The translations under genes and the position numbers were made by a program. Shown here one piece after another: positions 1 through 64,000 of a stretch of 64,000 nucleotides of DNA. Source of the stretch: Methanosphaera sp. (GTDB lineage Archaea; Methanobacteriota; Methanobacteria; Methanobacteriales; Methanobacteriaceae); NCBI RefSeq assembly GCF_022768985.1, contig NZ_JALEKL010000004.1, positions 62,001 through 126,000 of the forward strand, written 5' to 3'. The notes beneath the pieces are model-generated. The model was not told where the DNA came from. It made no database searches and worked only from the letters and a program-made list of their open reading frames with translations. Position 1 is the first letter of the stretch. The number at the start of each line of letters is the position of its first letter.

Positions 1-183
1 GGAATTCTAACACAACGTGATGAACAAGACTTTGCAGATGCAATTGTTAAATTATTTAATGATAAACAACTATGGGATAAACTTGCAGCAAATGGTAAAG
101 CATATGTAAATTCATTCTGGACACTAGATGCTGCAGGTGAAAGATTACTTAAAAATATGTATCGTATAATAGATAAAAAATAG
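1..183 (+). CDS. C-terminal end of a glycosyltransferase (partial at window start)
   Basis: An open frame runs from the first base to a TAG stop at 181-183 and has no start inside the window. The visible 60 residues (for example QRDEQDFADAIVKLFND and LWDKLAANGKAYV) look like the last helices of a GT-B (family 4/1) glycosyltransferase, where a search for which residues are reserved is followed by a C-terminal helix packing back on the N-domain. A second glycosyltransferase starts 10 bases downstream, so the two are probably co-transcribed in a surface-polysaccharide or glycoprotein cluster extending left of the window. The family call rests on the tail only. Confidence 0.6.
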   Translation, partial: GILTQRDEQDFADAIVKLFNDKQLWDKLAANGKAYVNSFWTLDAAGERLLKNMYRIIDKK

Positions 184-193
184 GTGATAGGGT

Positions 194-1156
194 ATGAAGC
201 CATTAGTTTCTATAATACTTCTTAACTGGAATGGATATGATGATACACTTGAAGCATTAGAGTCATTATATCAGATAAATTATCCAAATTATAATGTGAT
301 TGTTGTTGATAATGCATCAAGTAACGATTCAATAGATAAAATATTAGACTATGCAAAAGGAAATATTGAAGTACAAACTAAGTATACAAACTACATTAAA
401 GATACAAAGCCAATTGATGTTATAAGATTAGATGAAGATGAACTTAACCATAAAGTTGACTACACAACAGTTGGTGATGATAAAAAATTACTTTTAATTG
501 AAAATCATGACAACTATGGTTTTGCACGTGGAAATAACATTGCAATTGACTATACAATGAAGTATGATGAGCCTGAATATGTGCTTCTTTTAAATAATGA
601 TACAATTGTAGATCCTAACTTTCTTATTAGGATGATTGATGTTGCAACTGCTGATGAAACTATTGGTCTGCTTGGTCCTAAGTTTTATTATTATGACTAT
701 GAAGGTTCACACAATGAAATATGGTGTGTTGGAAGTGTTGTAGATCTTGATCATTACCCAGGACATCATAGTATAATGGAGGAGGAAAACTATGATTTAT
801 CACGTAGTGTTGTTGAATGTGACTGGGTTTCAGGTGCTGGTGCTTTAATTAAATCTGAGGCAATTAGTAATGGTGAATATCTTGATACTAACTTCTTCTT
901 CGGATGTGAAGATGTTGATTTAGCTGTTCGTCTTAAAGAGGCAGGATACAGTGTAGTTACTGTTATGGATTCAATAATATGGCATAAGGTTGGTATGTCA
1001 CGCCATAAGAGTTCTGTATTTAAAAGAGAAAAAAATCATATTAAGACAAATCTTGCATTTATTAAAAAGCATAAGGACGATTACTACTTAAATCTTCCAA
1101 AGTATATCTTCCAGATTGCAATGAATTATGTAAGGGCTTTGCTTAATAAATTCTAA
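194..1156 (+). CDS. Family 2 (GT-A) glycosyltransferase
   Basis: Inverting or retaining GT-A enzyme that moves a sugar from a nucleotide-sugar donor to a surface glycan; substrate unknown. The N-terminus VSIILLNWNGYDDTLEALESL and VIVVDNASSNDS (residues about 5-45) is the nucleotide-binding start of GT2 enzymes. LLLNNDTIVD near residue 130 carries the metal-binding acidic cluster, and FFGCEDVDLAVRLKEAGY near residue 235 is the usual catalytic ED region of rhamnosyltransferase-like members. At 320 residues the length is typical, with no clear membrane segment. The start ATG follows a GGTGAT ribosome binding site and lies 10 bases after the previous gene, so the two form an operon. Confidence 0.85.
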   Translation: MKPLVSIILLNWNGYDDTLEALESLYQINYPNYNVIVVDNASSNDSIDKILDYAKGNIEVQTKYTNYIKDTKPIDVIRLDEDELNHKVDYTTVGDDKKLLLIENHDNYGFARGNNIAIDYTMKYDEPEYVLLLNNDTIVDPNFLIRMIDVATADETIGLLGPKFYYYDYEGSHNEIWCVGSVVDLDHYPGHHSIMEEENYDLSRSVVECDWVSGAGALIKSEAISNGEYLDTNFFFGCEDVDLAVRLKEAGYSVVTVMDSIIWHKVGMSRHKSSVFKREKNHIKTNLAFIKKHKDDYYLNLPKYIFQIAMNYVRALLNKF

Positions 1157-1261
1157 TCTCCCTCAACTACTTTTTTTTATATTTTTATTTTATAATTTAT
1201 CATGAATTATCATACTAAATCTTGGTATTTTTCCAAAAATTTTACATAAATGTTGTGGATC

Positions 1262-1288
1262 TTCCCAAATTTATTGATATTTTGGGAA
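1262..1288. promoter_or_regulatory. Palindromic operator candidate upstream of the Lrp/AsnC gene
   Basis: TTCCCAAA (1262-1269) and TTTGGGAA (1281-1288) form a perfect 8-base inverted repeat with an 11-base AT spacer. A TATA-like TTTATATTA follows at about 1302-1310, placing transcription start near 1330 and the ATG at 1368. Lrp/AsnC proteins bind symmetric sites and commonly regulate their own gene, so this is a plausible autoregulatory site. Inference from position and symmetry only. Confidence 0.5.
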
Positions 1289-1367
1289 ATTTACCAACAT
1301 CTTTATATTAATTATGTAATATAAATAATATCTAAATAGATTTACTTTTTAAAGAGATGAAAAAATT

Positions 1368-1808
1368 ATGGATGAAACAGATGAAAAAATATTGGCAAAA
1401 CTAGTAGAAAATTCGAGAATGCCCATATCAAAAATATCTGCTCAAACAGGAATACCTGACTCAACAGTATCAAACAGACTAAAAAAACTAGAAAAAAGCA
1501 ATATAATCGATAAATACACAACAATCCTAAATCCAGAAGAATTAGGAATCAATGTAGCAGCAATCATAATCATACAAACAGAAACAGAAAAACATGAAAA
1601 TGTAGAAAAAGAACTACCAAAACTAACAGAAGTATCACAAGTATATAGTGTATCAGGTGAGTATGATATTTTAATAAAACTATGGGCACATTCACTAGAT
1701 GAGTTAAATGACATAATTAACTCAAAAATAAGAACAATTGATGGAATAGAAGAGTTAAGAGAATTAATAATAATGGATGTTTTAAAAGAAGAACAACTAT
1801 CAATTTAG
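1368..1808 (+). CDS. Lrp/AsnC family transcriptional regulator
   Basis: Feast/famine type DNA-binding regulator. The N-terminal winged helix-turn-helix (about residues 2-60) reads DETDEKILAKLVENSRMP followed by ISAQTGIPDSTVSNRLKKLE, the classic Lrp signature. The C-terminal half (about 65-140) has the alternating beta-strand pattern of the RAM/AsnC ligand domain, with VSGEYDILIKLWA matching the usual effector-site strand. At 146 residues it is full length. A good site GAGATGA precedes the ATG. A symmetric sequence lies upstream of its TATA box, which suggests autoregulation. The ligand (often an amino acid) and the regulon cannot be read from sequence. Confidence 0.92.
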   Translation: MDETDEKILAKLVENSRMPISKISAQTGIPDSTVSNRLKKLEKSNIIDKYTTILNPEELGINVAAIIIIQTETEKHENVEKELPKLTEVSQVYSVSGEYDILIKLWAHSLDELNDIINSKIRTIDGIEELRELIIMDVLKEEQLSI

Positions 1809-1930
1809 AAAATAAAATTTTAGAAGATCATCATAAAAAAAATAAAATAAAATTTTACACAAAATTCTCTAAACCCTAGATGTAAAATATAACAAAAAAA
1901 ATAAATTATGTGCGGTGGTGATCTTTCACA

Positions 1931-3157
1931 ATGTACCTTTCAGAACTTTTAAATAAAAAAGTAGTATCAGATGAAGATGAAAAATATGGAAAAGTAAAAG
2001 ATATAGTAATTTCATCTGATAGAACATACCCAAAAATTGAGGCATTAAAAATAAAGGCAAATGGAGAACCATACTTTATACCCTCAAGATACATTAAAAA
2101 AATAACACCAAAAAAAGTTATACTCACACATAACATTGAAGATATAAAACAATACCCAAAACAGGACTCTGTAATAAAACTATCACGAGACATACTAGAT
2201 AGACAAGTAGTAGATATGGAAGGAAGTAAAATCCGTCGTGTAAATGATGTCGAAATATCATATAAAAATGGTAATTACTTCATAATAGGTGTAGATATAG
2301 GGATCAATGGACTATTTAGAAGACTAGGACTTGAAGCAGTATCTAAGAGGCTACACCCAGAAAACAATATCATATCATGGAAAGATATTGATTCACTAGA
2401 TTTTTCAAATTTAAAACTTAATGTACCAAAGGAAAAACTAACAAAACTACATCCTGCTGACATTGCAGAAATAGTGGACAATCTTGGAATATCAGATTCA
2501 ATAAGTATACTAAATTCCCTTGATGATGAATCAGCAGCAGATGCATTTGAGGAAATTTCACCAGAAAAACAGAGAACTCTACTTACTGAAATGGAGAAAA
2601 AACAGGCAGCAGATCTTATTGATGAAATGTCACCCGATGATGCAGCAGACCTTCTTGCATCAATATCAGATGAGAAGAAAGAAGAAATTCTACGTCTTAT
2701 GGATCCAGAAGAATCACATGAACTACGTGAACTTCTAGAATACCCTGAAAATACAGCAGGGGGAATAATGACAACAGAATATGCATCAATAAAGGGTAAT
2801 ATGACAACATTTGATGTACTTCAAAGAATTAGAAAAATTGCAGACGATGTAGAAACAATATACTACATCTACATATTATCTGAAGATGACCTACTAAAAG
2901 GTGTAATAACAATGCGAGAACTACTTCTTGCAGAAGATGATGTGCCAATATATAGTTATATGAATAAGGATGTAATATCTGCAAATACTAATGAAGAACA
3001 AGATGAAGTAGCACGTATGATTGCAAAATATAATCTTATTGCAATACCTGTTGTTGATGATGATAATATAATGAAGGGAATTGTAACAGTAGATGATGCA
3101 ATCGATATAATTCTACCAACAGCATGGAAAAAACGTATTCCTAAAATGTTTAGATAA
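1931..3157 (+). CDS. PRC-barrel / MgtE N-domain / tandem CBS protein, probable regulator of the adjacent metal transporter
   Basis: Soluble 408-residue multidomain protein. Residues about 1-75 and 80-160 are two PRC-barrel-like beta modules (LLNKKVVSDEDEKYGKVKDI; LDRQVVDMEGSKIRRVNDVE). Residues about 175-280 are an MgtE N-terminal-type helical superhelix with the repeats ADAFEEISPEKQ, AADLIDEMSPDDAADLLASI and LLEYPENTAGGIMT. Residues about 285-400 are two CBS motifs. In MgtE channels the N and CBS parts sense Mg2+ and gate the pore. Here the pore domain is absent and an NRAMP-like carrier gene follows 18 bases later, so this is probably its magnesium-sensing partner. The SD GGTGGTGATC precedes the ATG. 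The regulatory role is inferred. Confidence 0.82.
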   Translation: MYLSELLNKKVVSDEDEKYGKVKDIVISSDRTYPKIEALKIKANGEPYFIPSRYIKKITPKKVILTHNIEDIKQYPKQDSVIKLSRDILDRQVVDMEGSKIRRVNDVEISYKNGNYFIIGVDIGINGLFRRLGLEAVSKRLHPENNIISWKDIDSLDFSNLKLNVPKEKLTKLHPADIAEIVDNLGISDSISILNSLDDESAADAFEEISPEKQRTLLTEMEKKQAADLIDEMSPDDAADLLASISDEKKEEILRLMDPEESHELRELLEYPENTAGGIMTTEYASIKGNMTTFDVLQRIRKIADDVETIYYIYILSEDDLLKGVITMRELLLAEDDVPIYSYMNKDVISANTNEEQDEVARMIAKYNLIAIPVVDDDNIMKGIVTVDDAIDIILPTAWKKRIPKMFR

Positions 3158-3175
3158 ATTGGGGAGGGTGTATAT

Positions 3176-4453
3176 TTGTCATTTAAAGAAAAAATAAAAT
3201 CAAAAATAGCACAATATCCAACAATTGCATCTATTGTAATGTTTCTTAGTGTATTAGGTCCTGGACTAATAACAGCACTTGTTGATAATGATTCAGCTGG
3301 TATATTTACATACAGTCTTGCTGGTGCAAACTATGGATATAACCTGATATGGACATTTATTCCAATGATATTTTCATTAATTGTAGCCCAGGAGATGGGT
3401 GTACGTATGGGAATAATATCAGGTAAGGGTCTTGCAAGCCTGATACGTGAAAAGGTAGGTGTAAAGCTTACCATGCTTATAATGATAGGACTTCTGGCTG
3501 CAAACTTTGGAACAACACTTGCTGAGTTTTCAGGAATTGTAGTTTCATCCCAGGTATTTGGAATACCAGAACTTATTACAGTACCACTTTCTGCTATATT
3601 AATATGGCTTCTTGTAATTAAGGGTAATTATAAGAATGTTGAAAAGATCTTCATAGGATTATCTTTCATCTATGTATCATATATCATAGCAGGTCTTATG
3701 GCACATCCTGACTGGTCTCAGGTATCAGCTGCTGTAATTCCACACATACAATACAATCTACCATATATTGTGATGGTTGTAGGTCTTATTGGTACAACTA
3801 TTGCTCCATGGATGCAGTTCTATTTACAATCATCAGTTGTTGAAAAAGGTGTAAGTCGTGATGAACTTAAATATTCAAGAATTGAATCAATAATTGGTCC
3901 TATTCTCACTGGTGTTGTAGCATTATTCATACTTCTTGCATGTGCTGCTACAATATTTAAAACAGGAGTTCCTGTAAGTAATGTTGCAGATGTTGCAAAT
4001 GCATTAATTCCTGTTGCAGGAGAATATGCAGGTATTATATTTGCTATAGGTTTCCTTAATGCATCACTTTTTAGTGCAATTATTCTTCCTCTTTCAACAT
4101 CATATTATGTATGTGAAAGTCTTGGATTTGAAACAGGAATATCTAAAACATTTAAGGAAGCTCCAGTATTTCATGGACTTTATGCTGGAATGATCTTTAT
4201 ATGTGCAATTGTTATATTAATACCAAATATTCCACTTGCTGATATTTTACTATTTTCACAGGTAATAAATGGTTTAATTCTTCCTATAATCTTAGTATTA
4301 ATGCTTGTTATTATCAATGATAAAAGTATTATGGGAGAATATGTAAACTCAAAATGGTATAATTATATAGCATGGGCAATAACAATTATAATTACAATTC
4401 TTGTAGTTATTATGATTGTAACAAGCTTCATACCAGGACTTGCAATAGTCTAA
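3176..4453 (+). CDS. NRAMP-family metal ion transporter, possibly the Mg2+-type branch
   Basis: Membrane carrier of about 11 hydrophobic segments, 425 residues. The TTG start follows a strong GGGGAGGG site. The first membrane segment reads LGPGLITALVDNDSAGI, the position of the classic NRAMP DPGN motif, here replaced by DND. The sixth has APWMQFYLQSSVVEKG in place of the MPHN-type motif whose methionine selects transition metals. Loss of both motifs is what I recall for NRAMP-related magnesium transporters, and the upstream MgtE-N/CBS gene points the same way. Mn2+/Fe2+ transport, the default annotation, is therefore less certain. Family assignment is strong; the substrate is inferred. Confidence 0.85.
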   Translation: MSFKEKIKSKIAQYPTIASIVMFLSVLGPGLITALVDNDSAGIFTYSLAGANYGYNLIWTFIPMIFSLIVAQEMGVRMGIISGKGLASLIREKVGVKLTMLIMIGLLAANFGTTLAEFSGIVVSSQVFGIPELITVPLSAILIWLLVIKGNYKNVEKIFIGLSFIYVSYIIAGLMAHPDWSQVSAAVIPHIQYNLPYIVMVVGLIGTTIAPWMQFYLQSSVVEKGVSRDELKYSRIESIIGPILTGVVALFILLACAATIFKTGVPVSNVADVANALIPVAGEYAGIIFAIGFLNASLFSAIILPLSTSYYVCESLGFETGISKTFKEAPVFHGLYAGMIFICAIVILIPNIPLADILLFSQVINGLILPIILVLMLVIINDKSIMGEYVNSKWYNYIAWAITIIITILVVIMIVTSFIPGLAIV

Positions 4454-4556
4454 AAAAAAAGAGTAAATTAAAGGTTTGGTGTTTAAAGGTTTTATTTAGT
4501 GTGGACTTTTAAATACTTAAAATTATTATTTTTTTTTCACACTTTTCTATTTTTTT

Positions 4557-5147
4557 TTATATTAATTTAGCATTTATTAGTGTTATATCTTCAAAGAATT
4601 GATGTTCAACAGCTCCAATTGATGCAACATATCCATTTTCATTAAGATATTTTAGTGTTTTTTCATTGTTACTTAGTGATGATTGTATAAGTTGTATTCG
4701 TCCATTATCTTTTAGGTATTTTTTTGCATCTTTGAGGAATCTGTCAATAACACTACGTCCATCTGCTCCTCCATCCCATGCTTTTGAGTAGTCATCATCA
4801 TCTAGGTGTTCATCGTCTGTTACTGGTAGATATGGTGTGTTAAATAGTATTAGATCGAATTTTTCTTTTATATTTTCAAATAAGTCACTTTCAATTATTG
4901 TAGTGTTTTTGATGTTATTTAGTTTTACATTTTCTTGTGCACATTTTATTGCATGTTTATTTATGTCAACACCTACAACTTCTTTTGCACTCATTGCTGC
5001 TTTTATACTTACTATTCCTGTTCCTACTCCAATTTCTAGAACTTTGTCATCTTCTTTAACTTCGAGGTTATCTATGAAAAGAAATGTATCTTCAGCTGGT
5101 GGATATACCTCATCACATTCATTATATTCTATATCATCGTATCTCAT
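4557..5147 (-). CDS. HemK2/Mtq2-type protein-glutamine N5-methyltransferase
   Basis: Class I SAM methyltransferase expected to methylate the GGQ glutamine of release factor aRF1. Motif I is VLEIGVGTGIVSI (residues about 35-47), followed by EVVGVDINKHAIKCA. Motif IV is FNTPYLP, a variant of the NPPY tetrapeptide of amide-nitrogen methyltransferases that appears in archaeal HemK homologues. At 196 residues it lacks the N-terminal helical bundle of bacterial PrmC, as expected for the archaeal/eukaryotic Mtq2 branch. Its ATG overlaps the TGA of the upstream ksgA by four bases, so the two are translationally coupled. The NTPY variation leaves a small doubt about the substrate. Confidence 0.83.
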   Translation of the reverse strand: MRYDDIEYNECDEVYPPAEDTFLFIDNLEVKEDDKVLEIGVGTGIVSIKAAMSAKEVVGVDINKHAIKCAQENVKLNNIKNTTIIESDLFENIKEKFDLILFNTPYLPVTDDEHLDDDDYSKAWDGGADGRSVIDRFLKDAKKYLKDNGRIQLIQSSLSNNEKTLKYLNENGYVASIGAVEHQFFEDITLINAKLI

Positions 5148-5965
5148 AATAATTCACCAATAATGTTTGATATTTCAAGTATTTCTTCAGGTTTTAGTTT
5201 GAATACTTTAACGTCAAGTAAAGGATTTTCAACCTCATCAAGTAATGCTTTTAGTTGTTTTTTATCAGATCCAAACTCATGTGCTGATTGAATAAGTGCT
5301 TTTTTTGCCTTTTTATTTCTATGCTGGAAAAGAGCACGTATAGTATCATCAAATAATTCTGGAATTTCAACATCACAGTTGTGTGGTATTAATTCAACAA
5401 CAGCACTGTTAACTTTTGGCTGTGGAATAAATGCTGATGGTGGAAGTGTATCAATAATTTGACAACTACACCTGAAATATAATCCTACAGAAAGTCTTGA
5501 ATATTCATGTGTATCTTCTTTTGCTGACATTCTCTTTGCAAATTCAAGCTGATACATAAGTGTAGCTTTTTTAAATGGATATTTAAGAAGCTTAAATGTA
5601 ACAGGTGATGAAATCTGGTATGGAAGATTTGAAACTACCTTATCAAAGCTTGGAAAGTCAATTTTTAGTGCATCATCATTGATAAGTTCAATATTATCAA
5701 TCTTCTCTTTAATAATTCTTTGACGTAGAATATCACATATTATTGGATCTTTTTCAATTGCAATAACTTTTTTTGCCTTTTTTGCCATTGGAATTGTCAT
5801 AGTTCCAATACCTGCACCAATTTCAAGAATTGTTTCATCAGGCTGAATATCAGCATTTTCTAGAATCTTTTCAAGTTTATTATTATCAATTAAGTAGTTT
5901 TGACTTTTATTTTTATCAAGTCTAATATTGTATTTTTTAAGAATTTCTCTGGTATTTTCTGCCAT
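5144..5965 (-). CDS. ksgA: 16S rRNA dimethyladenosine transferase KsgA/RsmA (Dim1)
   Basis: Dimethylates the two adjacent adenosines in the 3'-terminal helix of 16S rRNA during small-subunit assembly. SAM motif I is ILEIGAGIGTMTIPMAKKA (about residues 44-62), the catalytic motif is VVSNLPYQISSP (about 110-121), and FIPQPKVNSAVVEL near 180 is a family hallmark. At 273 residues it is full length. The N-terminus ILKKYNIRLDKNKSQNYLID is the usual lead-in. It is the first gene of a two-gene unit with the HemK2-type methyltransferase and lies downstream of rpoF and rpl21e, a common archaeal arrangement. Confidence 0.96.
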   Translation of the reverse strand: MAENTREILKKYNIRLDKNKSQNYLIDNNKLEKILENADIQPDETILEIGAGIGTMTIPMAKKAKKVIAIEKDPIICDILRQRIIKEKIDNIELINDDALKIDFPSFDKVVSNLPYQISSPVTFKLLKYPFKKATLMYQLEFAKRMSAKEDTHEYSRLSVGLYFRCSCQIIDTLPPSAFIPQPKVNSAVVELIPHNCDVEIPELFDDTIRALFQHRNKKAKKALIQSAHEFGSDKKQLKALLDEVENPLLDVKVFKLKPEEILEISNIIGELL

Positions 5966-6111
5966 AATATAATTACCTTTAATTTATCTTTTTTTTCATA
6001 AAATAGTTTAGTTAATTTTGTAAAATAAGTTTCTTTAATTAAAATTAGATTTGTTTTTGGTGGTTTATTAAGAAATTTATAAATTTTTAAAAAAAGTTTT
6101 AAAGAAAGATT

Positions 6112-6471
6112 TTATCGATATTGATCGATTAGATCTAATATTTTTTCTAAAACATCAGTTTCGATAGTTCCTCTTTCTTTTGTAAATATTAATCTGAGGT
6201 CATCCATGTCTTCAGGCATAATATCTACAACTTTAACTGCTTGTCTTGGGCTGATATACTCTTCGAGTTTACCTCTTAATTCTTTAGCATCTTCAGCATC
6301 AAGAAGAGCAAATTTATTGACATAGTCAATAGTTAAGTTTTGTTCATATGTGAATTGGCGGCCATCGACTTCGTTGTTCTCATCCACTTTTTCTTCTACT
6401 TTTTGCATTAGAATTTCTCTTGCTTCAGATATTGTTATAGGTTCACTATCAATGACTTTTTTTCCAATCAT
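6112..6471 (-). CDS. rpoF: DNA-directed RNA polymerase subunit F (Rpo4/Rpb4)
   Basis: Small stalk subunit which pairs with Rpo7 (RpoE) and helps open-complex formation and nascent RNA binding. The sequence IGKKVIDSEPITISEARE followed by a helical segment and IMPEDMDDLRLIFTKER near the C-terminus matches archaeal RpoF, with the HRDC-like helical fold expected. About 119 residues, normal length. I chose the ATG at 6471 because family members start MIGKK; two earlier in-frame starts (6480 GTG, 6474 ATG) are possible. The coding region begins just behind the TGA of rpl21e, so the two are coupled. Confidence 0.93.
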   Translation of the reverse strand: MIGKKVIDSEPITISEAREILMQKVEEKVDENNEVDGRQFTYEQNLTIDYVNKFALLDAEDAKELRGKLEEYISPRQAVKVVDIMPEDMDDLRLIFTKERGTIETDVLEKILDLIDQYR

Positions 6472-6476
6472 CATAA

Positions 6477-6767
6477 TCACTCTTGTAATTTAAGATGTTC
6501 TGGTCTTATAATTAATTCTTTTGGTTTGTTACCGTCTTTAATACCTACAAGGTATGCTTTTCCTTTTTGTCCAACAATTTCCCCAGTTTTTCCGTGGAAT
6601 CTTGGGTGTGGTTGTCCTTTTTGGATACTTGAATCAATTATTATGTGTACTTTATTTCCATCTTCAAATACTTGTATTTTTCTGGATATTGGATTAGCAC
6701 GACTTGGTCTTATACTTTTTTTAAGTTTATATCTTGATCGGCTTTTTAATCCTTTTGATTTTCTCAT
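6477..6767 (-). CDS. rpl21e: 50S ribosomal protein L21e
   Basis: Archaeal/eukaryotic large-subunit protein of 96 residues. The basic N-terminus [16 protein letters not shown] and the central [24 protein letters not shown] are diagnostic, with the loop [12 protein letters not shown] shared by all L21e proteins. It is followed directly by rpoF on the same strand, a pairing conserved in methanogens. In the region 5' to the gene are T-rich repeats described separately. Confidence 0.96.
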
Positions 6768-7181
6768 CTTATCATCTCAACAATGTTATGTAGAATTTAA
6801 AATTCTTTTAAATTTTTTTAGGTTTTTTTTAGGATTTTGTGAAGTTTTAATTTAGGTTTTTTTCTCACAATTAATCCAATTTAGGTTTTTTTTAGGTTTT
6901 TTTTAATTAAATAGTCAAATACTTATGACTTGCTAATTATAATGTTAAGAATACTAAATTCTAGAGTTGTTGTTTTTATGAATACCTTTTTTTAGATATA
7001 AAAAAATATATTCTTAGAGTTTAAGAAAGAAATTTAGTTTTTAATTAAACATAGTTTTGTTTTTATTCCAAGATTACTAATTTTTAAATAATTAGTCTAT
7101 GTTTTAATATTGTATAATATTTATTATCTTTATTGTTTATAAGTATAACTATTTTGATAATAAAAAAAATATTCAAAAATA
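6768..7181. other. Intergenic stretch with repeated TTTAGGTTTTTTT motifs
   Basis: There is no credible coding sequence between rpl21e and pus10. Bases 6810-6905 carry about five close copies of a T-rich unit built around TTTAGGTTTTTTT, for example near 6817, 6827, 6852, 6878 and 6888. The rest is plain AT-rich DNA. Being upstream of the minus-strand rpl21e-rpoF unit it must hold that promoter; as read on the minus strand the repeats are A-tracts interrupted by CCTAAA. They may be polymerase slippage products or a regulatory array. Confidence 0.5.
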
Positions 7182-8399
7182 TTATTCTGGAATATGTACT
7201 TCTATAACATCAAGCTGTGTGCATAATGCTTTATTACCTGTAATAGAGCTTACATTTGGCTGTGTTCGTCCATCGTCTCCAGAAATTAACTCTTTGATAT
7301 ATAATCCGCCTTGACATTTAATTTGTAATCTTAGTTTTTTAGAATTTATTCTTTCAACTTCAAGAGAATAAATACTACGTTGACGTACAAGGTCTGCACG
7401 ACGATGCATTACACGCTGTGGTGTTTGTTGATTAATAATTTCAAGTTTTTCAATCTTTGCAATATCATTACTTGTAACACCATTTTCAAATTCAGCAATG
7501 GCAGAGTAAACCTTATAGCTTTCTGTTGAACTATTTTTAACTTCAGCCTTTCTTTCTTTAGTTGTAAATTTAAGTGAATTAACAGATACAGAACCTACAT
7601 TTTCTGTATTTATACGCTCTTGTAGTTCATCAAGGTCAATTATACGATTAAATGGATGTTTTATTTCAAGTACAAATGGTCTTCCCTCACCAAGCATCAA
7701 TACATCAATATCTTCACGTCCTGATCCATGAAATTTGGATTCACTACCATTTGTCATTTCAAGTGCAGGCTTTGCAATAAGACCTTCAACTGTACGTTTA
7801 TATTGTTGTCCTGTATGATCACATGCATCACATCCATGACCTTTACACTTACTACATGGCCATTTTGTCTGTGGAATTCCACGTTCATATTTACAATATT
7901 TACCTTCAATAAAAAGTGGATTTACATCAATAAAGACACTAACTCCTGCAACTTCCTCATGAAGAGGATTATCATATGGTTTAGAACGTAGCTTTACCAT
8001 TATTACAACTTCAGGATTGTCATAGTCAATAGTTTTATTAAGTTCACTTTTTAGCATATCACACATTTCATACTTTATCTGATTTCTAAGATTGTTCTTA
8101 CCAAAGTATGGTGCTTTTTTATGTATTGCACGTTCCTGTTTGAGAATGTCATTATCACTAATTTTTGCAGCAATGAGTGCTGAATTAAATGTAACACCTA
8201 AGATTTCAATTTTATGCTTTATCATGTCAAATATCTTATCAAGATGTAACATTACATTACCACAAAGATCACATACTTCTCCTTCTTTTATAGTTGGAAT
8301 TATAGCATTTTGGCGTCTTTGCTTGTTAGGATAGATACGCTTAAGACATTTATGACAGATTTTATATTCATCTGTTTTCTGGATTTGCTGTTGTGTCAA
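7182..8399 (-). CDS. pus10: tRNA pseudouridine synthase Pus10 (positions 54/55)
   Basis: Makes pseudouridine 55, and often 54, in the T-loop of archaeal tRNAs. The N-terminal accessory domain has two zinc-binding Cys pairs, CHKCLKRI (about 15-22) and CDLCGNVM (about 43-50), and a further cluster CSKCKGHGCDACDHTG near 180. The catalytic segment GSGREDIDVLMLGEGRPFVLEI (about 222-243) holds the essential Asp. The C-terminal part with VMHRRADLVRQR is typical. At 405 residues it is normal. The start is TTG with AAGGAG nine bases upstream; no better in-frame ATG precedes the Cys cluster. The 5' flank is AT-rich and holds the promoter divergent to the giant glycosyltransferase gene. Confidence 0.95.
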   Translation of the reverse strand: MTQQQIQKTDEYKICHKCLKRIYPNKQRRQNAIIPTIKEGEVCDLCGNVMLHLDKIFDMIKHKIEILGVTFNSALIAAKISDNDILKQERAIHKKAPYFGKNNLRNQIKYEMCDMLKSELNKTIDYDNPEVVIMVKLRSKPYDNPLHEEVAGVSVFIDVNPLFIEGKYCKYERGIPQTKWPCSKCKGHGCDACDHTGQQYKRTVEGLIAKPALEMTNGSESKFHGSGREDIDVLMLGEGRPFVLEIKHPFNRIIDLDELQERINTENVGSVSVNSLKFTTKERKAEVKNSSTESYKVYSAIAEFENGVTSNDIAKIEKLEIINQQTPQRVMHRRADLVRQRSIYSLEVERINSKKLRLQIKCQGGLYIKELISGDDGRTQPNVSSITGNKALCTQLDVIEVHIPE

Positions 8400-8604
8400 T
8401 TAAATACTCCTTTATCTTATGTTTTTTTTGAAAAATTACTAAAATTAAGCCAATATTTTCATAATAATGTTTTTTAATTTTTATTAAATTATTTTATAAC
8501 ATTTTTTTGAATCAACTATATTTTTGATATTATTAGTTTTCTAAATTATTATATTTTAAGTTAAATATATTTAGATATATTAAAGATAAGGTGTGTGGGT
8601 ATAG

Positions 8605-11600
8605 ATGGACTCGGAGATAAATCTTGATTCATTTGATAAAAATAAGATAAAAAGAGCAAAGGAAATTATAATTGAAAATAATCTCTTTGATGATGAATAC
8701 TATGAATTAAACTATCCAAATACAATAGCTGAAGCTGATGATCTGTTAGAACACTACTTAACTGTTGGATATAAACTTGGATATGATCCATCAGAGGAAT
8801 TTAATACAAATGAATACATCAAAGAGCATGAACAACTACGTAAATACAATATAAATCCATTAATTTACTATGCAATAAATAATTTTGACAATAATGATGA
8901 TGATGGAAAATCTAGTGGAAAATCTGGTGATGATGATGTTGAATTAAAAGGTGATATAGATGATTATATTACAGATAATTCATCAATAAGAAAATATCAT
9001 GAAAGTCAGGATATATCAGAGCAAAATATGGATATTGCACAGTTAAGTGTTGATATTAATGATAAAATCAAGCAATTAAATGAAAAAAGTCAGGTTTATG
9101 TTGAAAGATTTATGCAGACAAATGAAAATGTAAAAGAAATCTATGATGAAAATACATCAAATTCAGCAATTAAAACAAATAATGAACTAACAGATGATGA
9201 TATTAAAAAGGCAAAACTATTAATTGAAGAAAACAACCTCTTTGATCCAATCTATTATAATAGTTGCTATCCACACGTATTTGAGAAGAACTCCGATCTT
9301 CTAGATCATTATCTTAATGAGGGCTATCTTAAGGGATTTAATCCATCTGAGTATTTTGATACTAATTTTTACATGCAATATGATGATGTTAAAAAAAGTG
9401 GTATGAACCCACTTATATTTTATGTATTGTATGATCTTGGATCAGAACGTAGAACTACAAATAAAGTTACACCAGATGATATACAAAAGGCAATTGATAT
9501 AATTAAAGATGAAAATCTATTTGATGAAAAATTCTACATAACACAGATTCCACAACTAAAAGATACATCACTTGATGCTTTAATGCACTATATCATTGAG
9601 GGATATAAGAATAATCTTAATCCATCAAAGAATTTTAACACACTTTTCTATAAGATGCGATATCTTGAAGGTAGTGATGATATAAATCCACTAGTTGACT
9701 ATGTATTAAATCATCATGATAATGAAACAATATTCAAACTTGGAGAATCTAAGATCAATGAATATGTAGAATTAATATATGATTCTAACAGATTTGATGA
9801 AAAATACTACAAAGATCAGACAAATCTAGATATGGGTGATAAAGCCTTAATAAAACACTACATAATAGAAGGTGAAATGCTAGGCTATAATCCAAATCAT
9901 GAATTTGACACAAAATACTACCTTGAAAATAATAGTGATGTAGTTTTAGCATCAGCAAATGCATTCTATCACTACCTGACAAAGGGAATTAGTAAAGGTA
10001 AACATCCAATAGCAACAAAAAGTGAAATTAACAAAAAACAACAACAAGAAGATGAATATAAAAGACAGGCAGAAATAATAGAAAAAAGCACACTATTTGA
10101 TAGTGAATACTACCTAAAACAGTATTCTGATGTTAAATATACAATGCAAAATCCAGCATATCATTACATATCACGAGGATATAAAGAATCTAAAAATCCA
10201 TCCAGATACTTTGATAACAACTACTACATGTATCGATATAAACATAGGCGTGGTGTTGATATAAATCCACTATATCACTACATAGTTGAGGGTGAAAATC
10301 TAGGATATGCATCAAAATACTTCTATAGTGATGTTGATAAAAAAGAGGCAGAAATAGAGATAAATACTGATATTATATCACAAAGCTATCCTAAATATGA
10401 TTCAACTGCTCCAAAAGTTTCAATTATAATACTAAATTATAATGGAGAAAAATATCTTAAAAAACTATTTGACTCAATTGATGAATCAACAAACTATCCA
10501 AACTATGAAGTTATAGTGGTAGAAAATGATTCAACAGATGATTCAATTGACATAATATGTGAATATAAAGAAAAACTAGACCTGGTTGTTCTTAAAAATA
10601 GGATTAATAAGACATATGCACAGGCATACAACGATGCAATAGAATATGCAACAGGTGAATATGTAATTTTCATGGACAATGATATAGAACTACTTGATGG
10701 ATGGCTTAATCATCTCATACAAACAGCACAAGAAAATGAAAATGTAGGAGTTGTAGGTGCAAAACTCATCTATCCTGACTGTAGTAATTCAATAAATAAC
10801 AAGGGAAAATCATACAAGCTACAACATACATCAGTAAAATTCATACAATCAGGTAAATACATACTTCCATATAATCGTGATGATGGACGGGTATACAGAT
10901 ACAATGAACATATAATAGAAGAAGTACCTGCTGTAAATGGATCATTAATGCTTATACGTCGTGATGTATTTGATGAAGTGGGAGGATTTGATGAAGAATA
11001 CATATATGGATATGAAGCTGTGGATTTATCACTTAGATTATATAAAAAAGGCTATGTAAATTATTATAATTCAAATGCAGCAGCATACCATAACAATCGT
11101 GCAACTGTTGATAATAGAATAGAAGGATTAGTAAACACACAAAAAGCATTAAATAATCAACACTTCGCAAAGAAATGGCAAAGATGGCTTAAAAAAGAAG
11201 TATTAAATGATAAGATACGATGTAATAGGTTCTTTACAGAAAAACCACTGAAATTCACCTTCATAACACTAGAAAAAGGAAAATATGCAGCAACAGGTGA
11301 ATATTTTATAGCACAAGGACTTGCCGAAGAACTAGAAAATAGGGGATATGAAGTAAATTTCATATCAAAAAGTAATGATGAAGATAAATTTAACATTGAC
11401 TGTGATGTTGATGTGATAATATCACTTGTAAATAGTTATAACATCGATAAAATCAAGGTAAAAAACAATCTTGTAATAAAAATAGCATGGATTCTTAACT
11501 GGCCTGAATGGTGGATAAATAAGTCATACTTTGAATCATATGACCTAGTATTATGTTCAAATAGTCGATCTCTTCACTATATTAATGAAAATTCAGGATA

Positions 11601-13056
11601 TGAAGCACAACTACTTGCTGTGGCAACAAATCCTGAAAAATTCAATCCAGATGTAAAGTCTAGAGAGGAATTTGAATGTGACTACATCTTTGCAGGAAAT
11701 GACTGGCATGATGAGCGTGAAATATCAGAAATATTAAATCCTGATGAAATACCATATAAATTTAAAATCTATGGAAAAAGATGGCAAAACTTTGAAAATC
11801 TAGAAAAATACAACATGGGACATCAATTATATGAAATAATGCCTGAAGTTTATGCATCAACAAAGATAATAATAGATGATGCAACAGATCTTACAGAAGT
11901 ACCATCAGGTGTAAATGGACGTATATTTGATGGACTTGCATCAGGAAAACTAGTTATAACAAACGGTGAAATAGGAGCAAAAGAATTATTTGGAGATAAA
12001 CTGCCAGTATATCATGATGCAGATTCACTAAAAGAACAGATAGAATTCTACCTAAGTGAACCAGAACTAATGGATGCAACAGTTGAGGAATTACGTAGTA
12101 TTGTATTAAAACAACATACATATAAGGTACGTGCAGATGAGTTAATTGAAATACTTGCAGATTTTGCATCTAAAGATCGTATAATAATAAAGTATCCAAC
12201 ACCAAGAGCACAAAATAAGTATCATTGGGGAGATTATCACTTTGGATTACAACTTCAGAAGGAATTTAACTTACATGGATATCCATCAAGACTTCAACTT
12301 CATGATGACTGGAGAAATAATACAGATGCACTCTATGATATAGTACTGGTACTTCGTGGTACAGGACTTTATGAGCCAAAACCATCACATTATAACATAC
12401 TATGGAATATTTCACATCCTAACCGTGTAAGTGTTGGTGAATACAATAGCTTTGATAAGGTTTATATTTCATCAAATTACTGGACAGAGAAGATAAAACC
12501 AGTACTTGATGTTGATGTAGAAGCACTACTTCAATGTACAAATCCACAGAGATTCCACAGACATTATGATGAACACTACAAAAGTCAACTATTATTTGTT
12601 GGAAATTCAAGAATGATATATCGTAAGATTTTACATGATCTTCTACCAACAGATTATGATCTTCAAATCTATGGAAATAACTGGGAAGGAATACTTGATG
12701 ATAAATACATAACAGATAATTATATTCCAAATGAGGAAGTATACAGGGCATATTCATCATGTGATGTACTACTAAATGATCACTGGGATGACATGCTTGA
12801 GAAAGGTTTTATATCAAATAGAATCTTTGATGCTCTTGCATGTGGTGCAACAATAGTATCAGATCATGTAAAGGGAATTGAAGATGTCTTTGGTGATAGT
12901 GTTATTGTATATGAAGATAAAGAAGATCTTCCAGCAAAAATAGAAGAAGCATTAAATCGTGAACCTGTAGAAGTAGATGTTGTAGCTGAACATACATATG
13001 CAAAGCGTGTTGAAAAAATTATTGCAGATTATGAAGAAAAGATAAATAAAAAATAG
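8605..13056 (+). CDS. Giant multidomain glycosyltransferase: N-terminal repeats, GT-A domain, two CgeB-like GT-B modules
   Basis: A 1483-residue protein with no signal peptide or membrane segment, so probably cytoplasmic. Residues about 12-570 hold five copies of a repeat of about 80 residues with the pattern LFDxxYYxxxY...HYLxxGYxxGxNPSxxFDTxxY...NPLxxY, a module seen in large glycan-synthesis proteins. An acidic linker (about 95-190) follows copy one. Residues about 605-850 are a GT2 domain (VSIIILNYNGEKYLKKLF; FMDNDIELLDGW). Residues about 880-1188 and 1190-1480 are two related modules resembling CgeB-type GT-B domains (GRIFDGLASGKLVITNGE; NRIFDALACGATIVSDHV). It probably builds a surface polymer in several steps. 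Acceptor unknown. Confidence 0.82.
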   Translation: MDSEINLDSFDKNKIKRAKEIIIENNLFDDEYYELNYPNTIAEADDLLEHYLTVGYKLGYDPSEEFNTNEYIKEHEQLRKYNINPLIYYAINNFDNNDDDGKSSGKSGDDDVELKGDIDDYITDNSSIRKYHESQDISEQNMDIAQLSVDINDKIKQLNEKSQVYVERFMQTNENVKEIYDENTSNSAIKTNNELTDDDIKKAKLLIEENNLFDPIYYNSCYPHVFEKNSDLLDHYLNEGYLKGFNPSEYFDTNFYMQYDDVKKSGMNPLIFYVLYDLGSERRTTNKVTPDDIQKAIDIIKDENLFDEKFYITQIPQLKDTSLDALMHYIIEGYKNNLNPSKNFNTLFYKMRYLEGSDDINPLVDYVLNHHDNETIFKLGESKINEYVELIYDSNRFDEKYYKDQTNLDMGDKALIKHYIIEGEMLGYNPNHEFDTKYYLENNSDVVLASANAFYHYLTKGISKGKHPIATKSEINKKQQQEDEYKRQAEIIEKSTLFDSEYYLKQYSDVKYTMQNPAYHYISRGYKESKNPSRYFDNNYYMYRYKHRRGVDINPLYHYIVEGENLGYASKYFYSDVDKKEAEIEINTDIISQSYPKYDSTAPKVSIIILNYNGEKYLKKLFDSIDESTNYPNYEVIVVENDSTDDSIDIICEYKEKLDLVVLKNRINKTYAQAYNDAIEYATGEYVIFMDNDIELLDGWLNHLIQTAQENENVGVVGAKLIYPDCSNSINNKGKSYKLQHTSVKFIQSGKYILPYNRDDGRVYRYNEHIIEEVPAVNGSLMLIRRDVFDEVGGFDEEYIYGYEAVDLSLRLYKKGYVNYYNSNAAAYHNNRATVDNRIEGLVNTQKALNNQHFAKKWQRWLKKEVLNDKIRCNRFFTEKPLKFTFITLEKGKYAATGEYFIAQGLAEELENRGYEVNFISKSNDEDKFNIDCDVDVIISLVNSYNIDKIKVKNNLVIKIAWILNWPEWWINKSYFESYDLVLCSNSRSLHYINENSGYEAQLLAVATNPEKFNPDVKSREEFECDYIFAGNDWHDEREISEILNPDEIPYKFKIYGKRWQNFENLEKYNMGHQLYEIMPEVYASTKIIIDDATDLTEVPSGVNGRIFDGLASGKLVITNGEIGAKELFGDKLPVYHDADSLKEQIEFYLSEPELMDATVEELRSIVLKQHTYKVRADELIEILADFASKDRIIIKYPTPRAQNKYHWGDYHFGLQLQKEFNLHGYPSRLQLHDDWRNNTDALYDIVLVLRGTGLYEPKPSHYNILWNISHPNRVSVGEYNSFDKVYISSNYWTEKIKPVLDVDVEALLQCTNPQRFHRHYDEHYKSQLLFVGNSRMIYRKILHDLLPTDYDLQIYGNNWEGILDDKYITDNYIPNEEVYRAYSSCDVLLNDHWDDMLEKGFISNRIFDALACGATIVSDHVKGIEDVFGDSVIVYEDKEDLPAKIEEALNREPVEVDVVAEHTYAKRVEKIIADYEEKINKK

Positions 13057-13127
13057 TTAAAAATTAAAATAAAAAAAAATAAAAAAAGAGTAGATTTGGT
13101 GGGATTATATTTCACCAAAAATTCTTT

Positions 13128-14465
13128 TTATTTCATCATACGTCTCATGATTTTACCCATAGGTCCTGACATGTTACGTTTACCCATTCCACCTTTAAGG
13201 GCTTTTTTAGTTACATTATAGTATTTTAGAAGATCTTTAACATCCTCATTTTTAAGTCCTGCTCCACGACTTATACGACTTATTCTTGACTTTTTAATAA
13301 CTTCTGGATTTTCAAGTTCATAGTCTGTCATTGATTGCATTAGAACTTTATATTTTTCTAGTTTTTCCTCTGTTTCCATGGTAGCACTAGCAGGTATTTG
13401 TGATCCCATACCAGGTATGAGTTTCATTATACTTTGTAGTGATCCCATCTTTTTCATCATTCCAAGCTGATTTTGCATATCTTTTAGTGTGAATTTACCA
13501 GAAACAATAGATTCTACCATTTCCTTGTCTTCTTTATCAGCTGTTACTTCTGATGCTTTTTCAATAAGAGTTTCTATATCTCCCATTCCAAGAAGTCTTG
13601 AGATGAATCTTTCAGGATCAAATGCTTCAAAGTCATCTACACGTTCTCCTGTACCAATAAATTTAATTGGAGCTCTGATTTCTGCTACTGCAGATAGAGC
13701 ACCTCCTCCTTTTGCTGATCCATCAAGTTTACTTACAATAATTGATCCAATTTCTGTTGTTTCTTTGAATGCTTTTGCTTGTTGTCTTGCTTGCTGTCCT
13801 ATTGTTCCATCAATTACAAGTATTACTTCATCAGGTTCTACTACTGTACTAAGGGTTCTCATTTCCTCAAGAAGATCTTCTTCTTCTTTATGACGTCCTG
13901 CTGTATCTACAATTACAATGTCGTATTTGTTTCCAAATGCATCAAGTCCTTTTTGTGCAAGATCTACTGCATCTTTATTTTCTGGTTCTCCAAATACTGG
14001 TATGTCAAGATCTTCTGTTAATTGTTTTAGCTGTTCATATGCAGCTGGTCTCCATGTATCTGTACATACAATTGCTGAGGTAAGTCCTCTTTTTTTAAGA
14101 TTTTTTGCAAGTTTTACTGTGGTTGTTGTTTTACCACTTCCCTGCAGACCAAACATCATTAGTTTGTATGGCTTTTTAGTAATTTTTAGTTCTTCTGGTT
14201 TTTGTCCAATTAAATTTACAAGTTCTTGATATACAATACGCATTACATGTTCTTTAGGACTTAATCCTTTAGGTAGTTCTTCTTCTAATGCTTTTTGTTC
14301 TATTTGTTTTGTGAGTTTAAATACTACTTTTACATTTACATCTGATTGAATGAGTGCTTTTTGAATATCTTTTGTTATCTCTTTTAGCACTTTTTTATCA
14401 ATTACTGACATTCCTGAAATCTTTTTCATTGTTTTTGTTAGGCTGTCACTTAATCCTTCAAGCAT
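13128..14465 (-). CDS. srp54: Signal recognition particle GTPase SRP54
   Basis: Binds 7S RNA and signal sequences and delivers ribosomes to FtsY at the membrane. The N domain occupies residues 1-90. The G domain has G1 [15 protein letters not shown] (about 105-119), the [14 protein letters not shown] element, [12 protein letters not shown] and [14 protein letters not shown]. The M domain (about 300-445) has [17 protein letters not shown], the methionine-rich segment, and [19 protein letters not shown] for RNA binding. The 445-residue length is standard. The SD GGAGGTAG is seven bases from the ATG. It stands alone on the minus strand, divergent from hpt. Confidence 0.97.
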
Positions 14466-14647
14466 TATTTCTACCTCCTAATTTTGTGTTGTGATCTATG
14501 ATAATATTTTTTATATTTAATATCATTTATTATATTTATAATATATTGTTGCTGATTTAATAAAGATTTTTTTATAATTTAAAAAAGAAATATAATAATA
14601 TTATAGAAAATTTAAAATGAAAATTATTTAAAAGGAATTGGTTTATT

Positions 14648-15208
14648 ATGTTAGATGAATTGAAAAAATCATTAGTTGAATGTCCTGTTGTTAAAAAAGG
14701 TGAATATTTCTATTTTGTACATCCTATAAGTGATGGTGTACCTCTTGTTGAGGCTGATCTTCTTAATGAGATTATGGATTATATTATTGATCATTATAAT
14801 CTTAACTTAGTTGATAAAATTGTAGGTGTTGAATCTATGGGTATTCCTCTTGCAACAGCTCTTTCAATTAAAACTGGTATTCCATTTGTAATTATTCGTA
14901 AAAGATCATATGGTCTTGATGGTGAATGTGCTGTTCATCAAAAAACAGGTTATGGTGAAAGTGAACTTTACATTAATGGAATTAATGCTGATGATAATAT
15001 TCTTCTTATTGATGATGTTGTAAGTACTGGTGGAACATTAATGAGTGTAATTAATGCTCTTGATGATATAGGTGTGAACTTAGTTTATACAATAGTTCCA
15101 ATAGAAAAAGATGATGGTCGTGTTATTGTTGAAGAAAACACAGGACATACTCTTGAAACACTTGTTAAAATTAAGATGGTTGATGGTAAAGTAACACTTG
15201 TTGAATAG
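14648..15208 (+). CDS. hpt: Archaeal hypoxanthine/guanine (or adenine) phosphoribosyltransferase
   Basis: Salvages purine bases with PRPP to give nucleotides. The PRPP-binding signature [16 protein letters not shown] lies near residues 119-134, preceded by [16 protein letters not shown] and the [13 protein letters not shown] segment typical of the archaeal Hpt branch. At 186 residues it has the usual length for that branch, which resembles bacterial Apt in sequence but often prefers hypoxanthine and guanine. The stop lies 28 bases before the dph2 start with no promoter in between, so they are probably co-transcribed. Base preference cannot be settled from sequence. Confidence 0.88.
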
Positions 15209-15236
15209 TTACAAAGTAAGGGGAGTTAATTTTTAG

Positions 15237-16256
15237 ATGCCAACAATTGATTATAACTATAAAATTGATGATATAGTAGCAAAGATAGAAGAACTTGATG
15301 CAAAAAATGTAATACTTCAATTTCCAGAAGGACTGAAAATGGATGCAACAGAAGTTGCAAATGAAATTGATGAAAAAACACCAACTGATGTAAACATACT
15401 AATTGATGCTGATGCATGTTTTGGAGCATGTGACCTTGCAGATCATAAAGTAAATGGACATATGGACTTAGTTGTACACTTTGCACATACTACTCTTGGT
15501 CTTGAAACTGATTGTCCTGTAATGTATATTGAAGCTTCATCATCTGCTGATATTAAAGCACCACTTCTTGATGCACTCTCTAAAATTGAAGATCCAGATG
15601 TTAAATGTGTAGGTGTTATAACAACAACACAACATATTCATAATCTTGATGATATGATACAAATCATAAAAGATGAAGGATACGATGTAAAAACCTCACC
15701 TGGTGTTACAACAGCAAAAGGACAGGTACTTGGATGTAACTTTACATCAATAAAAAATCTTGATGTTGATGTAATAATATATGTTGGAAGTGGAGATTTC
15801 CATGCACTTGGAGTTAAACTTTTCACAAAAAAACCAGTAATTGTTGCCGACCCATTTAAGGGATCTGCACGTGATATAGAAGAGTTTTATGATAGAATAT
15901 TAAGGGTAAGATTTGCAAGAATTACAAAGGCAAAAGATGCAAAAAGCTTTGGAATTATAATATCATCAAAGAAAGGACAGCTAAGATTTGATCTTGCATT
16001 AAAACTTAAAAAGCTTATAAAAGAACATGGCTTTGATGCACAGATTCTTAACATGGACTATATTTCACCAGATAGACTTCTTCCATTTAATCTTGATGCA
16101 TATGTAATGACTGCATGTCCAAGAATTGCAATTGATGATAATGCAATGTATAAAAAGCCAATTCTTACACCACAAGAACTTGAAATAGTATTAGGTATCC
16201 GTACATGGGATGATTATCTTATGGATGAAATCATAATACATGATAAACAACAATAA
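15237..16256 (+). CDS. dph2: Diphthamide biosynthesis radical enzyme Dph2
   Basis: Uses a [4Fe-4S] cluster to cleave SAM unconventionally and transfer the 3-amino-3-carboxypropyl group to the target histidine of elongation factor 2. Three cysteines at the right positions ligate the cluster: DADACFGACDLADH (about 59-72), VLGCNFTSI (about 165) and MTACPRIAIDD (about 290). GSGDFHALGVKLF and FKGSARDIEEFYDR are further family blocks. At 339 residues it is a standard archaeal homodimer subunit. It follows hpt closely and has an ATG near a GGGGAG site. Confidence 0.95.
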   Translation: MPTIDYNYKIDDIVAKIEELDAKNVILQFPEGLKMDATEVANEIDEKTPTDVNILIDADACFGACDLADHKVNGHMDLVVHFAHTTLGLETDCPVMYIEASSSADIKAPLLDALSKIEDPDVKCVGVITTTQHIHNLDDMIQIIKDEGYDVKTSPGVTTAKGQVLGCNFTSIKNLDVDVIIYVGSGDFHALGVKLFTKKPVIVADPFKGSARDIEEFYDRILRVRFARITKAKDAKSFGIIISSKKGQLRFDLALKLKKLIKEHGFDAQILNMDYISPDRLLPFNLDAYVMTACPRIAIDDNAMYKKPILTPQELEIVLGIRTWDDYLMDEIIIHDKQQ

Positions 16257-16362
16257 ATAGGAAAATTATATTATTAAAGAATATTAAATATATAGTAATA
16301 TATTAGATTTTTATAAATTTTTTATCCATTAATTCAATATAATTTAAAGGGGATGTTTTATA

Positions 16363-16941
16363 ATGAACCATAAACAAGGTGATGTAGTATTACCTGGAGA
16401 AGTTTTATGTACTTATGAGGAATTTATTCCCTCAGATTGGACATATGTTGAGGATGGATATATTAAAGCATCAATTTTTGGATATCTTAAAGTTGATGAT
16501 ATGAATAAGGAGATTTCCATAGTTGCAGATAATGCTCCAGAACATATAAAAGTTGGAGATCGTATTATTGGTCATGTAACTGAGGTAAAACAGTATAAAG
16601 CTCTTATTACAGTGAAAAAAATTGTTGGCAACAATCGTGATATTGTTGCAGGATATAAGGGCTATATTCATATTTCACATGCAACAGATGATTATGTCTG
16701 TTCTATGCATGAACTCTTTAAGATTGGAGATATAATTGAAGCAGAAGTTATTAATAAAATTGGCTCAGAATTTATTGAGCTTACAACAGCTGATGATGAT
16801 TTAGGGATTATAAAGGCAATGTGTGTATTTTGTCGTAAGTTTATGAAATTAGCTGGAGATAAATTAGTTTGTGAATGTGAACATTCAACTACACGTAAAT
16901 TATCAAGTAATTATGGGAGAATATTAGATGAAAATTATTGA
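16363..16941 (+). CDS. csl4: Exosome RNA-binding subunit Csl4
   Basis: Cap subunit of the archaeal exosome that recruits DnaG and binds RNA. The N-terminal domain starts QGDVVLPGEVLCTYEEFIPS (written here in part) and is followed by an S1 domain at about residues 60-145 (KVGDRIIGHVTEV, YKGYIHISHA). The C-terminal zinc ribbon has CVFCRKFM and LVCECEHS, four cysteines. The 192-residue length is normal. Its last 14 bases overlap the start of rpoL, a pairing conserved in Methanobacteriales. The SD AAAGGGGATG precedes the ATG. Confidence 0.94.
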   Translation: MNHKQGDVVLPGEVLCTYEEFIPSDWTYVEDGYIKASIFGYLKVDDMNKEISIVADNAPEHIKVGDRIIGHVTEVKQYKALITVKKIVGNNRDIVAGYKGYIHISHATDDYVCSMHELFKIGDIIEAEVINKIGSEFIELTTADDDLGIIKAMCVFCRKFMKLAGDKLVCECEHSTTRKLSSNYGRILDENY

Positions 16942-17194
16942 AGAAGACGCTGAAAAATTAGTATTAGAAATTACAGGAGAAAGCCACACAATCTGTAACA
17001 TTTTAAGAAAAAGACTTATGAGTCAAGATGATATTTATGCAGCAGCATATGATATTACACACCCTCTTATTGGAGAACCAGAATTTGAAGTTCACAGTCC
17101 ATCTCCAAGAGACTCTATAACAAGAGCTGCAAATGAAGTTAAAGGTGAAGCAGCAGACTTTAAAGATGCAGTACTTGCAGCTTTTGATGAATAG
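16928..17194 (+). CDS. rpoL: DNA-directed RNA polymerase subunit L (Rpo11/Rpb11)
   Basis: 88-residue partner of subunit D in the RNA polymerase assembly platform. The alpha-like dimerisation motif is GESHTICNILRKRLMSQDDIYAAAYDITHPL in outline, with HTICNILRKRL and FEVHSPSPRD diagnostic. The ATG lies inside the end of csl4 and depends on translational coupling. A hairpin with a T-run immediately after the stop probably ends the csl4-rpoL transcript. Confidence 0.95.
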   Translation: MKIIEEDAEKLVLEITGESHTICNILRKRLMSQDDIYAAAYDITHPLIGEPEFEVHSPSPRDSITRAANEVKGEAADFKDAVLAAFDE

Positions 17195-17196
17195 AT

Positions 17197-17233
17197 TTTT
17201 TGGAATAGTTTATTGTAGGATTTAATTCCAAAA
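17197..17233 (+). terminator. Hairpin plus T-run after rpoL
   Basis: TTTTGGAAT and ATTCCAAAA form a nine-base inverted repeat starting two bases behind the rpoL stop, followed within two bases by a run of eight or more T. Archaea generally terminate on T-tracts; the stem would add RNA 3'-end protection. Confidence 0.6.
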
Positions 17234-17367
17234 CTTTTTTTTACTTTTTTTTTTAATCTTACAAAAAAAATTTCTTATTTTTTTTAATTCAAATTTTATA
17301 AATTATTTATAAACACTTTTTTTTAATAGAAATTTACATTTATCTATAAATTACAAAATATCATACC

Positions 17368-17796
17368 ATGATGAAGTATAGAAATCCAGCATTAACAGTT
17401 GATACAATAATAATAAAAGATTCACAAATTGTACTAATTAAACGATTAAATGATCCACATAAGAATTCATGGGCACTTCCTGGTGGATTTGTAGAATATA
17501 ATGAAAAGGTAGAAATAGCAGCAGTACGTGAAGCAAAAGAAGAAACAGGACTTGATGTAAAATTAAATCAACTAGTAGGAGTATATTCAGATCCAAGTCG
17601 TGACCCAAGAGGACATACAGTAAGTGTTGTATATACAGCTGAAATTGTAAATGGAGAACTTAACTCAGGTAGTGATGCAAAAGATGCAAAATTTATAGAT
17701 ATAGATACACTAGATGATATAAGCCTTGCATTTGACCATAATGAAATACTCACAGATGCTAAAAATATGAACTTACTTCAAAGCATTGAGAAATAA
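17368..17796 (+). CDS. Nudix hydrolase (ADP-ribose pyrophosphatase-like)
   Basis: Hydrolyses a nucleoside diphosphate linked to another moiety. The full Nudix box GX5EX7REUXEEXGU is present as GGFVEYNEKVEIAAVREAKE followed by ETGLD (about residues 38-62). The N-terminal TVDTIIIKDSQIVLIKR and the SDPSRDPRGHTVSVVY element after the box match archaeal ADP-ribose pyrophosphatases. 142 residues. No ribosome binding site is visible before ATGATG and a TATA-like element sits about 25 bases upstream, so the mRNA may be leaderless. Substrate not provable from sequence. Confidence 0.88.
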   Translation: MMKYRNPALTVDTIIIKDSQIVLIKRLNDPHKNSWALPGGFVEYNEKVEIAAVREAKEETGLDVKLNQLVGVYSDPSRDPRGHTVSVVYTAEIVNGELNSGSDAKDAKFIDIDTLDDISLAFDHNEILTDAKNMNLLQSIEK

Positions 17797-17935
17797 AAAA
17801 TACTACTTATTGAATACAATTTTTTATATTTAACAAAATTTATTTTATATTGAAAAAACAAATAGTATTATACAGATATAAAAAAAAATTAATAATTTTA
17901 TAAATTTACAAATTTACAGGAGATCATGATTATAG

Positions 17936-18253
17936 ATGGAATTTTGTCCAGATTGTGGAAAAGTTTTATTTCCAATAAATGGTAAGTTCATATGTGAAGA
18001 CTGTAACTATGAAAAAGGAGTAACAGAAGAATCAAAAAAACAATATGAAGTTACTGAAAAAGTTGATAAAGAAGATACAGTAATTGTAACAGATAGTAAT
18101 GTTAAAACTTTACCAACAATAAAAGTAATTTGTCCAAAATGTCAAAATAAAGTTGCATTTTGGTGGTTACAACAAACAAGAAGTGCAGATGAATCAGAAA
18201 CAAGATTTTTCAGATGTACAGATTGTGACTACACATGGAGAGAATACGACTAA
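17936..18253 (+). CDS. tfs: Transcription factor S (TFIIS-like cleavage factor)
   Basis: Rescues arrested RNA polymerase by stimulating transcript cleavage. The N-terminal zinc ribbon is [10 protein letters not shown]...CEDCNY and the C-terminal ribbon is CPKCQNKV...CTDCDYTW. Between the last two Cys pairs lies [15 protein letters not shown], containing the catalytic Asp-Glu hairpin that inserts into the polymerase funnel. 105 residues, normal. The SD GGAGATCA sits upstream of the ATG. Monocistronic by spacing. Confidence 0.96.
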
Positions 18254-18489
18254 ATTCTCTCATTTAAATTCTTTTTTTTAAGATAGATTAAAAAATAATA
18301 ACTTTTTTTTATCTATAAAAAAAAGAAGATAATAAAAAATAATACTTAAAATAGAAGATAATTTCTTAAGTATTTTTCTTAAATCACTTTGTTATTTTAT
18401 TTTTTTTATTAAAACGTGCTTTTAGAAATATTTTATCATAAAAGAACAGTCTTTTATGTGGAAATATATTATAATTTTTTTGTGATAAT

Positions 18490-19476
18490 ATGACAAATAA
18501 AAAATCAAAACATAGCAGTCAAGAAGATCCTCTTGCTGAATTAAATACTTTAAATAAGGATAATGCTAAACCTCTTAAGGTTGAAACAATTGAAACAGAA
18601 AAGGATCCTCTATATATAATGGAACAGAAAAATCAGGATAAACTACCAGATTATGATAGTAAATCACATTCCATTGTAAAAAATGCTGATAAAAAAGATG
18701 ACATAAATAGTGATACTGAAATTAAATACGAAAAAGAAGATAAAATCAACAACATACTACTTGATGCAATTGATGAAATTGCAGTAGGAGATTCACCACA
18801 AGAAGCAAAAAATGCATCAGAAGGTGCACAAGAAGAAGCTGAAATTCTTGAAAAAGTACTCAGTGGATCTGAAGATGAAATAGTGGTGGATGTAAAAAGA
18901 AAAGATCCTAAATCCTTCAAAATAGATGTTAAGGATGTTGAACCTGAAAATCTAAATTCAAGAATGGAAAATCTTGACTCAGAACTTGAAAACTTAGATC
19001 TTAAATCAAAAGTTGAAGCTAAAGCTGAGAAAAAAGTTGAAACTAAAAGTGATGTGAAAGCATCAAAAGATTCAACTGACAAGTCAGATAAGGCTGAAAC
19101 TAAGATTATTGATGAGGTAAAAGTTGATGGTGATGGTGTACCATTATTAAATCAGCTTGACATGGATAAACTTAAAAATTCATCAATTGTTAAAAATACA
19201 AAACATAACCTTTCTAAAATTGTAGGCGTAGTTGTTGGTTTATGTGTTATGGCTTTTGGTATAATACAGGCATTTAATGATACAATTAAAATATCAGATA
19301 GTGTTATGTATGGAGAACATGAAACTATAGCAATAGCAATGATTTTTATTGGAGTTCTTATAGTATTATTATCATTTTATAAAGAAATCATGAGTTATTT
19401 CTCTTTTGCAGAAACTGGAGATGATGACATCACAGAATCTGGAAGTATTGATGATTTTAATGAAGATAAAAAATAA
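18490..19476 (+). CDS. Hypothetical membrane protein with long acidic low-complexity N-terminal region
   Basis: I do not recognise this family. Residues 1-230 are highly charged and of low complexity (many Asp, Glu, Lys, such as KVEAKAEKKVETKSD), probably disordered and facing the cytoplasm. Two hydrophobic segments follow at about 244-265 (IVGVVVGLCVMAFGIIQAF) and 284-302 (IAMIFIGVLIVLLSFYKEI), then a short acidic tail. The SD GTGAT precedes the ATG. It stands alone between tfs and another membrane-anchored protein. No enzyme motif is seen. Confidence 0.7.
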   Translation: MTNKKSKHSSQEDPLAELNTLNKDNAKPLKVETIETEKDPLYIMEQKNQDKLPDYDSKSHSIVKNADKKDDINSDTEIKYEKEDKINNILLDAIDEIAVGDSPQEAKNASEGAQEEAEILEKVLSGSEDEIVVDVKRKDPKSFKIDVKDVEPENLNSRMENLDSELENLDLKSKVEAKAEKKVETKSDVKASKDSTDKSDKAETKIIDEVKVDGDGVPLLNQLDMDKLKNSSIVKNTKHNLSKIVGVVVGLCVMAFGIIQAFNDTIKISDSVMYGEHETIAIAMIFIGVLIVLLSFYKEIMSYFSFAETGDDDITESGSIDDFNEDKK

Positions 19477-19847
19477 TATTCACCCTCAATGATATGAAAA
19501 TTAAAATAAAAGATATGTCTATTTTTATATGGTAGACATTCTCTGCGTGCTTAATTTTTAGTTAAACTATTTTTTTAATATTTTTTTTAATTTTAATTAT
19601 AAACCTATTTTTTTAATTACAATAATTTCTTATTTTTACTTTGTTTTAATAAATTTATTTTATCTTATTTTTATTCAGAAGTTGTTTTTTCTTATTAAAA
19701 AAACATTAATGTTATTAAATTATAAAAATAGAATTAATATTATAGCAATGAGTTTAATTATTTATTAAAAGTATATTTTTTAATGATATTATAATTAGAC
19801 AAGATTCTGCGATTTTTAATAATAATTATGTGGGAGGATTAAAGTCA
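19477..19847. other. Intergenic stretch, no gene seen
   Basis: 371 bases of AT-rich DNA with several poly-T tracts just after the upstream stop and a GGGAGG ribosome binding site at its right end. I see no RNA gene, repeat or coding sequence in it; it must hold the promoter of the next gene. Confidence 0.5.
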
Positions 19848-20240
19848 ATGCGAAAAGAGATGCAAATTCTAATTATTGTTTTAGTTGTTGTTATCTGTGC
19901 AGTTTCAGCTGGTGGTATTTATTACTTCAATGAGATGCAAAATAAGAATAATGAACTTAATAATTCTTTAAATTCTATGCAACAAGAACTTGATCAGGTA
20001 AAAAATCAGGCAAATAATACAACACAAAACAATACAACAGATACATCATCTAGTTCATCATCATCTTCTAAAGTATCATCATCTGGTTCATCAAGTTCTG
20101 GAAAAGTAACATATGAGCAAGCTGGTGTTGATAAAAATGTAGGTTATATGAAAACCTGTAAATATAAAGGCTGTGGCTGTGTATATAATTCAACTTTAAG
20201 TCATTGTCCAAGATGTGGACAGAGAAACATATATGTATAG
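19848..20240 (+). CDS. Membrane-anchored Ser-rich protein with C-terminal zinc ribbon
   Basis: Not assigned to a named family. The ATG at 19848 is preceded by GGGAGG ten bases upstream, better than the GTG at 19830. Residues about 5-27 are one hydrophobic segment (ILIIVLVVVICAVSAGGIYYF), a signal anchor. A coiled-coil NNSLNSMQQELDQVKNQ follows, then an Asn/Thr/Ser-rich linker, then a compact C-terminal zinc module with CKYKGCGCVYNS and HCPRCGQ. If the anchor is N-in, the zinc ribbon is outside the cell, which would be unusual; the reverse topology is possible. Confidence 0.65.
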   Translation: MRKEMQILIIVLVVVICAVSAGGIYYFNEMQNKNNELNNSLNSMQQELDQVKNQANNTTQNNTTDTSSSSSSSSKVSSSGSSSSGKVTYEQAGVDKNVGYMKTCKYKGCGCVYNSTLSHCPRCGQRNIYV

Positions 20241-20414
20241 ATGAATAGGGAGGAAGTATTGATTTTTTCCTATTTTCTACTACTTTTTTTTTAACTTTTT
20301 TTTATAGCAATACTTATTTTAATTAATAAATTAACATAATATATGGTAAATTTTAATATTTATAAAATATAAAAATATTAATCAGTAATATAATTTTAAG
20401 GAGAGTTTTTAATA

Positions 20415-21146
20415 GTGTTTAAACTTATATTAAGTGATCCAAGTATATTTAAAACAAGTTTTGAAGCAATTTCATCAATTGTTGATGAGGTACAAATAGA
20501 AGTAGATTCAGATGGTTTAAGATTAAATGCAATTGATCGTAGTCACATTACATTTGTACATCTTGACTTAAAAGAAAGTTTATTTGATATATTCCAGTGT
20601 GATAAACCAATTAAACTTAACATTGATACAGAAGAATTAATGAAAGTTCTTAAAAGATCAAAATCTGATGATGTAATGGAATTAACAGTTGATGGTGGAA
20701 ACCTTATAGTTACATTTGAAGGAGAAGTTAAAAAGACATTCAAAGTAAAACTCATAGATCTTGAATATGATACACCAACACCTCCATCAATAGAATACCC
20801 TGTAAAAATAAGCATCCCTATTGGAACTCTTAAAGAAACAATACAAGATATTGAAATTGTAGCAGACAGAGTAGAATTCAATATTAACCAGGATGTTTTA
20901 AAACTCAAAGCTGTTGGAGAATTTGCAGATGCAGAAGTAGAATATTTACACGGTGAAAAAGTTTTAGAAACAGTAAAAGCAGTATTTGCAATTGAAAACA
21001 TTAAAGAAATGCTTAAAGCAGAGAAATTTGCAGATAACACCTACATAGCATTAGGTAATGACATGCCTTTAACTTTAACCTTAGAATTATTAAATGAAGA
21101 AGGAGAGCTATCATTCCTATTAGCTCCAAGAATTGAAGAAGAATAG
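20415..21146 (+). CDS. pcn: DNA polymerase sliding clamp PCNA
   Basis: Homotrimeric clamp that tethers polymerase, ligase and nucleases to [41 protein letters not shown] and the interdomain region are typical, and the C-terminus [10 protein letters not shown] is the canonical partner-docking end (APRIEE). 243 residues. The start is GTG with AAGGAGAG nine bases upstream. It is followed by the GINS gene, a replication pairing shared by many archaea. Confidence 0.97.
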
Positions 21147-21289
21147 ATTTTATATTCTTTTTTTCAATAAATTTTTTTAGTAATTTTAGTTGGGAAATTA
21201 TAATCACCACATATTTTTATTTTAGAATACATTATTCTTTTTTTAAATTTTATGATGAGAATTAAAAATATTTAAGGAGATAGTATAGC

Positions 21290-22438
21290 TTGGATACATT
21301 TTTTCAAAAACTAAGAGATATTCAAAAAAAGGAAAGAAATGACGGACCTTTATCTGAAATAGATGATACATTCTATGATGATGCTTCAAACTATCTTCAG
21401 CATTTATTAAAAATAGTTGATGATAATCCTCTTTCTTTAGAAGCATATCAACTACGTGATGCTAAAAGAATTACTGTTGAAATCTGTGAAAGACGAGAAG
21501 TTAAGATTCTAACAACAGCACTTTCTAATGTTCAAAAATCACATGATCTTATAAATGGTGAAAGAAGTGATTCTAGTTTACATGAGGAGTTGCCATTAAA
21601 TATTACAGCAGATGAGGAGAAGTTATATTTTGACTTAGTTGATACAATTGTTGCACATCGTCAGTATATAATGCATAATGAATCAGAAATGCCTAAAAGA
21701 CCTCAGCCTACACAGAAGGTAGAGGCAAAGCCTGAAGTAGTTCTTGAGCCTGAAGCTGAAGCAATATTAAATGCAAAACCTGTTGATGAGCCAGTAATTG
21801 AAGATAAAAATGGTAGTGTTACATCAGAAGTTAGTGACATGCCACAATCTGTTGATGTTAATGAGCCTAGTGTTGGTAATGTTTCAGATGTACGTCTTGA
21901 TGAGAGTCAAATTGCAATGATGTTTGGTGAAATTCCAGATGCAGAGCCTGATGTACCAGACTATGTATATGCAGAAAATGAGCCTGTTGAGGATAAAAAA
22001 AGAACAGATATTATTACTCCATTTAAACCACCAAAAGCACCAGAAACTGACACAGTAGCACTTCAAAATAATGAAGGTGATCATAAAAAAAAGCAACAGA
22101 TGATGCAAAACTCATCTTTTAATGACACACCTATTGAAGATAAACAAACCATACAAAAATCTGATGATTTAGAACAAAAACAAATAGATCAGACACAGCA
22201 AATTCAACAAGAAAATCAACAACAAGTAGATGACGTGGAAGAATCTGAAAATAAGATACATGTAGTTGAAGATAACTTAAATTCAGAAGAAATAGTAGAA
22301 TTTAAAGAAGATCTAAATACAGATATTTTAGATGCAGATGAAAAAAGCTATGGACCATTTAATGTACAGGATGTAGTAGTACTACCAAAATCCATAGTAA
22401 AAATACTTAAGATGCACGATGTAATTGATATATTATAG
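21290..22438 (+). CDS. gins51: GINS complex subunit Gins51 (Gins15-type)
   Basis: GINS is a component of the archaeal CMG replicative helicase. Residues about 1-125 give an all-helical A domain (FYDDASNYLQHLLKIVDDNP, RITVEICERREVKILTTAL, YFDLVDTIVAHRQYI). Residues about 135-335 are acidic, Gln-rich and probably disordered, unusually long for the family. The last 45 residues form the small beta B domain (YGPFNVQDVVVLPKSIVKIL). This A-then-B order defines the 51 type. TTG start with AAGGAGAT upstream. Its place after pcn, and before rpl44e, rps27e and aIF2-alpha, is conserved in Methanobacteriales, which supports the call more than sequence alone does. Confidence 0.83.
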   Translation: MDTFFQKLRDIQKKERNDGPLSEIDDTFYDDASNYLQHLLKIVDDNPLSLEAYQLRDAKRITVEICERREVKILTTALSNVQKSHDLINGERSDSSLHEELPLNITADEEKLYFDLVDTIVAHRQYIMHNESEMPKRPQPTQKVEAKPEVVLEPEAEAILNAKPVDEPVIEDKNGSVTSEVSDMPQSVDVNEPSVGNVSDVRLDESQIAMMFGEIPDAEPDVPDYVYAENEPVEDKKRTDIITPFKPPKAPETDTVALQNNEGDHKKKQQMMQNSSFNDTPIEDKQTIQKSDDLEQKQIDQTQQIQQENQQQVDDVEESENKIHVVEDNLNSEEIVEFKEDLNTDILDADEKSYGPFNVQDVVVLPKSIVKILKMHDVIDIL

Positions 22439-22959
22439 TGTCAAATAACATCATACAACCCTAATCCCCTTTTAAATGAAGACTGATTTTTATATATAAA
22501 ACAATTTTTTATATACATCTATAATACATAAATATAAATATAGATCATTAATATAATAATATATAGATAAATTATTGATTGTTCTATCATGTTGAACAAT
22601 TAGGATTTAATTAAAAAATATTATTAAAATATTTTATTATACATAGATGTAAAAACAACACAAAACATGATATTTTAGATATTATCGTATGTATATTTTT
22701 TTTATAGAAAAAGAAATTAAGATGATACAATCAATTGTATTTTTTGTTTTTTTTCTTAATTTATGAATATTTTTAACGGAAAAATGAGATTTTAACAATA
22801 AAAAAATATTCAAAATAGAAATATCTTTTAATAAAAAAGGGATATTCTTTTAAGAAGTAGAACTTATTGTTACTACTTTAAAATTTTAATACAAATTATT
22901 TCCAGTAAAATATAACGGATAATTTTTATTTCAATTTATATAATGACGAGGTGAATTAG
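22439..22959. other. Intergenic stretch with one hairpin, promoter region of rpl44e operon
   Basis: 521 bases without a gene. It must contain the promoter for rpl44e-rps27e-aIF2-alpha. One clear inverted repeat is present: ATTGTTC (22578-22584) and GAACAAT (22594-22600) around a nine-base loop. The rest is AT-rich with poly-T and poly-A tracts. I see no conserved RNA signature, but the length is generous for a ribosomal operon leader. Confidence 0.45.
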
Positions 22960-23244
22960 ATGAAAATACCACGAGAAAGAAGGACCTACTGTCCAAAATG
23001 TAAAAAACACACAGTACACGAAGTACACACATCCAAAAAAAGAAAAGCAAGTGAATTAAAATGGGGACAACGTCAGTTCAGACGTGTAACCGCAGGTTAC
23101 AGAGGTTACCCAAGACCTTTACCATCAGGAAGTAAACCTATTAAAAAATTAGATTTAAGATACAAATGTAAAGAATGTGGAAAAGCTCACATTAAAAGAG
23201 ATACCAACATCCGTGCAGGAAAAGTTGAATTTGTATCACAATAG
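22960..23244 (+). CDS. rpl44e: 50S ribosomal protein L44e
   Basis: Zinc-binding large-subunit protein near the E site. [20 protein letters not shown] at the N-terminus and [11 protein letters not shown] near the C-terminus supply the four cysteines. [18 protein letters not shown] is the family core. 94 residues, normal. SD GAGGTGA. It leads an operon with S27e and aIF2-alpha. Confidence 0.97.
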
Positions 23245-23392
23245 ATTAAAATTTAATTTTAATTATTTTTTTCCAGGATTTAATTATACATACTAAAAAG
23301 AGAGCTTCAATTAGTGAGGCTTTCTTTATTTTTTTTAAAATCCAATGGTAAATAAATATTTTTTTTCACATCTTAAAAGGGAGGAATTGTAC

Positions 23393-23572
23393 ATGGCTAA
23401 ACAAGCAAGTAATTTTTTAAAAGTTAAATGTGGCGACTGTGAAAACAATCAAATAATCTTTGACCACGCATCATCAACAGTTAAATGTGTTGTATGTGGT
23501 AAAACATTAGTTGAACCAAAAGGTGGCCGTTCTAAAATTTGTGCACAAATCGTTGAAGTTTTAGACCACTAG
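23393..23572 (+). CDS. rps27e: 30S ribosomal protein S27e
   Basis: 59-residue zinc-ribbon protein of the small subunit. [16 protein letters not shown] and [16 protein letters not shown] contain the two CxxC pairs. The ATG at 23393 is preceded by GGGAGGAATTG and gives the standard length; an in-frame ATG at 23345 would add 16 residues absent from the family. Lies between rpl44e and aIF2-alpha. Confidence 0.96.
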
Positions 23573-23613
23573 ATCTTAGGATAATATAGATTGCTAATTC
23601 CAGGTGATTTTAA

Positions 23614-24396
23614 ATGGTTAGAATGAATAAGCAATGGCCTGAAGAAGGTGATCTAATTGTTGGAACCGTACATAAAGTATTAGGTTATGGAGCTTTTGCA
23701 AAACTAGAAGAATATGAGGGTAAAGAAGCATTTATCCACATTTCAGAAGTTTCTTCTGGTTGGGTAAAAAATATCAGAGATTATGTTCGTGAAAATCAAA
23801 AGATAGTTGCAAGAGTTCTTAGAGTAAACCCAAAAAAAGGTCATGTAGATGCATCTTTAAAACGTATACGTGAAGATCAAAGAACACGTCGGATGCAACA
23901 ATGGAAGATTGAGCAAAAAGCTGAGAAATTATTAGAAATTTCTGCTAAATCAATTAATAAGACTTTAGATGAAGCTTATGATGAAGTAGGATATCTAATT
24001 ATGGAAGAATTCGGAGACTTATATGAAGGTTTCGAGTTAGCTTCTGATGAAGGGGAAGATGTGCTTTTAGCTTTAGATATTGATCCTCAATGGGCTGAAG
24101 TTATCACTTCTGTTGCTAAGAAAAACATTTCAACACCTGAAGTACAAATTACAGGTTATGTTGATTTAACATCATACAAACCTAACGGTGTAGAAGTTAT
24201 TAAAGAAGCTCTTATGGCTATTGAAACTGATAATGTTGAAGTTCAATGTGTTGGAGCACCTAAATACAGAATCATGGTAACAGCTGAAGATTATCCAACG
24301 GCTGAGAAAATATTAAGTGAATCTTCTGATAAATGTATTGAAATTATTGAATCTAACGAAGGATTTGGACATTTCCACCGTGAATTAGAAGAATAA
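23614..24396 (+). CDS. eif2a: Translation initiation factor aIF2 subunit alpha
   Basis: RNA-binding subunit of the heterotrimer that brings initiator Met-tRNA to the ribosome. The N-terminal S1 domain spans about residues 8-85 ([40 protein letters not shown]). A helical domain follows, and an alpha-beta C-terminal domain (about 175-260) binds the gamma subunit. 260 residues. GGTGATT precedes the ATG. In related genomes nop10 and the PAC2 gene follow directly; here a MetX-like gene is placed between. Confidence 0.97.
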
Positions 24397-24598
24397 TTAC
24401 ATTTTATTTAGAATGGATTCATTCTCTTTTTTTACTTTTTTTTATTATATTTTACTTATTTCTAGAATTCTTTTTTGATAATATTTATTAAATATTGATA
24501 ATTACTAAATATATAATCTAGAATAGGAATAAAAATGCTTTAGTTATTTAGGGCTTTTTTCTTTTTTATAATTATTTTTAATGGAGAGGGGAAAATTT

Positions 24599-25582
24599 AT
24601 GAATATTGAAGATATACCTCCAAAATACTATGTTTTAGATGAATTTAAGTTTGAAAATGGTGAAGTTCTAGAAAATCAGAAAGTTGAATATATTACACTT
24701 GGAACACCACAATATGATGATGAAGGATTTATTACAAATGCTGTAATTTACTTCCATGGTACATCTGGTAATTATGGTTCTATACGTAGAATATCAGAAG
24801 AACTTGGTGAAAATCGGGCATTTGATACAGATAAGTTATTTTTCATATCTCTTTCAACACTTGGTACACCTGGTAGTTGTTCACCTTCAACATCAAATAT
24901 GGGACGTAATTTCCCAGAATATACAATTGCTGATATGGTTAATTTTAATAAACAATTTATCATGGAATGTTTAAATGTTAAACACTTACGTGGTGTTATT
25001 GGAAATTCTATGGGTGGATTTGAAGCTGTTATGTGGGCTTGTATGTATCCTGATGATATGGATTTTCTAATATCTCTTGTAAGTAGTTATAAGGTTGGTG
25101 GACAAAACTATGTTCTTTCAAAGCTTATGTATGATGTTATAGTTTCAGATCCTAACTTTGAATGTGATGAAAATATTGATGAACTTAAACGTTCACTTAT
25201 AATTTCAAGTAAGGCAATGTATTCATTTGGTCTTTCACGACAGTTTTATATGGATCAACCAGTTGAGGATATTGCAAAGTATATGGATGAGTTTGCATAT
25301 GAGGATGCACAAGAGGATGTATTTGATGCATTTTATCGTTGTGTTGCAAGTATGAACTATGATTTAACAGATTGTGTTGAAAATATTAAGGTAAAAACAT
25401 TAATTATTGGAATTTATGAGGATCAATATTTCCCACCAGAACTTGATGCTATACCAATGCATGCAAAGATAAAAGATTCACGTCTTATATGTTATAATTC
25501 ATATCTTGGTCATGTTGGATCATCTGAATTATCAAAAATTCACAATGAACTTGAGGACTTCATGTCTGAATTTAAATATTAA
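24599..25582 (+). CDS. MetX-like alpha/beta hydrolase (homoserine O-acetyltransferase family)
   Basis: Alpha/beta-hydrolase fold protein related to homoserine acetyltransferases. NAVIYFHGTSGN (about 55) is the oxyanion HG region, GVIGNSMGGFEAVMWA near residue 140 has the nucleophile Ser in GNSMGG, LIIGIYEDQYFPPE near 272 supplies the Asp, and YLGHVGSSE near 305 the His. LSTLGTPGSCSPSTSN corresponds to the MetX loop. At 327 residues it is shorter than typical MetX. The ATG at 24599 follows GGAGAGGGG; the ATG at 24581 precedes that site and is unlikely. Whether it acetylates homoserine or is a different esterase is open. It interrupts an otherwise conserved translation cluster. Confidence 0.78.
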   Translation: MNIEDIPPKYYVLDEFKFENGEVLENQKVEYITLGTPQYDDEGFITNAVIYFHGTSGNYGSIRRISEELGENRAFDTDKLFFISLSTLGTPGSCSPSTSNMGRNFPEYTIADMVNFNKQFIMECLNVKHLRGVIGNSMGGFEAVMWACMYPDDMDFLISLVSSYKVGGQNYVLSKLMYDVIVSDPNFECDENIDELKRSLIISSKAMYSFGLSRQFYMDQPVEDIAKYMDEFAYEDAQEDVFDAFYRCVASMNYDLTDCVENIKVKTLIIGIYEDQYFPPELDAIPMHAKIKDSRLICYNSYLGHVGSSELSKIHNELEDFMSEFKY

Positions 25583-25683
25583 AGGTGTGTTGCAACTGTA
25601 AATATTTTTTTTATAGATTATATGAAAGTTATGATAGTTTAATACAAAAATATAAACATAACATAAAAAGATAAATATATATC

Positions 25684-25854
25684 ATGAAGTTTCAGATGAG
25701 AAGATGTAAAGTTTGTAATGAATACACACTAAAGGATGTCTGTCCACGATGTGATGAGAAAACTGGTGTAATATTTCCGGCAAGATACTCACCACAAGAT
25801 AAGTATGGAAAATATAGGCGTATGATGAAAAAACAACAACAGGAAAATATGTAA
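25684..25854 (+). CDS. nop10: H/ACA RNP protein Nop10
   Basis: 56-residue zinc-ribbon protein of the H/ACA pseudouridylation complex with Cbf5, Gar1 and L7Ae. MRRCKVCNEYTLKDVCPRC (part of it) carries the two CxxC pairs, and FPARYSPQDKYGKYRRMMK is the conserved linker and helix that packs on Cbf5. The position between aIF2-alpha and the PAC2 gene matches Methanobacteriales. No strong ribosome binding site is seen before the ATG at 25684. Confidence 0.95.
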   Translation: MKFQMRRCKVCNEYTLKDVCPRCDEKTGVIFPARYSPQDKYGKYRRMMKKQQQENM

Positions 25855-25933
25855 AAGAATGAATAGTTGTTTTTTCTATTAATTTTTATTAAATCTTAAT
25901 TTTTTTAATTTTTTTAGGGAGGAGACTGATAAT

Positions 25934-26722
25934 ATGGATGATAAAATACAAATAAAACAAATTGAAGATGTAGAGCTTGAAAATCCTATAATTTTTGAAG
26001 GATTACCAGGAATAGGATTTGTAGGTAAAATTGTTGTTGATGAAATAATAAAACAACTTGATGCTACTAAGTTTGCAGAACTTCAATCTGACTATTTCCC
26101 ACCACAAGTTACTGTAAAAAAAGATGGTCTTATAGATCATATGAAAAATGAATTCTACTATGTAAAAGATTTCGGAGAAGAAAAAAGAGATCTTGTAATT
26201 CTTACAGGTAATACTCAGGCAACAGATTATGATGGACAAATTGCAATATCAAGAGAGTTAATGAACTTCTTTGCAGATCTTGGTGCTGATAAAATATTTA
26301 CACTTGGTGGTATTGGAACAGGTGAAATGGTAGAGAAAAACAGAGTATTTGTAGCAGGTAATGATCTTGATGCAATTAATGAAGTAATTGAACTTGATAA
26401 TACTCATATAAGAAAAGATGAAGGGGGATCAATTATTGGAGCTTCTGGTCTTCTTCTTCATTATGCAGAAGAAAAGGATGTAAAAGCTGTATGTCTTATG
26501 GGTGAAACTCCAGGTTTCTTTGTTGATCCATCAGCTGCAAAAGAAGTATTGATGGTTCTTTTCAAATTACTTGGATTTGAATTTGATCTTGAAGAGCTTG
26601 ATGAGAAAATTGAAACTACACTTAAAAGATTATCATTAAATCCACAATTTAATCCAAATATGATGGAAGCACAACAGGCACCTCAACCTGCACCTAGTGA
26701 TGATCTAAGATACATTGGATAA
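25934..26722 (+). CDS. PAC2-family proteasome assembly chaperone-like protein
   Basis: Archaeal homologue of proteasome assembly chaperones (PbaA/PbaB type, COG2047). NPIIFEGLPGIGFVGKIVVDE at the N-terminus, FTLGGIGTGEMVEKNRVF in the middle and VCLMGETPGFFVDPSAAKEVL near residue 195 are characteristic of the family. 262 residues, with a flexible Pro/Gln-rich C-terminus (APQPAPSDDLRYIG), matching the proteasome-docking tail position seen in such chaperones. GGGAGGAG precedes the ATG. Follows nop10, as expected. Confidence 0.87.
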   Translation: MDDKIQIKQIEDVELENPIIFEGLPGIGFVGKIVVDEIIKQLDATKFAELQSDYFPPQVTVKKDGLIDHMKNEFYYVKDFGEEKRDLVILTGNTQATDYDGQIAISRELMNFFADLGADKIFTLGGIGTGEMVEKNRVFVAGNDLDAINEVIELDNTHIRKDEGGSIIGASGLLLHYAEEKDVKAVCLMGETPGFFVDPSAAKEVLMVLFKLLGFEFDLEELDEKIETTLKRLSLNPQFNPNMMEAQQAPQPAPSDDLRYIG

Positions 26723-26828
26723 ACACATATTAAATTATAAGATATATACTTAATAATTCCCCACCTATACATCTTTTTTAATCTTTTTTTTATAAGGAAA
26801 ATACAATATTGGAGAAGTGCTAAAATTT

Positions 26829-27986
26829 ATGATAATAAATGCAGATTTACATGTACATAGTAAGTATTCAATGGCAACATCAAAGAATATGGAACCAGTA
26901 GTAATGGCAGAAGAATCCCAGAAGAAAGGTCTTGATCTTATAGCAACAGGTGATGGACTTCATTCAGGATGGCTTGATGAACTTGAAGATGCACTAGTTG
27001 AAATAGATGACAGTGGAATTTATAAATTAAAAGATGACACACTAGGTGTTAATACAAAGTTTATTACAACCACAGAAGTAGAAGACAATCACCGGATTCA
27101 TCATCTTATACTTATTCCATCACTTGAAGTTGCACGGGCTATGCGTGATGATTTTATTGTAAAGAATATGGATGCTGATGGAAGACCAAGAATAAGAATG
27201 GATGGAGAGCAAATCATTGAAATTGCACGTAAATATAACTGTATTATAGGTCCTGCACATATATTTACACCTTGGACTGGTCTTTATAAGTCATATGATT
27301 CAATAGAGGATTGCTATAAACAAAGACCTGACTTTGTAGAACTTGGACTTTCAAGTGATAGTGATCTTGCAGATTTAATTGATGAACTTAAAGATTATAC
27401 ATTTCTTACAAACTCAGATTCACACTCTCCATGGCCACATAGAATGGGTCGTGAATTTAATAAGATGGAAGTTGATGAATTAACATTTGAAGGTATAAGA
27501 CGAGCAATATTAAATAATAATATTATTGAAAACTATGGATTTGATCCACGTATGGGTAAATATCATGAAACAGGATGTATTGATTGTTATAAGATTTATT
27601 CAATATTTGATGCACAAGAGCGTAACATGAAATGTAGTTGTGGTGGACGTATTAAAAAAGGTGTAAAGGGAAGAATTGAAGAACTTGCAAGTTATGATGT
27701 AGCTCATCATCCAGAGGGTCGTCCTCATTATCAGTATATTCTACCACTTGCAGAACTTCTTAGTGTTGTTCACAATAAAGGTGTTATGACAAAGTATGTT
27801 CAAAGTAGGTATGATCGTTTAATTGAGCTTTTTGGCTGTGAAATTGATGTTCTTCTAAATGTTGATATTGAAAAGATACGTAAAGTTGACATGCTTCTTG
27901 CTAATGCTCTTGAATCCTATCGTAATGATAGTTTAGATGTTGAGCCTGGTCGTGGAGGATGTTATGGTAAGGTTAATTATAACTAG
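26829..27986 (+). CDS. endoQ: Endonuclease Q (EndoQ), deaminated-base repair nuclease
   Basis: Nicks DNA 5' of hypoxanthine, uracil or abasic sites. The N-terminal PHP fold begins INADLHVHSKYSMATS with the metal-binding HxH, and continues through TTTEVEDNHRIHHLI, GPAHIFTPW and LTNSDSHSPWPHRMGREFN, which supply the remaining His and Asp ligands. A zinc finger (CIDCYKIY ... KCSCGGRIKKGV, about residues 250-285) and a C-terminal helical part complete the EndoQ layout. About 385 residues. I prefer the ATG at 26829; an in-frame GTG at 26817 lies too close to GGAG. A hairpin follows the stop. Confidence 0.86.
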   Translation: MIINADLHVHSKYSMATSKNMEPVVMAEESQKKGLDLIATGDGLHSGWLDELEDALVEIDDSGIYKLKDDTLGVNTKFITTTEVEDNHRIHHLILIPSLEVARAMRDDFIVKNMDADGRPRIRMDGEQIIEIARKYNCIIGPAHIFTPWTGLYKSYDSIEDCYKQRPDFVELGLSSDSDLADLIDELKDYTFLTNSDSHSPWPHRMGREFNKMEVDELTFEGIRRAILNNNIIENYGFDPRMGKYHETGCIDCYKIYSIFDAQERNMKCSCGGRIKKGVKGRIEELASYDVAHHPEGRPHYQYILPLAELLSVVHNKGVMTKYVQSRYDRLIELFGCEIDVLLNVDIEKIRKVDMLLANALESYRNDSLDVEPGRGGCYGKVNYN

Positions 27987-28055
27987 ATTTATTTAGAATT
28001 TATATATTAGTAATAATATTAATATAGTATTTAGAATAAATATATGAATATAATA

Positions 28056-28073
28056 GTAGATTTTATAATCTAC
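28056..28073 (+). terminator. Hairpin after the EndoQ gene
   Basis: GTAGATT (28056-28062) and AATCTAC (28067-28073) form a perfect seven-base stem with a TTAT loop, followed about 20 bases later by an eight-base T-run. It lies 70 bases behind the EndoQ stop and before the next small gene, so it is a probable 3'-end structure. Confidence 0.5.
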
Positions 28074-28141
28074 TTGGTTTAAAGGAAAAATATATTTTTT
28101 TTAAATATTTAGAATAAAAAAAAAGAAATTGAGGTAATAAT

Positions 28142-28246
28142 ATGGATTTATTAGCAATGGACTTTACAACAATAGGAATCTTTGTTCTCATAGGTTTTGT
28201 AATAATCACATTAGTTGGTCAATTAATGGGTAAAGCATTAGAATAG
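28142..28246 (+). CDS. Small single-span membrane protein (34 residues)
   Basis: A short reading frame with a good ribosome binding site (GAGGTAA six bases before ATG). The product is a short N-terminus MDLLAMDFTT, one strongly hydrophobic helix (IGIFVLIGFVIITLVGQL) and the tail MGKALE. It is flanked by a terminator-like hairpin upstream and a poly-T tract downstream, so it has its own transcript. I do not know the family. The combination of SD, composition and isolated placement supports it being real. Confidence 0.6.
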   Translation: MDLLAMDFTTIGIFVLIGFVIITLVGQLMGKALE

Positions 28247-28431
28247 ATTAAATTTATTTTTTTAAATTTAATTTAAATTATCTTTTTTTTAGTTATTTAG
28301 CTCTTTTTAGTATATTTTAGAAGTTTTTCATCTATTTTTATATTTCATTTTATTATAAGTTATTAGTTATAAGTTATAATTAATTTAGATATAAAATTAT
28401 AATATTGTTGTAGATTTATCTTTAAAATTAG

Positions 28432-28506
28432 CGGATTTGGGGGGATTCGAACCCCCGATCTCCAGATTAGGAGTCTGGTGCCCTATCCTGGCTGGGCTAC
28501 AAACCC
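28432..28506 (-). tRNA. tRNA-Arg (anticodon CCT)
   Basis: Read on the minus strand, a full cloverleaf is seen: acceptor GGGTTTG with CAAATCC, T-arm CGGGGGTTCGAATCCCCC, and anticodon stem CCAGA/TCTGG around the loop CTCCTAA, giving anticodon CCT (reads AGG). Discriminator G. No intron and no encoded CCA. It lies about 100 bases from a second tRNA-Arg in the same orientation. Confidence 0.95.
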
Positions 28507-28603
28507 ATTACATAAAAATATTTAAGTAATTATTATGTAGAATTAATATAATAAGTTAAAATTATTGTTAAATTTAAATAAAATAAGTTCTTTTTAAAAT
28601 TAG

Positions 28604-28678
28604 CGGACCTGGGGGGATTTGAACCCCCGGCCTTTGGATTAGAAGTCCAACGCCCTATCCAGTCTAGGCTACAGGCCC
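28604..28678 (-). tRNA. tRNA-Arg (anticodon TCT)
   Basis: Minus-strand cloverleaf with acceptor GGGCCTG/CAGGTCC, T-arm CGGGGGTTCAAATCCCCC and anticodon stem TTGGA/TCCAA around CTTCTAA, giving TCT (reads AGA, the main Arg codon expected in such AT-rich DNA). The body resembles the neighbouring tRNA-Arg(CCT), which suggests tandem duplication and anticodon divergence. Discriminator G. Confidence 0.95.
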
Positions 28679-28984
28679 ATGTAATTACACATATTACTAT
28701 TATTATGGTTTATTTGTTTTTATATATATACTTTACGGTTATGATTTAAAAAAAGTAATTATTCATAAAAAAAATTAATTATCATTAAAAAAAGTTCTTT
28801 AAAAAAATAAAATAATTTGAGAATATCGCATCTCAAAAAATATAATATGATTGTTTATCTATTAGCAATTCTTTTTTTTAGTAGTATCATATATTAATAG
28901 AAAATATCTTCAAACTACTATCAAATAAATTGAAAAAAAAATAAAAGAGAAAAATATCAGATTCTCATTTTATCTTTTATAATA
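28679..28984. other. Intergenic stretch, no gene seen
   Basis: 306 bases of AT-rich DNA between tRNA-Arg(TCT) and a minus-strand membrane protein. It holds the promoter for the two tRNA genes (a TATA-like TATATATA near 28720-28730) and the 3' end of the next gene. No other structure is evident. Confidence 0.5.
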
Positions 28985-29743
28985 CTAAATTTCGAAGTAT
29001 TGTCCAATATCTGGAATTGTAACTCCAGTTTTTCCATTACTGTTTTTAGTTCTACTTACATAAACTTTAATATGTGAGAAGTTAGGATCTGATGTTGTAG
29101 CATCAAATACTATACATTCACCGTTAGCTTCAGTATTTACAATTGTACCTTCACTTGATGTAATTGTAATATCACCAAGATCAGCTTTCTGTAGTAATGA
29201 GTATGCTTGTGGAACTGTTAATTTATCTACAGATGGAGTATCTGGGTTAGTAGGATTTGTCGGATTAGTTGGATTTGTCGGATTTGTTGGATTTGTCGGA
29301 TTTGTTGGATTTGTTGGGTTGGTTGGATTTGCTGGGTTATCATTAGGGTTGTTTTGGTTGTTGTTTTGGTTGTCTCCTTGACTATTTCCTGATCCATTAC
29401 CTGCTGGTGTTGCTACTGGATTGTCTGCTGAAATTAAACTCTGGCTAGCTTTAACATTTCCAGCTGAATTATTATTTGAAGCTGCATTTGCTTGAGCTGC
29501 TTGATCTTTTGCTTGTTGAGCTTGTGCCTGTGCTTGTGAAATTCCTTGTCCGTCTGATCCTTTACCATTTGCTTGTCCATCTGCTTGTGCTGGTGCAGAT
29601 AATGTATCTGTTATTGATGATTCTTCTGTATCAACACTTGCAAGTGGGTTAAGCATGTCATCGTCTATATTTATTTGATATGTAGCTGCAATTATTCCTA
29701 TAAAGGCTACTATGACAAGAGCTAATATTATCTTCTTATCCAT
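28985..29743 (-). CDS. Membrane-anchored surface protein with Asn-Pro-Thr repeats
   Basis: Hypothetical exported protein of 252 residues. Residues about 4-22 form an N-terminal signal anchor (KIILALVIVAFIGIIAATY). A long low-complexity part follows: Gln/Ala-rich (ISQAQAQAQQAKDQAAQA), Asn-rich, then about nine tandem NPT tripeptides near 142-172, encoded by 9-base DNA repeats. The C-terminal 75 residues form a compact domain of alternating strands (LTVPQAYSLLQKADLG, FSHIKVYVSRTKN). The repeat looks like an extended cell-wall spacer displaying this domain. No named family recognised. Confidence 0.72.
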   Translation of the reverse strand: MDKKIILALVIVAFIGIIAATYQINIDDDMLNPLASVDTEESSITDTLSAPAQADGQANGKGSDGQGISQAQAQAQQAKDQAAQANAASNNNSAGNVKASQSLISADNPVATPAGNGSGNSQGDNQNNNQNNPNDNPANPTNPTNPTNPTNPTNPTNPTNPTNPTNPDTPSVDKLTVPQAYSLLQKADLGDITITSSEGTIVNTEANGECIVFDATTSDPNFSHIKVYVSRTKNSNGKTGVTIPDIGQYFEI

Positions 29744-29859
29744 TTTTTCACCATTTATATTAGTTCGCAGTTTTTTTAATATATACTCCTAGAATTGTAG
29801 GATTTTCTATATATTATTATAATACTATTTGTTTATTTTTTACTATATAAATTTTTTAA

Positions 29860-30363
29860 TTATTCATATTTGTATTCAGGAATTGCTTTTCTTATATCTG
29901 TTATTATGGTCTTTTTCTTTTCTTGTTTTTGTTTTGGATATTCTACTTGTCGTAGAAGATCTTCTGCATATGTTAGTGCACTTTTATATTTTTCTATTAA
30001 TACTTTAAGATCGTCTATTGCTGTGATATCTCCACTATATAGTCTTTCTTCTATGTTGTATAGTTCTGTGAATTCTTCTCCCATCATGTGCATTTTGATG
30101 TTGTCTGGTTTGATGAAGATCTTGATTTCTATTCCTTGTGTTATTTCATAGTATTTTCTTGGTCTTCCTCTTTCTATTTTTTTGTAGCTGGGGTTTATGA
30201 GACCTAATTCTTCCATTGCTTTTAGGTGTCCTATTATTGCTTTTTGACCAATATTGAGTTGTTGTGATATTTCACTTACAAATTTTGGTTCTTCAGTTAG
30301 TAATGCAAGGATGTCTCGTCTTGTTTTACATCCTATTACATCGAGTACTGCTTCAAGATTCAT
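29860..30363 (-). CDS. ArsR-like winged-helix regulator, probable heat-shock repressor
   Basis: DNA-binding regulator of 167 residues. VIGCKTRRDILALLTEEPKF and VSEISQQLNIGQKAIIGHLKAM (about 8-52) form an ArsR-type helix-turn-helix, and the wing carries KIERGRPRKYYEI. A coiled-coil-like C-terminal half ends with a basic tail. It is divergent from grpE-dnaK-dnaJ, an arrangement I recall in Methanothermobacter. The shared promoter region holds three palindromes of one type, one of them sitting at the predicted start of this gene's own transcript. I infer an autoregulated heat-shock repressor; this is not shown by sequence alone. Confidence 0.82.
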   Translation of the reverse strand: MNLEAVLDVIGCKTRRDILALLTEEPKFVSEISQQLNIGQKAIIGHLKAMEELGLINPSYKKIERGRPRKYYEITQGIEIKIFIKPDNIKMHMMGEEFTELYNIEERLYSGDITAIDDLKVLIEKYKSALTYAEDLLRQVEYPKQKQEKKKTIITDIRKAIPEYKYE

Positions 30364-30426
30364 TTTCTTTTCATTCCTTTTTTATTGTCTCTGATTTTAT
30401 TATTTATTTTAATAATTATATAAATA

Positions 30427-30439
30427 TAACCTAAGGTTA
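30427..30439. promoter_or_regulatory. Operator-like palindrome 1 (over the regulator gene's start site)
   Basis: TAACC-TAA-GGTTA, a perfect five-base inverted repeat with a three-base spacer. On the minus strand a TATATAAA box lies at 30463-30456, which puts the transcription start of the ArsR-like gene near 30434, inside this palindrome. Binding here would block that gene's own transcription. Confidence 0.65.
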
Positions 30440-30500
30440 CTAAAAGATCATAACATTTATATAGTATGAAATAATTATTTATAATTAAGAAAAGTTTTTT

Positions 30501-30515
30501 GTAACCAAAGGTTAT
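30501..30515. promoter_or_regulatory. Operator-like palindrome 2 (upstream of the grpE TATA box)
   Basis: TAACC-AAA-GGTTA core with flanking G and T (30501-30515), the same arms and spacing as palindrome 1. It lies 15 bases before the TTTATATA box (30530-30537) of the grpE-dnaK transcript. Confidence 0.65.
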
Positions 30516-30529
30516 TAAAATAGGAAACC

Positions 30530-30537
30530 TTTATATA
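30530..30537 (+). promoter_or_regulatory. TATA box of the grpE-dnaK transcript
   Basis: TTTATATA preceded by the purine-rich GGAAACC, which resembles an archaeal TFB recognition element. The expected start is near 30557-30560, leaving a 5' leader of about 60 bases before the grpE ATG. Confidence 0.6.
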
Positions 30538-30579
30538 CTAAATCAAATTTAAAATAATAAATAAGAGAAAAATAATTTT

Positions 30580-30594
30580 GTAACTTTGAGTTAC
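30580..30594. promoter_or_regulatory. Operator-like palindrome 3 (grpE leader)
   Basis: GTAACT-TTG-AGTTAC, six-base arms and a three-base spacer, the same GTAAC half-site as palindromes 1 and 2 with one base changed in each arm. It is about 20-35 bases downstream of the predicted grpE transcription start, a usual site for archaeal repressors. Confidence 0.65.
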
Positions 30595-30618
30595 TATAAT
30601 AATTACAAGGGTGTATAA

Positions 30619-31170
30619 ATGACAGAAGAAGAAAAAATCAAAGCAGAAACAATGCAAGATGAAGAAAACATAGAAGAATCCTCACAAGAAGAAAACACAG
30701 AACAACAAGAAGAACAACAAGAGGAAGAAAAAACAAAAGAAGAACAACTAGAAGAACAACTACAACTATACAAAGACAAAATACAAAGACTACAAGCAGA
30801 TTTTGAAAACTTCAAAAAACGCTCAGAAAAAGACAGACAAGAATTTGTCAAATATGCCAATGAAGGAGTAATACTTGCAATGCTGGAGGTATATGAAGAT
30901 TTAGAACGTGCACTTCAAGTTGAAGATGATAAAGATCTAAGAGAAGGAGTAGATTTAATATACAAGAAATTTACAAAAGTCTTAGAAGATCAAGGTGTTT
31001 GTGAAATAAAAACAGAACATGAAAAATTTGACCCATACAAACACGAAGCACTACTAACAGAAAATAATGATGATTATGAAAACAATGAAATCATCCAAGA
31101 CTTACAAAAAGGATACACTCTAAATTCAAAAGTCATACGATACTCAAAAGTAAAAGTATGCAAAAAATAA
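30619..31170 (+). CDS. grpE: Nucleotide exchange factor GrpE
   Basis: DnaK nucleotide exchange factor, 183 residues. The Glu/Gln-rich N-terminal third is a charged extension leading into the long coiled coil ([20 protein letters not shown]). The canonical segment [20 protein letters not shown] starts the core, and the C-terminal beta domain has [20 protein letters not shown] with RYSKVKV. First gene of grpE-dnaK with dnaJ following. The SD is weak (GGGTG). Confidence 0.96.
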
Positions 31171-31250
31171 ATAAATTATAATCTAAATTAAACTTATCAT
31201 TTCAAAAAAAAATATAACAAAAAAAAATTAAAAAACAAAGGTGAATATAT

Positions 31251-33110
31251 ATGGCAGAAGAAAAAGTTATAGGAATAGACTTAGGAACAAGTAACTCAGC
31301 AGCAGCAGCTTTAGTTGGAGGAAAACCAACAATCATACCAAGTGCTGAAGGAGCAACCCAATACGGAAAATCATTCCCAAGTTATGTAGCATTTACAGAA
31401 GAAGGAGAAGTACTTGTAGGAGAACCAGCAAGAAGACAAGCAGTAACAAACCCAGAAAGTACAATCAGTGCAATTAAAAGACACATGGGATCAGACTACA
31501 CAGTAAACATAAAAGGAAAAGACTACACACCACAAGAAATCTCAGCATTAATCTTACAAAAAATCAAAAAAGATGCAGAAGCATTCCTCGGAGAACCAGT
31601 AAACAAAGCAGTAATTACAGTACCAGCATACTTCGATGACAACCAAAGAACTGCAACAATTGATGCAGGTAAAATCGCAGGACTTGACGTATTAAGACTT
31701 GTAAACGAACCTACAGCAGCATCACTTGCATACGGACTTGACAAAACAGATGAAGAAGACGTAAACATACTTGTATTCGACCTTGGTGGAGGTACACTTG
31801 ATGTAACAATCATGGAATTCGGAGAAGGAATCTTCGAAGTAAAATCAACAAGTGGAGATACCCAACTTGGTGGAACAGACATGGATACAGCTTTAATGAA
31901 ATACTTAGCTGATGAATTTGAAAAAGAAAACGGAGTAGACTTACTTAACGATGATCAATCAGCACAACGTCTCAGAGAAGCAGCAGAAAAAGCAAAAATC
32001 GAACTTTCAACAACACTCACAACAGACATCAACCTTCCATTCATTACAGCAACAGAAAAAGGACCACTTCACCTTAACACAACATTAACACGTGCAAAAC
32101 TCGAAGAAATTGTAGATCCAATCATCAAAAGATGTGGAGCACCAATCCAACAAGCAATTGACGATGCAAAACTTGACGGAGCAATCGATAAAATCATCCT
32201 CGTAGGTGGACCTACAAGAATGCCATCAATCCAAAAATACGTAGAAAACTTCGTAGGACAAAAAGTAGAAAGAGGAATCGACCCAATGGAATGTGTAGCA
32301 TCAGGAGCAGCAATCCAAGGTGGAGTACTTGCAGGAGAAATCGATGACTTAGTACTTCTTGATGTAACACCATTATCATTAAGTATTGAAACAATGGGAG
32401 GAGTTGCAACAAAACTTATTGAAAGAAACACAACAATCCCAACTAAGAAAAGTCAAATATTCACAACAGCAGCAGACAGCCAGACAAGTGTAGACATCCA
32501 CGTAGTTCAAGGGGAAAGACCAATGGCAAACGACAACACTACACTTGGAAGATTCCAACTTGTAGGAATACCAGCAGCACCAAGAGGAACACCACAAATT
32601 GAAGTAACATTCGATATTGACTCAAACGGTATAATCAATGTATCAGCAAAAGATCAAGGAACAGGAAAAGAACAAAAAATAACAATCACAGCATCAAACA
32701 AACTCTCTGATGAAGAAATCGAAGAAAAAATCAAAGAAGCAGAAGCACACGCAGAAGAAGACAAAAAACGTCAAGAAGAAATCGAAATCAGAAACACAGC
32801 AGACTCACTTGTATACACAGTTGATAAAACAATTGAAGAACTAGGAGAACAATTAGCTGAAGATAAGAAAACATTACTTAAAGATCAACAAAAAGATCTT
32901 CAAGATGCAATTGCAGCTGATGACATAGATCAAATCAAAGAAAAATCAGATGTACTTGATAAAACAATTCAAGAAATCGGAGCAGAAATCTATCAACAAG
33001 CAGCACAAGCACAACAAGCACAAGAACAAGCACAACAACAAGCACAAGGACAACCAAACAATGATGCAGCAGCAGATGATGACACAATCGATGCTGACTT
33101 CCAGAAATAG
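31251..33110 (+). CDS. dnaK: Chaperone protein DnaK (Hsp70)
   Basis: ATP-dependent protein-folding chaperone, 619 residues. The ATPase domain has [43 protein letters not shown] and [14 protein letters not shown]. The substrate-binding domain starts near residue 375 ([16 protein letters not shown]), and the C-terminus is Gln/Ala-rich. The ATPase region lacks the 24-residue insertion of Gram-negative DnaK, as in other archaeal copies, which are thought to come from Gram-positive bacteria. Codon use is richer in C-ending codons than the neighbours, consistent with high expression. GGTGA precedes the ATG. Confidence 0.98.
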
Positions 33111-33292
33111 ATTTAATTAAAAAAGAAAATGGATTTAAAGGAGTGTGAAATATTAATACATTCCTTTATTTTTTTTTAATCTATCCATAAACCTCAAGAC
33201 TTTTTTTCTAATATAAACAAATATAACAATATAAAAGTAATACTAGTTTTAAAAATAATAAAAAAAATTATTATACAAGGAGTTTAAAACAA

Positions 33293-34447
33293 ATGGCAGA
33301 TAAGAAAGATTATTATGAAGTATTAGGTGTAGACCGTGATGCTGACCAGAAAACAATAAAAAAAGCATATCGTAAACTTGCAATGAAATATCACCCTGAT
33401 GTAAATGATGGTGATAAGGATGCTGAAGAAAAATTCAAAGAAGTAAGTGAAGCATACGGTGTACTATCAGATGAAAGTAAAAGACAAAGATATGATCAGT
33501 TTGGTCATGCAGGAATGGATGGATATTCACAAGAAGACATATTCAACAACATAAACTTTGAAGACATCTTTGGTGGATTTGGAGGTTCATCAGGTGGATT
33601 TGGAAGTATTTTTGACTTATTTGGATTTGGTGGAGGATCATCAGGACAAAGAGTAGAACGTGGAAGTGACCTTGTACAGACACTTAACATTACACTTGAA
33701 GAGGTAGCAACAGGAACATCAAAAGAAATTAGTGTAACCCACAGAAAACTCTGTCCAACATGTAATGGTTCAAAAGCAGAACCAAACTCTGCTGTAAATA
33801 CATGTAGTCAATGTAATGGGTCAGGACAGGTAAGACAAGTACAAAATACACCACTTGGACAGTTTGCAACAGTATCAGAATGTCCAACATGTCATGGTGA
33901 AGGTAAAGTTATTGAAAATAAATGTCATGACTGTCTTGGTAGTGGACTTAAAAAGATTACAGAAAAAATCACAATCAACATACCAGCAGGTGTAGAAACT
34001 GGAACTAAACTAAGAGTAACAGGTGAAGGTGATGATTCTGTAAATGGTGGAGTAAGTGGAGATTTATATGTTACAATCAATGTCCTAAAACATGATCTTT
34101 TCACAAGAAATGGACAGGACTTATACTATGAACTTCCAATAAGCTATGTACAAGCATGTCTTGGTGATCAGGTAGAAGTTCCAACAATTGATGGTAAAAA
34201 TGCAAAACTTACAATACCAGCAGGTACACAGACAGAAACCTCATTTAAACTAAGAAATGAAGGACTTAAACATGTAAAATGGTCTGGTGTTGGAAACTTA
34301 TATGTAAAAGTACATGTTGTTGTTCCAAAACAATTATCAGAAAAACAAAAAGACATACTCAAAGACTTTGCACATGAAAGTGGAGATGAAATCTCTGAGG
34401 TAAGACAAGGATTCTTTGATAAAGTAAAAGAAACCTTAAATAAATAA
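33293..34447 (+). CDS. dnaJ: Chaperone protein DnaJ (Hsp40)
   Basis: DnaK co-chaperone, 384 residues. The J domain (about 5-70) has [18 protein letters not shown] with the HPD motif. A Gly/Phe-rich linker ([20 protein letters not shown]) follows, then four CxxCxGxG zinc motifs ([32 protein letters not shown]) and the C-terminal peptide-binding domains. AAGGAG precedes the ATG. A gap of about 180 bases after dnaK lets it have its own promoter, though none of the GTAACC-type palindromes recur there. Confidence 0.97.
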
Positions 34448-34473
34448 GTTATGTAGTCAAAAAAAAGTTATAG

Positions 34474-34498
34474 ATAGAGGGATTTATTTATCCTCTAT
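34474..34498. terminator. Bidirectional hairpin between dnaJ and the ACR3-like gene
   Basis: ATAGAGG (34474-34480) and CCTCTAT (34492-34498) form a stem between two convergent genes and overlap the stop of the minus-strand gene. T-rich sequence follows on both strands, so it can end both transcripts. Confidence 0.55.
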
Positions 34499-35460
34499 TT
34501 TAAATCTTGCCTGGATCTTATAATTAGAAGAACTCGTGCTACAATAAATAGTACTGGAAGTTCAATTAAAGGTCCTATAATAAGGGCAAGTGCAATTAAT
34601 GGCTTGTCAGGAAATGATGTAACAGCAATTGAAAGTGCAATGGGTGAATTTCTTGCCATTGTAGTAAGGCTTAATGCTGCACTATCAGAGTAGTTGAGAT
34701 TAATAATTCTCCCTGCAATACGTCCAATAATAAATGTTATTATGAAAAATAATATTATTGGTATAAGAAGTAAAACTAGCACTTCCAGGTTTGCAAGTAG
34801 TATCTTTCCTTGTGATGCAAACATTGCAATGATTGCTAAATCTAGGAAGTAATCCTGAAAATCACATGCCTTTGGTGTAATTTTTGTTGTAAAGAATTCA
34901 TCATCATATCTTACTATTAAGATATGTCTTATAATTGTAGCTGCAACTAGTGGTATAATAAGTGTAAATATTACACCTTTTAGTAGTGCGATAAATTCTA
35001 TATTAATACTTGCCCCTCCGATAAGTAGGATATAGATGGGCATTAGTAGCAGTTGTAATATAAGATTTAATGGTAGAATTGATGATCCTAGTGCAACATT
35101 TCCTTTTGCCATTCCAGTAAATATTAGATACCAGTCTGTACATGGAGTAACCATAAGCATTATAAATCCTATGAGAATCTCAGGATTTGATGATAGAAAT
35201 GTTCTGCCAAGTATGAATATTACTATTGGTGTTATAATAAAGTTAATTATCACAGCTGTTGTTGTAAATTTAATATTTTTAAATGATTTTCCAATCTCTG
35301 ATATTGGAACTTGTAGAAATACTAGAAATAGCATTATCATAAGTGCTGGTGTAATTAAATACTCAGCATTCATACTTATAATGTCAACTTGTCCGAGTAG
35401 TATTCCTATAAGAACCATACCTAGAATTGTAAATGTTTGAAATTTATTTACTTCATCCAT
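34495..35460 (-). CDS. ACR3/bile-acid:sodium symporter family transporter
   Basis: Membrane protein of 321 residues with about ten hydrophobic segments. TPCTDWYLIFTGMAKGNVAL in the fourth segment matches the PC-[TI]-x-W motif around the key Cys of ACR3 arsenite exporters and related carriers, and SAALSLTTMARNSPIALSIA fits the second conserved helix break of the superfamily. Arsenite efflux is the closest guess; no arsenic regulator or reductase gene is adjacent. AAGGAG precedes the ATG. Family good, substrate uncertain. Confidence 0.78.
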   Translation of the reverse strand: MDEVNKFQTFTILGMVLIGILLGQVDIISMNAEYLITPALMIMLFLVFLQVPISEIGKSFKNIKFTTTAVIINFIITPIVIFILGRTFLSSNPEILIGFIMLMVTPCTDWYLIFTGMAKGNVALGSSILPLNLILQLLLMPIYILLIGGASINIEFIALLKGVIFTLIIPLVAATIIRHILIVRYDDEFFTTKITPKACDFQDYFLDLAIIAMFASQGKILLANLEVLVLLLIPIILFFIITFIIGRIAGRIINLNYSDSAALSLTTMARNSPIALSIAVTSFPDKPLIALALIIGPLIELPVLFIVARVLLIIRSRQDLK

Positions 35461-35669
35461 TATAATGTGCTCCTTTATGTAATAGGGTGTGTAAATAATC
35501 TAATATTTTTAAATTAATAAAGGCAATAAAATATAAACTAATCTAAAAAATACATTTAATAAAAATTTAATCAAATATAAATAAAAGTTTCCGTAGTATT
35601 TAATAGGAAATATAGGAAAAATACAAAAAAATTAAACATTAAAAAGAAGGGAAATGGATATAAAAATAT

Positions 35670-36641
35670 TTAGTTTAAAGCCTCTTTTATGGCTTTTGCT
35701 AATTCTTCTGCTAATTTTACAGGTACAGCATTACCTATCATTTTATATCCATCATTTATTTTTTTATAAAAGAATTTATAATCATCATCAAATGTTTGAA
35801 TTCTTGCACATTCACGTACAGATAATCTTCTATATGGCTTAGGTGTAGAAGGATCAAATATACGTTTATCTTTATCTACTTTTATCATCTTATTTGCTTG
35901 AGGATGACAAGGTGCATGTCTTCCACTTGCTTGAATTGTAAATGATTGTTCATCCCATGATCTAACCCTATTTCTTGACATATACATTGATGAAAAATCA
36001 CCAAGCATATATTCATGATTTATAAGGGGAAGTTCTACTTCATCTATGCTATCTTTCTGTGTAGCTAGTGGTTCTTCCATATTACCAATAGCATCTCTTA
36101 GTGTAACTTTAGATTTATATGGCTTTGGAAATTTAAAGTTAACTTCAAGTTCATTTCTAAATCCAACAATAAATACTCGTTTTCTATCCTGTGGAACATT
36201 ATAGTCACTAGCATTTAAAACTTGGTAGTGAAGTGTATATCCAATAGTTCTAAGATTTTCTGTAAATTTATCAAATTCATCTTTATGAGTTTTACACACC
36301 ATTCCAGGTACATTTTCCATTAAAAAGAATTTAGGCTTTTTTTGTTTTATTAGGCGTAGATATTCATATAAAAGTTGACCTCTAGGATCTTTAATTCCAC
36401 GCATACTTCCTGCAAGACTCCAACTTTGACATGGAGGTCCTCCAATAAACCCATCAACAGTAGGTATTTCATCTGCTGTTATATCTTCTATGGATTTCTT
36501 ATTCATTTCTAGGTGTTGGTTGTATTCATATGTCTGCCAACATCCACTCCAGTTATCATTTGCAAAGACTATTTCATATCCTACATTTTGAAATCCTTTA
36601 TCAAGTCCACCAATTCCTGAGAAAAATGATGCTACTTTCAT
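35670..36641 (-). CDS. DNA (cytosine-5) methyltransferase of a type II restriction-modification system
   Basis: Modification enzyme, 323 residues. Motif I is FFSGIGGLDKGFQNVG, motif IV GGPPCQSWSLAGS with the catalytic Cys, motif VI FLMENVPGM, motif VIII VPQDRKRVFIVGF, and motif X MIGNAVPVKLAEEL at the C-terminus. The short variable region before VRSWDEQSFTIQASG fits a simple recognition site. Its ATG overlaps the TGA of the upstream gene in ATGA, so the nuclease and methylase are coupled with the nuclease first. Not part of the conserved chromosome backbone; probably acquired. Confidence 0.94.
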   Translation of the reverse strand: MKVASFFSGIGGLDKGFQNVGYEIVFANDNWSGCWQTYEYNQHLEMNKKSIEDITADEIPTVDGFIGGPPCQSWSLAGSMRGIKDPRGQLLYEYLRLIKQKKPKFFLMENVPGMVCKTHKDEFDKFTENLRTIGYTLHYQVLNASDYNVPQDRKRVFIVGFRNELEVNFKFPKPYKSKVTLRDAIGNMEEPLATQKDSIDEVELPLINHEYMLGDFSSMYMSRNRVRSWDEQSFTIQASGRHAPCHPQANKMIKVDKDKRIFDPSTPKPYRRLSVRECARIQTFDDDYKFFYKKINDGYKMIGNAVPVKLAEELAKAIKEALN

Positions 36642-37495
36642 AGTTTATCCCACCTTATTAAAACAGCATCCATCATTGAATCTACCTCATTAGGATCTTT
36701 AATTTTAATAAAACTGGTTATTATATCTTCATCATTTAAAATTGATTCTCTATCTTCTTGTGGGAATGATAAAAATTTTTCCTTTTTCATTAAACTAACT
36801 ACTGTGAATTCTTGATTATTTTTATTATAATTTAACTGGTCTTTAAATATGTGAAATGGGTTAGATATAATCCACATTCCTCGTATTCTAAGTTTACTAA
36901 TTCCTAAGTTATCAATTTGATTAATTCTACCTAGTTCATTAGTTTTTTGAGTGTTTGGAATAACACTAATAGTATCTTGTAATAGCTTTTTAAAATTACT
37001 ATATAATGTGTTATCTGCAATATAACAATCTCCATACACAAGAAATAGAAATTTTAAGCATGAAGTTCTATTTTCAAAACTACCAATTGAGTATATTAAA
37101 TCTTTTTTATCCCATTTTTCACAGTTTTTACATGTTTCTGTTATGAGTGAATCATTAGAATATAGATTTGATTTTGGTGTAGAACTATTTAATTGAATTT
37201 CTTTAGGAAAACCATTAACTTTTTTAACTTCAACTGCATCTCCATTAGCTATCATAAAATCAGGTGGATTATTTGAATTTCCAAGATATGAAAAATATTT
37301 CTCATATTCATCTTCCTTATTTATAATACTATATGAATCAGCAAAAGAATCTTTTATAAAGTATTCTAAACCTTTTCCAACATTCTGTATTTCATTTTCA
37401 AGATTAATATCTGATTTTGGAGGATACAACTTATTGAAATTAAATTCAGAATTCTTTTTTATATTTAAAATTGCTTTTAGAATATTAGTTTTCAT
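36638..37495 (-). CDS. Probable type II restriction endonuclease (NgoPII-like)
   Basis: Predicted partner nuclease, 285 residues. PPDFMIANGDAVEVKKVNG (about 76-94) has the PD-(D/E)xK pattern: Pro-Asp, then E-V-K. It continues with LNSSTPKSNLYSNDSLI and CKNCEKWDKKDLIYSIG, which I associate with the NgoPII restriction enzyme family (recognition GGCC); that attribution is from memory and unchecked. Gene order and the ATGA overlap with a cytosine-5 methylase strongly support a restriction role. AT-rich codon use is the same as in its neighbours. Confidence 0.75.
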   Translation of the reverse strand: MKTNILKAILNIKKNSEFNFNKLYPPKSDINLENEIQNVGKGLEYFIKDSFADSYSIINKEDEYEKYFSYLGNSNNPPDFMIANGDAVEVKKVNGFPKEIQLNSSTPKSNLYSNDSLITETCKNCEKWDKKDLIYSIGSFENRTSCLKFLFLVYGDCYIADNTLYSNFKKLLQDTISVIPNTQKTNELGRINQIDNLGISKLRIRGMWIISNPFHIFKDQLNYNKNNQEFTVVSLMKKEKFLSFPQEDRESILNDEDIITSFIKIKDPNEVDSMMDAVLIRWDKL

Positions 37496-37635
37496 AATTT
37501 CTTTTTTTCCATTATTATTTTTCTATAGTTTTTTTATTTTAGATACTTTCAAATATTAGAATATTAATTATAATATATTAGGTTTTTAGTTAATTAAGAT
37601 TTTAGATATTGAAGTTATTTAGTGGTGATTGTATT

Positions 37636-38031
37636 ATGATTATTTCAGATGAGAATGTTCATTTAGATATTAATTTAGATGGTGAGTTTTTTGGTGATTT
37701 AACATTTGCTGAGGTTGAAGATTTACTTGGTGATTTTAAGATTTCACTTAAGGAGTCTATGGAGCCACGTGAGGTTGTTTGTGTGCCTGGTGGTGTTATG
37801 TATTTTAGTTGTGATGAGGATCGTCACCCATTTTTTATAAGAATTTATAAAACTTTGGTTGGTTCAGATAGATGGATCTTGTTTATGAAGGATGATAATG
37901 AAGGCTATGCATTGTATTTAAATCCTGCTTCATGTAAATATGAACTTGCATGGTATATGATGAATTTAAATGAACCTCTATGTAAGGAGGATGAATTGAA
38001 ATTAAGAACATGTTATGTTCCTGAGTTTTAA
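37636..38031 (+). CDS. Hypothetical protein
   Basis: 131 residues if started at the ATG 37636, which follows GGTGATT at a good distance; an ATG at 37609 has no such site. Acidic, no membrane segment or signal. EPREVVCVPGGVMYFSCDED and DRWILFMKDDNEGYALYLN suggest a small alpha/beta fold. I do not recognise the family, and its neighbours (restriction genes, hydrogenase protease) do not point to a function. Confidence 0.6.
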   Translation: MIISDENVHLDINLDGEFFGDLTFAEVEDLLGDFKISLKESMEPREVVCVPGGVMYFSCDEDRHPFFIRIYKTLVGSDRWILFMKDDNEGYALYLNPASCKYELAWYMMNLNEPLCKEDELKLRTCYVPEF

Positions 38032-38168
38032 TAATAACATAACAATATTTAATATTAAATTTTAGCATAAATAATAATTGTAACAAAATAAAATGTAAAT
38101 ACAAAAATTAAAAATAATATAAATCAAATTCTAATTTGAAAAATAATTTTTTATGGAGAGAAATTAAT

Positions 38169-38639
38169 TTGACATACGATGCAGAAGTTTTAATTGTAGG
38201 TTGTGGAAATGTATTATTTAAAGATGATGGATTTGGACCTGCAGCAATTAAAGAAATTGAAGAACACTTAGATGAAAGACCAATACCTGATAATGCTATG
38301 ACAATAGATGCAGGAACTAGTGCTCCACATTATCTATTTTCACTACCTAATCCGATGTGGAAGAAGATTATTATACTTGATATTGCAAACTTTGGTGGAC
38401 AACCTGGTGATGTGAAAATATTATCAAAAGATGAAGTACCTGAAGGAAAATACCAGGATCCACACTCCCTTTCTGTTGCTGATCCTCTTGAATTAACAGA
38501 AGCAGAAATTATTATTGTTGCATGTCAACCTGAGGAAGTATCATCTCCTTATGTGGAATATGGTCTTTCAGATTCTGTTCAAAAAGCATTACCTAAAGCA
38601 ATTGACATGGTATATGATATCTTAGAAGGTAAGTTATAG
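38169..38639 (+). CDS. frhD: Hydrogenase maturation protease, FrhD-like
   Basis: Nickel-dependent endopeptidase (HycI/HybD fold) that trims the C-terminus of a [NiFe]-hydrogenase large subunit. LIVGCGNVLFKDDGFGPAAI has the family GxGNxxxxDDGxG motif with the metal-binding acidic residue. DAGTSAPHYLF and IIVACQPEEVSSPYVEYGLS follow the FrhD pattern. I chose TTG at 38169, ten bases behind GGAGAG, giving 156 residues; the upstream ATG 38136 adds residues before the conserved YDAEVLIVG start. Normally it is in the frhADGB operon, here it is alone. Confidence 0.86.
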   Translation: MTYDAEVLIVGCGNVLFKDDGFGPAAIKEIEEHLDERPIPDNAMTIDAGTSAPHYLFSLPNPMWKKIIILDIANFGGQPGDVKILSKDEVPEGKYQDPHSLSVADPLELTEAEIIIVACQPEEVSSPYVEYGLSDSVQKALPKAIDMVYDILEGKL

Positions 38640-38756
38640 TTTAGTTTACCTTTTTTTTATTATTTTTTTTCATATAATAATTAAATTAGAAAACTTTATA
38701 TATAACTTATAACAAATTTTAGTATAGCTCTTATAGAGTTAACTATTCTACAACAT

Positions 38757-38831
<75 letters not shown>

Positions 38832-38921
38832 TCTTTTTACTAAAAAAATTTAAATTTTATTTTTATGATATTTTTAAACTAATTTTTTAATTTTTAATTT
38901 TACATAATAATATAATATTTT

Positions 38922-39229
38922 AGGTAAGCTGGAGCGTAGCTAACGGTATAAATTTATTTTTACTGGGGAAACTCCATCCACTATAAGTACCATGATGTTC
39001 TTAACTGACATACGCTGAGAAGTGTGACACTGAGATAGAAACGATACGATAGATCTTAAACTGGCTTTGAAAGATGATACAATTGCGTTGATGATGCCTA
39101 ACATAGATAATCGATGAAACGATCAATCCATGGAGTGCAAAAGAAAGTATTTATCATTTACTGATAAAAGGTACCTTGCTAAGATTAATGCTACATAATA
39201 ACAGGAGGTGGGTTACTCCCAGCATGCCT
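38922..39229 (+). ncRNA. rnpB: RNase P RNA (archaeal)
   Basis: Catalytic RNA of RNase P. The closing helix P1 pairs 38922-38932 (AGGTAAGCTGG) with 39219-39229 (CCAGCATGCCT) with one mismatch. CR-I is GGGGAAACTCCATCCAC at 38965-38981, and pairs with CR-V ACAGGAGGTGGGTTA at 39201-39215 to make the P4 core. CR-IV AGATTAATG lies at 39182-39190. The archaeal blocks GAGATAGAAACG near 39031 and GATGAAACGATCAATCC near 39113 are also present. About 308 bases, right for the family. G+C is clearly above the flanks. Confidence 0.92.
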
Positions 39230-39452
39230 GATAATTTATTATAATAAAATTAAAAAGTTTTTTTTTAATTAATCTAAAGTCTTATTTTAAAACATACTAT
39301 TTTTTTTCAATAATTTTATAAAAAGAGTTAAATCTAATTTTTCAATATAGGAGAGGATTATTCTAGTAATTAATAGAATATAAAAAATAAAATAAATTAA
39401 ATTATTTTATTTAATACTCTAAAAAAATTTTAATTTTATAATCTTACACTTT

Positions 39453-40433
39453 CTATAATGTTGTAATTTCACAACTATCTTTTTCAACAATAAGTGTATG
39501 TTCAGTTTGAGCTACCATACCATCTGTTTTTTCTTTAAGAGCACTGTAAGGATAGATTGAACGTGAAACAAGAAGTGGTCTCATAGCACGGTTAAGACTT
39601 TTAAGGTCAGGATATTTATCAATTAAAGCTCTTTTTGAAAATGGGAAATAAGTATTATTTACACTAATATCTTTAAGAAGCTTTCTTGCATCAGGCTGTC
39701 TTAAGGGTCTGTTTCTAAGGTATGAGTAGATGTATGCATTTGGAAGATCATTAACTTCACCAATACCATTTGTTGCAAATGGTTCAACTGCAATATGATC
39801 TCCTTCTTGAAGCTTATGATCACTTCCATCAGGATAGTTAGGAATTGAAAGACCTGCATGTAAATTATTTCTTTCAAGACTATGACCTGAAAGATTAACA
39901 ATAGGCATAAATCCCATATCTTGTATTGTTTTTTGTACAATTTCACCAATTTCATTCAGTGTTGTACCATCACGTATAATACTAATAGCATTTTCAAGAG
40001 CACTACTTGATGCTTCTTTAATTTGTTGTCTTAATTCAATTTCTTCTTCTGAAACTTCAACATCACCATTATCAAGACGTCCTGGCATGTTAATTAAGTT
40101 ACCATCTTCATCTGTATTGTCTGCATTTTCACCTTCAACAATTACAGTTACAGCAGTATCTGAAATGTAACCATCAACTTCAGCTCCAAGGTCAAGTTTT
40201 ACAATATCTCCTCTACAGAAAAGTGTTTCATCACCAGGATCTGCTGTATAGTGTGCTGCAATCTGGTTAATTGACACATTACATGGGAATGATAATCCTG
40301 CACCTGTATCTTTTATTGATGTTTCAACAAAATCAACAATGTCACCAACTTTTACTCCTGCTTTAATTTTTTTTGCTGCTTCATTTCTTACTTTTGAAGC
40401 AATTTCTCCTGCTTTTTCATATTTTTCTAACAT
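39453..40433 (-). CDS. map: Methionine aminopeptidase, type II
   Basis: Removes the initiator methionine. 326 residues from ATG 40433; the GTG at 40442 is a weaker alternative. The dinuclear metal site is visible: DIVKLDLGAEVDGYISDTAV (two Asp), NLSGHSLERNNLHAG (His), GDHIAVEPFATNG (Glu) and the final EHTLIVEKD (Glu). The type II subdomain insertion lies near residues 225-280 (NRPLRQPDARKLLKDI). Monocistronic, minus strand. Confidence 0.96.
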   Translation of the reverse strand: MLEKYEKAGEIASKVRNEAAKKIKAGVKVGDIVDFVETSIKDTGAGLSFPCNVSINQIAAHYTADPGDETLFCRGDIVKLDLGAEVDGYISDTAVTVIVEGENADNTDEDGNLINMPGRLDNGDVEVSEEEIELRQQIKEASSSALENAISIIRDGTTLNEIGEIVQKTIQDMGFMPIVNLSGHSLERNNLHAGLSIPNYPDGSDHKLQEGDHIAVEPFATNGIGEVNDLPNAYIYSYLRNRPLRQPDARKLLKDISVNNTYFPFSKRALIDKYPDLKSLNRAMRPLLVSRSIYPYSALKEKTDGMVAQTEHTLIVEKDSCEITTL

Positions 40434-40620
40434 TATTATCACGATAATTTAAATATTTAATTAAATAAAATTTTTTTCTTATTGTTATATTTTAATTTAT
40501 AAAGTTACTCTTTAATAATTTATAAGTTAATATTCATGTTTTTTTAATGTATAAAATCTTAAATAGTATACTATTTAATAATATATTATATAATCATGTT
40601 TAATAGACGAGGTTAAAATA

Positions 40621-41028
40621 ATGAATATGGCAATAAGTCAAGATTATCTAGTTATATTAGCACTTGCTGTTATTGCACTTATTGCAATTATTGCAATAGT
40701 AATGGCATGGCGTAAAAACTCTGAATCAAAAAATGCAGTATTGCTTCTTGAAAAACAAACAGAGCTTAAAAAAGTAGAACTAGTAGAAAGAGATCTTGAA
40801 AACAAACAAAGAAAAGAAAACTTATCTGAATTATCTCAAGAAGATCAAGAAAGATTAAGACAAATTAGAACAAATACTTCAGAAATTATGGGAAAAATCA
40901 GCTTATTAAGTTCTGAGGTAAATGAAAAAGCAGATCAACTTGAAGCAAAAAGTGAACTTTTAAAACTTCAAAAGTTATCTGAAAAACTCGATAAAAAACA
41001 AGCAGAAATTGAAAAATCTCTTAAATAG
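40621..41028 (+). CDS. Membrane-anchored coiled-coil protein
   Basis: 135 residues. One hydrophobic helix at about residues 10-29 (LVILALAVIALIAIIAIVMA) is followed by a basic WRKNS stop-transfer and a long charged coiled coil to the end (LLEKQTELKKVELVERDLEN, ELLKLQKLSEKLDKKQAEIE). Paired with the next gene, which has the same design; spacing is 10 bases with a GGTGAG site, so they form an operon and may form a hetero-oligomer. No named family known to me. A role in envelope organisation is only a guess. Confidence 0.68.
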   Translation: MNMAISQDYLVILALAVIALIAIIAIVMAWRKNSESKNAVLLLEKQTELKKVELVERDLENKQRKENLSELSQEDQERLRQIRTNTSEIMGKISLLSSEVNEKADQLEAKSELLKLQKLSEKLDKKQAEIEKSLK

Positions 41029-41038
41029 GTGAGTTCTT

Positions 41039-41524
41039 ATGGAAACAGCAACTACTCTTGCAATAATTATCTTATTTATTGCAGTATTAATACTCATCTA
41101 TTACTATCTTCAAGCTACAAATCACCTTCTCTACCAGAAGATTCATATGAAAGCTTCTGATATTTCAACAAAAATTGAACAAGAAGAACATGTATCTGAT
41201 TTATCAGGAAAATTTTCTGATTTCAGTGAAAAGGTAAAAGATAAAGTTCAAGATGATGATGCAGATGATGAAGAACGCATCTCAAAAACTGATCAAATTT
41301 CAAATAAGATCGATCAATTCATCAATGAACAGAGTGAACAAGTAATTGAAGATTGGGATCTTGCAACAAATAAGGATCTTGATGAAATTATTGATAAATT
41401 TAATTTATTTGAAGATGACTTCAATTCTTATAAGAAAAGTAATGATCTACGTGTTGAAGATCTTGAAAAAAGAGTTAATAGTATTGATGCTAAAATTAAT
41501 GCTATTGAAAATGAAGATGAATGA
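41039..41524 (+). CDS. Membrane-anchored coiled-coil protein, partner of the preceding gene
   Basis: 161 residues: an N-terminal hydrophobic helix (about 6-25, LAIIILFIAVLILIYYYLQ), then an acidic helical region with heptad patterns (ISTKIEQEEHVSDLSGKFSD, LRVEDLEKRVNSIDAKINAI). Same layout as the upstream gene but acidic where that one is mixed, compatible with a heterodimeric coiled coil. Function unknown. Confidence 0.68.
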   Translation: METATTLAIIILFIAVLILIYYYLQATNHLLYQKIHMKASDISTKIEQEEHVSDLSGKFSDFSEKVKDKVQDDDADDEERISKTDQISNKIDQFINEQSEQVIEDWDLATNKDLDEIIDKFNLFEDDFNSYKKSNDLRVEDLEKRVNSIDAKINAIENEDE

Positions 41525-41577
41525 GAATATTCATTCATATTCTTATCCTATTTTTTTATAACTATTTTTTTTATTAT

Positions 41578-43896
41578 TTATTTATTATTTATTTTCCATG
41601 CAGCTATTGCACATTCACCAACAGATACACTTCCATCTCCTGCACAGCTATTTTCATTTTCTATAAATTTAAATCCATTTTCTTCTATGACTTTTTTTGT
41701 ATATTCTGATATGAATTTATTATAAAATACTCCACCTGTTATTCCAATGTAGTTGGTATTCATCTCTTTTGCACATTTTATTGCTATTTTTGCCATAACA
41801 TCTGCTAATGCTTTTTGTGATGAGTATGCAATTTTATTAATGTCACAGTCTTTTTGAATTAATTCTACTATATCACATAGTAGTTTGCTTGTATCTGCAA
41901 TATAGCGACCATCAGTTTCATCTTTTGATATGTCTACTTTAAGATCATATTCACCATCTGCTCCTATTGCTGCTGATTCAAGCTTCATGGAACATTCACC
42001 TTCATATCCACGATTTTGGCTTACCTTTAGAAGTACACTTATACTATCAAGTATACGTCCCATACTACTTGTTTGTGCTGTGTTGAAGTTGTTTTCTAGT
42101 TGTTTTAGTGTTATGTCTACTTCACGTTCATTGTATTTGAAGAGATCTGAGTAGTTTTCTTTCATTAGTTTTCTAAGTTCTTCATGATCTATTACTGTTG
42201 AAAGTATTGCAAGTGCCATACGTATTGGATACTTTGTACTTAGATCTCCTCCTGGCATTGGCTGTTTTTTAAGTCCTCCAAAGTTTATATATTCACCAGT
42301 TGAATCAAGATATAATACTTCTCCTCCCCAAATTGAGCCATCTTCTCCATATCCTACTCCATCTGATGTTATTATTACAGCTTTATCTATTTGATGTTCT
42401 ACCATTACACTTGCTGCATGTGCCTGGTGGTGTTGTATTTGTATGAGTGGAATATCATGTTCTTTACTTATTTGTTTTGCAAGCTTTGTTGTATTAAATT
42501 CAGGATGCATATCACATACTATGTAGTCTAGATTTTCTGTTTTTGTAAGCTTCATTAGGTGTGCTATTGCATCTTTCATGAAGTCTATTGTTTTTATTTT
42601 TGATGTGTTTCCTATGTGTTGTGATGGGTAGCATCGTCCATCCTTTAGTATTGAAAATGTAACATCAAGTTCAGGTCCAAGTGCTAGCATGTTATGTGTT
42701 GTGTCAATACTTTTAAAGTCGTATGGTTTTGGTGTATATCCTCTTGAACGTCTTATAAATACTGGCTTGTTGTTTCTAAATCGTATTACACTATCATCAC
42801 AACGATTTAATATTTTCCTGTTATGAAGCAGGTAGTAGTCTGCAATACCTTCAAGATTTGATATTATTTCATCATTGTCTATTAGCATTGGATTTCCTGG
42901 TAGATTTGCTGATGTCATAATATATGCTGGTTCATCTGTATATTTAAAAAGTAAGTAGTGTAGTCCTGTATATGGTAGCATTATTCCCTGATTGTGAAGT
43001 CCTGGTGCAATCATGTCAGATAGGTAGTAGTTTTCATTTTTATCAACTACAACTATTGGTCTTTCAACTGATGTTAGTGACTTTTCTTCCATATCTGTTA
43101 TATCTACAAATCCTCTTGCTGTTTCTATATCTGGCACCATACATGCAAATGCCTGTGTTTGTCGTCCTAGCCTGTTTCTTAGTTTTTCTATTGCATCATC
43201 TGTTGTTGTTTTACATACAAGGTGTGTTCCTCCAATTCCTTTTATTGCAAGAATATTTCCCTCATCTATTAGTTTTGATGCCATTTTTATTGGATCATCA
43301 CATTTTATAATTTCATCTTTATATAGAAATACTTCAGGTCCACATTCAGGACAGCATGTTGCCTCTGCATGATATCGTCTATCTATAGGATCTTCATATT
43401 CATCATTGCATTCATTACATAGTGGAAATTCATCCATTGTTGTATTTTTCCGGTCATATGGTACTTTGTCAATTAGTGTAAATCTTGGTCCACAGTTTGT
43501 ACATGCTGTGAAGGGATATTTGTTATGACGATCATCTTGTGTGAATATTTCATTTAGACATTCATCACATATACTCATATCTGGTGGTATTACAGCTGAT
43601 CCACTGAGGTTATCACTACTTTCTTTAATTATGAAATCATCATAGTTGGATGTATCTTGTTGTTTTATATCGATTTTGATATTGTTTATCTGTGATCTTA
43701 TTGGCTTTCTTTGTTTTAGTTCATCTGGAAAGTTTTCTACATCTGTTTTGGTTCCTTCAATTAAGATTTCAACAATATTTCCCATATTTCGTACATATCC
43801 TGTAAGATTCATGGACTTTGCTATTCTATATACTGTTGGTCTAAATCCTACTCCTTGTACTATTCCTTCAACTAATAATGATGCCATGTATTTCAT
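41578..43896 (-). CDS. hypF: Carbamoyltransferase HypF ([NiFe]-hydrogenase maturation)
   Basis: Makes the cyanide ligands of [NiFe]-hydrogenases by transferring carbamoyl from carbamoyl phosphate to HypE. 772 residues. Acylphosphatase domain at the N-terminus (GIVQGVGFRPTVYRIA), zinc fingers CDECLNEIF...CTNCGPRFT and CNECNDEY...CCPECGPE (about 110-190), YrdC-like domain (IKGIGGTHLVCKTT), and a C-terminal Kae1-like carbamoyltransferase domain with HHQAHAASVMVEH and the terminal NSCAGDGSVSVGECAIA. Full length. GGAGAGG precedes the ATG. It shares with frhD in this window a role in hydrogenase maturation. Confidence 0.97.
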   Translation of the reverse strand: MKYMASLLVEGIVQGVGFRPTVYRIAKSMNLTGYVRNMGNIVEILIEGTKTDVENFPDELKQRKPIRSQINNIKIDIKQQDTSNYDDFIIKESSDNLSGSAVIPPDMSICDECLNEIFTQDDRHNKYPFTACTNCGPRFTLIDKVPYDRKNTTMDEFPLCNECNDEYEDPIDRRYHAEATCCPECGPEVFLYKDEIIKCDDPIKMASKLIDEGNILAIKGIGGTHLVCKTTTDDAIEKLRNRLGRQTQAFACMVPDIETARGFVDITDMEEKSLTSVERPIVVVDKNENYYLSDMIAPGLHNQGIMLPYTGLHYLLFKYTDEPAYIMTSANLPGNPMLIDNDEIISNLEGIADYYLLHNRKILNRCDDSVIRFRNNKPVFIRRSRGYTPKPYDFKSIDTTHNMLALGPELDVTFSILKDGRCYPSQHIGNTSKIKTIDFMKDAIAHLMKLTKTENLDYIVCDMHPEFNTTKLAKQISKEHDIPLIQIQHHQAHAASVMVEHQIDKAVIITSDGVGYGEDGSIWGGEVLYLDSTGEYINFGGLKKQPMPGGDLSTKYPIRMALAILSTVIDHEELRKLMKENYSDLFKYNEREVDITLKQLENNFNTAQTSSMGRILDSISVLLKVSQNRGYEGECSMKLESAAIGADGEYDLKVDISKDETDGRYIADTSKLLCDIVELIQKDCDINKIAYSSQKALADVMAKIAIKCAKEMNTNYIGITGGVFYNKFISEYTKKVIEENGFKFIENENSCAGDGSVSVGECAIAAWKINNK

Positions 43897-44118
43897 AATT
43901 ATATTTCCTCTCCTAGTGAAATTATTTATTGTCTTGTTTATTATTTATTTAATTCATGTTATTATTTTTTTTAATTGTTTTTAGGAATCTTTAATATTAT
44001 TAGTATGTTTTTATAGAAATTATTATGTAAATAATATAATATTTGAATATTTTGAAAAACTTTAACTTAATACTTTTTTTTACTAAATTGATAATTTAGG
44101 GGAGGTGTATTTTTTTTT

Positions 44119-44898
44119 ATGAAGGAAATTCTTGAAAAACTTATGAATGGTAGTATTTCAATGTCTGAAGCTGAAGATGAACTTAAAGTTATGCAGGTTC
44201 AGCAGCTTGGTGATAATGTTAAATTTGACACTGATCGTGAAGATAGAATTGGTGTTCCTGAGGCTGTTTATTCACAGGGAAAAACAGATGAAGACTTACT
44301 TAATATCATCAATAATATTGAAATAAGGGGTAATTTAATAGTAACAAGACTACCAGAAGCACGTTATAATAGCATTAAAAATGAAATAAATGATGATGTT
44401 CTTAAAAATTCACAGTATTTCAAACAAGCATCTATATTAACACTTAATAAAATACCAATAGAAAAACATCAAGGAAAAGTAGGAATAATAACAGCAGGAA
44501 CAGCAGATGTACCAGTAGCAGAAGAGGCAAGAATAACAATACAACAGGCAGGATTTGAAACAATAACATCATACGATGTGGGAGTTGCAGGAATACACAG
44601 ACTACTTGATAAGATAACATATATTCTAGAGCAAAAAGTAGATATAATAATTGCAGTAGCTGGAATGGAAGGAGCACTACCATCTGTTGTTGCAGGACTT
44701 GTAGATGTACCAATAGTTGCTGTTCCAACATCAACAGGATATGGAGTTGGTGCGAAAGGATTTACAGCACTCTTTTGTATGCTTCAATCATGTGCACCTG
44801 CAATTGCAACAATGAATATAGACAATGGTTATGGTGCAGGAGTATATGCAATAACTACACTAAAACAGATTGAAAAACGAGTAGCAAATGGTTACTAA
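44119..44898 (+). CDS. larB: Nickel-pincer nucleotide synthesis protein LarB (AIR carboxylase family)
   Basis: Carboxylates nicotinic acid adenine dinucleotide in the first step of nickel-pincer cofactor synthesis in characterised bacteria. 259 residues. The C-terminal PurE-like domain starts KVGIITAGTADVPVAEEA, followed by GVAGIHRLLDKI and AGMEGALPSVVAGLVDVPIV with VPTSTGYGVGAKG and NIDNGYGAGVYA, all conserved in LarB. LarC and LarE are not next to it here. GGGGAGGTG precedes the ATG. In methanogens the physiological role is not established. Confidence 0.9.
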   Translation: MKEILEKLMNGSISMSEAEDELKVMQVQQLGDNVKFDTDREDRIGVPEAVYSQGKTDEDLLNIINNIEIRGNLIVTRLPEARYNSIKNEINDDVLKNSQYFKQASILTLNKIPIEKHQGKVGIITAGTADVPVAEEARITIQQAGFETITSYDVGVAGIHRLLDKITYILEQKVDIIIAVAGMEGALPSVVAGLVDVPIVAVPTSTGYGVGAKGFTALFCMLQSCAPAIATMNIDNGYGAGVYAITTLKQIEKRVANGY

Positions 44899-45036
44899 AT
44901 TAATTCTCCACCCTAATTTATTTTTTTAAAGAATTTTAAAACTAGCTTTTTTTAAGTATTTTATATAATTTTTAGAGTAAGTTGTCTATAAAATAAGAAA
45001 TTAATGTAAAAAATAAGTTTTTTTTAAAAGTAAAAA

Positions 45037-45181
<145 letters not shown>

Positions 45182-45337
45182 ATAATGTTTTTATAGTGCC
45201 AAGACCTTAGTAATGAAATCTAAGACTATTATTAAATATATCTAAAGTTATATATAAACTTTTAGATTTTTTAAAATAAAATTAAGTAAAAAAAGTTAAA
45301 TTAATAAAAAAAAGTAGTAAAAAAGATAGGAGAAGAA

Positions 45338-45721
45338 TTACTTCTTATTAGGTTTAATATCTATCTCCTCAGCTGTTATCTGTGGTGGAATAGTGTTTGA
45401 ATACTTACCAATAGTATAAACTTCCACACGAGATCCCGTCTTTAAATCACGAAGTGAAGCATTAACCTTCTGGTTGTCAACTTCCTTATATATCTTAGTA
45501 TTTTTTGTAATTACAACTGAAATATTACTACTTTCATTATTTTGATCATCAATATATATTGTTCCAATACTTTGATTTGTACTATTAGCAATAGCTGTAG
45601 TGTTTCCAACAATATTTCCAGATAAATCAGGCAATTGATTTACAGTTGCAGAATATGTTCCATAAACAACTCCAGCTAAAATAATAATTATAACTATTGC
45701 TTTTAATGGGCTAACTTTCAT
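45338..45721 (-). CDS. Membrane-anchored exported protein, small beta-rich domain
   Basis: 127 residues. N-terminal signal anchor (about 7-24, AIVIIIILAGVVYGTYSA), an Asn/Ser-rich spacer with several N-glycosylation-like sequons (NTT, NST, NQS, NES, NIS), then a beta-rich domain: ISVVITKNTKIYKEVDNQ and LKTGSRVEVYTIGKY resemble the OB-like fold of small lipoprotein-type domains with a metal- or ion-tolerant beta barrel. Function unknown. It ends about 155 bases from tRNA-Trp. Confidence 0.65.
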   Translation of the reverse strand: MKVSPLKAIVIIIILAGVVYGTYSATVNQLPDLSGNIVGNTTAIANSTNQSIGTIYIDDQNNESSNISVVITKNTKIYKEVDNQKVNASLRDLKTGSRVEVYTIGKYSNTIPPQITAEEIDIKPNKK

Positions 45722-45842
45722 AATAATATTACTCTGCTGTGTTTTTATTTTCTAAGTTAAAATATATTTATATCTCTTATAATTTATATTATTTTATAAA
45801 TTTATAAGGATAATTCATGATGTTTTTATAAAAAATCATAAT

Positions 45843-47636
45843 TTATTCATCATCTAACTTACCCATATATGTAGCATAAAATCCATCAGTATCAGCATAA
45901 ACAGGCTTAAATCCATATTCCTCAGCTTTTTTCATTGCATCCTGAATATATTCACGACCCCATGCAGTGATAGCTGCAGCACACTCCTTTTTATACCAAC
46001 GGAATCTTGAATATCCATATGCACCATACATGGAATTTGCAAGTCTTTTAAGTCCCTGTTGTTCAAAATCATAAGCCTTATAATCTTCAGGCTTAGTTGT
46101 TTGCTTCATAAGCTTTTTAATCTTCTGTCTTTCATCGAGAATATCACCAATAATTGATGGAATAAAACCTGCAGGCTCCTTAAGAAACTTAAAACCATTT
46201 TCACTACATGTATAATATTCATCCTCACTAAGACCTTCACCATCAGTAATTGTATCTGGTGAAATATTTTTTGAAATAATAATAGAAGGATAAAGACTCT
46301 TAAAGTCAAGATATGCAAGATGTTCAAATAAACCCTTCTCAGGCTCTTTAACATAACCACCTGCAACCTTATTATCACCCCTACGTTCTGAATACTCCAT
46401 ATTATTAGGCTTATTAGGAATAATATTATTTTTTTCATATGCACAGCAGATAAGATACCATTCAACCATCTGGCCTGTTGTCATACGTGAAATATCAAAA
46501 AGAGGCTGACCTACAAGTTTACTCTGAGCAACAGTAAGAGGTGTAAGTTTCACTGCAATATCAACAGTAGACTTTGCATCATCCATTGAATATGCAAACA
46601 ACTCCTCAAGGCGTTCATCATCACTATCCCAGTATTCAAAGATCTTATCTCCTTCAACATCAATTTTAACCTTATCAAACAACTCCTCATAAACACGTTC
46701 AAGAGTATAATGGTCAAGATTCATATTACGACGAACAAGAGGATATAAATCAACATGAACATATCCACGAATCACACCAGCTGATGCCATACCACGATTA
46801 ATAAACTTAATAGAACTATTATCAACACCAAGATCAAGTTTAATTTTAAGCTTATCTGCACGTTTTTTAATGTATGGAAGATCAAAATTATCAGAATTAT
46901 ATCCAACAAGCATATCAGGATTTTGCTCTTTTATAACCTCACAAAAACGTCTAAGCATATCTTCTTCTGTTTTTAGCATTTCAACATACTCTTTATCTGA
47001 ATCTTTAGTTGAAAGAACCTTCATAAATCCATCATTTGATGCAAGACTCATCATTATAATAGGATCTTTTTCAGGTGTAGGCATGCCTTCTGCATTATAA
47101 ACTTCAATATCAAAACTTAAAATCTTAGTTTTCTGTGGAGATCGTCCTGTATCAATAGGATCTTTAAGTATTTCAAATACACATACATCCTCAAGCTTAT
47201 CTTCACAATCTGCTATTTCAACATCTCTTCCTTCAACTTCAATAATATTTGTAGGCTTTATTTGTTTATCAATAAGATAACGTCTATAAAATGGTATGTC
47301 ATATTCCCTAATTTGTGAAACACTACTAAGATTACGTATCTGATCACGAAGCTTAGGAACATCTTGTGGATGGGTGAGGATAAGTTTAATAAATTCTACA
47401 CTACATCCAATATCAATTTTTTCTTCAATTTCAATATTTTCAAGTTCCATCTCCTTAAGATCACTGATACATTCATCCATATCATATGGTAGAATATACA
47501 TGTATGGCTTAAAATTCTTATCAACTGCCATAATAGTTTCATCAGTCTGTGGATCTTTTCCAAACAATCGAATAACAGGTTTTTCATTTTCTGTTACATA
47601 ATCAATATCATTAACAACAAGGCTCTTTTTCTGCAT
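45843..47636 (-). CDS. polB1: Family B DNA polymerase, large fragment of a split enzyme (PolB1)
   Basis: 597 residues containing the N-terminal domain, the proofreading exonuclease (Exo I ILSFDIEVYN, Exo II VGYNSDNFDLPYI, Exo III FAYSMDDAKSTVDIA), polymerase motif A YLDFKSLYPSI, motif B KRLANSMYGAYGYS, and motif C VYADTDGFYAT. It stops 14 residues after motif C starts, so the thumb and part of the palm are missing. Methanothermobacter has exactly such a two-gene PolB, and the second piece should lie elsewhere. The break corresponds to a known intein insertion point in archaeal PolB. The TAA stop is clear in the sequence and no frame continues. Confidence 0.94.
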   Translation of the reverse strand: MQKKSLVVNDIDYVTENEKPVIRLFGKDPQTDETIMAVDKNFKPYMYILPYDMDECISDLKEMELENIEIEEKIDIGCSVEFIKLILTHPQDVPKLRDQIRNLSSVSQIREYDIPFYRRYLIDKQIKPTNIIEVEGRDVEIADCEDKLEDVCVFEILKDPIDTGRSPQKTKILSFDIEVYNAEGMPTPEKDPIIMMSLASNDGFMKVLSTKDSDKEYVEMLKTEEDMLRRFCEVIKEQNPDMLVGYNSDNFDLPYIKKRADKLKIKLDLGVDNSSIKFINRGMASAGVIRGYVHVDLYPLVRRNMNLDHYTLERVYEELFDKVKIDVEGDKIFEYWDSDDERLEELFAYSMDDAKSTVDIAVKLTPLTVAQSKLVGQPLFDISRMTTGQMVEWYLICCAYEKNNIIPNKPNNMEYSERRGDNKVAGGYVKEPEKGLFEHLAYLDFKSLYPSIIISKNISPDTITDGEGLSEDEYYTCSENGFKFLKEPAGFIPSIIGDILDERQKIKKLMKQTTKPEDYKAYDFEQQGLKRLANSMYGAYGYSRFRWYKKECAAAITAWGREYIQDAMKKAEEYGFKPVYADTDGFYATYMGKLDDE

Positions 47637-47740
47637 AAATTAATATTTAAAAGATAAAATATTAAAAATTTTATATAAAAAATATATTACTCATAAATGA
47701 TAGAATTTATAAAATATAATAATAAAAACTTATGTAGAAG

Positions 47741-48358
47741 ATGGAGATAATGTACTTTAGAAAACTAAAAAATACAGATGATATCGATGAAATAGCAGAA
47801 TGGATCTATTCAACAGAAGAATTTCTATGTAACATACTCTTTAAAGATAAAATACAGTCAATAACAGCACTAGGACGTTTAATTCAAAGCCAGCATATAA
47901 ATCCATACCATAAAAGCTTCATAACATTAATATGTGACGATGAAACAGATCAGCCAATGGGTGTAAGTGTATCATTTAAAGGATCACAAATTTCATCAAA
48001 AGAAACTTACAAGGCATTTGTTGAAACATCATGTTCAAATACATTTCTTATAATGGGAGGACTAATAGGATGTGAATTTTTTGCATCAAAAATAGGAACA
48101 AAAGACTACTATATAGGAAATTTATATGTTGATGAAAAACACAGACATAAACACCTTGGATCAAAACTAGTAAATAAGGAAAAAGCAAATGCATCATATC
48201 TTAACTGTGAAAATGTACTTCTTGATGTAGAATATGATAAATCCTATCTTCTAGATTTCTATGGAAAGCTAGGCTTTGTTGAAGATAGTAAAAATTATCA
48301 TGAAGTAATGGGAAAAACATATGGATGCTATGGACTAAAATACTCACTAAGAGATTAA
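47741..48358 (+). CDS. GNAT-family N-acetyltransferase (tandem copy 1)
   Basis: 205 residues. Central GNAT motif A is visible as YIGNLYVDEKHRHKHLGSKL (about 127-146), where RxxxLGxKL binds acetyl-CoA pyrophosphate, and motif B follows as LDFYGKLGFVEDSKNYH. The N-terminal half is MYFRKLKNTDDIDEIAEWIY. Close paralogue of the next gene along the whole length. The start is uncertain between ATG 47741 and ATG 47750; GGAG falls between them. Substrate unknown. Confidence 0.85.
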   Translation: MEIMYFRKLKNTDDIDEIAEWIYSTEEFLCNILFKDKIQSITALGRLIQSQHINPYHKSFITLICDDETDQPMGVSVSFKGSQISSKETYKAFVETSCSNTFLIMGGLIGCEFFASKIGTKDYYIGNLYVDEKHRHKHLGSKLVNKEKANASYLNCENVLLDVEYDKSYLLDFYGKLGFVEDSKNYHEVMGKTYGCYGLKYSLRD

Positions 48359-48397
48359 AATAAAAATAAAACCCATGAAAAAGGAGGTAGAATACAG

Positions 48398-49012
48398 ATG
48401 GGAATGTATTTTCGAAACTTTAAAAATACAGATGATGTAGATAAAATTGCAGGTTGGATCTATGAAACAGATGAAATAGAATTTAATTATCTTTTCTCAA
48501 ACGATGAAATCAGGGCAAAAACAGCACTTGGACGTTTAATTAGAAGTGATCATATAAATCCATATCATAGAAACTTTATAATGGTTGCAGCAGATGATAG
48601 GACAGATGAAATAATGGGTGTTGCAATAGCATATAAGGGCTCACAGGTATCATTAAAGGAGAAATACAGGGCATTAATTAAGACGGAATGTACAGATAAT
48701 ATTTCAATTGCAGGATATTTTATGATAGGAGAACTATTTACACTTGCAATAGATGATGAAGACTACTACCTTGGAAATTTATATGTAGATGAAAAATACA
48801 GACATATGCATCTTGGATCAAAACTAGTAAATAAGGTAAAAGAAAATGCAAAACTACTAAATTGTAACAATATCACACTTGATGTAGTCTACAATAAGCC
48901 ATATCTATTAAAGTTCTATGAAAAGCTTGACTTTATTGAAGATGGAATGAATTATCATAAAATACTATCAAAAGAATATGGATGTTATGCAATGAAACAT
49001 CCACTAAAATAG
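48398..49012 (+). CDS. GNAT-family N-acetyltransferase (tandem copy 2)
   Basis: 204 residues and colinear with copy 1 (MYFRNFKNTDDVDKIAGWIY; LGNLYVDEKYRHMHLGSKLV; LKFYEKLDFIEDGMNYHKI). About half the residues look identical, so the duplication is not recent. AAAGGAGG precedes the ATG and the gap to copy 1 is 39 bases, so both are in one transcript. Divergence in the middle region (residues about 85-115) suggests different acceptors. Confidence 0.87.
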   Translation: MGMYFRNFKNTDDVDKIAGWIYETDEIEFNYLFSNDEIRAKTALGRLIRSDHINPYHRNFIMVAADDRTDEIMGVAIAYKGSQVSLKEKYRALIKTECTDNISIAGYFMIGELFTLAIDDEDYYLGNLYVDEKYRHMHLGSKLVNKVKENAKLLNCNNITLDVVYNKPYLLKFYEKLDFIEDGMNYHKILSKEYGCYAMKHPLK

Positions 49013-49115
49013 ATGATATTATAATTTAAAAATTTTAAAGTATTAAAAAGTATATAACTAACTATTAACATTTAAAAAAAAGAATAAATATTATGAAAAA
49101 AAGGATGTAATTTTC

Positions 49116-49748
49116 ATGGAAAAAGTTGAAAATATTGGAATAATACTAGGAAAACAAAGAGATTCAAATGCATACATTATAGATGATATACTAATAGATC
49201 CTGGAAGTGGAGAAAATATCAACTACTTAGTTGAATCTATAGAAGACTCAGGTATGAGTATGGATGATATAAATAAGATTGTAAATACACACTGCCATTT
49301 TGATCATATTGGTGCTGATAAATATCTTCAAGATACATATGGATATGAAATCTACATGCATCCACTAGATAAACAAACAGTACTATCAAAAGATGCAGAT
49401 GCTACTGTTGCATCATCATTTGGATGTGAAGTACCAGATCTTGAAATTAAAGATCTAAATGAAGATGACATGATTGGAGATTTTAAGGTAATTCACACAC
49501 CAGGACATACACATGGTGGAATCTGTCTTTATGATGGAGAAAACCTAATAAGTGGAGATACACTCTTTAGTGGTGGAAACTTTGGAAGAACAGATCTGCC
49601 AACAGGAAGTATTGATGATATGAAAAAGTCAATTCTTAAATTATCAGAACTTGACATAGATAGATTATATCCAGGACATGGAGCATATGCAATATCTGCT
49701 GTTCGTGAACAAATAGAACTTACAGTAATGATAGCATCAAGATTATAG
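49116..49748 (+). CDS. Metallo-beta-lactamase-fold hydrolase (glyoxalase II-like)
   Basis: 210 residues. Metal-binding motif NTHCHFDHIGADKYL (HxHxDH, about 55-69), second His in HTPGHTHGGICLYDGENLIS (about 130), Asp in SGDTLFSGGNFGRTDLPTG (about 147) and last His in LYPGHGAYA (about 190). The layout is that of small glyoxalase II-like thioester hydrolases. The substrate is unknown; methanogens lack glutathione, so true glyoxalase II is unlikely. Confidence 0.87.
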   Translation: MEKVENIGIILGKQRDSNAYIIDDILIDPGSGENINYLVESIEDSGMSMDDINKIVNTHCHFDHIGADKYLQDTYGYEIYMHPLDKQTVLSKDADATVASSFGCEVPDLEIKDLNEDDMIGDFKVIHTPGHTHGGICLYDGENLISGDTLFSGGNFGRTDLPTGSIDDMKKSILKLSELDIDRLYPGHGAYAISAVREQIELTVMIASRL

Positions 49749-49836
49749 AAAAAAAGAAAATAATTTATAGAAAAAAATAGATTTTATTTGGGGGATGAAT
49801 CTTTCAATAGTAATTCTCCAAAAAAGTCTTACTTTC

Positions 49837-50520
49837 TTATATAAAGCCTATAAGACCTGTTTTATTAAAGAACTTCTTAACCTTTTTAAAGTCACTTTTT
49901 TTAAGAAGAATCGTTGCAATATCACCCTTTTGGAGAACAATATCGTTTGTTGCAATAAGTTCACGGTCAGTTTCTCTCTGGTAGTATTGTATTATTATAA
50001 AGTTTTCAGCAGGACTTATTTCACCTATTTTTTTTCCAATTAATCTTTTTGAAATAATAGGTATGTTAATAATTTCATAGTCTTCTTTTCCCTTTGTTGG
50101 AAGTTCAATAGTATTTGGTCTTATAATTCGTCTTTGAATATCCATACATGTTGCAAGTTCAGGACTTACCACCTCATTTAATCCTAATTTTTTAAACATC
50201 TTAATATGTGATGGATTTTCAGTTCTAGCAACAACCTTTTCAACACCACATTCCTGGGCAATAACACTTATTAGTAGATTTACCTCATCTGTACTTGTTG
50301 CTGCAACAACAATATCAGCATTCTCAATTCCTGCCTTTAGTAGAACTTTCTTATTTGTAGCATTACCTTTAACAATTTCAACATCACTATATTTCTTCAT
50401 TTGTTCAAGTCTTTGCTGGTTACTGTCAACTATTGTGATGTTATAGTCACTATTTTTTCTAAGACGTATGATCAGACGATTACCTACACGACCTCCACCT
50501 ATTATTATAATATTTTTCAT
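49837..50520 (-). CDS. trkA: TrkA-type potassium uptake regulator
   Basis: Cytoplasmic NAD(H)-binding gating subunit for a Trk/Ktr potassium channel. RCK-N domain: IIIIGGGRVGNRLIIRLRK (Rossmann GxGxxG) and TIVDSNQQRLEQMKK, followed by VVAATSTDEVNLLISVIA. RCK-C domain from about residue 140 (IPIISKRLIGKKIGEI; DIVLQKGDIATILLKKSD). 227 residues. A TrkH/KtrB pore gene is not adjacent in this window. Confidence 0.92.
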   Translation of the reverse strand: MKNIIIIGGGRVGNRLIIRLRKNSDYNITIVDSNQQRLEQMKKYSDVEIVKGNATNKKVLLKAGIENADIVVAATSTDEVNLLISVIAQECGVEKVVARTENPSHIKMFKKLGLNEVVSPELATCMDIQRRIIRPNTIELPTKGKEDYEIINIPIISKRLIGKKIGEISPAENFIIIQYYQRETDRELIATNDIVLQKGDIATILLKKSDFKKVKKFFNKTGLIGFI

Positions 50521-50720
50521 CTAATCATCATCCTCCCATAATTTTTTTAAGTTATATTTTTTGTTAAAAGTATTTCGCATACTATGAAATTTTTCTTAAT
50601 TAATATAAGTTTTAATAAAGAATTAATATATAATTATATAATATTAATTAATATAATAATTTATTACAAAAAAAAATTAATAGGAAAAATAAAGTCCTTA
50701 TAAATAGGATTTAGATATTT

Positions 50721-51749
50721 ATGAATTATAAAAAAATATTTGCCTTATTTATGGTTGGAGTGGTAATACTACTTGCAATGATAGGATTTATAGGTCCAGA
50801 TGAGATAGTATTAGCATTAAAGTCAGCTAATATGAAGTATGTACTTATTGCTGTTTTAATTCAAATTTTTTTATTAGTATTATGGGCAGTACGTTGGAGT
50901 ATTATATCAAAAAGTCTTGATATTAAACATAGAAAACTACCACTTTTTGCTATGACACTTCTTGGTCTTACAGTAAATGAAATAACACCAAGTGGACGTG
51001 CTGGTGGAGAACCAGTAAGAGCATATCTTCTTGGTAAAGAAAGTGGAGAACCATTTAAGAAGACTTTTGCATCAGTAATGGGAGATAAGATATTTGACAC
51101 ATTTCCATTTGCAATACTTGCAGTAGTTGCACTGTTATATCTTATATTTACAATAAAATTAAGTGAATCAATTACAGCAACACTTATTGGAATTCTTATA
51201 ATCTTTATAGCACTTCTTGCAATTATTATCTATGCATGTATAAATGAAAACTTTGCAAATAGAATAATACGAGGAATATTTTCAATAGGACGCAGATTAT
51301 TTTCACGTAATCTTGATGTTTATGAAAAAAGAGTTCTTGATGCTGTTGGTGAATTTCAGGAAAATCTACGTTTATTAATGGCAGATCGTAATGTATTTAT
51401 TGCATCATGTGTTATATCATTCCTTTCATGGTTTTTAGAACTTGTACGTGTTTACTTTGTATTTCTTGCATTTGGAACAGAAGTATCTCTTGGTATGATA
51501 GCTTCAGTATTTTTAGTATCAACACTTGTAGGTATGATACCAACACTTCCTGGTGGAGTAGGTGCAATTGATGGTGTGATGATTCTTATTTATTCAGTTG
51601 CAGGAATTTCACCATTTGTAAGTACAGCATCAACACTTATTGAAAGATTAATTTCATTCTGGTTTGTTGCAATACTTGGACTTCTTACACTTCCATACTT
51701 TGGAACAAAAGTACTTGATGAGGTAAACTTTGGAGATGAAGAAAAATAA
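50721..51749 (+). CDS. Flippase-like membrane protein (UPF0104/AglD-type, LPG synthase TM fold)
   Basis: 342 residues with about eight hydrophobic helices. The motif GLTVNEITPSGRAGGEPVRAYLLG (positions about 78-101, given here in parts: EITPSGRAGGEPVRAY) and the late GMIPTLPGGVGAIDGVMILIYS block (PTLPGGVGAIDGVM) are characteristic of this family, which includes the transmembrane part of lysylphosphatidylglycerol synthases and dolichol-phosphate-sugar related proteins. In archaea it is tied to lipid-linked glycan handling. The ribosome binding site is weak. Confidence 0.85.
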   Translation: MNYKKIFALFMVGVVILLAMIGFIGPDEIVLALKSANMKYVLIAVLIQIFLLVLWAVRWSIISKSLDIKHRKLPLFAMTLLGLTVNEITPSGRAGGEPVRAYLLGKESGEPFKKTFASVMGDKIFDTFPFAILAVVALLYLIFTIKLSESITATLIGILIIFIALLAIIIYACINENFANRIIRGIFSIGRRLFSRNLDVYEKRVLDAVGEFQENLRLLMADRNVFIASCVISFLSWFLELVRVYFVFLAFGTEVSLGMIASVFLVSTLVGMIPTLPGGVGAIDGVMILIYSVAGISPFVSTASTLIERLISFWFVAILGLLTLPYFGTKVLDEVNFGDEEK

Positions 51750-51773
51750 CAAATAACCACCCAAAATATTTTC

Positions 51774-51815
51774 ATTATCCACACCCCCTTTTTTTATTAG
51801 GGATGGTGTGATAAT
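51774..51815 (+). terminator. Strong hairpin plus T-run after the flippase-like gene
   Basis: ATTATC-CACACC-CCC (51774-51788) pairs with GGG-AT-GGTGTG-ATAAT (about 51800-51815) across a T-rich loop, followed by CTTTTTTT. It is 25 bases behind the stop codon and is the clearest hairpin terminator in the window. Confidence 0.7.
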
Positions 51816-51872
51816 CTTTTTTTAAAGAAAAAATAATAATAATCAAATAATTTTAGGGAGATTTAGATATTT

Positions 51873-52754
51873 ATGACAAAAACAATAGTAGATGACACAT
51901 ATGCAGAAGCATTTTCAACAAAAGCTGCACATCTTCTAATAACAGCTCAAACAAAAGAACTTGCACATATTGCAGCTGTAGAAGCAACAGGATATGCAAC
52001 ATCATTTATTGGATGTTCAGCAGAAGCAGGAATTGACAGATTCATGTCAGAAGATGAAACACCAGATAACAGACCTGGATATTCAATTATTATCTGTCAA
52101 AATAAGACAAAACAACTTGAAGATGAACTACTTAACAGAATTGGTCAATGTGTACTAACAGCACCAACAACAGCTGTATTTAATCTTATTGATGATTCAG
52201 ATAAAACAACAAATCTTGGATTTAAGTTATCATTCTTTGCTGATGGATATCAAAGTAAAGATGAATTATATAACAAAGACATCTATAGAATTCCTGTAAT
52301 GTCAGGTGACTTTATAATTGAAGAATCATTTGGAATTGTTGAAGCTGTAGCTGGTGGAAATCTTTTCATCATGGCAAAAACACAAGATGCAGCACTCAGG
52401 GCTGCACAAAAAGCAGTAGAAGCAATTGGTAATGTTGAAGGTACAATCACACCATTTCCGGGAGGAATTGTAGCATCAGGATCAAAAGTAGGATCAAATA
52501 AGTATGACTTTATGGATGCAACAACAAATGAAAAATACTGTCCAACACTAAAAGATAAAGTAGAAACACAACTACCAGATGATGTAGAAGGAGTTTATGA
52601 AATAGTATTTGATGCACTTACATTTGATGCAATAAAACAGGCAACAAGTGATGCTATCGATGCAATTATGGAAGTTGAAGATGTTGTAAAAATTTCAGCA
52701 GGAAACTATGGTGGAAATCTAGGAAAATATAAAATAAATCTTATAGATGAATAA
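51873..52754 (+). CDS. ftr: Formylmethanofuran:tetrahydromethanopterin formyltransferase (Ftr)
   Basis: Transfers the formyl group from formylmethanofuran to tetrahydromethanopterin, the second step of CO2 reduction in methanogenesis. 293 residues. VDDTYAEAFSTKAAHLLITA at the N-terminus, VEATGYATSFIGCSAEAGID, RPGYSIIICQNKTKQLEDEL, NRIGQCVLTAPTTAVFN and TITPFPGGIVASGSKVGSNKY match Ftr throughout. GGGAGAT precedes the ATG. It could be the main enzyme or the FtrII-like paralogue that some Methanobacteriales carry. If this is Methanosphaera, which reduces methanol with H2 and cannot use CO2 for methanogenesis, its role would be anabolic or reversed. Confidence 0.9.
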   Translation: MTKTIVDDTYAEAFSTKAAHLLITAQTKELAHIAAVEATGYATSFIGCSAEAGIDRFMSEDETPDNRPGYSIIICQNKTKQLEDELLNRIGQCVLTAPTTAVFNLIDDSDKTTNLGFKLSFFADGYQSKDELYNKDIYRIPVMSGDFIIEESFGIVEAVAGGNLFIMAKTQDAALRAAQKAVEAIGNVEGTITPFPGGIVASGSKVGSNKYDFMDATTNEKYCPTLKDKVETQLPDDVEGVYEIVFDALTFDAIKQATSDAIDAIMEVEDVVKISAGNYGGNLGKYKINLIDE

Positions 52755-52934
52755 GATTATAGGTAGAATTTCATCAATTAACACTCACCACCACCCCTTT
52801 AATTCTTTTTTTTAATACAATATTTTCTTTGAAGATGTCTAACTGTTCTTTTATTATTAAAAATTTAATATCATATAAAATTTAAAACTATCAAGTAATA
52901 ACTAAAATTAAATAAATGGGGAGTAATTTTTTCT

Positions 52935-54404
52935 ATGAAAGACATACTAACACCAACACAGATGAGAGCTGTAGATGAAAATACACAATACAATCACCTT
53001 CCAACAATAGCATTAATGGAAAATGCAGGAGCACAAATTGCAAATTATATTATAGCAAACTATCCTGATAAAAAAAGAGTATCAATCTATGCAGGAGTAG
53101 GAGGAAATGGAGGAGATGGATTTGTAGTAGCACGACATCTTCTAAATCATAACTACAAAGTACGCCTATTTTTCCTATCAAAGCCTGAAAATATAAAAAA
53201 TCAGGACACATATACAAACTGGCAGGTAATAGATGTAATATCAAAAACAGATAAAAACTTAAAACTATTTAAGATAACAGATTCATCACAACTAAAACCT
53301 GACAACTCAGATATAATAGTAGATGCAATTCTTGGAACAGGAATAAATTCAAAACTAAGACAGCCAGTATCAGCAGCAGTAGATGTTATAAACTATTCAC
53401 CAGCAATAGTAATATCTGTTGATGTACCATCAGGACTAAATCCAGAAGATGGCTCAATGGCAGATAAACAAGTAATACCACACACAACACTAACACTACA
53501 CAAGATGAAAACAGGACTAGATGTGGCAGATACATCAAAAACAGGAAGTATCGAAGTGTTAGATATTGGAATTCCAAAAGCATCACAACTATATACAGGA
53601 AGTGGAGATCTACTAAAAATAGAAAAATCAAAAAGAGATTCTCATAAAAATGATAATGGATCAATACTAATTGTAGGATCAAATCCAGACTATATTGGAG
53701 CTGTAGTATTTGCAGCAAATGCAGCACTATCACAACACATCGACCTTGTATATATTATAGCACCAGAAAAATCAGCACAGATAATAAAACAATACAATCC
53801 AAGCTTTATTGTAAGATCAACACCTGGTGATATACTAACACCTGATGCATTTAATTTAATTAATGAGTTAGTAGATAAAGTAGATGCAATACTACTAGGA
53901 TCAGGTGCAGGAGTTGATATGAAAACTGGTGAATTATTTACACAGATCATAAAGTCAACACAAAAACCAGTAGTACTTGATGCTGATGCACTAAAAGTTG
54001 TAGATGTAGAAGATGCAAGATGTGAAAATATTACAATAACACCACATGTACGTGAATTTGAAACATTTTTTGATGTAAAACTTCCAAAAGACTTTGATGA
54101 AAAAGTAGAACAAGTTAGAAAACTATCATGTGAATATGATATAACAATACTTCTTAAGGGAGTTGTTGATATAATAGCAACAAATGATGATTTTAAACTT
54201 AATTCTACAGGAAATAGTGGTATGACAATGGGTGGTACAGGTGATGTGCTTGCAGGACTTATGACAGCATTAATTACAAAAACACCAACACCATACGATG
54301 CAGCATACATAGCAGCATATCTCCTGGGAAGTGCTGCAGATAAGGCAAAAAAGGAATATGGTGACAACTACCAGATGGATGATATATTTAAATTCCTAAA
54401 ATAA
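52935..54404 (+). CDS. nnr: Bifunctional NAD(P)HX epimerase/dehydratase
   Basis: Repairs hydrated NADH and NADPH. Residues about 1-210 are the YjeF N-type epimerase (MRAVDENTQYNHLPTIALME, GVGGNGGDGFVVARHLLNHN, VSVDVPSGLNPEDGS). Residues about 220-489 are the ribokinase-like ADP/ATP-dependent dehydratase (GSILIVGSNPDYIGAVVFAA; NSGMTMGGTGDVLAGLMTAL, the NxGTGDVLAG anion-hole motif). 489 residues, normal for the fused form. GGGGAG precedes the ATG. Confidence 0.95.
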   Translation: MKDILTPTQMRAVDENTQYNHLPTIALMENAGAQIANYIIANYPDKKRVSIYAGVGGNGGDGFVVARHLLNHNYKVRLFFLSKPENIKNQDTYTNWQVIDVISKTDKNLKLFKITDSSQLKPDNSDIIVDAILGTGINSKLRQPVSAAVDVINYSPAIVISVDVPSGLNPEDGSMADKQVIPHTTLTLHKMKTGLDVADTSKTGSIEVLDIGIPKASQLYTGSGDLLKIEKSKRDSHKNDNGSILIVGSNPDYIGAVVFAANAALSQHIDLVYIIAPEKSAQIIKQYNPSFIVRSTPGDILTPDAFNLINELVDKVDAILLGSGAGVDMKTGELFTQIIKSTQKPVVLDADALKVVDVEDARCENITITPHVREFETFFDVKLPKDFDEKVEQVRKLSCEYDITILLKGVVDIIATNDDFKLNSTGNSGMTMGGTGDVLAGLMTALITKTPTPYDAAYIAAYLLGSAADKAKKEYGDNYQMDDIFKFLK

Positions 54405-54455
54405 ATAATAAGAAAAAAGAATAGAAAAATTTGGTGTTGAAGAGGGGAGGATTTC

Positions 54456-54704
54456 TTATATTACAAGTGATATAAGAACTAGAAGTACAACTCCTAGAAC
54501 TCCTCCAAATCCTGATATTGACATTGTAATTATGTTAACTGGAACATAAATTCCAGGCAGAAGATTGATAATAAAAAGAAATATCCACCCTGTAATAAGA
54601 TGAGTGATAATTTTAACAATCACACCACCATATTGCTGGAGAAACCTAATTACAACAGCTGCTATTAGAAATATAATAACAAGACTAAATATTGTATCAA
54701 ACAT
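54456..54704 (-). CDS. BofA-like small membrane protein
   Basis: 82 residues, two or three hydrophobic helices. FLQQYGGVIVKIITHLITGW and IFLFIINLLPGIYVPVNIIT with SGFGGVLGVVLLVLISLV follow the pattern of BofA/SigmaK-processing regulator family proteins (internal GWxxLxxINL and GxxGVxxL elements), which occur in Methanobacteriales though the archaea do not sporulate. GGGGAG precedes the ATG. The role in archaea is unknown; convergent with nnr. Confidence 0.7.
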   Translation of the reverse strand: MFDTIFSLVIIFLIAAVVIRFLQQYGGVIVKIITHLITGWIFLFIINLLPGIYVPVNIITMSISGFGGVLGVVLLVLISLVI

Positions 54705-54916
54705 TTTATTTTTAATCTCCCCACTAACTTTTATTTTTTAATATGTTATGTTTTCATCATCCCACTTTTTAGGATTTCTATAATATTAATATTTCGCTTT
54801 TTTCATAGAAATAAATTTTAATATATCACTTTTTCAATAAAACATTAACTATATTTTTATATTTTATTGCACAAACTATTATTTAAAATAATATAAATTG
54901 ATATGGAGTGTTTAAT

Positions 54917-55483
54917 TTGGGTTCACTTAGATATATATTATTTGAAACATTAATAGGAGAAATAGCAGTAGTATGGAGAAGTTCTGATGAAATACTAAAA
55001 CAGGTAATTCTACCAGATATTGAAACTGGAAGATATAATTATGCAAAAAATAATTATAGTGGACTGTTATATGAATCAGATCCAAGTGACTATATACAAG
55101 ATGTAATTGAAGCAATAAAAGATATAATACTTGGAGCAGATGTAAAATTTAGTCTTGACCAGATGGACTTTACAGAGCTAACAGACTTCCAAAGACTAGT
55201 TTTAGAAAAACAATTTGAAATACCACATGCAAAAGTTACAACATATAAAGATCTTGCAAAACTTATAGGACATGATAAAAGTGCAAGACCTGTAGCTAAT
55301 GCTTTAGCTGCAAATCCATTTCCTCTAATAATACCATGTCATAGAACATTAAGATCAGACTGGAAGATAGGAGGATATTGTGGAACAAACGATGGAAGAT
55401 TTAAGAAATTAATACTTGAAAATGAAGGTGTTGAATTTCAAAATAATGTAGCAAAAAGAAAGTATCATTACCCAAAACAATGA
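54917..55483 (+). CDS. ogt: Methylated-DNA-protein-cysteine methyltransferase (Ogt)
   Basis: Suicide repair of O6-alkylguanine. 188 residues. Active site is PLIIPCHRTLRSDWKIGGY with the acceptor Cys in PCHR, preceded by the helix-turn-helix KVTTYKDLAKLIGHDKSARPVANALAANP region (TYKDLAKLIG visible). The start is TTG 54917, eight bases after GGAG; the in-frame GTG at 54908 overlaps that site. It is the last gene of the conserved chromosome before the accessory region. Confidence 0.93.
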   Translation: MGSLRYILFETLIGEIAVVWRSSDEILKQVILPDIETGRYNYAKNNYSGLLYESDPSDYIQDVIEAIKDIILGADVKFSLDQMDFTELTDFQRLVLEKQFEIPHAKVTTYKDLAKLIGHDKSARPVANALAANPFPLIIPCHRTLRSDWKIGGYCGTNDGRFKKLILENEGVEFQNNVAKRKYHYPKQ

Positions 55484-56491
55484 ATTCTTTCTTTATTTTT
55501 CCTACTTTTTCACACACCACACCTAACTTTAAAACTTATTTTTTTTTATAGACTAAATATTAATACATTTAAAAAATAGAAATGTAATATAGTTAATAAG
55601 AAAAAAACTATTTTTTTAACTTAAAATTTAATTAGCAAAAAAAAAGGATTACTAATTTTAAAATAGATATGAGGGAAATAGTTTTTTATCATTTTTTGGA
55701 AAAATATTTATTTTTTGATTTATTCATTTACATAAAATATTGGGAGGCTTTATTATATGATGTAATGACTTAATGGTGTGGGTACATCTTAAAAAAATAA
55801 CTTTTATAATCTCGTAAATTGTATTTTAAGAACATATAATTTAATATAATGTGATATTGTATATTTAAAATTAGATATTTATGTTATTGTCTATTATCCA
55901 TCTTTAAATAGTTATGTTGATGTATGTTGGAGTTATGGGTTGTTTCCTTTATGTGCTTATCAAATAAGTTAATAATTAATTAAATAGTTATATGGTGGTT
56001 ATAGCTTTGATATAGACTTAATACCATTTTTCTTTTTTTGTAAGCAATGATTAGTATGGTAATGTTGTTGGCAGACATAAATTTTTATATATTGTAGATG
56101 TTTGAGCTTAATAAAATCTCTCAATATATCTCTTTTTAAATGGTTTTATTAGTTATTTAACTAAGTATTTGGTAATAATTACTTTTGATAACATTATATT
56201 GTGCTTAATTACTAAATTCGGCTGATATATGATTATTTTGTAATTTTGTTATGTGTTTGTTAGATTTTTGTTATTGGCTCTATGGTCTTCAATAGCTAAA
56301 ATAAGTCTTTATATTGCTTGGTTGGGATTTGGATTTTGGACTTTAACATCTAACAAAATTAATACAGATCTTTATATTAATAGCTGTTCTGTTTCATTTT
56401 CACAAAAATAGGTATTATATGTATAATGTAATAATATGTTATTTTGTTATATTGATTATTTAATTATTGATTTAATGGCTTGGTTGTTGAT
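55484..56491. other. 1-kb non-coding stretch at the left border of the accessory region
   Basis: No credible gene on either strand. A GGGAGG near 55743 is followed by ATGATG and an immediate TAA (about 55758-55766), so a ribosome binding site is left without a reading frame. Two TCTTTATATT blocks (near 56309 and 56370) look like promoter elements or a short direct repeat. Base composition is slightly G/T-rich on the plus strand compared with the gene-dense chromosome to the left. It may include the left junction of an integrated element and decayed sequence. Confidence 0.45.
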
Positions 56492-58129
56492 TTAAAGGTT
56501 TGTCAGTTCTTCAAATGTTATTTCAAATCCTCGTGTATTTCCTCTGTTGGTGTGTATTGTTTTGGATGATATGTTGTCTGTTGGTATATTTATTTCGTTT
56601 AATATGGATATGTAGTCCATATTTTCACCGACTATTTGGCTGACTTCTTTTTCAAAACCTTTTTTATTTATAACAAAGGATGTATTTGTGTTTCTATAGT
56701 ATAACCAGTTAATCTCACCATTATTTGCACAGCTAATAAAGTCTCCTATTGTATAATTGATGTTATATGGTTTGTAGTGTATGGAGCTGAATAGTTTGTT
56801 TAGTCCATTTCTTATTGTTGTGCATTTGTCTTGGCTGAAATCATCTGTTGATTCTTGTATTTCGTATACTGATGGATTAAATTCTTCTTCTACATCATTG
56901 GCAATTTGTTTTAATATTTTGATTGTTAGTGTTTCTAAGTTGTTAAGTTCTTCGGATTTTGATTCAATATATGGTATTATTTTATCGGCAAATGCTCTTC
57001 CAAGATGTCTTAATGCTTTTAGGGGTGAATCTTCATACTCGGGTGAATATTTATTTTCAAATTCAATAGCTTCGTTATCAGTTACTTTCATGCTTGATGG
57101 ATAATAGCTAATATGATACCGTCGAGTTATGAAATTTTTAAATTCTTCGTATTCGTTCATTGTAAATATTGGTAATCCTAATGCCAAATAGTCTATTGTA
57201 ATTTGTGTGTTGCTTTTATCCTTTGTTGAACGGGTATCTTTGTTGTATATGCACCGTTTCATTGGGTCTTGCATATCTTCTCTAGATATTAGTGTATATG
57301 CTTCATCTATAATGGCTGGAAGTGTACTTTCTTCTAGTCTGCTTCCAAATACTGATGTGGTTGATACTGCTTTTTCTCTGTCTTGTGGTGTGGAGTATAT
57401 CCAAGAGAAGTTTAAGCAACTTCCTGTTTTGTTGGTTTTTGGAGAACCAGTTAGTATTAATCCATATAATCCTTTTGTTTTTCCTATTTCTTTTAAACAC
57501 CATGAGAATGGAGACCATAACATAAATCGCAGTAATGTGCAGTCATTGTCAATAGCTGAATCTCTTGTATTAAGTAAATCATTAATTAATTTAATACTTT
57601 CTTTAACTTGTTCTTTACTGGTTTTTAGTCCATTGATTAATGTATTTTCGATTACTTTACCATCTTTTAGGAAGAATCCTTCTTTAAATACTCGTGTTTC
57701 GGTTTGTATAAAATCTTTGCCTTTAATTTCTTTATTGTGGCAATGTATGAATATTTCGTTGATTAATTTTTTAATATCTTTTGTATCATATACAAATAGT
57801 CTTTCTGCTTCGAGTTTTTTGATTAATTCCTCAAAAGTTACATCTTCTATGCTTTTGTCTGCATCATAAAGAACATCATAGTATTTAATACTATACACTG
57901 GTTCAAATAGTTCCAATGTGTCTTTAGTTATTATTATTTGCTTGATGTATAATTTAGCAATTAACTCGTCTTCTTTTTTGCCTTTTTTAAATTTTGTTAT
58001 ATACATTCCATCTTTCTTTTGATATGTGTTTTTTGTTAAGTTGAACCGTTTAGGTTCTTCCAATTCGGATAATTTATCTGATATTGGTGTTTTATCCTTT
58101 TTATTTTTAGATTTGATATCTTTAATCAT
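56492..58129 (-). CDS. P-loop ATPase, probable replicative helicase of a mobile element
   Basis: 545 residues. Walker A-like ILTGSPKTNKTGSCL (about 228-242, with Asn where the usual Gly-Lys-Thr Gly is) and Walker B-like TLPAIIDEAYTLI (about 272) define a P-loop NTPase. The arginine-containing FITRRYHISYYPSS near 340 may be sensor or finger. The C-terminal 130 residues are winged-helix-like (NINYTIGDFISCANNGEINW). The layout recalls DUF927/D5-type primase-helicases of archaeal viruses and plasmids. GGTGAT places the start at ATG 58129. I infer replication of an integrated element; sequence alone does not prove helicase activity. Confidence 0.68.
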   Translation of the reverse strand: MIKDIKSKNKKDKTPISDKLSELEEPKRFNLTKNTYQKKDGMYITKFKKGKKEDELIAKLYIKQIIITKDTLELFEPVYSIKYYDVLYDADKSIEDVTFEELIKKLEAERLFVYDTKDIKKLINEIFIHCHNKEIKGKDFIQTETRVFKEGFFLKDGKVIENTLINGLKTSKEQVKESIKLINDLLNTRDSAIDNDCTLLRFMLWSPFSWCLKEIGKTKGLYGLILTGSPKTNKTGSCLNFSWIYSTPQDREKAVSTTSVFGSRLEESTLPAIIDEAYTLISREDMQDPMKRCIYNKDTRSTKDKSNTQITIDYLALGLPIFTMNEYEEFKNFITRRYHISYYPSSMKVTDNEAIEFENKYSPEYEDSPLKALRHLGRAFADKIIPYIESKSEELNNLETLTIKILKQIANDVEEEFNPSVYEIQESTDDFSQDKCTTIRNGLNKLFSSIHYKPYNINYTIGDFISCANNGEINWLYYRNTNTSFVINKKGFEKEVSQIVGENMDYISILNEINIPTDNISSKTIHTNRGNTRGFEITFEELTNL

Positions 58130-58141
58130 AATTATCACCAT

Positions 58142-58744
58142 TATTTTTAATTATATTTGTTCCTCGGTCAGAGTTCATAAAATTAATAAAAGAATAATGG
58201 TGTTGCAATCCTGATGGTTGTTAACAATAAATCCATATATTTATTAATGATGGGATAGAAACAGTTATTGTGGTAATAAGGTAACTGTTCTCTATGTTGT
58301 TTTTAAACTCATAGGGAGCAACACCTGAGAATTCTTTTTTTATTATAATTTAATATTGCATATTTCTCATCTTTTTATTTAGTCAGCACCAACCCTCATC
58401 GTTTAATAACATTTTGTGATTATATTTCTAAATTCTTTATTTTATAATAATCCACTCATGCCTATTTATAATTCTTATCAACATATTATATAAACCTTTT
58501 TATATATAAAAATCATTTTAAATAGCTTTATTTTAAATTTGATAGGTTATACAGTCTTTATTGAATGTCTTATTTTTGGAGCGAAAATAAGATATATAAA
58601 CTACTGGAGTTCCTTTGATTGATTGTTAAATCGAATGTTTTATACTGTTTTTTGTCAAATTTTCTTCTAAGTCTTTTGATAATATGTCAGATAATTAATT
58701 TTTCTTATTATTATACAAATGTTTAGTAGTGACTTTTTTATTTT
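58142..58744. other. Non-coding region between helicase-like gene and orphan gene, contains a structured RNA candidate
   Basis: About 600 bases without a gene. It holds the multi-helix element at 58199-58325 listed below, then a T-run, then TCAGCACCAACC at 58383-58394, which recurs inverted at 59574-59585. The remainder (58400-58744) is AT-rich with runs of TATA-like sequence near 58490-58510 and no clear coding sequence. Such a region beside a replication gene would also suit a replication origin. Confidence 0.5.
58199..58325 (+). ncRNA. Candidate structured RNA, multi-helix junction closed by an 8-bp stem
   Basis: GGTGTTGC (58199-58206) pairs with GCAACACC (58318-58325). Inside, in order: ATCCT (58208-58212) with GGGAT (58252-58256), itself enclosing AATAAAT-ccatat-ATTTATT; AACAGTTA (58260-58267) with TAACTGTT (58282-58289); TCTCTATG (58289-58296) with CATAGGGA (58310-58317). 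Two pairs are G-U on the plus strand and would be C-A mismatches on the minus strand, so the plus strand is the likely RNA. TGAGAATTC and a seven-base T-run follow directly. A TATA-like TTTAATTATATT lies about 45 bases before the first stem. No known family recognised. Confidence 0.6.
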
Positions 58745-59158
58745 TTAGTAAAATGGATGATTTTTGGCTTTTGGTGGTGTTTGTTTTTTCAATTGATTTA
58801 TTTGCTTGTCTATGGCTTGTATTATCTTTTTGATTTTGTCTTTGGTTGTTTGTGTTACTTGTATTCTGTCAATTTCGTTTACATGGATGGTTGACTCGAA
58901 AAAGTCGAGATTTAGAATGTAATCGTATTCATCATATATTTCAAAAACATAACTGTAGTATTGTCTTTCGTATTGTAGTGATTCTACTTGTCTATGTCGG
59001 AAATAATCTTTCCTATGGTCATATATGTGGTTTATTTTGTCAATTGTTGGTAGGGTAATGTAGACATTAATGTTTTCTTTTAAGTCGTTCCATTTCTCTT
59101 TATTCTTTGACTGAGGCATATTGTCTATTCTTTCTTCTAAACTTTTAGATATTCTCAT
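58745..59158 (-). CDS. Hypothetical protein of the accessory region
   Basis: 137 residues from ATG 59158, which follows AAAGGTGA; the GTG at 59167 overlaps that site. Charged, helical, no membrane segment. RISKSLEERIDNMPQ at the start and IKKIIQAIDKQINQLKKQ near the end, with a Tyr-rich centre (YERQYYSYVFEIYDEYDYIL). The start lies inside the end of the upstream RHH gene, so they are coupled; a toxin or DNA-binding partner of that gene is possible. Family unknown. Confidence 0.62.
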   Translation of the reverse strand: MRISKSLEERIDNMPQSKNKEKWNDLKENINVYITLPTIDKINHIYDHRKDYFRHRQVESLQYERQYYSYVFEIYDEYDYILNLDFFESTIHVNEIDRIQVTQTTKDKIKKIIQAIDKQINQLKKQTPPKAKNHPFY

Positions 59159-59333
59159 GATATTCACCTTTTTCTCTAATCTTTTCTCTTTTGTATTCTT
59201 CTGCTATTGCTGTGCGAATTACAGCAGTTTTGTTCAATAATTTTCTTTCTTGAAGATATGATAACATATCTTGCATTTCTTCTGTTACTCTAATACTGAA
59301 TGTATTAGTGTAACTAAGATTTGTGTTGCACAT
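59145..59333 (-). CDS. Ribbon-helix-helix DNA-binding protein
   Basis: 62 residues with the RHH layout: strand TFSIRVTEEMQDML, helix LSYLQERKLL, turn NKTAVIRTAIAEEY, then a basic tail. This is the plasmid copy-control/antitoxin type (CopG/Arc fold). It overlaps the next gene by 14 bases. Likely autorepressor or antitoxin. Confidence 0.78.
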   Translation of the reverse strand: MCNTNLSYTNTFSIRVTEEMQDMLSYLQERKLLNKTAVIRTAIAEEYKREKIREKGEYHENI

Positions 59334-60248
59334 AATACTAATTGAGTGTCTAATGTATATAAAAAATAAATTATATTCTTCTTTTTGATGTAGGACATTA
59401 TTTGGATTATTAATAATTGTTGGTAAGACATTTAGGTAATTTTTACATTGCCAAATGAAGCAGGAAAGGTCACAAACACGCTAAATATTTCAAGTCCTAA
59501 TTCTGGCGATTATCCTTCGAGCAATTAAGCAATCAAGTAATTAATTAATGATGCAATTTTTCGATTAATTATTGGTTGGTGCTGATGACCATCATATTTT
59601 AAAAGATGCTTCATCATTATGGTACTTATGATAATTGCATTGATTATTTTATAGCTACATTATATTTTAATGAAAGTAATTGTTTAATTACTTAATTATG
59701 GGTTAGTTTATGGGAAAGATAGCTTGATTTTGAACTAGTTGTCTTGGACTGTTGGTTGTAATTTTTATTGCTGATTTGGATTATTGGTTTGTTTTGTATG
59801 CCCTCGAATTGCTCAAAAAATAAGGATGGATAATACTTTATTTTGGATTTAAAGATACTGTTTTTCAGACATACAGGTGTCCCAAATCGCATGTTTCATC
59901 TTGCATATGTATATTCAGATACTTGAAGATTTGATTAATTATTTTGATTACATGTAATTACATGTAATTTTTATAATAGTTACATGTAATTTAATGTAAG
60001 TAATTTTTTAACGATTTGTTGATTTTGGATTTTTTGCCGAAAAGGAGCAATCAATTATGTTTCACATCGTGTATCTGTTATTGCACACAAACATTCTGGT
60101 GTTAGATTATGTATGACTTCGCAGATCTTGGCTATCACATGGGGCAACATGGTATTATAGGTGATGAGTAAAAAATGTAACAATCAAAATTTAATATGGT
60201 TGCTTCTAATATTATTATATAGTATGTTTTGCTGTTGTGAGTATTATG
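59334..60248. other. 0.9-kb non-coding region with palindrome array and relic-like fragments
   Basis: No full gene. ATGCAATT (59551-59558) and AATTGCAT (59633-59640) frame a segment that includes the inverted copy of CAGCACCAACC (59574-59584). Around 59430-59527 a stop-bounded frame reads LPNEAGKVTNTLNISSPNS, compositionally unlike the AT-rich flanks and perhaps the remnant of a surface protein. Around 60030-60164 another short open frame without a start reads RVSVIAHKHSGVRLCMTSQI. A cluster of TTACATGTAA palindromes at 59947-59990 is listed separately. Confidence 0.45.
59947..59990. repeat. Array of TTACATGTAA palindromes
   Basis: ATTACATGTAAT occurs at 59947-59958 and 59957-59968, sharing two bases, and GTTACATGTAAT at 59979-59990. 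A fourth degenerate copy TTAATGTAA follows at 59991-59999. The first two are centred ten bases apart and the third 22 bases further on, that is, about one and two helical turns, which suits cooperative dimer binding. They lie 260 bases before a small coiled-coil gene and 670 bases before the cytosine methylase. Confidence 0.7.
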
Positions 60249-60542
60249 ATGGAAAAGGAAATTAAAGCTTATGGTGATAGGAAAGATACAATTATTAGAT
60301 TTGTTAAAAAGGATAATGTCAAGTTAGGTAAAGTTTATGTTTTGTATCCAAGTGAGTATGATGATATGAGAGCTAAAATAGCTGAGTTGGAATTAGAATT
60401 AGCTATACAAAAAAGTAAAAATAAAAATTTAAGAGAAGAATTAAGTTCTAAAAATACTGGTTCAGATTTGTCTGCGATATTGGATAAATTAGATGATATT
60501 AATGATAAGATTAGAAGCTTAGAATCTAAAATAAGTAGTTAA
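60249..60542 (+). CDS. Small coiled-coil protein of the accessory region
   Basis: 97 residues from ATG 60249; GTG 60237 and ATG 60246 are alternatives and the start is uncertain. The first 40 residues (EKEIKAYGDRKDTIIRFVKK, KVYVLYPSEYDDM) look like a small beta domain of the swapped-hairpin or transposon-associated type; the rest is a coiled coil (AKIAELELELAIQKSKNKNL, LDKLDDINDKIRSLESKI). Possibly the DNA-binding regulator for the palindromes upstream. Precedes the methylase by 124 bases on the same strand. Confidence 0.62.
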   Translation: MEKEIKAYGDRKDTIIRFVKKDNVKLGKVYVLYPSEYDDMRAKIAELELELAIQKSKNKNLREELSSKNTGSDLSAILDKLDDINDKIRSLESKISS

Positions 60543-60666
60543 TTGTAACTATGGTTGAAAATCTTTCTATTTTGGGTGTTGATAGGTATATCTGAAAATT
60601 ATTTATAGATTGAAGTATAAACTTATTTTTATATTTTGCTGATAAATATTGGAGATTGAGTAGATA

Positions 60667-61899
60667 ATGAGTGATAATTATACTGTAGTTTCTTTGTTTT
60701 GTGGTGCTGGAGGAATGGATTTAGGATTTAAACAAGCTGGTTTTAATATTTTATGGGCAAATGATTTTGATGAAGATGCTACTATTACATATAAGAATAA
60801 TATTGGGAATCATGTAGTCTTAGGGGATATATGTCAAATTGATAGTGGTGAAATTCCGAATAATCCTGATGTTATAATTGGAGGATTTCCATGTCAAGGG
60901 TTTTCAGTAGCTAACACTAAGCGAAATATGGATGATGAGCGAAATTTTTTATATAAAGAAATGCTTAGAATTATTGATGATAAGAAACCTAAAATATTTG
61001 TTGCCGAAAATGTTAAAGGACTTCTTTCAATGGAAAAAGGCAAAGTTATTGATATGATTGTCAAAGATTTCGAAAAAATTGGTTATTCTGTTAATTATGA
61101 AGTTCTTAATTCAGTTGATTATGGTGTTCCTCAAACAAGACAAAGAGTTATTATTATTGGTAATCGAATTGGTGTAGATAATATTTATCCAGATAAAACT
61201 CATTTCTTAAAAGATAAAAAACAACAAACTTTAATTAGTTCTAATAATGGATTAAAACCTTATGTAACTACTAAAGAAGCTATTGGATTTTTGAGTGATG
61301 TTAAAATTACTAATAATGAGCTTTTGGTTGGGGGTAGAGAAATTCACAATCATATTGCTTCAACTAATGTTTCAGATAAATTTTGGGCTAGAAAACATGA
61401 TGTAGACCAAGCACAAATTTGTGATTATCTTAGGGGTTGGAGAGATTCATCAGAATGGACTACCAAGAAAATTGATGAACATTTTGGTTATAAACATACT
61501 GCTGGGCATTGGTTTAGAAAAGATAATAATTCTGGTTCAATTCCAAATCCCGATGATTGGTGGGAACTTAAAAGGATACTAAATTTTGATGACAAATATG
61601 ATAAACAAGTCACTGAACTTATAGAAAAGGAAATTGTTTTTGAACAATCTTTAAGAATTACTAATTGGGATAAGCCTAGTGATACTATTACAGCTACAAG
61701 TCCAGAGATTCATGTAAATAAAAAAAGAAGATTGTCTGTTAGAGAATGTGCTATTCTACAAACTTTTCCAGATGATTTTATTTTTTATGGAAGTTTAAGT
61801 TCAATGTATAGGCAGGTAGGAAATGCCGTACCAGTTTTACTTGCAAAAAAAATAGGAGAATGTGTTATTAAAATGTTAAACCAATATGTTGGTGATTAA
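60667..61899 (+). CDS. DNA (cytosine-5) methyltransferase, second restriction-modification system
   Basis: 410 residues. Motif I SLFCGAGGMDLGFKQAG, motif IV GGFPCQGFSVANT with the catalytic Cys, motif VI VAENVKGLLSMEKG, motif VIII VPQTRQRVIIIGNR, motif X QVGNAVPVLLAKKIGE. The long target-recognition part (about 200-330) contains DYLRGWRDSSEWTTKKIDE and WFRKDNNSGSIPNPDDWWEL. Different in length and recognition region from the methylase at 35.7 kb, so its site differs. It abuts the next gene as TAAATG. GGAG precedes the ATG. Confidence 0.95.
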   Translation: MSDNYTVVSLFCGAGGMDLGFKQAGFNILWANDFDEDATITYKNNIGNHVVLGDICQIDSGEIPNNPDVIIGGFPCQGFSVANTKRNMDDERNFLYKEMLRIIDDKKPKIFVAENVKGLLSMEKGKVIDMIVKDFEKIGYSVNYEVLNSVDYGVPQTRQRVIIIGNRIGVDNIYPDKTHFLKDKKQQTLISSNNGLKPYVTTKEAIGFLSDVKITNNELLVGGREIHNHIASTNVSDKFWARKHDVDQAQICDYLRGWRDSSEWTTKKIDEHFGYKHTAGHWFRKDNNSGSIPNPDDWWELKRILNFDDKYDKQVTELIEKEIVFEQSLRITNWDKPSDTITATSPEIHVNKKRRLSVRECAILQTFPDDFIFYGSLSSMYRQVGNAVPVLLAKKIGECVIKMLNQYVGD

Positions 61900-62640
61900 A
61901 TGGAACATAAGGAAATTGAATTTTGGGAACATGAATATCTGAAACAAATATATTATTTATTAAATATAGATAAACAGAAAATGTTAGATGGTTTCAATAC
62001 TAAAGAAGATATTAGAAAAGATTGGCAAGATTTTTTAGGAAAAGAAACTTCTGACTTTGCTACAGGTTCAGAAAGAATTTTTTACTGGTTATTTAATCAA
62101 TTTGGAGTGCCAAATTCATCACCTATTGGTTCTGATATGTTTTTTGAGACATATAATGCTTATGTGCATATAGATATTAAAACGGTTACTAAAAAGAATA
62201 TTGGCGATATAACTAAAAATATATTTGTTGGTGACAATCAAAATAGTTATATTGGGCATGTTAAAACAAGAACCTATGATGATAAGTATAAAGGTAATCT
62301 ACCTACTTTTTACCATAAAGAAAATGGCGAAGTAAAAATATGTTTAACATATTTTATTTGTATTTTGTATAATGAAGAGAATTTGGACATTCAAACTATT
62401 ATTATTACTTGCATGCCTAATGGAGAATTATCTGAGTTTTATGAGCCAGATACTCTTAATGCTGGTAAAAATAGAGGCAAAGTCCGATATAATTATTCTA
62501 AATGCAAATATTTTAGATTATTAGATGACCAACCATTAAGAACTAAAGTTTTAATTTGGTCTCCAGAGAGTGATGATGTTAAAAAAAGACTTAGTGAGAT
62601 TGAATCTATTTATTTAGAACAAGAGGAATCTAATTTATAA
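61900..62640 (+). CDS. Probable type II restriction endonuclease, partner of the preceding methylase
   Basis: 246 residues, no family recognised with confidence. SSPIGSDMFFETYNAYVHIDIKTVTKKN (about 78-105; key pieces GSDMFFE and HIDIKT) has the spacing of a PD-(D/E)xK nuclease: acidic Asp, then a strand D-x-K. Residue HIDIKT is the most likely catalytic strand. The ATG is directly behind the methylase stop with GGTGATT as its ribosome binding site, so expression is coupled. Methylase first, unlike the system at 36 kb. Restriction role inferred from context. Confidence 0.7.
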   Translation: MEHKEIEFWEHEYLKQIYYLLNIDKQKMLDGFNTKEDIRKDWQDFLGKETSDFATGSERIFYWLFNQFGVPNSSPIGSDMFFETYNAYVHIDIKTVTKKNIGDITKNIFVGDNQNSYIGHVKTRTYDDKYKGNLPTFYHKENGEVKICLTYFICILYNEENLDIQTIIITCMPNGELSEFYEPDTLNAGKNRGKVRYNYSKCKYFRLLDDQPLRTKVLIWSPESDDVKKRLSEIESIYLEQEESNL

Positions 62641-62700
62641 TAATGTTAAATTTAGTATGGGTTTAAAATATCCTCATATATTTAGGAAATTATGATAGGA

Positions 62701-63123
62701 TTAATGATATTGTTCATTAATCCAAGATTCAAACTCTATTAAAGCACCACTTGTTAGATTATGTGTGTCTTTAACAATAGCTATGCATGATGTTATAATC
62801 TCATAATCTACATCATCTATTTCACCAAAATACTTTTTAAGATTATTTAACTTTTCTATGTCTGATAATTCGGAATCAAATAACATTGATTCTATAAAAG
62901 GCACATATTTATGAAGTATTGTTGGACTAGCTAACTCATCATCTTTTAATAATAATTTAGTCAATACTTCTTTATCAAAATGCAACCTATGATTTTCTAA
63001 GAACAATCTTTTATTTTCTCGTATTAATCTTTCTATTGTGACATTGTATGTTTCTTTATCGTATGCAATATCATCTAATTCAGATTTTACCTTTTCAGTT
63101 ACTTTAATATTCTTCAAATCCAT
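62701..63123 (-). CDS. Hypothetical protein with VapB/RHH-like N-terminus
   Basis: 140 residues. KNIKVTEKVKSELDDIAYDK and ETYNVTIERLIRENKRL (about 3-40) resemble the archaeal VapB-type antitoxin or RHH N-terminus. The remaining 100 residues are helical (EVLTKLLLKDDELASPTILH, IEKLNNLKKYFGEIDD) and not recognised. GGAGATG precedes the ATG. A perfect 11-base-arm palindrome lies about 100 bases upstream and may be its operator. Confidence 0.62.
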   Translation of the reverse strand: MDLKNIKVTEKVKSELDDIAYDKETYNVTIERLIRENKRLFLENHRLHFDKEVLTKLLLKDDELASPTILHKYVPFIESMLFDSELSDIEKLNNLKKYFGEIDDVDYEIITSCIAIVKDTHNLTSGALIEFESWINEQYH

Positions 63124-63219
63124 AATTACATCTCCTAATAGTTATGATAATTGGAACAATTTGCATGTTCATTATTTGGCTTGTTGTTCTCTTTATTATA
63201 ATATTGGGGTGAGTAATAT

Positions 63220-63244
63220 ATAAGTATCTTATTAAGATACTTAT
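63220..63244. promoter_or_regulatory. Perfect 11-bp palindrome between two minus-strand genes
   Basis: ATAAGTATCTT-ATT-AAGATACTTAT, perfect arms of 11 bases around three bases. It is 15 bases behind the stop of the gene at 63260 and 97 bases before the start of the gene at 63123. It can be the 3' hairpin of the first or the operator of the second. There is no T-run on the minus strand, which favours the operator reading. Confidence 0.6.
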
Positions 63245-63259
63245 AGGATATGTTGTTGT

Positions 63260-64000
63260 CTAGTTATATTCAACATCATCATAGTACATTGCCTCTTTTA
63301 TTATATCAATAGCTAACTCATCATTGATTTTTGATTTGGCATACTTCTCTTGGTGGTCAAAAAGGTATCCTAAGAGTTTATCTCCTTGATTTTCACCACC
63401 AATAACATCTAACAATTCATTTTTATCAATAAAATCCATAACATATGTCCAAATATTTTGTAGGTGTTTAATAATTTTACCATTATCTTTTAATTCTTCT
63501 TCTAATCTTTCTTTTAATTTTTTATCTATTTTAAGCTCGAATTTAGCTTTTCCTATTAATTCTTTGATTCCATTTCCATCATCATACATTTTTTCATGTT
63601 CTAATGCAATTGCAGTGGATAGTTCTGTTATTATTGCTATATCCTCATGATTTATCTTTAATGTCTCCTTATTTTTATGTATGTATTCATTTATTTTATC
63701 TCTAATAGTATTTGTATTTAAATCATTAAAACCTAAATTTTCCAATATGTCTTTCTTAACATCTTTAATTTTTGTATCAACATCTTTTTCAATTTCTTCA
63801 GTTCTATTTCGTAATTCTTTAACTTCATTATTTAATCGCTCATTTTCTGTATTTAAATCTGTAATCTTATCAGTTTTTTCTTTTATTTCATTAGTTAATT
63901 TTGCATATGTTTCATCTGTTACAAAATTAACACGATATTGTTCGTATATTGTAAGTTCATCTAACCACCTTAGGTAATGTTGATTAATCTTGTGAGGGTC
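63260..64000 (-). CDS. Coiled-coil protein, possibly the C-terminal part of a tyrosine recombinase (partial at window end)
   Basis: The minus-strand frame is open from the window edge to TAG at 63260-63262, at least 246 residues, with no need for the internal TTG at 63745. The first visible part reads PHKINQHYLRWLDELTIYEQ then VNFVTDETYAKLTNEIKE. In archaeal integrases the nucleophilic Tyr is followed by such a P...YL...LTI...VTDExY tail, so I suspect an integrase. Then comes a long coiled coil (about 40-90), and a helical C-terminus (ELIGKAKFELKIDKKLKERL; SKINDELAIDIIKEAMYYDD). The catalytic domain would be outside the window. Family uncertain. Confidence 0.55.
   Translation of the reverse strand, partial: DPHKINQHYLRWLDELTIYEQYRVNFVTDETYAKLTNEIKEKTDKITDLNTENERLNNEVKELRNRTEEIEKDVDTKIKDVKKDILENLGFNDLNTNTIRDKINEYIHKNKETLKINHEDIAIITELSTAIALEHEKMYDDGNGIKELIGKAKFELKIDKKLKERLEEELKDNGKIIKHLQNIWTYVMDFIDKNELLDVIGGENQGDKLLGYLFDHQEKYAKSKINDELAIDIIKEAMYYDDVEYN

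Follow-up and report, generated by a model that had tools for sequence, protein, structure and literature searches.

A predicted operator shared by a Phr/HSR1-like regulator gene and grpE-dnaK-dnaJ in Methanosphaera and related methanogens

Three 13-bp palindromes, S1, S2 and S3, were found in the gap between grpE and a divergent winged-helix regulator gene in the window, by which we mean the whole 64,000-nucleotide stretch of Methanosphaera DNA analyzed here (Table 1). We consider it likely that S1–S3 are operators through which this Phr/HSR1-like regulator represses both itself and grpE-dnaK-dnaJ, and from which stress releases it. A regulator dimer would read TAAC-N5-GTTA at the TATA box of each promoter or close to it, and the bound dimer would block TBP/TFB or polymerase at the regulator promoter as well as at grpE. 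Under stress, the dimer would be released and the regulator gene and grpE-dnaK-dnaJ transcribed. The sequence itself shows that the regulator is related to Phr and that a conserved operator stands at both putative promoters; by analogy with Phr and HSR1 we infer that the binding protein is this one, that it represses when bound and that heat lifts the repression. Joint control of the regulator gene and grpE-dnaK-dnaJ by one dyad-binding factor, as an earlier note on this DNA had suggested, is the reading that best fits the sequence.

Table 1. Genes, TATA-like boxes and predicted operators around the regulator/grpE gap (window positions; ".", no strand).
Feature	Position	Strand	Basis
Winged-helix regulator, Phr/HSR1-like, 167 aa	29860..30363	-	ORF; Pfam HTH_5 1.4e-12; Phr_regulator; PDB 2p4w
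TATA-like box, candidate regulator promoter (putative function)	30418..30424	-	ends 2 bp from S1; beside S1 in same-genus loci too
S1, predicted operator aTAACCTAAGGTTAc / TAACCTAAGGTTA	30427..30439	.	sequence, clustering, same-genus alignment
TATA-like box (S1 lies 16 bp to its left), candidate for an upstream promoter of grpE or, read on the minus strand, of the regulator	30456..30462	+	putative function
S2, predicted operator gTAACCAAAGGTTAt / TAACCAAAGGTTA	30502..30514	.	sequence, clustering, same-genus alignment
grpE TATA-like box, 15 bp 3' of S2	30530..30536	+	putative function
S3, predicted operator gTAACTTTGAGTTAc / TAACTTTGAGTTA, putative grpE leader	30581..30593	.	sequence, clustering, same-genus alignment
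grpE	30619..31170	+	Pfam GrpE 4.4e-42
dnaK, 619 aa	31251..33110	+	ORF; orthologues in relatives 75-96% identical, 3' of grpE
dnaJ	33293..34447	+	Pfam DnaJ, DnaJ_C, DnaJ_CXXCXGXG

The positions of the palindromes relative to the genes were examined. S1 lies 63 bp upstream of the regulator ATG and does not cover the start of the gene, where the earlier note had placed a palindrome; only a guessed transcription start would fit that description. S2 precedes the grpE TATA-like box, as had been proposed, but with 15 bp between them, which corrects the wording "just before", and the palindrome assigned to the grpE leader is S3, which keeps that place in the putative leader. An operator followed by a TATA-like box occurs twice in tandem (30427-30466 and 30502-30540), about 75 bp apart, and resembles a duplicated promoter module. 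On the 3' side of the regulator gene, the window encodes a protein (28985-29743, minus strand) that is predicted to be secreted, contains a stretch of NPT repeats and has no Pfam or NCBIfam match. Farther along, two adjoining ORFs at 35670-37495 (minus strand) resemble, by their translations alone, a C5 cytosine DNA methyltransferase and an accompanying endonuclease.

Sequence inspection, the count in the window and shuffled controls confirmed that the gap holds three matching palindromes. The pattern TAACYNNNRGTTA (TAACYN3RGTTA) was found four times in the window, where 0.38 copies were expected; none of 100 shuffles reached four. In the whole genome (1.6 Mb) it occurs at five places, three of them in the regulator/grpE gap, while the reversed-pattern control gave six. 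The fourth window match, at 23087, falls within a short ORF whose translation, as we read it, resembles ribosomal protein L44e, and the remaining genome match (L005) is upstream of an ORF without a family match. When up to one mismatch was allowed, the window showed no excess of the pattern (9 copies against 12.4 expected), and the case therefore rests on the exact core, its clustering and its conservation.

To describe conservation, we compared 103 loci, made up of 90 of the 114 family matches (30 returned by searches and 60 spread over genera) and 13 loci from the wider order and class. The regulator is present in 112 of 119 family genomes and in 94 of 95 phylum genomes that are at least 90% complete. 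A divergent grpE lies within 900 bp of the regulator in 90 of the 103 loci; three of the other 13 hold less than 500 bp of upstream sequence. TAAC-N5-GTTA was found in 142 copies in 67 of 76 distinct regulator-grpE gaps, whereas spacers of 0-4 and 6-15 gave 0-2 each. The looser form TWAC-N5-GTWA was present in 99 of the 103 regulator loci (other spacers 0-22, with spacer 9 giving 22 and the rest at most 7) and absent from four (L060, L066, L074 and L212). Conservation upstream of grpE in sister species had been named beforehand as the test of the proposed control, and the palindromes are present there. The dominance of spacer five in the gaps of relatives indicates that the true spacer is five and that the inner C/G or T/A pair is not general. 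Thus, the half-site and three-base spacer described earlier are shared by the three window copies, but the conserved unit is TAAC-N5-GTTA with a CTWWAA flank.

The usual operator form outside the genus is TAACTTTTTGTTA, and the second half is GTAA in genomes that appear to be Methanothermobacter-like. Among the distinct gaps, the right flank CTWWAA is nearly invariant and the left flank is AT-rich. The S1 block could be aligned in 20 of 20 same-genus gaps, and S2 and S3 where the gap is longer; in these gaps, conservation of the half-site columns was above that of any of 254 rotations. These results suggest that the sites are most likely conserved binding sites across a whole group of methane-making archaea.

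Loci in which grpE is displaced or was not found nearby were examined in a second set of 80 named loci from GTDB genomes, which overlaps the 103-locus set. A divergent grpE lay within 1.1 kb in 64 of these and a site was present in 74; eight of the 16 loci without such a grpE end about 520 bp or less from the regulator. At L115, L117 and L161, grpE is 1.9-3 kb away, and sites were found at the regulator with separate ones just 5' of grpE. The same pattern was observed in G060 (L082, L236), again with sites beside each of the two genes. The presence of sites at both genes after displacement argues that they serve each promoter and are no neutral leftover, and retention at the regulator is as autoregulation predicts. 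S1 and the regulator-side sites at the displaced-grpE loci lie within the regulator's own putative promoter region. No grpE was found in the 3-6 kb examined at L108, L111, L112, L116 and L118, which are from termite Methanovirga-type or related MAGs; L108, L111 and L116 keep the regulator with neither an operator-like site nor grpE in 3-5 kb upstream.

The regulator protein was compared with known families and structures. The NCBIfam model Phr_regulator (NF053602) matched residues 4-92, the N-terminal half, with an E-value of 4.6e-29, and its score of 101 bits against the curated cut-off of 320 bits indicates that the window protein is not Phr proper. This model matched all 22 regulator proteins scanned, with the best E-value of all families listed. 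Phr of Pyrococcus furiosus (2p4w) came first among solved structures (phmmer E 3.7e-24, profile E 2.9e-31) and was the top Foldseek match (E 2.3e-9). VIA-align gave Phr a Z of 13.8 over 95 residues, tied with ArsR folds at 13.2, in a list that covers residues 1-88 and does not separate the two. The predicted model was of fair quality only (pLDDT 74.9, pTM 0.47; residues 83-95 below pLDDT 50), and the family profile extends weakly into the C-terminal domain. By these comparisons, the winged-helix domain of the regulator is closest to Phr. The aligned part is the winged-helix half. Phr has 202 residues against 167 here, and the window protein lacks an NCBIfam whole-protein match. The Phr consensus is TTTANNTNNCNNNNNGNNANNTAAA, a sequence that did not turn up in the open-licence PMC papers searched.

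HSR1 of Archaeoglobus fulgidus is likewise an autoregulated heat-shock regulator, and its motif, given as CTAAC-N5-GTTAG (PMC9133787), has a core, TAAC-N5-GTTA, equal to that found here. In this comparison of motifs, the outer C and G of the HSR1 motif differ here (A at 85% and C at 96%), and all three window sites have two mismatches each to the full motif. The literature treats both Phr and HSR1 as repressors (PMC9133787) and places them in one family, arCOG01684, that is found in most euryarchaea (PMC5852551). Phr is reported to bind a palindrome in heat-shock promoters, its own included (PMC9133787, PMC10746257), and its named targets, which include hsp20, an AAA+ ATPase and PbaA, contain no DnaK system (PMC10746257). 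The known targets of HSR1 are the operon that encodes it with hsp20 and an AAA+ ATPase, and dnaK is not among them (PMC5852551, PMC10653856). Characterized archaeal heat-shock regulators number only two; both are from hyperthermophiles, and their known targets leave out DnaK (PMC9133787, PMC10653856). The open-licence PMC papers searched yielded no Phr/HSR1-type regulator tied to dnaK in methanogens, and older primary papers may mention one. The circuit had been thought distinct from Phr, but among solved structures the regulator is closest in sequence to Phr, and the operator core is that reported for HSR1. Judged by sequence, the regulator and its predicted operator are of the known Phr/HSR1 kind, and solely the DnaK target set is distinct.

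Promoter architecture was compared across the 76 gaps. In 57 of them, the operator starts inside the TATA box (TTTATATAAC-N5-GTWA), and the distance between adjacent operators is 33-35 bp in 57 of 75 pairs; this spacing and the overlap with the TATA box suggest that the pair brackets the start region. The layout of the window genus differs, S1 and S2 being mostly 15-16 bp before a TATA-like box and S3 in the leader. Many sister species carry an extra operator abutting the TATA-like box, which is lost in this genome.

We further examined whether the operator occurs outside the gap. TAAC-N5-GTTA was found at 11 places in the genome; the gap accounts for 3 of these, 4 fall within ORFs and the other 4 are intergenic. 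The intergenic sites precede psmA (L010), psmB (L008), lon (L012) and the ORF at L005, and none of the 11 exact sites was seen to precede an hsp20 or AAA+ ATPase gene. Genome-wide the motif shows no enrichment: it has 11 copies against 29 of its reversed control, and it is also below that control in 10 of 12 other genomes of the genus sample, the exceptions being G074 and G036. Counts alone therefore cannot define the regulon. In G041, 11 of 15 non-gap sites are inside ORFs, which suggests that most isolated sites are due to chance; its four intergenic ones precede psmB, an infB-like gene, a HcyBio gene and an ORF beside an integrase-like one.

In the orthologue check, all five genus genomes had a TWAC-N5-GTWA site before psmA (-111 to -127). 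The overall count was 9 of 29 genomes, including three of g4 and one of g6 with the site at -207 to -220, whereas other spacers gave 0-3. A lon site was present in three of five genus genomes (exact in G000 and G036, a variant in G028) and in G074 (L346); the upstream sequence of lon in G018 and G002 is different and apparently coding. The overall lon count was 4 of 10, one being a weak match at -32 (L311), with row L312 dropped as its start is off the contig. The lon sites resemble S2 in geometry, with 14-16 bp to a TATA-like box in two of three; at lon of this genome the box, read by eye, is GTATATGA. For psmB, three of five same-genus genomes (exact in G000 and G028, a variant in G002) and G041 (L334) have a site, and the family-wide count of 3 of 30 is not above that of other spacers (0-4). 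The motif search at proteasome genes suggested in the earlier note thus returned sites before psmA and psmB here, but with mixed conservation. In genus g10, TAACTTATTGTTACTAAAA or a near form precedes an ArsA/Get3-type ATPase gene in seven of eight sampled genomes (L226-L232, from G033, G052, G025, G049, G039, G010 and G044; Pfam was run on L227 alone), and one of these seven has TAACTTTATGTTACTAAAA before this gene. These findings suggest that psmA and lon are probably in the regulon of this genus and that psmB and the ArsA-type ATPase are possible members. We read the psmA, lon, psmB and ATPase sites as a putative lineage-specific extension of the regulon.

Other sites were seen in single genomes. 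G066 (L235) has a perfect family-type operator 5' of a ferritin-like gene (PF00210), and isolated sites were seen close to other genes, each in one genome (L234, L237-L240 and L242). The window itself carries a gene of the proteasome assembly chaperone family (TIGR00162; 25934-26722, plus strand). No exact operator was found upstream of it, although the related PbaA is listed as a Phr target in P. furiosus (PMC10746257).

The main rival to repression is a dual-mode factor, because S2 and the lon site are upstream of a TATA box: the protein would activate from the S2 and lon sites upstream of BRE/TATA and repress from the sites at the TATA box and in the leader. Archaeal activators often bind upstream of the TATA box, as S2 does, and position-dependent sign is known among other archaeal winged-helix regulators. 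S1, S2 and two of the three lon sites share the order of operator then TATA-like box, and in the rest of the family operator and TATA box run into each other. We regard dual action as unlikely, however, since a repressing role is what has been described for the best-known relatives, Phr and HSR1 (PMC9133787). It is also conceivable, and clearly improbable, that the sites are read by a different DNA-binding protein encoded elsewhere while the neighbouring regulator binds something else. Adjacency is not proof, and of the five loci without grpE in the 3-6 kb examined, three are site-less though the regulator is kept; against this, the site core equals that of HSR1, a relative of the regulator, and the site stays by the regulator gene after grpE displacement.

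The dyads might instead be conserved core-promoter elements (BRE/TATA, initiator context) or AT-rich by-products, as many sites touch TATA boxes and the psmA and psmB sites fall in blocks conserved throughout. The exact spacer of five, the several copies per gap, the near absence elsewhere in the genome and the leader copies (S3) away from any TATA box make this most improbable, but for the psmB site alone a core-promoter element is a possible reading. HrcA with CIRCE is a functional analogue in bacteria, an autoregulated repressor acting before grpE-dnaK-dnaJ, whereas its operator and protein family are unrelated to those here. Inheritance of HrcA/CIRCE control with the bacterial chaperone operon would accord with the acquisition of the DnaK system from bacteria (PMC3564930), but it is hardly credible: the window contains no match to the CIRCE consensus with up to three mismatches, and the regulator has no HrcA family match in Pfam or NCBIfam.

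The conserved sites give the DnaK system a specific, easily tested predicted operator in a large group of methanogens from the gut and from the environment; genomes in which grpE is displaced are ready-made comparisons. Archaeal DnaK, DnaJ and GrpE are of bacterial origin (PMC3564930), and a native archaeal regulator would therefore have taken over foreign genes, a clean case of such control over bacterially acquired genes. The kind of regulator and operator was already known; what is new is that its targets, in a largely mesophilic lineage, are the DnaK system. A bolder and less likely reading is that in Methanobacteria an ancestral archaeal heat-shock repressor captured the chaperone operon acquired from bacteria and became a broad regulator of proteostasis (DnaK, the proteasome core, Lon and an ArsA/Get3-type ATPase, the last in one genus). 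Such a regulator would be tuned to mesophilic temperatures and might be subject to feedback by free DnaK, for which HrcA with GroE and sigma-32 with DnaK are analogies.

Follow-up and report, generated by a model that had tools for sequence, protein, structure and literature searches.

A DNA stem-loop beside the replication helicase gene of a Methanosphaera plasmid-like element: a possible pRN1-like origin

Introduction

Does a strongly folded intergenic segment beside a replication gene of Methanosphaera sp. give rise to an RNA, or is it a structure of the DNA itself? The question is raised by positions 58199-58325 of a 64,000-nt window, by which we mean the whole stretch of DNA analyzed here (assembly GCF_022768985.1, contig NZ_JALEKL010000004.1, positions 62,001-126,000, forward strand). 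A first-pass annotation, made from the letters alone, had drawn this segment as a compact junction of separate hairpins and taken it for a plus-strand RNA of an accessory element, possibly one with a part in replication or copy control. Few replication origins have been mapped well in the plasmids and viruses of methanogens. In the Sulfolobus plasmids pRN1 and pRN2 a stem-loop is the putative origin (Berkner, 2014, PMC4234260; Joshua, 2013, PMC3869888); that of pRN1, 100 bp long and adjacent to its prim-pol/helicase gene, is needed for replication and stays functional after relocation, and the family keeps its structure rather than its sequence (PMC4234260; PMC3869888).

The Fold and its Extent

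The segment is single-copy in its own genome and its fold is genuine. As RNA, the plus strand reaches a minimum free energy of -39.9 kcal/mol (z -4.72, with 0 of 200 shuffles as good) and the minus strand -29.4 kcal/mol (z -3.76). The domain is also bigger than the segment first marked, since under DNA parameters the closed domain comprises 172 nt, 58180-58351 (z -4.87 on the plus and -4.68 on the minus strand), and a DNA energy scan ranks it as the top closed domain of 55500-63500 on either strand; a scan with 120-nt windows was too short, cut off the closing stem and missed the element. Energy alone is not decisive, because single shuffles of the whole 8 kb fell at most 0.2 kcal/mol short of the domain on the plus strand and went 0.6 kcal/mol beyond it on the minus strand, and it is the homologues and the placement that decide.

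The best RNA fold is a long interrupted stem with a pair of inner hairpins, 4.2 kcal/mol better than the junction first drawn, whose third hairpin, if forced, costs the homologues 6-14 kcal/mol. The strong fold is confirmed, and the arrangement of separate hairpins is corrected. The closing stem P1 had been read correctly as eight perfect base pairs (GGTGTTGC/GCAACACC). On the other hand, the T-run reported to follow the structure belongs for the most part to the 3′ arm of an outer stem, P0, whose upstream partner within the domain is AATAAAAGAAT. All parts are listed in Table 1.

Table 1. Coordinates of the stem-loop, of its neighbors and of comparable structures in other elements (window positions unless another contig is named; a point marks unstranded features).
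Feature	Position	Strand	Remarks
Whole stem-loop domain	58180..58351	.	putative DNA origin/control element
Outer stem P0, 5′ arm	58180..58195	.	A-rich flank; pairs with the T-run
Outer stem P0, 3′ arm	58331..58351	.	takes in the T-run; DNA fold
Closing stem P1, 5′ arm	58199..58206	.	8/8 pairs with 58318-58325
Closing stem P1, 3′ arm	58318..58325	.	partner of 58199-58206
Middle stem P2, 5′ arm (TCCTGATGGTT)	58209..58219	.	pairs with 58306-58317
Middle stem P2, 3′ arm (AACTCATAGGGA)	58306..58317	.	partner of 58209-58219
TATA-like core ATATTTAT	58237..58244	.	identical in all four homologues; possibly the rep promoter
Inner dyad P5, arm AACAGTTA	58260..58267	.	partner of 58282-58289; 94% of cells paired over the four homologues
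Inner dyad P5, arm TAACTGTT	58282..58289	.	partner of 58260-58267
Replication helicase gene (rep), 545 aa	56492..58129	-	relatives 34-73% identical; hhalign match to ORF909 of HAV2 (helicase half)
Small gene, about 138-140 aa, between RHH gene and stem-loop	58745..59158	-	syntenic with genes of 129-160 aa
Ribbon-helix-helix (RHH) repressor-like gene, 62 aa	59145..59333	-	41-58% identity in five elements; PHROG transcriptional repressor
Conserved block 5′ of RHH gene	59410-59480	-	L051 ~11090-11160; L052 ~8640-8710
Cytosine-5 DNA methyltransferase	60667-61899		carried inside element
Putative restriction partner of methyltransferase	61900-62640		weak SfiI-like match
Tyrosine recombinase/integrase, 688 aa	63260..64000	-	continues to 65326 beyond window; weak Phage_int_SAM_4 match
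Stem-loop, G026 (199 nt)	971-1169		47 nt upstream of rep; -31 vs -19 in shuffles
Stem-loop, virus contig L109	5341-5480		closing stem around inner hairpins, 29 nt 5′ of rep
Stem-loop, virus contig L109	7694-7908		directly 3′ of rep
Further stem-loop, virus contig L109	4511-4714
Stem-loop, L110	12011-12224		directly 3′ of rep
Stem-loop, L115	10178-10363		directly 3′ of rep
Stem-loop, vir080	7210-7408		directly 3′ of rep

The Rep Protein and its Element

The domain lies 51 nt upstream of the start of rep, and reads away from this minus-strand gene, as the divergent orientation to a helicase-like gene had been described. A restriction-modification pair and a tyrosine recombinase stand nearby, together with the genes for Rep and the RHH protein, and we therefore regard the locus as a plasmid-like element integrated in the chromosome of this gut methanogen; no direct repeats of at least 13 nt were found at its ends, and its exact ends were not located.

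Neither Pfam (above cut-off) nor PHROG matched the Rep family, and AlphaFold2 returned a poor ATPase core (mean pLDDT 60), so a profile comparison with Hyperthermophilic Archaeal Virus 2 (HAV2) was used in place of a structure-based fold search. In hhalign the family aligned to residues 459-907 of HAV2 ORF909 at 99.5% (E 4e-23). The N-terminus of ORF909 is a Prim-Pol, whereas the window Rep is without a prim-pol domain, and by these profiles it is the helicase half of a HAV2-type primase-polymerase/helicase. Against prim-pol Reps, profile comparison aligned only the Walker A region. A Rep copy of the window type in Methanobrevibacter RUG012 (L029/L032/L054) is a pseudogene with four in-frame stops, and no clear homologue of the stem-loop was found at that locus.

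Homologues of the Stem-Loop

Three homologues were identified in two Methanobrevibacter genomes: one from goat (G050 contig 56), first spotted by eye, one in G085, and one in G050 contig 158. A model built from the window element alone scored the goat homologue and added the other two at weak E-values; these two were accepted after their aligned motifs had been inspected. A second model, built from all four sequences, recovers all four at E ≤ 2e-17, necessarily so as they are its own training set; its inner helix is one column out of register, and its matches rest on sequence. Over 151 genomes of the order it found nothing else convincing, three further matches at E 0.1-0.4 being treated as chance, and BLAST of the element against 139 genomes of the family gave, besides itself, mostly short AT-rich chance matches. 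Matches of the single-sequence model in G053, G092, G080 and G083 were rejected because the conserved P1, P5 and core motifs are missing, and one in L070 (2323-2441) because it falls inside a rep coding sequence.

The gene order is the same in all four loci: RHH gene, small gene or genes, element and rep, and each time the element and rep point in opposite directions. For the small genes, homology is unproven because MAFFT identity is only 20-25%. The RHH proteins are 41-58% identical despite two kinds of Rep, either HAV2-type helicases of about 545 aa or 1051-aa prim-pol/DUF5906 proteins like pRN1 ORF904; those of G085 and G050 contig 158 are of this ORF904-like kind (prim-pol and SF3 helicase).

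Conserved in sequence are the GGTG/CACC arms, the core ATATTTAT and the dyad AACAGTTA/TAACTGTT; the outer arms are kept too, and P1 has seven pairs and one bulge in the goat homologue and 6/8 pairs in that of G085. P2, on the contrary, has been swapped three ways and is complementary each time: TCCT-ATG-GTT/AAC-CAT-GGGA in the window, TCCATGC/GCATGGA in goat and AGCAGAAA/TTTCTGCT in G085. Homologues whose stems differ and yet stay complementary, such as the first-pass annotation had asked for, do exist; a formal test of covariation would need more than these four sequences. Neither the G085 nor the goat segment ranks as the top structure of its own locus.

Stem-Loops Beside rep in Related Elements

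Further elements with related Reps were gathered by profile search; single-sequence Rep searches of plasmids and viral contigs gave nothing, and the virus contig L109 was found by alignment only. Of 12 loci, 8 have their top both-strand stem-loop no more than 400 nt from rep (P 4e-6 against length), a number that becomes 9 when intergenic positions are counted (P 4e-4); without the window, pRN1 and pRN2 it is 6 of 9 (P 8e-5 by length, 0.012 by intergenic positions), all of these P values being indicative because the 400-nt cut-off was set after most loci had been seen. The side varies: the structure is 5′ of rep in the window, goat, G026 and L109, and 3′ in L110, L115 and vir080. When the identical scan was applied to the reference plasmids, the pRN1 origin ranked first and that of pRN2 first or second. 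Three large stem-loops surround one RHH-rep operon on L109, a viral contig that includes a terminase-like gene.

Origin, Operator or RNA

The both-strand fold, its fixed place beside rep in the homologues, the replacement of P2 with pairing kept, and the same habit in related elements lead us to favor, with guarded confidence, a pRN1-like DNA stem-loop origin of an integrated plasmid, overlapping the rep promoter. Positions 58199-58325 would then form the apical portion of a DNA stem-loop of roughly 170 bp. The conserved P5 dyad and the TATA-like core are also compatible with an operator and promoter, and the main alternative builds on them: the AACAGTTA/TAACTGTT dyad and the GGTGTTGC/GCAACACC arms would bind the RHH protein, or the small protein, around the TATA box of rep, and the hairpin would be a by-product of nested dyads. 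The dyad and the TATA-like core are indeed the best conserved parts, and they are so in elements that have the RHH gene in common but differ in Rep type; however, P2 has changed its sequence wholly and is still complementary, and a 9-mer comparison found the dyad nowhere upstream of the RHH gene. A pure operator would explain the dyad and the core and not the swapped yet complementary P2, and we consider it unlikely as the whole account.

Could the element instead be transcribed from the plus strand, as a counter-transcribed or other RNA controlling rep? Countertranscripts occur in pRN1, the plus strand folds strongly, and the best folds hold six G-U pairs on the plus strand against one on the minus in the window and four against one in goat, G-U pairs being what the first-pass annotation had argued from. 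However, in dinucleotide shuffles of the same sequence G-U pairs are in excess by 4.2 ± 2.4 and E(+)-E(-) comes to -7.1 ± 3.4 kcal/mol, and the observed values of 5 and -10.5 kcal/mol both lie within about one standard deviation of these; in addition, G-U pairs are neutral in G085 and lean the opposite way in L109 and L115. The G-U argument fails, because sequences of the same composition show the same strand bias and other elements are neutral or opposite. The T-tract after the stem, present in the window and goat, is missing in the homologues of G085 and G050 contig 158, and no terminator-like site was found, the T-run not being one. Rfam covariance models gave nothing above the gathering threshold on 58199-58325 and chance matches only below it, in agreement with the earlier statement that no known RNA family fits. 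With no strand preference beyond composition, no terminator, a T-run that is a stem arm, and nearest characterized counterparts that are DNA origins, the plus-strand RNA is unsupported and we hold it to be doubtful; the suspected link of the accessory element to replication or copy control is supported. Likewise doubtful is a new family of structured plus-strand RNAs, encoded in Methanobacteriales plasmids in the interval that separates rep from the RHH-led genes and controlling rep expression or priming replication. That the minus strand, which also folds and lies directly upstream of the gene, gives rep a structured 5′ leader is highly improbable, as the sense fold is the weaker one in the window and goat, and with the TATA-like core as rep promoter the transcript would start inside the element and therefore could not hold the fold.

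In the DNA origin reading, the Rep helicase of the excised element would assemble at the stem-loop and extrude or melt it, and a primase would start synthesis on the exposed single strands. This primase would presumably be the host's, since the window Rep keeps only the helicase half. The RHH protein may repress the operon, with the rep promoter placed at the ATATTTAT core inside the stem-loop.

Comparison with Known Origins

The element shares with pRN1 and pRN2 a DNA stem-loop of about 100-170 bp adjoining the replication gene. Its module has an RHH gene, putatively a copy-control gene as in those plasmids; the gene is syntenic, and its similarity to CopG/ORF56 is not significant. The likeness in mode of conservation is partial, as over four sequences P2 changes with pairing kept, whereas P5 and the core retain their sequence. 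Unlike pRN1, whose stem-loop lies 3′ of rep, that of the window lies 5′; its stem is interrupted, whereas pRN1 stems are longer and perfect; its Rep is a helicase only, of HAV2 type, where that of pRN1 joins prim-pol and SF3 helicase; its host is a euryarchaeal methanogen; and it contains a TATA-like core. We do not file it as a pRN1-type member, because of its position 5′ of rep and a Rep without a primase domain. HAV2, to which the Rep is matched, also has a stem-loop (2797-2962), lying 3′ of ORF909, but its ORF909 has a Prim-Pol and the structure is not the top one in its genome stretch. The betapleolipovirus SNJ2 (Rep-Arvir, PMC13107129) likewise has a DNA hairpin origin adjoining rep in an archaeal integrated element; however, that hairpin is short and contains a proposed nick site for a rolling-circle endonuclease, and no such endonuclease was seen in the window element.

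In gut and rumen Methanobacteriales elements a layout recurs that combines an RHH gene, a Rep (helicase or primase-helicase) and a large stem-loop in contact with rep; it resembles that of the stem-loop origin defined by deletion in Sulfolobus pRN1. If our reading is right, stem-loop origins would extend to euryarchaea and to Reps that have no primase of their own, and the 172-bp segment would be the first cloning candidate for a Methanosphaera/Methanobrevibacter shuttle vector.

Other Observations

Upstream of the RHH gene, a noncoding block (GACCTTTCC..CTTCATTT..AAATTACCTA..AATGTCTTAC) was recognized by eye as common to the window and the elements of G085 and G050 contig 158; it may be the promoter/operator of the RHH gene or a second site of replication. 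Exact inverted 12-nt copies, TCAGCACCAACC and GGTTGGTGCTGA, flank the pair of RHH and small genes in the window (~58380-58391 and 59583-59594), and TTCAGCACC also occurs upstream of the RHH gene in G085. Elsewhere in the window, a 145-nt tRNA match at 45037-45181 probably contains an intron.
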